Part shown: positions 1-5,789 of the stretch, one piece after another
How the letters are laid out: each line of letters starts with the position of its first letter
Position numbering within the stretch: position 1 is the stretch's first letter
NCBI GenBank assembly: GCA_001803565.1
Contig: MHDQ01000149.1
Location: forward strand, 1 to 5,789
Reading direction: 5' to 3'
DNA from: Nitrospinae bacterium RIFCSPLOWO2_12_FULL_45_22
Lineage (GTDB): Bacteria > 2-12-FULL-45-22
DNA length: 5,789 nt
Notes under the pieces: generated by a model
The model's input: the letters and a program-made list of their open reading frames with translations, nothing else
What the model was told of the DNA's origin: nothing
Database searches by the model: none
Program-made: the position numbers and the translations under genes

Positions 1-1208
1 GTGGGTGTTACTAAAACATCGCACTTCTCGAAGGCGTCTTTGAAATCTTGACGGAAAAGGGTCCTGACTTGTTGGGCCTTACGGTAATAGGCTTCATAAT
101 AGCCAGCGCTGAGGGTATAGGTACCCAGCATGATGCGCCTCTTTACCTCCGGGCCAAAACCTTCTTTTCTGGTCTTTTGGTACATGTCTAATAAGCCCTG
201 GGCCTTCGGGGTCCTATAGCCATACTTTACCCCATCATATCGGGCCAGGTTAGAGCTGGCCTCGGCGGTAGCTATGATGTAATAAGTGGCTAAGGCATAA
301 GGAGTATGGGGCAGAGATACTTCCAGACAAGTAGCACCCAGGTCTTCATATATCTTGAGTGCTTGCCTGATTTTATCCTCTACCTCCGGGTCTATCCCTT
401 CAATAAAATACTCTCTGGGAACCCCGATCCTTAAGCCCTTTACCTCAGGAACCAATGCCTGGGTATAATCGGGCACGGGCAGGTCTACACAGGTAGAGTC
501 AAAGGGGTCTTTACCGGCTATAATATTGAGCAGGATAGCAGTATCAGTCACATCCTTAGTCATCGGCCCTATCTGATCCAGCGAAGAGGCATAAGCTACC
601 AGACCAAACCGGGATACCCGGCCATAAGTGGGCTTCAGTCCTACAATACCACAATGAGAGGCTGGCTGGCGGATAGAGCCGCCGGTATCAGAACCTAAGG
701 CTGCCATACATTCATCAGCGGCAACAGCCGCCGCCGACCCACCACTGGAGCCACCCGGTACATATTCCGGGTTCCACGGGTTATGGGTCACGCCAAAGGC
801 AGAGTTTTCTGTAGATGAGCCCATAGCGAACTCATCCATATTAGTCTTACCCAGGAATATAGCCCCATTGTCCCGCAACCGTCCTATGACCGCAGCATCA
901 TAAGGAGGAATATAATTGGCCAGGACCCTTGAGGCACAGGTAGTCTTGATCCCTTTAGTACACAATACATCCTTGATAGCCAGGGGTATGCCCAGTAATG
1001 GCGGCAGGTGATCCCCTTTTGCTAATAATCTATCCGCCGCACGGGCCTGTTCTATAGCCGCTTCTGGGGTAAGGGTGATATAGGCATGGATTTTGTTTTC
1101 TACTTGCTCAATACGCTGTAGGACAGCCTTAGTAACCTCTTCAGAGCTTACTGATTTTTTCCGTAACAGGCCCTGCAATTCGTGGATAGTTAGCTGGTAT
1201 AATTCCAT
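1..1208 (-). CDS. gatA: Glutamyl-tRNA(Gln) amidotransferase subunit A, partial (C-terminal end beyond window)
   Basis: This is the amidase subunit of the cytoplasmic GatCAB complex. It hydrolyses glutamine and passes the ammonia to GatB, which converts misacylated Glu-tRNA(Gln) (or Asp-tRNA(Asn)) to the amide. I read 402 codons plus two bases before the window edge; the family is usually about 485 residues, so roughly the last 80 are missing. The amidase-signature triad is intact: Lys79 in LAIKD, cis-Ser154 in PGGSSGGS and the nucleophile Ser178 in [12 protein letters not shown]. The same positions are used in the well-studied Staphylococcus GatA. The following stretch [20 protein letters not shown] is also typical. 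The start ATG at 1208-1206 lies one base after the gatC stop (TAATATG), so translation is probably coupled to gatC. No gatB is visible; it may follow outside the window. The identification is secure. Confidence 0.97.
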
Positions 1209-1209
1209 A

Positions 1210-1497
1210 TTATTCAATAATCTTAGGTACTTTATAATGACTCTGTTCCTGGGCTGGGGCATTAGAGAGGGTGACATGGCCCCAGGGTCCTACCTTTACC
1301 TGGTCTTCTTTAAATACATTGGTAAATTCCAGGATATGAGAGGTAGGTTCGATACCCGTGGTATCCAATTCATTAAGCTTATCCATATATTCCAGGGTCG
1401 CACTCAACTGATGAGTAAACTTCTCTATCTCCTCTTCACCCAATTCCAGCCGGGCTAACCTGGCCACATGCTCTACCTCTTTCCGATCAATCTTCAA
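1210..1497 (-). CDS. gatC: Glutamyl-tRNA(Gln) amidotransferase subunit C
   Basis: GatC is the small belt-like subunit that wraps around GatA and GatB and stabilises the amidotransferase complex. From the start chosen here it is 95 residues, the usual family length. It opens [19 protein letters not shown] and shows the conserved middle [11 protein letters not shown] and the conserved end YKVPKIIE. An upstream in-frame TTG at 1518 would add seven residues (MWNRRQP). I prefer the TTG at 1497-1495 because a strong ribosome binding site, AGGAGA at 1509-1504, sits six bases before it and because the resulting N terminus matches the family. The binding site overlaps the stop codon of the upstream MOSC gene, so the two are probably co-translated. 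The gatC-gatA order and one-base spacing are typical. Confidence 0.95.
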
Positions 1498-1507
1498 AGG
1501 TTGTCTC

Positions 1508-1945
1508 CTATTCCACAATAGTTATCTGATCGCCGACCTTTACCCGGCCACTCTTTAATACCCGGGCAAATACTCCCTCGGTAGGCATAACACATTCCCC
1601 TACCTGATAGAAAATGGCACAGGGGTCATGGCAGACCTTACCTAATTGGGTCAGCTCTACCAAAACTTCTTCTCCAATAGCTAGCCTGGTACCGAGCGGC
1701 AAACAAGTCAAGTCAATCCCCTCGGTGGTAATATTTTCTGCAAAATCGCCCGGCTTTACCTCTAAGCCTTTGGCCCGCATCTTCTCGATGCTCTCCTGAG
1801 CTAGCAAACTCACCTGCCGCAACCCTTCACCAGCATGAGCATCGTCCCGTAGGCCAAAATCCTCTTCTATCCAGACCTTCCCTACGGAGGTTTTCTTCTG
1901 ACCTTTCTCTTTACTGATATTAACCGAAATAACTTTACCTTTCAT
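1508..1945 (-). CDS. MOSC domain-containing protein (molybdenum cofactor-related)
   Basis: This is a stand-alone MOSC (Moco sulfurase C-terminal) domain of 145 residues, a normal length for single-domain bacterial members. MOSC domains bind the molybdenum or tungsten cofactor or a related sulfur-bearing intermediate; the exact reaction of the stand-alone proteins is not settled. Visible hallmarks are DAHAG at residues 35-39, [14 protein letters not shown] at 67-80, [11 protein letters not shown] at 82-91 and [12 protein letters not shown] at 101-112, with the conserved cysteines at 105 and 109, then a closing VKVGDQI strand. The ATG at 1945-1943 is chosen because the family starts at this [15 protein letters not shown] at 1996 would prepend 17 residues that overlap moaC without looking conserved. 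From the chosen ATG the gene overlaps the end of moaC by 11 bases, which, with the shared cofactor theme, indicates one operon. Confidence 0.9.
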
Positions 1946-2462
1946 AATTCTCTCGGTCGTGCTCACCTGCTCTAACATATTCACCACTTCGACCACCTTT
2001 TTTACTGATCAATCTTATCTCAGAGATAACCATCGCTTTGTCTACGGCCTTACACATATCATAGATAGTTAAGGCCGCAACAGATACGGCCGTAAGGGCC
2101 TCCATCTCTACGCCAGTTCTCCCCAGGCACTCGGTAGTAGCAGTTATTTCTATCCCATTACCTTGCTGTAATAGTTGGAAAGAGAGATCAATATGGGTAA
2201 GTTCCAGAGGGTGACACAAAGGAATGAGATCCCAGGTTTTTTTTGCCGCCATTATCCCGGCTATCTTGGCGGCACTGAAGACATCGCCTTTAGCAATCTG
2301 ATTATCCAGGATTAACCGGCAGGTCTCGGGTTTCATATACACCACACCCCGGGCTACTGCTGCCCGTTGAGTAACAGCCTTTCCCGTCACATCAACCATC
2401 CGGGCCTTGCCAGTGGTATCCAGATGCGTTAGTCCCTCTTCCATTACCTTGGCCTTTACCAT
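1935..2462 (-). CDS. moaC: Cyclic pyranopterin monophosphate synthase
   Basis: MoaC acts with MoaA in the first step of molybdenum cofactor synthesis, converting the 3',8-cyclo-GTP intermediate to cyclic pyranopterin monophosphate in the cytoplasm. The 175-residue product spans the whole family: [12 protein letters not shown] at residues 22-33, KGDVF with the active-site Lys58 (Lys51 in E. coli), [20 protein letters not shown] at 67-86, [20 protein letters not shown] at 116-135 and MCKAVDK at 136-142, in which Asp135 and Lys138 match E. coli Asp128 and Lys131. The start at 2462 has a fair ribosome binding site (CAGGAA, about seven bases upstream). Met7 is a possible alternative, since family similarity begins near LTHLD. 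The tail past KKGGRSG is about 15 residues longer than usual and is the part that overlaps the MOSC gene. It is the first gene of the moaC-MOSC-gatC-gatA run visible here. Confidence 0.96.
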
Positions 2463-2485
2463 TATGTTTTCCTGATCCTCTGACT

Positions 2486-2509
2486 AGCACCCACGTCTCT
2501 AAACGTGCT
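2486..2509. repeat. Short hairpin upstream of moaC
   Basis: AGCAC, two unpaired C bases, then ACGT pair with ACGTGCT after a short AT-rich loop, giving a seven-pair stem with a two-base bulge. It lies 24 bases or more upstream of the moaC start, in what would be its leader. No T-run follows on either strand, so it is not a convincing terminator. It is too simple to call a molybdenum cofactor riboswitch. Confidence 0.35.
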
Positions 2510-2527
2510 GTAACCTTTCACTGGTGT

Positions 2528-2577
2528 TGTCACCCTGAGCGGATCCATGAGAGCCTTCGCTTTTGCTCACAATGACA
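2528..2577. repeat. 50-bp imperfect inverted repeat (REP/MITE-like)
   Basis: The stretch begins TGTCACCCTGAGC and ends GCTCACAATGACA. The two 13-base arms are inverted copies matching at 10 of 13 positions, around a 24-base centre containing GAGAGCCTTCGCTTTT. Elements beginning TGTCACCCTGAGC and ending in the complementary TGACA are a common kind of dispersed intergenic palindrome in several bacterial phyla. I infer a member or relic of such a family; only one copy is visible here. It could also form a transcript hairpin in the moaC leader. Confidence 0.5.
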
Positions 2578-2606
2578 TAATGATGGAAAAGTTGATGGAT
2601 GGGTAC

Positions 2607-2635
2607 AAATTACTTTAGGGTAACTGAAAAGTCAA
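2607..2635 (-). promoter_or_regulatory. Possible moaC promoter
   Basis: On the minus strand TTGACT (2635-2630) matches five of six bases of the -35 consensus and is followed 17 bases later by TAATTT (2612-2607), a poor -10 match (three of six). It lies about 145 bases before the moaC start and fires towards it. If correct, the transcript would include the inverted repeat and the hairpin. The match is weak and the genes may instead be read from elsewhere. Confidence 0.3.
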
Positions 2636-3001
2636 GTTTAGGCCAAAGCGAACTTTTTCTTACCCCAGGGTTTACCCAGTGATGAGCCGAGGAATAGATA
2701 TAGCTTGAGTAACCATCTTATATGTTTGAGCAAAATTTTTTCTCTGTTTTAACAGGTGCTCTTCAAAAACAATGGAGAGAGCTTTCTGTGGGCTTCAACA
2801 TGAATCGGTGCAAGGGTAATGAATGGGCATACATGGGATTTTTCCTCTATGCTTTTAGGATATTGCCTTGAAGACAGAGGTTTTGGTTGTGAGAATAATG
2901 GGAGATTTATGACAGGCTTGTTAAAGAGGGTATAATGTTTCAAGCATTCTGACAAAAGTCATTCCTTACGGTTTGAAATAAATGCCCCTCTGGGAATTAT
3001 T

Positions 3002-3018
3002 ATGTAAAATATTTTACT
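3002..3018. promoter_or_regulatory. Upstream operator palindrome O1
   Basis: The 17-base ATGTAAAATATTTTACT contains the perfect 14-base palindrome GTAAAATATTTTAC (3004-3017). An identical 17-base copy lies 31 bases downstream. This copy sits just upstream of the -35 hexamer. The two-fold symmetry and duplication are typical of a repressor site, and the natural candidate is the HTH protein encoded at 3435-4277. Confidence 0.75.
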
Positions 3019-3026
3019 CAAAATTC

Positions 3027-3055
3027 TTGACAATGTAAAATATTTTACTTACACT
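3027..3055 (+). promoter_or_regulatory. Sigma-70-type promoter of the toxin-antitoxin-protease operon
   Basis: A perfect -35 hexamer TTGACA (3027-3032) is followed by the optimal 17-base spacer and a fair -10 hexamer TACACT (3050-3055, four of six). The start of transcription would fall near 3062, about 65 bases before the first gene. The spacer is filled exactly by the second copy of the operator, so repressor binding would exclude RNA polymerase. A secondary extended -10-like TGCTATAAAT lies at 3084-3093 without a good -35. Confidence 0.75.
3033..3049. promoter_or_regulatory. Core operator palindrome O2, within the promoter spacer
   Basis: This is the second exact copy of the 17-base ATGTAAAATATTTTACT, with the palindrome at 3035-3048. 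It fills the spacer between the -35 and -10 hexamers. The 31-base centre-to-centre distance from the first copy is close to three helical turns, so two bound dimers would lie on the same face of the DNA and could act cooperatively. Confidence 0.78.
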
Positions 3056-3126
3056 CTTGTTGATGAAGCTAAGTTTTCTCTGTTGCTATAAATCTCTAGA
3101 TATCAGACATGGACATGGAATTTTAA

Positions 3127-3423
3127 ATGACCTTAGAAGAAATACAATCATTGGTGTTAAAAGGCAGATACGATTATTCTAATAAAGTCAGATCTTTTAT
3201 GGAAGAAGGATGGTATTCTGAGGAAGATTTGGAGTGTTGTATTAGAAGTGCTACAAAGATTTACAAAGTGGAGAAAGATGAATTAAAAGCCTCAGTTGAC
3301 GGAAAGAAGTATGTAATCATTGGGAAAGATACATATGGATGTTTATTCTATACCTGTGGCAAAGTCATTAAGGATGACGAGGGTAAGCTTTATTTCTTTA
3401 TTACAGCACATAAAGCAGATTAA
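3127..3423 (+). CDS. DUF4258-like putative toxin of a type II toxin-antitoxin pair
   Basis: This is a small, soluble 98-residue protein with no signal peptide or membrane segment. Its plan resembles the DUF4258 group of small proteins: an N-terminal helix (TLEEIQSLVLKGRYDYS), a second helical stretch with YSEEDLECCIRSATKIYK around residues 30-47, then beta strands DGKKYVIIGKDTYGCLFYTC (58-77) and a last strand LYFFITAHKAD (88-98). DUF4258 genes are often found next to MqsA/YgiT-type antitoxins, and a RelE- or MqsR-like RNase role is commonly assumed. That function is inferred, and no catalytic residue is certain here. It is the first gene after the operator-bearing promoter and lies 11 bases before the antitoxin-like gene. 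The ribosome binding site is weak (GGA about eight bases upstream), which could keep toxin synthesis low. A five-codon in-frame frame stops directly before its ATG. Confidence 0.7.
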   Translation: MTLEEIQSLVLKGRYDYSNKVRSFMEEGWYSEEDLECCIRSATKIYKVEKDELKASVDGKKYVIIGKDTYGCLFYTCGKVIKDDEGKLYFFITAHKAD

Positions 3424-3434
3424 AGGGGAAAACA

Positions 3435-4277
3435 ATGTTTAATTATATTTGTGAAGAGTGCGGTAAGGGTACTGTCAAAGAAAAAGTTTTTGAAAATTAT
3501 CGAACAAAAATTAAAGGGTATCCTTTTGTTGTTGATAAGGCCATAATTGGCGTTTGCGATCGATGCGGAGCGAAACATTTTAAGGCGAATGAAACAAAAC
3601 GTTGGGAAGAACTTTATAACAAGGATTTAGAATTAAAACATATTTCACTACTACCTGACGAAATTGAAGCAGTAAGGAAATCTTTGGGCCTTTCGATGGA
3701 AGATTTTGCGTATCTTATCGGGTGTACACGTCAATCGATTTATAACTGGGAGAAAAAAGATAGAGAAAAGCCCCAATCTCGAATGGCCGATTTACTTATA
3801 AAACTTGTTCGTTATTCTTTTGAGGTTGGCAAAGTAGATGTTATCAATTTCCTTACAGAAGAGGCCAAAAAATTAGGAATTACGATAGAAGTGGCAAAAC
3901 AAACTTCTTCTACCCTTATAGGTAACATAATCCACCTTAATGTTAAAAAAGTTCCCAGAGATTATTTTCAAAAGCCAAAAGGCAGTCTTTCATTAGCCGC
4001 TGTAGCAGTTGAAGAAAGAGAGATCACAATAGCTGAATCCTTGGAGCAAGAATTAACTGGCATTTTACATTATGACTATGGAAGGGCTGCTCTATCGTTA
4101 GAGATAGAAAAAAATACAATTGGATTAAAGATCGTTGATTTTGAACTGGTAACAAATAATGATAGGCATTATATTAGGCAGGATGTAAAAATTGAAGATA
4201 ACCGCATATTATTGCTCTCGGATACAGAATATACAGAAGATAAAGTTAGAGAAATCATTTTAAAGCCGAAATCCTGA
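3435..4277 (+). CDS. MqsA/YgiT-like zinc-finger plus XRE-HTH antitoxin with a long C-terminal extension
   Basis: This 280-residue protein begins with a zinc-binding module: Cys6-x2-Cys9 and Cys41-x2-Cys44 (CEECGKG and CDRCGAK), the arrangement of MqsA/YgiT-type antitoxins, where it binds the toxin. An XRE-type helix-turn-helix follows at about residues 73-127 (LPDEIEAVRKSLGLSMEDFA, then IGCTRQSIYNWEKKDREKPQ), the DNA-reading part. Family antitoxins are usually 70-135 residues and end there. This one continues for about 150 residues of unrecognised, mixed-strand sequence (for example SLSLAAVAVEERE and GLKIVDFELVTNNDRHYIRQ). It has a good ribosome binding site (AAGGGGA, 3423-3429). It sits between the putative toxin and the Lon-like protease with gaps of 11 and 12 bases. 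It is the likely repressor at the two upstream palindromes. The antitoxin role rests on family and context. The extension could be a protease target, a sensor or an immunity domain. Confidence 0.8.
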   Translation: MFNYICEECGKGTVKEKVFENYRTKIKGYPFVVDKAIIGVCDRCGAKHFKANETKRWEELYNKDLELKHISLLPDEIEAVRKSLGLSMEDFAYLIGCTRQSIYNWEKKDREKPQSRMADLLIKLVRYSFEVGKVDVINFLTEEAKKLGITIEVAKQTSSTLIGNIIHLNVKKVPRDYFQKPKGSLSLAAVAVEEREITIAESLEQELTGILHYDYGRAALSLEIEKNTIGLKIVDFELVTNNDRHYIRQDVKIEDNRILLLSDTEYTEDKVREIILKPKS

Positions 4278-4289
4278 AAAAGGTCAAAA

Positions 4290-5462
4290 ATGGGTATGGA
4301 GGAGCATGTAGAAAGGTTAAAAAGACTGAAAGGGCTTCTTCGCGAAGCCTTCATTCTGCTTCCTGCTTTTAATAATAGACAAGAGACTCAACCATTAGAC
4401 GAGCTTTTTAATAATATTTGTAGATTACTTTTCACCGATGATTTTTACCTTCATCTGTGGGATGAAGGAGCCCTTTATCAATTAGTAGAGTTTTTCAAGG
4501 CTAAAACACCTAATCCAACAGTATACGGAGAGCGGCTTACTAAACTCTCAGAGCGTAAGAATTTTGTCCAACAGACAAATGAGTTCTTTTTCTCAATCCT
4601 TAGTCATGAATTTCCTATGGAAGAAGTTGTCAATAGAGTATCTGCACTTACCAAGATTGATGAAGCAGCCTTCTTGAAACTTAAGGCTTCAGGCCATTTG
4701 CAGGATATTAGAGCAAGTAAGTCTCCTGCCTCAGAAAAGATTGAGGCTTTCATTGAACATCTTATAAATGATATGGGCGTCAATTTTGGAGAGGCAGAAG
4801 ACGGTTTGAGGCAGGTTCTTGCTTCTATAAAGGCACAGGAAACCCCGGGAAGGGCAAACGCCCTTTTGGTTAATACATCAAGTAATGCAGGGATTCTTAT
4901 TCCATTATCAACTCGTCTCCAACTCGGTAAAGGTGAAGTACACTGTCTCATATCTAGTGGTGGCGATTTCAAGACAGCAATAGATAGAGCCAGGCATTTG
5001 TTGCTCAGCAACGGTTTTCTCAATAGGATGGACGATGTAGATTATTCATTAGATATTACCGAGGCAAGCTATAGTGGGGATTCAATAGGGTTGGCTGCTG
5101 CTATTGCTATGTATGGTGCTGCCACAAAGCAATCAATAGACCCTTATACATCCTTTACAGGTAATATAAACCTTGAAGGTAACCAATACAAGATTACACC
5201 TGTTAAAGGAATTAGCCAAAAACTTGATGCTGCTATACTGAACGGATGTCGGCGTGTTTTTATCCCTATACAGAACCACTCAGAAATTAGTGGCGATTAT
5301 ACTAAAAAATTACAGATTATTTGTGTTAGTGATATTACAGATGTACTATTGAAATTACAGACTTCACTTGAACCTCTCCCCGGCGATACACTCCAGATAA
5401 GAAAAATTAATTTTTTACGGGCGTATTGCCAAAATACCCTCAACCCCGATGCCACACTTTGA
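4290..5462 (+). CDS. Lon-type (S16) peptidase-domain protein without ATPase domain
   Basis: The last 200 of 390 residues match the proteolytic domain of Lon. Ser265 in the motif SYSGDSIGLAAA takes the place of the nucleophile (GPSAG in Lon). TSFTGNINLEG at 287-297 follows. Then comes VKGISQKLDAA at 305-315, where Lys311 aligns with the second dyad residue (Lys722 of E. coli Lon), and next the usual GCRRVFIPIQN. Dyad spacing is 46 residues against 43 in E. coli Lon, with the extra residues in the intervening loop. No Walker A or B motif is present, so there is no AAA+ unfoldase. Residues 1 to about 185 are helical and unrecognised. The start ATG has AAAGG six bases upstream and lies 12 bases after the antitoxin-like gene, so it belongs to the same operon. 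A role in cleaving the antitoxin or toxin is inferred. The last 15 codons are antisense to the nucleotidyltransferase gene. Confidence 0.85.
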   Translation: MGMEEHVERLKRLKGLLREAFILLPAFNNRQETQPLDELFNNICRLLFTDDFYLHLWDEGALYQLVEFFKAKTPNPTVYGERLTKLSERKNFVQQTNEFFFSILSHEFPMEEVVNRVSALTKIDEAAFLKLKASGHLQDIRASKSPASEKIEAFIEHLINDMGVNFGEAEDGLRQVLASIKAQETPGRANALLVNTSSNAGILIPLSTRLQLGKGEVHCLISSGGDFKTAIDRARHLLLSNGFLNRMDDVDYSLDITEASYSGDSIGLAAAIAMYGAATKQSIDPYTSFTGNINLEGNQYKITPVKGISQKLDAAILNGCRRVFIPIQNHSEISGDYTKKLQIICVSDITDVLLKLQTSLEPLPGDTLQIRKINFLRAYCQNTLNPDATL

Positions 5463-5654
5463 TGGAATATAGCGGCCGATCCTTTCAAGAAAAGGCAGGC
5501 TTGACTCTCTTAAGATGATAAGTAAATCTATGTCACTCCCTGGCACTGCTTCGCCTCTGGCAAAAGAGCCAAAGAGTATCACTTGCTCAATTTCAGGATA
5601 GTGTTCTCGAAGTTCCTTAATAGATTTTCGTAATGAGTGAGAAAGATTAGCCAT
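5415..5654 (-). CDS. MNT-type nucleotidyltransferase domain protein, probably 3'-truncated or frameshifted
   Basis: This 79-residue protein has the minimal nucleotidyltransferase core: FGSFARGEAVPGSDIDLLI, with Gly29-Ser30 and the metal-binding pair Asp41 and Asp43. Related small proteins often pair with HEPN toxins as antitoxins that AMPylate them, or occur alone. No HEPN gene is visible here. Family members of this type normally continue after the SKCGIGVE stretch into a strand such as VFPYT and a further helix. Here the frame goes GIGVEGILAIRP and stops. Removing one G near 5437 would give GVEVF in another frame, so a frameshift or a nearby rearrangement breakpoint is likely. The ATG shares its A with the argG stop codon (TAATG), so expression should be coupled to argG. 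Its 3' 48 bases are antisense to the end of the protease gene. The catalytic core itself looks intact. Confidence 0.72.
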   Translation of the reverse strand: MANLSHSLRKSIKELREHYPEIEQVILFGSFARGEAVPGSDIDLLIILRESSLPFLERIGRYIPSKCGIGVEGILAIRP

Positions 5655-5789
5655 TATTGGTTAAGTAATTGGCGCATCTTCAGTCGCAGGGCATTTATCT
5701 GAATAAAACCCTGGGCTTGTTTCTGATCATAAACCTGATCAGCTTCAAAAGTGGCATAGGAATCGCTATAGAGAGATTTTTCCGCCTTC
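5654..5789 (-). CDS. argG: Argininosuccinate synthase, C-terminal fragment
   Basis: Only the last 44 codons and the stop lie in the window, and the gene continues past its right edge. The fragment reads [20 protein letters not shown] and then [20 protein letters not shown] to the end. This matches the conserved ArgG C terminus (SLYS..LATF....VYDQKDA.GFI...LRLK.R). ArgG joins citrulline and aspartate using ATP to form argininosuccinate in arginine synthesis. The C-terminal helix takes part in tetramer formation in the family. The TAA at 5656-5654 overlaps the ATG of the nucleotidyltransferase gene by one base. Confidence 0.92.

Follow-up and report, generated by a model that had tools for sequence, protein, structure and literature searches.

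In Nitrospinae bacterium RIFCSPLOWO2_12_FULL_45_22, a predicted toxin-antitoxin pair is followed by a third gene, which encodes a stand-alone protease of the Lon type; this protease could act as a private switch for release of the toxin. In the preferred reading, to which we give nearly even chances, the three genes are a probably acquired toxin-antitoxin-protease operon in which gene 3 cuts gene 2 in response to a cue, freeing the toxin and inducing the operon. The parts and their layout are taken from sequence or from structure models, and from them we infer each functional step. The window covers contig MHDQ01000149.1 in full (5,789 bp), and the source genome belongs to a sparsely sampled phylum. 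The three genes are as follows.

3127-3423, plus strand: gene 1, 98 aa, putative toxin, DUF4258-like, BECR (MqsR/BrnT-like) fold
3435-4277, plus strand: gene 2, 280 aa, MqsA-family antitoxin with a zinc finger, an HTH and a C-terminal extension
4290-5462, plus strand: gene 3, 390 aa, ATPase-less Lon (S16) protease with a helical N-terminal part and a protease domain

The intergenic gaps are 11 bases (genes 1 and 2) and 12 bases (genes 2 and 3), and the ORFs lie exactly where a sequence-only reading had placed three adjacent genes with these gaps. When the region was shuffled 200 times, the longest run without a stop codon reached 129 codons; frames of 280 and 390 aa are therefore not a product of chance. 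The ribosome-binding sequences are fair for genes 2 and 3 and weak for gene 1. No plus-strand promoter-like site was found between the three genes. Early in gene 3, at positions 4331-4351 of the window, is a near-perfect hairpin (AGGGCTTC-TTCGC-GAAGCCTT). It was considered as an attenuator and dropped, as its folding z-score of -0.13 is no better than that of shuffles.

Upstream of gene 1, the 17-mer ATGTAAAATATTTTACT is present twice, with copies 31 bp apart, and the two copies are placed on a predicted promoter.

3002-3018, no strand assigned: operator copy 1, palindrome GTAAAATATTTTAC, upstream of the -35 box
3027-3055, plus strand: sigma-70-type promoter, TTGACA-17-TACACT, 10/12 matches
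3033-3049, no strand assigned: operator copy 2, identical to copy 1, filling the -35/-10 spacer

Comparable promoter matches are not rarer in shuffles than in the real sequence, and the support for this promoter is therefore its position between and over the operators. The operators themselves are expected 0.04 times in shuffles of the window. With 0-1 mismatch, the site occurs at this promoter and nowhere else in the 3.67-Mb assembly. An operator-bearing promoter had already been read here from the letters. A palindromic operator at the operon promoter is a trait of MqsRA-type modules, and two such predicted sites are present here. Genome-unique operators are what a dedicated, operon-specific repressor would need, and the three genes look like one self-regulated operon. 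Between moaC and the operators (positions 2463-3000) are more than 500 bases that are AT-rich and apparently non-coding. The GC content of positions 2463-3126 is 38%, and an Rfam search of the window gave no match.

Genes 1, 2, and 3 have GC contents of 33, 35, and 40%, against 48-49% in the left flank. GC3 is 27-32% in the three genes and 46-53% in the four left-hand genes, which by eye we take to be gatA, gatC, a MOSC-like gene, and moaC. The right flank holds what we take, also by eye, to be the end of argG, besides a small nucleotidyltransferase gene. The cassette is thus AT-rich between housekeeping-like genes and was probably imported, the visible context being the 5,789 bp of the contig. 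The nucleotidyltransferase gene (5415-5654, minus strand) encodes a 79-aa MntA-like protein that scores 33 bits to an MntA antitoxin model, below the cut-off. It is convergent with gene 3 and overlaps its 3’ end by 48 bases.

Gene 3 scores 38.8 bits to PF05362 (Lon_C; cut-off 21.1 bits) over residues 262-354, and 95.5 bits (2e-30) to a profile of 20 Lon domains from which gene 3 was left out. Both scores bear out the earlier claim that gene 3 ends in a Lon-type peptidase domain. By phmmer, residues 186-354 align with A. fulgidus LonB. The Ser265 and Lys311 dyad is invariant in 21/21 aligned Lon domains. The protein can be divided into a helical N-terminal part (residues 1-185) and a protease domain (residues 187-360). 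The model of the protease domain has pLDDT values mostly of 85-97 in the catalytic core and superposes at 2.0 A over 168 residues (Z 24.3) on the protease domain of E. coli Lon. Gene 3 therefore has the Lon fold with a Ser-Lys dyad that characterizes peptidase family S16. The AAA+ domain of canonical LonA/LonB was not matched anywhere in the 390 residues by family profile searches. The N-terminal part is predicted to be helical with low model confidence, and no sensor domain was recognized in this low-confidence model. CalpL, SAVED-Lon, and CARF-Lon proteins are recognized by a nucleotide-sensing SAVED or CARF domain and a type III CRISPR setting. Matches of gene 3 to these models cover the Lon region only, and there is no profile match to a known defence domain outside that region.

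Gene 2 scores 67.3 bits to TIGR03830 (MqsA family; curated cut-off 61.8 bits) over residues 6-125, with an HTH_3 match at residues 77-121; it had been read as an MqsA-like zinc-finger/HTH protein, and the assignment holds. The zinc-finger cysteines are C6-C9-C41-C44, so that gene 2 has the CxxCG...CxxCG zinc finger followed by an HTH that is typical of the family. Past the MqsA domain is a C-terminal extension of 155 residues (about 126-280). Searched alone, this extension matched no Pfam family, and it matched no ORF at 13 other MqsA-type loci, of which at least one has an extension of a different type (Panacea).

Gene 1 had been described as DUF4258-like. No significant family match was found for it in Pfam, NCBIfam, or PADLOC searches, but a profile of DUF4258 proteins taken from other genomes gives it 14.9 bits, against 7.6 bits for the best of 2,000 self-shuffles. 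The description therefore stands at the level of this profile and not at that of Pfam. The AlphaFold2 model has a mean pLDDT of 86.5 and a pTM of 0.76, from an alignment that included nine other DUF4258-like rows and may favour this fold. The top structural match (Z 9.5, 2.8 A over 87 residues) is the toxin chain MqsR of the E. coli MqsR-MqsA complex, followed by 7vd7_A from a Salmonella toxin-antitoxin complex (Z 7.8) and the RNase toxin BrnT (Z 6.9). HigB2 is lower in the order (Z 4.5), and plain Foldseek E-values are weak (0.2). The three toxins heading the matches are a coherent signal, to which the DUF4258 rows may have contributed. Position, profile, and model agree with a small BECR-fold toxin directly upstream of its antitoxin, as in MqsRA and DUF4258-MqsA modules, and gene 1 is regarded as a BECR-fold toxin candidate. 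Its activity is uncertain because a near-invariant DUF4258 histidine is replaced by Lys20. MqsR requires Lys56 and Tyr81. An MqsR-type profile does not single out gene 1, which was therefore rejected as a classical member of the MqsR sequence family.

The distribution of the module was examined at several levels. Protein-level searches of roughly 800 distinct genomes found, apart from ordinary Lon, nothing related to gene 3, and nothing related to the gene 2 extension; the genome count is an estimate, and part of it comes from searches with gene 3 only. Plasmids (genes 1, 2, and 3) and phages (genes 2 and 3) gave no relatives by tblastn, and scans of viral contigs gave none either. Two motif-pattern scans of 84,980 species gave no gene 3 relative, and pattern scans of this kind may miss distant relatives. 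The guide alignment of the first scan had two invented rows, used only for choosing patterns, and the guide of the second was A. fulgidus LonB. The second scan returned 21 loci, 20 of which have a whole-length Lon ORF, all with Walker A motifs; the remaining locus is a fragment at a contig end. Two short Lon-only frames were checked, one (L128) being cut off by the contig end and the other (L132) being a fragment beside an intact Lon.

With the Lon profile, no Lon gene was found near any of 16 MqsA-type loci (116 kb) or 37 DUF4258 loci (105 kb). A DUF4258-like gene followed by a zinc-finger gene is present in at least nine of the 26 DUF4258 loci examined, one of them elsewhere in the source genome. 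Because such pairs are common, the toxin-antitoxin pair is nothing new in kind, and what sets the locus apart is the protease. The pair in the source genome (L015, positions 1211-1767; G000:C140) is an ordinary DUF4258-YgiT zinc-finger pair whose two genes overlap, and is a natural comparison for the three-gene module. As the searches gave neither a relative of gene 3 nor one of the antitoxin extension, the module is a singleton, a single locus in one draft genome with no second example in these searches. Without a second example, co-evolution and conserved adjacency cannot be demonstrated. The sequence-only reading knew of no described MqsA-type toxin-antitoxin module with a Lon-domain third gene, and none was present in the open-access papers searched.

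The closest known design is MqsRAC. It belongs to the TAC systems, in which the antitoxin has a C-terminal extension and the third gene is a chaperone (PMC5105189, PMC9519451). Both are three-gene operons with a C-terminally extended MqsA-type antitoxin and a third gene expected to decide the fate of the antitoxin. The third gene of MqsRAC is a SecB-like chaperone, whereas here it is a Lon-type protease, and no SecB match was present among the family matches of gene 3. The two extensions are likened by position. DUF4258-MqsA fusions have been published (PMC11980606). DUF4258-MqsA type II modules (PMC11980606), with the loci L015, L064, and L131, share with the window a small DUF4258-like BECR toxin directly before an MqsA-family or YgiT-type zinc-finger antitoxin. 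The other copies examined here have short antitoxins and no Lon gene, and gene 1 of the window is divergent and below Pfam detection.

Two proteases offer further comparisons. CalpL is an ATPase-less Lon-domain protease that is switched on by its sensor and by oligomerization and cuts its operon partner CalpT (PMC11417357). The CalpL/CalpT/CalpS system is tripartite like the cassette, combining such a protease with a protein that it cleaves, or here would cleave, to free a bound partner. The Lon domain of CalpL is N-terminal and its C-terminal SAVED domain senses cA4, whereas the Lon domain of gene 3 is C-terminal, behind a helical part with no SAVED or CARF match. CalpT and CalpS are anti-sigma and sigma factors; the partners in the window are antitoxin and toxin candidates. 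LfgB of E. coli is repressed by MqsA and degrades MqsA (PMC10846083), the same two relations as proposed here, a protease gene under MqsA repression and a protease that degrades MqsA. LfgB, however, is a JAB-type metalloprotease of a cryptic prophage elsewhere on the chromosome, and gene 3 is a Lon-type serine protease in the same operon.

MqsA binds MqsR via its zinc-finger half and represses its own operon. By analogy with MqsRA, the operators would be bound and the operon repressed by gene 2, either by itself or together with gene 1, and the zinc finger of gene 2 would keep gene 1 inactive. The helical N-terminal part of gene 3 may sense a cue or oligomerize, activating the Lon domain. Gene 3 would then cut gene 2, most likely through or at the extension, which would free the toxin and de-repress the promoter. 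That the protease cleaves the antitoxin is plausible. The extension would take the role of the MqsRAC chaperone-addiction domain with opposite sign. The module may in this way be a mirror image of a toxin-antitoxin-chaperone system: a dedicated, ATPase-independent protease of the Lon type would detect the trigger with its N-terminal part and destroy an extended MqsA-type antitoxin, with no need for the Lon or Clp of the cell; this wider comparison is tentative, and we lean a little against it.

The evidence counted for the switch is the operon geometry, the genome-unique operators, the toxin fold, the MqsA assignment, and the complete dyad with the Lon fold. To these are added the short distance of 12 bases between genes 2 and 3, where a plausible ribosome site but no promoter-like site is present, the low GC and GC3 common to all three genes relative to the left flank, the frequency of toxin-first DUF4258-zinc-finger pairs, the published DUF4258-MqsA fusions, and the precedents of CalpL, LfgB, and MqsRAC. 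Counted against it are the lack of a second example, the Lon gene count of zero at the 16 MqsA and 37 DUF4258 loci, the low-confidence N-terminal part with no recognized sensor domain, and Lys20 in place of the histidine in gene 1.

The same operon and the same evidence for an intact protease would also fit a protease that mainly acts on the toxin, or that constitutively trims the antitoxin for maturation or level control, with no cue-driven release. A maturing cut of the unusual extension would likewise explain why an extended antitoxin lies beside a protease. The literature searched holds no type II module with such maturation, and an N-terminal part of 185 residues suggests regulation rather than a constitutive trimmer. 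This is unlikely, though the least so of the alternatives to the switch.

Gene 3 could instead be the effector, or act on other host or phage proteins, with genes 1 and 2 as its regulator and the operon serving co-expression only. The Lon-domain proteins BrxL and CalpL act in defence with other targets or roles, and gene 3 matches the Lon domain of BrxL in structure (Z 22) and in sequence (37 bits). Genes 1 and 2, however, look like a complete toxin-antitoxin pair alone, and the defence-profile matches of gene 3 end with the Lon region; we consider this improbable, and rank it behind a protease that trims. Lowest in our ranking is a passenger role for gene 3, by which a protease gene with no relation to the pair came to lie downstream of an ordinary toxin-antitoxin pair within an AT-rich island. 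The failure to find recurrence anywhere searched is what such a passenger would leave, but the tight 12-base spacing, the promoter-free junction of genes 2 and 3, and the composition common to all three genes speak against it, and the antitoxin extension was likewise found at this locus only.

How type II antitoxins are removed in response to a cue is a matter of dispute, as the housekeeping proteases Lon and Clp offer no evident specificity. A module with its own protease would allow toxin release to be tested directly, using three proteins and a single point mutant (S265A). If the switch is real, protease control would join chaperone control as a means by which a simple pair becomes a triggered one.

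A further locus with a Panacea-extended MqsA antitoxin was observed at L055 (positions 3573-6371; G256:C32). Eight bases separate the antitoxin gene from a 247-aa gene, behind which lies a 274-aa ORF. The 274-aa ORF has no Pfam match, and its start, MTIAISVKVNDGLVLATDSAST, resembles by eye a proteasome/HslV-type Ntn hydrolase. The ORF may represent a separate case of a protease-like gene beside an MqsA antitoxin.

Follow-up and report, generated by a model that had tools for sequence, protein, structure and literature searches.

What do some 150 additional residues contribute to an MqsA-family antitoxin whose gene is directly followed by one for a Lon-type peptidase? The antitoxin in question is encoded in a window (the full stretch of DNA analysed here) that comprises a whole contig of 5,789 bases. 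In this window, four housekeeping-type genes of the minus strand precede a cassette of three closely spaced plus-strand genes, located at positions 3127-3423 (98 aa), 3435-4277 (280 aa) and 4290-5462 (390 aa). The GC content of the cassette genes (33-40%) is low compared with that of the upstream genes (49%), a difference consistent with acquisition.

The locus is best read as a three-gene toxin-antitoxin-like cassette, which would encode a DUF4258-like toxin, an MqsA antitoxin also acting as autorepressor, and a Lon-type peptidase. We tentatively propose, as a plausible rather than a probable reading, that the extension serves the third protein as a docking site or target, the most attractive form of this idea being regulated cleavage of the antitoxin. 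The main alternatives are that the extension constitutes a second neutralising domain directed against the third protein, or an independent sensor or dimerisation domain.

Architecture of the cassette

The features of the cassette, two relatives of which (L003 and L004) are described below, are as follows.

3001..3056, plus strand: promoter/operator with two TGTAAAATATTTTAC palindromes (3003-3017 and 3034-3048)
3127..3423, plus strand: putative toxin of 98 aa, a distant relative of DUF4258 (BECR fold) according to hhalign
3435-4277, plus strand: MqsA-family antitoxin gene, 280 codons (4277 is the end of the stop codon)
3435..3809, plus strand: canonical MqsA part, with a CxxC...CxxC zinc finger (residues 6 to about 62) and a helix-turn-helix (HTH, residues 77-121)
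3810..4277, plus strand: C-terminal extension (residues 126-280), with a helix to about residue 146, a linker (about 147-190) and a predicted seven-strand beta region (about 192-277)
4290..4829, plus strand: N-terminal part (about 180 aa) of the third protein, without a Pfam match and conserved in L003 and L004
4845..5351, plus strand: Lon peptidase domain, LonB-like (Lon_C PF05362, E=9.7e-10)
5430..5462, plus strand: foreign tail of the third gene (blastn homology ends at 5431)

Both copies of the TGTAAAATATTTTAC palindrome are free of mismatches, and none of 200 shuffles reached as many. The second copy is flanked by a -35-like box, TTGAC(A) at about 3027, and a -10-like box, TACACT at about 3051, and fills the spacer. 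The two palindromes and the TTGACA/TAYACT frame are kept in both relatives, with one mismatch, in L003. Nucleotide homology between the window and the relatives (79% identity, blastn) extends from 2998 to 5431 and stops sharply at both ends, its start coinciding with the two TGTAAAATATTTTAC copies. This layout appears to be that of an autorepressed toxin-antitoxin operon, in which the antitoxin would bind to the palindromes.

The 98-aa protein did not reach the threshold of the DUF4258 HMM (PF14076), and its assignment as a putative toxin comes from an hhalign comparison with 11 DUF4258 proteins (71% probability over 88 columns, spanning the full length; pairwise E 3.8e-5), whose reversed control gave 0.1%. 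The DUF4258 toxins have the BECR fold and occur both fused to MqsA and paired with it (PMC11980606).

Judged by its sequence, the product of ORF 3435-4277 is an MqsA-family antitoxin with a zinc finger followed by an Xre-type HTH. The MqsA-family model TIGR03830 matches residues 6-125 (E=1e-18; 67.3 bits, above the 61.8 cut-off), PF15731 matches residues 6-121 (25.5 bits, under its 30-bit cut-off), and HTH_3 was found at residues 77-121 in a Pfam search. In an AlphaFold model, in which the zinc-finger region has a pLDDT of mostly 76-86, the N-terminal part has E. coli MqsA as its nearest structural match (3gn5; Foldseek, E=1.5e-4). All family matches stop at residue 121-125. An earlier, sequence-only reading had stated that the residues from about 130 onward (3822-4277, i.e. 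codon 130 to the stop) have no place in canonical MqsA; the matches bear this out, and its coordinates were right to within a few residues, with the known part ending nearer residue 125.

In the relative L004, the region beside the cassette (3755-8543, the last gene being completed in L021) has genes for a TPR plus cold-shock-domain protein and a large Eco57I-like restriction-methylase, together with a small gene that has a DUF2283 partner. It lies near gyrB, dnaN and dnaA, and is by appearance a defence-type spot.

The extension: sequence, predicted structure and conservation

Searches with the extension yielded no known domain. Residues 130-280 alone gave no match below E=0.05 in Pfam, PADLOC or PHROGs and one implausible match (E=0.02) in NCBIfam, and a profile of the three available sequences found no credible match in the PDB; nor did any family match explain the extension by a known domain of unrelated function. 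Several candidate identities were rejected. The antitoxin has no match to the Panacea model PF13274, which L049 and L053 match at 1.7e-19 and 1.2e-17, respectively. Comparisons of the extension with the N-terminal part of the Lon-type protein, its Lon domain, its TBP part, its RNase part, the toxin and DUF4258 revealed no resemblance (hhalign, P 0.08 or worse), and weak matches in three other genomes were at chance level across 386 genomes (the best, 4.5e-4 for one genome, was partial).

Structure prediction with AlphaFold, based on three sequences, gave a pLDDT of 38 for the extension alone and of about 50 for its beta part in the full-length model. The architecture in this low-confidence model is a helix (126-146), a loop, and then seven consecutive strands (about 192-277). 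The mixture of beta strands and helices envisaged from the sequence was roughly right at this low confidence, with the correction that the beta part dominates. Beyond the N-terminal MqsA part, the full-length model gave only insignificant Foldseek matches, and the fold is not assignable.

In both relatives the extension is stop-free and colinear with the window copy, to which it is 61-66% identical, and its dN/dS relative to them is approximately 0.19-0.22, a rough value with dS of about 1, near saturation. The linker (about 147-190) is its least conserved stretch in the three-copy alignment. On comparison of the three copies, the extension is a genuine coding sequence under purifying selection, and it is probably functional yet fast-evolving, because its dN/dS of about 0.2 lies above the values for the MqsA part and the toxin. 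It would be a mere passenger if it were a captured fragment without a specific role, kept through the recent spread of the cassette. The very small number of copies and the fact that the extension evolves fastest within the antitoxin (dN/dS, window versus relatives) would suit such an origin, which we consider very unlikely in view of a dN/dS of about 0.2 and a frame undamaged across a dS of about 1.

Occurrence of the extension and its linkage to the Lon-type gene

A pattern-based scan, which covered one genome for each of 84,980 species and finds close relatives only, identified only two relatives of the antitoxin, in L003 (a Thermodesulfovibrionales MAG) and L004 (a Nitrospirae CG02 MAG). 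Both are Nitrospirota MAGs, and their antitoxins are 75-76% identical to the window copy across all 280 residues. Profile searches of 386 domain-wide genomes and 395 genomes of the relatives' phylum revealed no further full antitoxin and no further extension. The antitoxin had no match in viral contigs, phages and plasmids, and the extension and the toxin had none in the viral sets. The extension is rare, since the scan of 84,980 species, the searches of some 780 genomes and those of viral, phage and plasmid sequences gave L003 and L004 alone.

The other long MqsA-family proteins that we looked at have either a Panacea domain or a short tail, and none has this extension. While the present extension is new, extended MqsA-family regulators as such are not: the earlier view that an extension is unusual for MqsA/YgiT proteins holds for this one, and fails in general, given the Panacea-bearing forms and a tail described in Vibrio cholerae.

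The order of the genes (98-aa gene, extended antitoxin, Lon-type gene) is common to all three copies. It had been suggested to check whether antitoxins with the extension are always followed by the protease gene. The Lon-type gene is next in 3/3 copies, and no extension lacking a protease neighbour was present among the genomes searched. Neither partner was found alone in these genomes, and a Lon profile detected no Lon-type gene of the cassette apart from the extension in 176 genomes of the order. This linkage supports a possible contact between the extension and the third protein, in line with the earlier suggestion that the protease may recognise or cut the extension. Taken on its own it does so weakly, because three related cassettes are concerned and the co-occurrence may be plain co-inheritance.

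The same linkage bears on the possibility that the extension is a sensor or dimerisation domain, which would bind its own ligand or partner and tune repression or toxin release independently of the third gene. Ligand-binding and dimerisation domains typically sit after an HTH, an all-beta domain is predicted beyond the linker, and the extension is common to the three copies and under purifying selection, all of which would fit this role. Against it are the invariable linkage to the Lon-type gene and the lack of the extension in all other MqsA-family proteins seen, and we consider it rather unlikely.

The third gene: a Lon-type peptidase, fused to RNase HIII in the relatives

The third protein of the window contains a match to Lon_C (PF05362) of 38.8 bits, above the 21.1 cut-off, and in a profile alignment with Archaeoglobus fulgidus LonB (1z0b) the GDS and GxxxK motifs of the Lon domain are aligned. 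The predicted Ser-Lys dyad consists of Ser265 (5082-5084) and Lys311 (5220-5222), and is invariant in the three copies. A suspected loss of the catalytic lysine (K to S/R) was rejected, as the LonB alignment places this residue at K311. Pfam searches revealed no AAA+ domain in the third proteins of the window, L003 or L004, and no SAVED or CARF domain; models of CARF/SAVED-Lon proteins match the Lon part only. By these alignments, the third protein belongs to the Lon (S16) fold with its dyad, without an AAA+ motor.

In L003 and L004 the third protein is 779 residues long, and its Lon peptidase domain is followed by a TBP/RnlA-like stretch and then by an RNase HII/HIII domain. The last of these matches RNase_HII (PF01351, E=1e-27) and keeps the D-E...D motifs of RNase HIII when aligned to 2d0a, while the RnlA-like TBP similarity (PF15935, E=1e-4) is below the cut-off. 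TBP-like domains of RNase HIII bind DNA-RNA hybrids (PMC3710099). Searches of viral and plasmid sequences gave no relative of this Lon-RNase HIII fusion, and we found no description of such a fusion beside a toxin-antitoxin pair in the open-access literature.

Both the RNase HII/HIII domain and the TBP-like domain are absent from the window copy. Its third gene diverges at about 5431-5439 and ends some ten unrelated residues later, the relatives running about 400 aa further, and no copy of the missing RNase HIII part was found elsewhere in the genome (85% complete). A minimal nucleotidyltransferase gene (5415-5654, minus strand; PF01909 positions 1-44 of 93) is seemingly cut at the same point, which suggests a single event behind the damage to both genes, whether a deletion, an excision or an assembly join; deletion and misassembly are both possible at this junction. 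Owing to the loss of the RNase part, the window copy is probably damaged or altered. The prediction that the next gene encodes a protease was correct as regards a Lon peptidase domain with its dyad, and needs amending in that an intact gene encodes Lon fused to RNase HIII, the window gene being truncated. A rare three-gene toxin-antitoxin variant with a Lon-RNase HIII partner is the more apt description of the finding.

A Lon-type domain was also seen at the C-terminus of a protein of about 820 aa in the Moraxella phage Mcat3 (L023, 3114-5576), where its gene is the last one before attL and possibly represents cargo.

Selection and recombination across the cassette

Comparison of the window with its relatives gave dN/dS values of 0.04-0.06 for the MqsA part of the antitoxin, 0.06-0.08 for the putative toxin and 0.19-0.27 for the third protein's N-terminal part, all of them rough, with dS of about 1. 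The extension therefore evolves about as fast as this N-terminal part and much faster than the MqsA part or the toxin. Such similarity of pace would be expected if the extension and this N-terminal part face each other.

Between L003 and L004, a tract corresponding to window positions 3744-4207, i.e. to most of the extension, contains 3.5% differences, compared with 17.5% and 21.5% in its flanks; a stretch as poor in differences did not arise in any of 2,000 shuffles. A second tract of low divergence between the two begins in the Lon domain. Because the first tract sits between divergent flanks, the alignment indicates that the cassettes recombined and that the extension moved without the N-terminal half of the Lon-type protein. 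The extension was thus shared recently while this half is divergent, which argues against tight partner-by-partner coevolution of the two.

Possible role of the extension and comparison with known systems

The intact third protein resembles a nuclease as well as a protease, and the extension might directly neutralise it as a second toxin, making the antitoxin bivalent in a Panacea-like manner. Panacea is an independent neutralising domain that acts on diverse toxins (PMC8832971) when joined to HTH or MqsA-type modules, and the genomes searched do contain MqsA-family N-termini joined to it. In length the extension equals a whole antitoxin, the third gene follows directly, and the third protein has the RnlA-like TBP similarity, albeit below the cut-off. 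As a rule, RNase HIII serves in housekeeping repair and is not toxic. This speaks against a bivalent antitoxin, as do the findings that the extension resembles neither Panacea nor any antitoxin in sequence and that the window, where the nuclease is gone, retains it. On balance, neutralisation of the third protein seems improbable to us.

The arrangement also recalls chaperone addiction, in which the extension would leave the antitoxin unstable or unfolded until the third protein, with its peptidase domain as a binding platform, holds it, in the manner of ChAD and SecB. In TAC modules, too, MqsA-type antitoxins are extended at the C-terminus and accompanied by a third gene dedicated to them, and the V. 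cholerae MqsA carries a short chaperone-addiction tail at residues 136-176 (PMC5105189). Gene order is identical to that of TAC modules. Described ChAD tails are about 30-50 residues long (PMC5105189), in contrast to the 150 residues found here, and the third gene does not encode SecB and retains the catalytic dyad. Identity with SecB/ChAD was rejected, the third gene being Lon-type and the length of the extension unfitting; a tail merely analogous in function appears decidedly unlikely.

Returning to docking and regulated cleavage, we infer a chain of protein contact, cleavage, hybrid sensing and toxin release that might run as follows. The zinc finger of the antitoxin would neutralise the toxin, and its HTH would bind both palindromes and repress the operon. 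The third protein would engage RNA:DNA hybrids, e.g. those of phage or plasmid replication, through its RNase HIII/TBP part. The motor-less Lon part would dock on the beta domain of the antitoxin and clip the latter, perhaps within the weakly conserved linker, so that the toxin is freed. Counting against this, the window copy keeps the extension despite its lost RNase part, though the loss may be recent. In E. coli, Lon, ClpXP and LfgB all degrade MqsA (PMC10846083), and a C-terminal tail on MqsA-type TAC antitoxins can serve the product of a third gene (PMC5105189). The complete, self-contained trigger, in which a Lon-RNase HIII fusion detects RNA:DNA hybrids, cleaves a purpose-built beta domain of the antitoxin and releases a DUF4258-type toxin, has in our view a low likelihood.

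The closest functional parallel to the proposed mechanism would be the sensor-fused Lon protease CalpL, which cleaves its partner CalpT (PMC11417357). In the CRISPR-associated CalpL/CalpT/CalpS system, as predicted for the cassette, a motor-less Lon peptidase domain is fused to a nucleic-acid-related sensing module, and the partner gene encodes an inhibitor sitting on an effector. The cassette differs in that RNase HIII replaces SAVED and that cleavage by its Lon domain is a prediction; CRISPR genes or a sigma factor were not seen in the window, L003 or L004.

Timely inactivation of the antitoxin is a long-standing open question of toxin-antitoxin biology, and most proposals invoke general host proteases. 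If the mechanism is true, three genes would suffice for a direct test of the trigger, the cassette combining a peptidase of its own, a module recognising nucleic acids and a special antitoxin domain.

Other systems share individual features with the cassette. TAC modules (MqsRA-SecB, HigBA-SecB, CmdTAC) likewise have three genes and a C-terminal antitoxin extension, which serves, or in the cassette may serve, the product of the third; this product is in the cassette a Lon/RNase HIII protein and not SecB, and the extension is far longer and dissimilar. MqsA-Panacea antitoxins also carry a second C-terminal domain on an MqsA N-terminal part, whereas the extension is predicted to be beta-rich and lacks a Panacea match. 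With MqsR/MqsA (E. coli YgiT) the cassette has in common an antitoxin with a zinc finger and an HTH, a toxin gene in first position and palindromic operators; it differs in its DUF4258-like toxin without recognisable MqsR, in the length of the antitoxin (280 versus approximately 131 aa) and in the third gene. Finally, in DUF4258-MqsA/YgiT pairs (PMC11980606) a small DUF4258-like protein is encoded directly before an MqsA-type protein, as here, although the toxin of the cassette is too divergent for PF14076, its antitoxin has an HTH and the extension, and a third gene is present. An ordinary pair of DUF4258 and YgiT-zinc-finger genes is found elsewhere in the same genome (L010, 1211-1767, minus strand).
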